From assembly GCA_012519465.1 (NCBI GenBank), contig JAAYQD010000180.1, positions 1 to 5,593 on the forward strand: DNA of 5,593 bases. Direction: 5' to 3'. The DNA is from Candidatus Cloacimonadota bacterium (GTDB lineage: Bacteria > Cloacimonadota > Cloacimonadia > Cloacimonadales > Cloacimonadaceae). Below are positions 1 to 5,593 of this stretch, one piece after another. Below the pieces are notes generated by a model, which did no database searches, was not told the DNA's origin, and worked only from the letters and a program-made list of their open reading frames with translations. Numbering within the stretch: the first letter of the stretch is position 1; the number at the start of each line of letters is the position of its first letter. Made by a program: the position numbers and the translations under genes.

Positions 1-678
1 GAGACCGTGTGGGAAATAGGCCCCGGAATGGGCATCCTCACCCAAGAGCTGCTAAAGTATCAACCCCGCCTGCTCGCTTTTGAGATTGATGGCATGCTAA
101 TCCCCCTTCTGGAAAAGCGTTTTGGGGATTCATTAGAGCTTATACATGGTGATATTTTACAGCAGGATTGGTCTGCTTTGATTGCTGGCAAAGAGCTAAA
201 ACTGGTATCCAACCTCCCCTATCAAATCAGCTCTCCCCTCTTGGAACTCTTACAGCGGCATCACCAGAGCTTCAAGCTATCTGTGCTGATGCTGCAGCGC
301 GAAGTGGCACACCGGCTCACTGCCTCCCCAGGCAGCAAGGCTTATGGTGCACTCAGTCTCAGGATGCAGCTCAATTTTGATATCGAAGTGGTGATGGATG
401 TATCCAAAGAGTATTTTGACCCCGTGCCCCAGGTGGATTCCAGCGTAGTGAGGATCATACCCCGGGCAATCCCAGCCCAGATCCAGAACCTGACCACCTT
501 CCACAGGCTTATCCGCATCGGCTTTTCCAGCAGAAGAAAGACCATGCGCAACAATCTCCTCCCCCACTATGATAAAACCACACTCCTAAGATTGCAAGAT
601 AGCTCCGGTATAGACTTGCAACGCCGGGCAGAGACGCTAAGTGAAGCTGAATTCGTCCTTCTTTCTGATTTGCTTTAG
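1..678 (+). CDS. ksgA: 16S rRNA (adenine1518-N6/adenine1519-N6)-dimethyltransferase, 5' partial
   Basis: This enzyme uses S-adenosylmethionine to dimethylate two adjacent adenines in the 3'-terminal hairpin of 16S rRNA late in small-subunit assembly. The frame is open from base 1, so the gene starts left of the window; 225 codons remain of a family usually about 260-280 residues, meaning only the N-terminal segment is missing. Visible motifs are the SAM-binding loop EIGPGMG (bases 16-36), an acidic E-I-D at the end of the second strand, the catalytic NLPY motif (211-222), the F-D-P-V-P-x-V-D-S-S segment, and the basic FSSRRKTMRNNL stretch typical of the C-terminal helical domain. The gene is intact to a TAG at 676-678. 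The GTG at base 7 lies inside the SAM motif and is not the true start. Its 3' end overlaps the next gene by 38 bases. Family assignment is secure. Confidence 0.96.
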   Translation, partial: ETVWEIGPGMGILTQELLKYQPRLLAFEIDGMLIPLLEKRFGDSLELIHGDILQQDWSALIAGKELKLVSNLPYQISSPLLELLQRHHQSFKLSVLMLQREVAHRLTASPGSKAYGALSLRMQLNFDIEVVMDVSKEYFDPVPQVDSSVVRIIPRAIPAQIQNLTTFHRLIRIGFSSRRKTMRNNLLPHYDKTTLLRLQDSSGIDLQRRAETLSEAEFVLLSDLL

Positions 679-2440
679 TCTGTTTGCCTCGCTATTGGCG
701 GCACAGAATAAAGAGCTGGAATTCTTCTTTTCCGACACTCAAAACGTGCGCAGCACCCAAAACGCCCTCAACTATCAAATCCTCTACAGCCCGCGTTCCC
801 TGATTGGTATCAAAGTAAATACCGGCACTGATGAACGGCTCACCTTTGCCCAAAGGAGCAGGCAGGCTTCTCTGCAAATGGATTGGCAACTGGGAGGCAG
901 GCTGTTTTCCCACTTCATCAATACAGGTTATGAATACTTTTACGATTCCAGCTCGCTGGAACAGGAGCTCTCCCCTTATCGCAATAAAACCGCCTTCCTG
1001 GGCTATGATCTGGAGTTTTCTCCCATGGATAGCCTTGCGCTCAACTTGGGTGGCAGCGCCATTATCAGAAGGGAGGAAGACCGCTATACTGCAGACAGGC
1101 TTCTAAAAAGTGACGGTTACCGCATGCAGGGAAGCATGAGGGCTGCATCTGGCTGGGGGGATGCCCAGTTTGGCATCAGAGCACATGTGGAAAGCAAAGA
1201 ATTGGATTGGGAAGCATATAGAAGAACCAATATTAGCGCCTGGACGGATTATGAGACTTACCAATTTCAATGGCAGCAAAGCTTTAACTGGGATTACAAC
1301 GAAGACGATCTCTATGTGTTGGAAATGCGCCATGGCGACAGACCTGAAGGCAATTACCGCTTTAGCGATATGCAAAAGCGCAATTCCATTGGCTACAATA
1401 GCTTTATGGAATACCGCCATCCTTCAGACTATGTGAGGATCACCTTTGCAGACATTTTCTGGCGCCGCTATCTCTCCATGCAGGAAAACGCCCCCCGCAA
1501 CAATACCGATTTGATAAACCAAACCAATCTGGATTTGGACGTTCAGCTCCACCCCCGCCTCTCCCTCAATAGCCGTGCCATGTATCATTACAGCTTGAAA
1601 GACTTCAGCTATCTGGGCAATACCCGCCACACCTCTCTGAGGGGATTATCCGCACGCTTGGGCTGGGAATATCTGCCTTACGACTCCCTTTTGGTACAGT
1701 ATTCCATCGATTTGCAGCGCAGCCTGTATCCAGAGGAAGATCATAAATGGGACAACGACCTGCGCACCAGCTCCCTCAGCTTTGGCGTGGTGCACTATTG
1801 GAAACAAAGGATGAGGCTGAGCACCTGGATTAATTGGAGCCTGAAAGATGATGTATATATCGATGGCATCCTCTCCTCAAACAACAAGCATATCAACAGC
1901 ATTTCACTGATGCCTGATTGCCGTATTCTCATCGGGGATAGGCTCAGCTTTAACCAATATTACAAGCTGCGCGCGGAATATACAGATTATATGTATGAGG
2001 GTAGAAACCGCAGCTTTTACCGGCACCTGGGCTATCGATACAGTCTTACTTTTGATAGCTTCCCTTTGGCTGCACGCAGTGGCAATCCCGTGTGGATGCT
2101 TCTGCCCTATCGTCAAGGCTATGGTAATGCAATATCGATGGAGCTTAGCTTTGGGTATGAGCAAAACGATTATGCCGATTCTATGGGCGAGTATTATCTG
2201 ATCAATTCCAAAAACAAGCGCTACTCCTCCGGGTTCCAGATCAAGCATGATATCGATTCCCTCTATTATATTGTGGAACCCAAATATTTTTGGGGCACCT
2301 GGCAGGAATATTCCCTGCTCCTGGGTTTGGCATGGCAGTTAAATCCACAATCCCTGCTGGAGTTTTCCCTAAACCCCATTGGCGAAAGCCTCAATTCATT
2401 GGAGTGGCGCAGCAGCATCAATCTCAGTTTGCGTTATTGA
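641..2440 (+). CDS. Exported protein, probable outer-membrane beta-barrel, function unknown
   Basis: I do not recognise a named family. The 599-residue product starts at GTG 641, the codon directly after an in-frame TAA; it is the only start that yields a signal peptide (M-K-L-N-S-S, hydrophobic core of about 13 residues, then L-A-A-Q near residues 19-22). No lipobox cysteine follows a cleavage site, so it is not an evident lipoprotein. The mature part has no long hydrophobic helix; it is rich in Tyr, Trp, Phe, Arg and Asp in alternating polar/nonpolar stretches separated by short polar turns, as in many-stranded outer-membrane barrels. The last residues S-I-N-L-S-L-R-Y end in an aromatic residue, as in the C-terminal signal read by the BAM complex. 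Translation starts within ksgA, suggesting co-transcription. No clear terminator hairpin follows. Barrel assignment is inferred from composition and ends; substrate or role is unknown. Confidence 0.8.
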   Translation: MKLNSSFFLICFSLFASLLAAQNKELEFFFSDTQNVRSTQNALNYQILYSPRSLIGIKVNTGTDERLTFAQRSRQASLQMDWQLGGRLFSHFINTGYEYFYDSSSLEQELSPYRNKTAFLGYDLEFSPMDSLALNLGGSAIIRREEDRYTADRLLKSDGYRMQGSMRAASGWGDAQFGIRAHVESKELDWEAYRRTNISAWTDYETYQFQWQQSFNWDYNEDDLYVLEMRHGDRPEGNYRFSDMQKRNSIGYNSFMEYRHPSDYVRITFADIFWRRYLSMQENAPRNNTDLINQTNLDLDVQLHPRLSLNSRAMYHYSLKDFSYLGNTRHTSLRGLSARLGWEYLPYDSLLVQYSIDLQRSLYPEEDHKWDNDLRTSSLSFGVVHYWKQRMRLSTWINWSLKDDVYIDGILSSNNKHINSISLMPDCRILIGDRLSFNQYYKLRAEYTDYMYEGRNRSFYRHLGYRYSLTFDSFPLAARSGNPVWMLLPYRQGYGNAISMELSFGYEQNDYADSMGEYYLINSKNKRYSSGFQIKHDIDSLYYIVEPKYFWGTWQEYSLLLGLAWQLNPQSLLEFSLNPIGESLNSLEWRSSINLSLRY

Positions 2441-2561
2441 AGCATCTGCAAACCATCCATAACAAACAGTCTGCTTGCTGCTCCTTTATCCTCTATTCAA
2501 AGATATTGATTGACGAAATGCACGCCTTTTTCAAAGTATATTGTAAGTAAGAATGTACAAA

Positions 2562-2567
2562 AGAGGA
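2562..2567 (+). promoter_or_regulatory. Shine-Dalgarno AGAGGA for the helicase stub
   Basis: AGAGGA lies six bases before the ATG at 2574. It decides that start over the upstream in-frame ATG at 2553 and shows that the stub once had a functional translation start. A possible TTGACG at 2510-2515 and TATATT at 2537-2542 are separated by 21 bases, too far for a standard sigma-70 pair, so I do not call a promoter. Confidence 0.55.
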
Positions 2568-2573
2568 TCCCTG

Positions 2574-2789
2574 ATGAATGTTTTTGAGCTGCGCGATAAT
2601 CTGATTGCAGATTACCAATCTTATATCAAAAGTAAAGATATCATCCACGCATATCAGTTTGTATGTGCACAAATTATTCGTTTTTTTGTGCACATGAGAT
2701 ACCATATATATAAAAAGCCCGTTTTTTTATACATATCACTGCTGATATATATAGAAAATCTAAAAATTTATATTTATGCATGCAAATAG
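2574..2789 (+). pseudogene. 5' stub of a DEAD/DEAH-box helicase-like gene
   Basis: The first 20 residues, beginning M-N-V-F-E-L-R-D-N-L-I and ending Y-I-K-S (2574-2633), match my memory of the N-terminus of long DEAD/DEAH-box helicases often found beside restriction or other defence genes, where the next residues are typically F-I-x-I-R-D. Here the similarity stops at Y-I-K-S. The frame runs on for another 51 codons into AT-rich DNA that encodes an odd, Ile/Tyr/Lys-rich tail with no known motif, ending at TAG 2787-2789. No Walker A, DEAD/DEAH or helicase C-terminal motif is present, so nothing catalytic remains; such helicases normally exceed a thousand residues. The ribosome binding site is intact, so a 71-residue peptide could still be made. 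Alternative: an unrelated small gene. The assignment rests on a 20-residue match recalled without a database search. Confidence 0.5.
2663..2695. repeat. Perfect 11-bp inverted repeat with 11-base loop
   Basis: ATGTGCACAAA at 2663-2673 is repeated as its exact reverse complement TTTGTGCACAT at 2685-2695. Each arm also contains the self-complementary octamer TGTGCACA, so the same octamer appears twice, 23 bases apart. It could fold as an RNA or DNA hairpin, or act as a paired site for a dimeric DNA-binding protein. No T-run follows the second arm on either strand, so it is not a standard intrinsic terminator. It lies just after the break in the helicase similarity. Confidence 0.7.
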
Positions 2790-2800
2790 AGCTATCTTGA

Positions 2801-3514
2801 AAACTGATTTCCGGTGAATCCGAATTCCGTAGACTCCCGGGTACAGTTCTCAAAAACGAACAAACCGGCCAAATCATCTATACACCGCCCCAAAACCACC
2901 AAGAAATCATTCAGCTGATGTCACATTTGGAAAAATATATCAATGTGGATAAAGAAAATAGCTTGGACCCCCTCATCAAGATGGCGCTCATCCACTACCA
3001 ATTCGAGAGTATCCACCCCTTTTACGATGGCAATGGACGCACCGGCAGGATCCTTAACGTTCTCTATCTTGTGCTCAAGGGTCTTCTGGATATCCCCGTC
3101 CTTTATCTGAGCCGCTATATCGTCAAAAACAAAGATGCATATTATACTTTCTTACAAAAAGTGAGGGATGAAGGCGCCTGGGATCAATGGGTTCTATTTA
3201 TGCTGGATGCCGTGGAACACACATCAATTCAAACTTTACACATAGTCCGTTCCATTGCATTGGCGATGCAGGAATATAAACACCGCATCCGTTCCAAACA
3301 TAAATTCTATTCTCAAGACCTCATAAACAATCTATTTTTCCACCCATATACCAAGATAGAATTTGTTATGAGTGATATCAAGGTGAGCAGAATAACCGCC
3401 ACAAAGTATCTTGACTTGCTTTACCAAGACGGCCTCTTGAAAAAAGAGAAACTCGGCAGATCAAATTACTATATCAACGTTGCCCTTTATGATATCCTCA
3501 CTACTCTGGAATAA
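2801..3514 (+). pseudogene. Fic-domain (AMPylase family) protein, 5' truncated; internal ATG at 2918
   Basis: Fic proteins transfer AMP (or related groups) from a nucleotide to hydroxyl side chains of target proteins. The catalytic motif HPFYDGNGRTGR is complete at 3014-3049, preceded by A-L-I-H-Y-Q-F-E-S-I and followed by the conserved LYLSRYI and YYTFLQKVRDEG segments. The C-terminal part (about 3340-3505) has a winged-helix look: V-S-R-I-T-A-T-K-Y-L-D-L-L then G-L-L-K-K-E-K-L-G-R and YYIN. The first ATG in frame is 2918 (198 residues, weak ribosome binding site), but family-like sequence, R-R-L-P-G-T-V-L then Q-T-G-Q-I-I-Y-T-P-P-Q, is encoded upstream back to about 2816. A TGA at 2798-2800 closes the frame and no ATG, GTG or TTG lies between. 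Relatives of this architecture are about 360-380 residues, so roughly 130 N-terminal residues, including the region where class II Fic proteins carry their inhibitory helix, are missing. No frameshift or stop interrupts the rest. Confidence 0.85.
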
Positions 3515-3533
3515 ACTTCTTGCCCATTAGCCT

Positions 3534-3562
3534 CCCTTGTACCACCCTTGTCTCTCCCTTGT
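3534..3562 (+). repeat. Three CCCTTGT direct repeats at exact 11-base spacing
   Basis: CCCTTGT occurs at 3534-3540, 3545-3551 and 3556-3562, each start 11 bases after the last. The second and third copies are in the left arm of the palindrome; the first lies just outside it. The reverse complement ACAAGGG is at 3578-3584 in the right arm. The regular period suggests growth by short tandem duplication, or sites on one face of the helix. Confidence 0.7.
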
Positions 3563-3588
3563 CGAGACAAAGGAGAGACAAGGGTGGT
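3541..3588. repeat. 48-bp near-perfect palindrome between convergent genes
   Basis: Left arm ACCACCCTTGTCTCTCC (3541-3557) pairs exactly with 3572-3588. After one C/A mismatch (3558 and 3571) the pairing continues with TTGTC (3559-3563) and GACAA (3566-3570) around a two-base centre GA. The stem is therefore 22 of 23 pairs. It sits 27 bases after the Fic stop and 98 bases after the RloB stop on the other strand, so transcripts of both convergent genes would reach it. There is no T-run on either side, so a classical intrinsic terminator is not evident; a bidirectional transcription or mRNA 3'-end barrier, or a member of a dispersed REP-like or non-autonomous repeat family, are the main options. 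Confidence 0.85.
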
Positions 3589-3648
3589 TAATAAGGAAGA
3601 AGAGGGGAAAGTACTCATGTGAAAGTGAAAGATGAAGAGGAATATCCC

Positions 3649-3678
3649 AGCATGAAAGAATGCTCAAATCTACTTGAG
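3649..3678. other. Two abutting weak hairpins after rloB
   Basis: AGCAT/ATGCT (3649-3653 and 3660-3664, loop GAAAGA) and CTCAA/TTGAG (3663-3667 and 3674-3678, loop six bases) overlap by two bases. On the minus strand they begin 9 bases after the rloB stop. Five-pair stems without a T-run are weak, so this is at best a candidate 3'-end structure. Confidence 0.25.
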
Positions 3679-3686
3679 TAACAGGA

Positions 3687-4292
3687 TTATTTATATTCTG
3701 ATATGATCTTGACCAAACGATAAACTCTGGTACCAATGCTTTGAAGAATTCTTTGATCTGGATCGATATCCAAATCCTCAGCATTCTGGGTGGCAAAGTC
3801 TGTTTTTTCAAAGTAGTTTTTTTCATAAGAGCGAGATGGGTTGTGTGTTTGAATTGCCTTGTTGATTTCTCTTTTGGAGCATAGGTTTGTTTGGTCTTGT
3901 ATTATTGACTGAGCATTGCGATAATGCAAAAGAAACCAAATCTCAAAACAAGGGCGCGAGAGTGCAATATAATAATTACGCCGTTCTGCCTTCTTTATCG
4001 ATGTTATCAAATTGGTTCCCCATTTGTCATAATCTATTACCAGCCAGTATTCATACCTTTTATACAATACGGGTTCCAGCTGTTTTCTTTGCTGCTCAAA
4101 TTCAATAACGTAATCCAGTACTGCCTTGGGGCTTGATTTACTGGAAGCCCTGTCGATAACTTGTACACTTGCCTGCGAGATTTTAAAATAATCGATGAAC
4201 TTTTTAAAGTATATCTGTTCAGTAACGCTGCCTTCAGTGAAGATAAAGATTTTGCGTGGTTTAAGGTCTTTTGCTTTACGGGTATATTTCAT
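3687..4292 (-). CDS. rloB: RloB-family protein, TOPRIM-like, partner of the upstream ATPase
   Basis: The product (201 residues from ATG 4292) has the three RloB landmarks: I-F-I-F-T-E-G-S-V-T-E-x-x-Y-F (glutamates 20 and 25), V-I-D-Y-D-K (aspartates 87 and 89) and S-R-P-C-F-E-I-W-F-L-L-H (residues 112-123). The early Glu and the D-x-D fit the acidic metal site of TOPRIM-like folds, so a nuclease role is plausible; I infer this. No signal peptide or membrane segment is seen, so it should be cytosolic. I chose ATG 4292 because AAGGA (4303-4307) precedes it by 10 bases; an in-frame ATG at 4310 would add six residues and overlap the ATPase gene by 11 bases but lacks a good ribosome binding site. 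Ending S-E-Y-K at 3687 appears natural. RloB was named from genes linked to type I restriction loci and is paired with an ATPase, as here. No hsd genes are in this window. Confidence 0.87.
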   Translation of the reverse strand: MKYTRKAKDLKPRKIFIFTEGSVTEQIYFKKFIDYFKISQASVQVIDRASSKSSPKAVLDYVIEFEQQRKQLEPVLYKRYEYWLVIDYDKWGTNLITSIKKAERRNYYIALSRPCFEIWFLLHYRNAQSIIQDQTNLCSKREINKAIQTHNPSRSYEKNYFEKTDFATQNAEDLDIDPDQRILQSIGTRVYRLVKIISEYK

Positions 4293-4299
4293 GATTACT

Positions 4300-5593
4300 T
4301 TATCCTTCATCTTTTATCATGGGCACTGCTCCATATAAACCTGCTAAATAGGCTTTCTGAAGAGTTTTATCGTTCCTCACTTTTGCATAATCATAAAGCG
4401 AATACAATTCTGATGCTTTTTTATAATTCTTTTTCACAAACCATATCGAATCCCTCCTCAAGAGTTCCACATCCATCAATGTGGCGTCGTGGGTGGTAAC
4501 TATCAGTTGTGATTGGTGTTTTTTGTTTGCCTTGAACATGGTTTTGATAAATAACTCCACGATATTGGGATGCAAACTTCTATCGAGCTCGTCAACCAGC
4601 ACAATGGCATCGTTCTGTACCAATGTAAGAATTGGAATTAAATCAAACATTCGATTTGTTCCATCTGATTCTTCGGATATCTTAAAACTTACAAATTCAC
4701 CATTATGGGGCATTTGATGGGATATGTTGATCTTGAATGCATCGCGAGCACCCTCGTGCAAGCGCACAGAATATCTATCCTCTTCCTTCACAGTGATATT
4801 CTTTATCATGTCCAGCTTTAGCTGGTCACGTAGCTCTCTGGGTACCATATCCAAAACCTCATCTGCTTCCATTTTCTCGATACTTATATCGTCAATTCCA
4901 AAATCACACAAATTTAAGATCTTCTTGTATTCATCCAACAGATCTTCATTATTGATAAGAATGTTATATGATTGTAACTCTGTGTAGGGATAGATCACCA
5001 CGATTTTTTTGAACCAGTTGTATATATCACTCAAGATATCTACGTTTCTATCAATCAATTCAGTTAAGAAAAGCTTGTTTTCAGGCGTTCCTTTCAGGAT
5101 ATAATCAAAGAACATATCACTTTCATATTTCTTGTATTTCTCTCCGTATTCTATCCTGTTTTTCTTCGTCTGATCATAGGTCCTTTGATATATTTTATGC
5201 TCACCGGTGGAGTTATTATGCCAAAGCCATTCACGCATGATATTGTTGTTCTTGATTTCAAACCCAAATTTGTATATTTTGCGCTTGATTAGCATCTCAA
5301 ACTCAAATAAACTGGGTTTATCTGGGCAATTGGGACAGAGTTTGAAGTATGTAGTTCTATTCCACAAGGGATTGGGCTCTTGTAACACAATCGCTTTAGC
5401 ATAATGGATCGCTTTGATAAGATTGGATTTACCAGAGGCATTGGACCCAAATATAAAAGCCGACTTTAGTATATTTGGGATATGGCGGCTATTGGATAGC
5501 CACAGCTGCTCCCTGAGGTCTCTTGCCCTGGAGGCAAACATATCCAACGATACTCTGTCATTGAAAGAAAGACAGTTCTGAACTGAAAATCTA
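4300..5593 (-). CDS. RloA-like AAA/ABC-type ATPase (RecF/OLD-like), 5' partial
   Basis: This is a cytosolic ATPase of the SMC/RecF/OLD-like group (AAA_15/AAA_21 type). The frame stays open through the right edge; a TTG at 5547 could pose as a start, but upstream codons encode R-F-S-V-Q-N-C-L-S-F-N-D-R-V-S-L, the usual first strand, so the true start lies only a few codons beyond 5593. Counting from 5547: Walker A GSNASGKS at residues 34-41, ABC-like signature S-E-E-S-D-G-T-N-R near 291-299, Walker B A-I-V-L-V-D-E-L-D at 314-322 (catalytic Glu 320), and switch histidine in V-T-T-H-D at 353. The middle (about 100-260) is the variable lid or arm region. All ATPase residues are intact. A C-P-N-C-P motif at 71-75 is a small oddity that could bind metal or mean nothing. 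It is followed at once by rloB, and probably acts as the sensor or regulator of that effector, as in AbiL- or PARIS-like pairs; that role is inferred. Confidence 0.9.
   Translation of the reverse strand, partial: RFSVQNCLSFNDRVSLDMFASRARDLREQLWLSNSRHIPNILKSAFIFGSNASGKSNLIKAIHYAKAIVLQEPNPLWNRTTYFKLCPNCPDKPSLFEFEMLIKRKIYKFGFEIKNNNIMREWLWHNNSTGEHKIYQRTYDQTKKNRIEYGEKYKKYESDMFFDYILKGTPENKLFLTELIDRNVDILSDIYNWFKKIVVIYPYTELQSYNILINNEDLLDEYKKILNLCDFGIDDISIEKMEADEVLDMVPRELRDQLKLDMIKNITVKEEDRYSVRLHEGARDAFKINISHQMPHNGEFVSFKISEESDGTNRMFDLIPILTLVQNDAIVLVDELDRSLHPNIVELFIKTMFKANKKHQSQLIVTTHDATLMDVELLRRDSIWFVKKNYKKASELYSLYDYAKVRNDKTLQKAYLAGLYGAVPMIKDEG
4303..4307 (-). promoter_or_regulatory. Ribosome binding site AAGGA of rloB inside the ATPase gene end
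   Basis: On the minus strand the ATPase gene ends GAT-GAA-GGA-TAA (stop 4302-4300). AAGGA within these codons lies 10 bases before ATG 4292. Ribosomes finishing the ATPase would uncover or re-use this site, which implies translational coupling and matched production of the two proteins. Confidence 0.55.

What the first reader, a model, noticed from the sequence alone, without database searches (positions are those of the whole stretch)
3687..5593. Two-gene ATPase + RloB unit as a candidate phage-defence module
Seen: an intact RecF/OLD-like ATPase (Walker A, signature, Walker B with Glu, switch His) directly followed by an RloB-family protein with its acidic residues intact. Known: RloA/RloB were named from genes inserted in type I restriction loci, and AAA ATPase plus TOPRIM-like partner is the layout of PARIS (AriA/AriB) and, as I recall, AbiL. 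Inferred: the ATPase senses phage and licenses the RloB protein as nuclease. No hsd genes are in view, so this may be a stand-alone system of a lineage where it has not been tested.
Basis: partly seen in the sequence, partly recalled or inferred. Interest (0 to 1): 0.72.

Follow-up and report, generated by a model that had tools for sequence, protein, structure and literature searches.

The report
AbiL-type anti-phage gene pair
A little-studied bacterium carries a two-gene pair, an ATPase and a predicted nuclease, that matches the known AbiL anti-phage system and would likely stop phages by shutting down the infected cell; it is a new member of a known kind, not a new system.

The parts
3687..4292 (-). 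rloB / abiLii: RloB-family protein, 201 aa from the likelier ATG (207 aa if read from 4310)
   Evidence: Pfam PF13707 111.5 bits; PADLOC AbiLii 79.3 bits; AlphaFold2 pLDDT 92.0, pTM 0.86
4300..5593 (-). abiLi: SMC/Rad50/PtuA-type ABC ATPase, 430 aa seen, about three N-terminal residues beyond the contig end
   Evidence: AAA_21 125.4 bits; PADLOC AbiLi 278.5 bits; AlphaFold2 pLDDT 89.1, pTM 0.89; contig ends at 5593
4303..4308 (-). GAAGGA ribosome-binding-like box in the last ATPase codons, 10 nt before the RloB ATG at 4290-4292 (translational coupling inferred)
   Evidence: sequence printed
5425..5448 (-). Walker A codons of the ATPase (GSNASGKS, residues 49-56)
4660..4671 (-). ABC signature-like codons (E308 S309 D310 G311)
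4588..4593 (-). Walker B acid and catalytic Glu codons (D334 E335)
4489..4491 (-). switch histidine codon (H368)
4233..4235 (-). RloB E26 codon, Toprim motif I acid (207-aa numbering)
   Evidence: E in 78 and D in 26 of 104 aligned
4026..4034 (-). RloB D93-x-D95 codons, Toprim DxD motif at the end of strand 86-93
   Evidence: D93 in 103 of 104, D95 in 100 of 104; strand positions
3942..3944 (-). RloB E123 codon, candidate metal-B ligand in the S-x-P-x-F-E-x-W-x-x-x-H signature
   Evidence: E123 in 103 of 104, W125 and H129 in 104 of 104

Best explanation
The window carries the two adjacent genes of an AbiL-type system, an SMC/Rad50-like ATPase (AbiLi) and an RloB protein with a predicted Toprim nuclease fold (AbiLii), which likely act together to abort phage infection. 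Shown here: the pairing, the profile match to AbiL, conserved ATPase and acidic metal-site residues, and transfer between genera of close relatives. Inferred by analogy with PARIS (AriA/AriB): the ATPase forms an oligomer that binds RloB and keeps it inactive; a phage protein or phage-made lesion sensed by the ATPase changes that complex; RloB then works as a two-metal nuclease on a host nucleic acid, most likely RNA such as tRNA, which stops growth and phage production. The RNA target is the weakest step (about 0.5).
Confidence: 0.72

Rival explanations
1. The pair works like OLD or Gabija: ATPase and RloB form a constant complex that attacks phage DNA directly, without killing the host.
For: The nearest VIA-align folds of RloB are OLD nucleases, which cut DNA (PMC7049728, passages), and the ATPase resembles Rad50 heads.
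Against: AbiL was described as abortive infection (cited in PMC10440598), an AbiLii is toxic to E. coli (PMC3985639), and the Toprim effector of PARIS cuts tRNA (PMC12409363).
Confidence: 0.17
2. It is a toxin-antitoxin or addiction module kept for its own persistence, with little role in phage defence.
For: AAA/Toprim pairs behave as antitoxin and toxin in plasmid tests (PMC10440598, passages); distant relatives of the ATPase, all under 60% identical, lie on 176 plasmid records.
Against: Phage-borne copies sit in accessory positions, one of them the P2 defence hotspot, and the family is filed as anti-phage in PADLOC.
Confidence: 0.08
3. The window copy is a decaying remnant beside other broken defence genes and no longer works.
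For: The neighbouring helicase-Fic cassette is a deletion scar; the ATPase gene is cut by the contig end, so its promoter is unseen.
Against: Both frames are open and the catalytic residues checked are kept; the ATPase evolves under constraint in two relative pairs (dN/dS 0.07 and 0.10). No close enough relative allows that test on the window copy itself.
Confidence: 0.03

Closest known systems
AbiL (AbiLi/AbiLii), Lactococcus lactis; copy in Lactococcus phage proPhi7 ORF55/56
   Same: Two genes in the same order, AAA_21 ATPase then RloB; both PADLOC AbiL profiles match; ATPases alignable end to end
   Different: Only 26-30% identical; window RloB has one extra residue in the E-G-x-T-E loop; beside rsmA in a Cloacimonadota-like genome instead of on a plasmid or prophage
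PARIS (AriA/AriB)
   Same: ABC ATPase plus separate Toprim nuclease; best mechanistic model (PMC12409363, PMC11455837)
   Different: AriB belongs to DUF4435 (PF14491; PMC9122126); the window partner matches only PF13707, and no DUF4435 match was found in the window's own genome
OLD nucleases (Ts OLD, Bp OLD, P2 Old)
   Same: Best VIA-align neighbours of RloB; acid order E, DxD as in Ts OLD E377/D431/D433 (PMC7049728, passages; mapping is my inference)
   Different: OLD is one fused chain; here ATPase and nuclease are separate genes
Septu and retron PtuA/PtuB
   Same: ATPase fold and sequence profile match PtuA
   Different: PtuB is an HNH nuclease (PMC10440598); partner here is RloB
RloA/RloB genes in type I restriction loci (RloB named in PMC10440598; RloA and Campylobacter recalled)
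   Same: RloB family
   Different: hsd genes found near only 5 of 80 RloB loci, with EcoKI queries; none on the window's contig

Membership tests
AbiL | AbiLi-type ATPase by profile | tested here: met
   PDLC02335 AbiLi 278.5 bits, residues 1-428; proPhi7 copy 254.0
AbiL | AbiLii/RloB partner by profile | tested here: met
   PDLC02337 AbiLii 79.3 bits; PF13707 111.5 bits
AbiL | two-gene operon, ATPase first, RloB second, same strand, touching | tested here: met
   ATPase stop at 4300-4302, likelier RloB ATG at 4290-4292; operon inferred from spacing; same order in 79 of 80 named loci
AbiL | abortive infection of phage | not testable with these tools
   needs an infection experiment
Toprim nuclease | Toprim-like fold | tested here: inconclusive
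Toprim nuclease | conserved E and DxD metal-site acids in the expected order | tested here: met
   position 26 E/D in 104 of 104, D93 in 103, D95 in 100 (E in 4); at strand ends by the model
PARIS | DUF4435 (AriB) partner | tested here: not met
   Pfam scan of the partner gives RloB only; 0 DUF4435 matches in the own genome, 1 of 97 genomes searched
PARIS | AriA-type ATPase | tested here: inconclusive
   AriA model PDLC02980 126.7 bits, less than half the AbiLi score
OLD | ATPase and Toprim fused in one chain | tested here: not met
   two ORFs
Septu | HNH partner PtuB | tested here: not met
   adjacent partner is RloB, no HNH match
RloA/RloB of type I restriction loci | embedded in hsd genes | tested here: inconclusive
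   no hsd gene on the 5593-base contig, which ends at the ATPase; hsd in 5 of 80 related loci with EcoKI queries only

The most novel reading that the evidence does not exclude
AbiL in this lineage is a conserved ATPase platform onto which different RloB effectors are swapped: at one inherited AbiL locus in three sister species the ATPase and flanks stay orthologous while the effector, with the last ~100 bases of the ATPase gene, is replaced by a far diverged allele, which could change the nucleic-acid target without changing the sensor. The window pair fits the same pattern of a slow ATPase and a fast effector.
Probability: 0.35. Interest if true: 0.5.

Novelty: new member of a known kind. 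Interest (0 to 1): 0.32.

Why it matters
AbiL seems to be one of the less explained abortive-infection systems: among the titles and abstract starts listed by six searches of an open library (the lists of 14 and 88 were capped at 40 of 1,370 and 15 of 293) none gives its trigger, target or structure. The loci gathered here show one gene order from Cloacimonadota to Chloroflexi, Cyanobacteria and archaea, usually without type I restriction genes nearby. The conserved acids and the signature S-x-P-x-F-E-x-W-x-x-x-H name residues to mutate, and a possible effector exchange would give a natural comparison for finding what RloB cuts.

Tried and rejected
PARIS, Septu, OLD and type I Rlo membership were each tested (see Membership tests). 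PDB sequence searches with the RloB protein (no match up to E 10) and with its profile (best E 0.48, calmodulins by the D-x-D pattern) gave nothing meaningful. Foldseek of RloB against PDB: no row at E <= 0.001, first row a TIR domain. AriB and RNase M5 are absent from the 50 rows shown, and AriA from the 50; those lists only re-align Foldseek's candidates, so the absence shows nothing. One scan of IMG/VR with the single RloB sequence found no relative (9 pattern matches, none confirmed). The far side of the island was not found in the own genome: DNA of the sister's next genes hit almost only the dispersed repeat (40 of 128 candidates scored), the next protein gave no match, and the last 194 bases of the contig occur nowhere else. 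Neighbour genes of the 80 loci (132 proteins: the nearest frame of 120-600 aa on each side, 63 upstream and 69 downstream; others dropped) show no constant third gene: 178 Pfam families, none in more than 4 of 132; with PADLOC at E <= 1e-10 the commonest is mad2 in 5 of 132, then type I methylase models in 2. RloB is missing beside the ATPase in G062 (L037), L046 and L054; in L048 it is split into two short frames and in L051 it is short. Of the 75 strict pairs, three have a short ATPase frame (L113 and L149 cut by the stretch's start, L131 229 aa) and L135 a 90-aa RloB frame. RloB dN/dS 0.89 between G032 and G018 (10 nonsynonymous, 3 synonymous changes; ATPase 3 and 15; Fisher p 0.0012) looked like diversifying selection but did not repeat in G029/G019 (RloB 4 and 9, ATPase 8 and 19, p 1.0), so no claim is made. 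In the faster-effector comparison the 14 Cloacimonadota pairs are not independent, 98 of 106 loci gave a usable pair, and two loci (L101/L040, L137/L043) are the same sequence twice.

Full report
What is in the window. The window is one whole contig of an unnamed 1.99-Mb genome in 406 contigs. It holds a 5'-cut rsmA gene (1-678), a 599-aa frame without a Pfam match (641-2440), a broken region (2574-3514), a palindromic repeat (3516-3601), and on the other strand the two genes of the finding. RloB occupies 3687-4310 as the longest frame; relatives and a GAAGGA box point to the ATG at 4290-4292 as the start. The ATPase frame 4300-5592 runs off the contig; complete relatives begin about three residues earlier.

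What it is. PADLOC profiles name the ATPase AbiLi (278.5 bits; best AriA model 126.7) and the partner AbiLii (79.3 bits, its only match at E <= 0.001); Pfam gives AAA_21 and RloB. As a yardstick, the pair annotated 'abortive phage resistance protein' in Lactococcus phage proPhi7 scores 254.0 and 64.4 bits on the same models and has the same gene order. The window pair is thus as good an AbiL by profile as a lactococcal one. In NCBIfam no model matches RloB, and the ATPase has only weak, below-cut-off matches.

The two genes belong together. A genome scan with the RloB alignment found 453 relatives (more existed), of which the best 80 were kept. In 75 of 80 an ATPase of this family ends between 300 bases before and 200 bases after the start of the RloB frame, on the same strand; in 4 more it overlaps further or ends 371 bases away; 1 of 80 has none. 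The titles include Chloroflexi, Chitinophagales, Planctomycetota, Chlamydiae, Nostoc and archaea. The scan pattern was one short signature, so the 80 are not a random sample. Among relatives of the window genome, 30 of 42 ATPase matches had a locus, the window's own among them; 27 of the 30 have RloB downstream on the same strand, some of them short or split. EcoKI-based searches found type I hsd genes in 5 of 80 stretches (a lower bound, since other type I families may escape and only 31 stretches reach 16 kb). Two of 132 nearest neighbours match the HsdM N-terminal family. On this evidence the system is usually stand-alone.

Mobile or inherited. Close pairs occur in 4 of the 96 other genomes searched: G032, G018, G029 and G019. 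G032 and G018, of different genera, share a 2609-base block at 96.6% DNA identity, and nothing else in the fetched stretches except a second copy of 244 bases of the block's edge in L024; the proteins are 99.3% and 95.0% identical while RsmA of the two is 56.4% identical. That is recent transfer. The sister species G004 matches the window at 93.3% over 1-2443; in the 19.9 kb fetched it lacks 2444-3515 and everything after 3601, and its genome gave no RloB match and no ATPase match at the limits used. So the pair is lineage-specific here. Neighbours of relatives include a GmrSD-type gene (L024), a DDE transposase (L023), and AbiE and RhuM genes beside the orphan ATPase of G062. A Klebsiella P2-like phage carries ATPase plus RloB between its replication gene and portal gene, the P2 defence hotspot described in PMC9122126 (passages). 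Against this: G002, G003 and G005, of the window's own genus, keep another AbiL pair at one syntenic place, which is inheritance.

Effector faster than ATPase. Window and G032 share 75.3% of the ATPase but 52.7% of RloB. Among 251 locus pairs with 55-99% ATPase identity the median RloB deficit is 6.0 points; it is 18.3 in 14 pairs within the window's relatives and 5.6 in 237 others (pairs not independent; the grouping is mine; two of those relatives' loci are identical to records titled Candidatus Cloacimonadota). At the syntenic locus three flank proteins are 83-94% identical with dS 0.67-0.80, and the ATPases 78-81% with dS 0.94-1.14; RloB is 65% (dS 1.11) between G003 and G005 but 43.5-48.3% against G002, where dS could not be computed (saturated). 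In 150-base steps, G003 against G002 reads 82% before the end of the ATPase gene, 71% in the step with its last ~100 bases, 51-67% across RloB, and 75% again about 1.1 kb later; G003 against G005 reads 88, 87 and 65-81% over the ATPase end and RloB. Saturated synonymous sites inside conserved flanks suggest replacement of the effector in G002. Against that, blastn still aligns the two loci through most of RloB, in one 6.4-kb stretch at 81% overall, and one step inside the ATPase also dips to 65%. Three genomes do not prove it.

Mechanism. By analogy with PARIS, where AriA holds AriB and releases it on sensing a phage anti-restriction protein, and AriB dimers cut tRNA, probably with two metals (PMC11455837, whole text; PMC12409363, abstract and passages), I take the ATPase as sensor and holder and RloB as the nuclease that ends the infection. 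Evidence on AbiL itself is thin: a Fusobacterium AbiLii stopped E. coli growth, but AbiLi did not counter it and lactococcal AbiLii was not toxic (PMC3985639, passages). PMC10440598 (passages) already links RloB, AbiLii and OLD Toprim by HHpred. PMC10568477 was seen as abstract and outline only; PMC9252829 only as a reference-list passage. The 1999 AbiL paper was seen only as a citation.

Verdict. An ordinary but well-supported find: a new, divergent, transferable member of AbiL. The kind is known; I found nothing on its target or trigger.

Noticed in passing
window 2574-3514, + strand: A deletion scar of a defence cassette: the first 20 residues of a ~1,725-aa helicase (DruE-like by PADLOC, MZB by Pfam, scanned in L193), an AT-rich stretch with stops, then about the last 230 residues of a SoFic Fic protein. 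Unbroken helicase-Fic-helicase cassettes exist in G020, G012, G025 and G027 (L193-L196).
   Followed up: yes
window 2473-3606; L192 6494-7047 (G004:C74): The scar plus the repeat after it occur in the sister species at a different place, in a still shorter form, so the unit moved or the chromosome was rearranged between the two species.
   Followed up: partly
window 3516-3601: An 86-base palindromic intergenic repeat: 80 matches (both strands counted) from the 40 scored of 89 candidates in the own genome and 80 from 40 of 133 in G004; one weak match in G001, none in G002, G003, G005. A REP- or MITE-like element nearly confined to two sister species.
   Followed up: partly
L193-L196: A candidate defence operon in Cloacimonadota-like genomes: DruE-like helicase, SoFic, DpdE-like SNF2 helicase (815.5 bits on DpdE in L193), with a mad1-like HTH gene before it in L193 (a similar frame in L196) and a DrmMI/Eco57I-like methylase after it in L194. 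I do not know it as one named system; no paper search was made for it.
   Followed up: partly
L198 6567-8454, L199 4649-6560, L200 311-2204: A second AbiL type at one inherited locus in three species of the window's genus, with a possible effector exchange in G002 and an extra 384-aa frame after it there.
   Followed up: yes
L071 9438-10712 (G062): An orphan AbiLi ATPase, 49% identical to the window's, without RloB in the ~950 bases after it, near AbiEi/AbiEii and RhuM genes and a frame that looks IS110-like by eye (not scanned).
   Followed up: partly
L166 (4863-base ColRNAI plasmid): A small enterobacterial plasmid carries the ATPase with only a short (369-base) hypothetical gene after it; possibly a cut or different partner.
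   Followed up: no
window 641-2440, + strand: 599-aa frame overlapping the end of rsmA, no Pfam or NCBIfam match; matched in 5 of 6 genomes of the genus (own included; 96% identical in G004, 47-48% in three others) and next to rsmA in the three relatives where that side was fetched. Looks like an outer-membrane barrel, which was not tested.
   Followed up: partly
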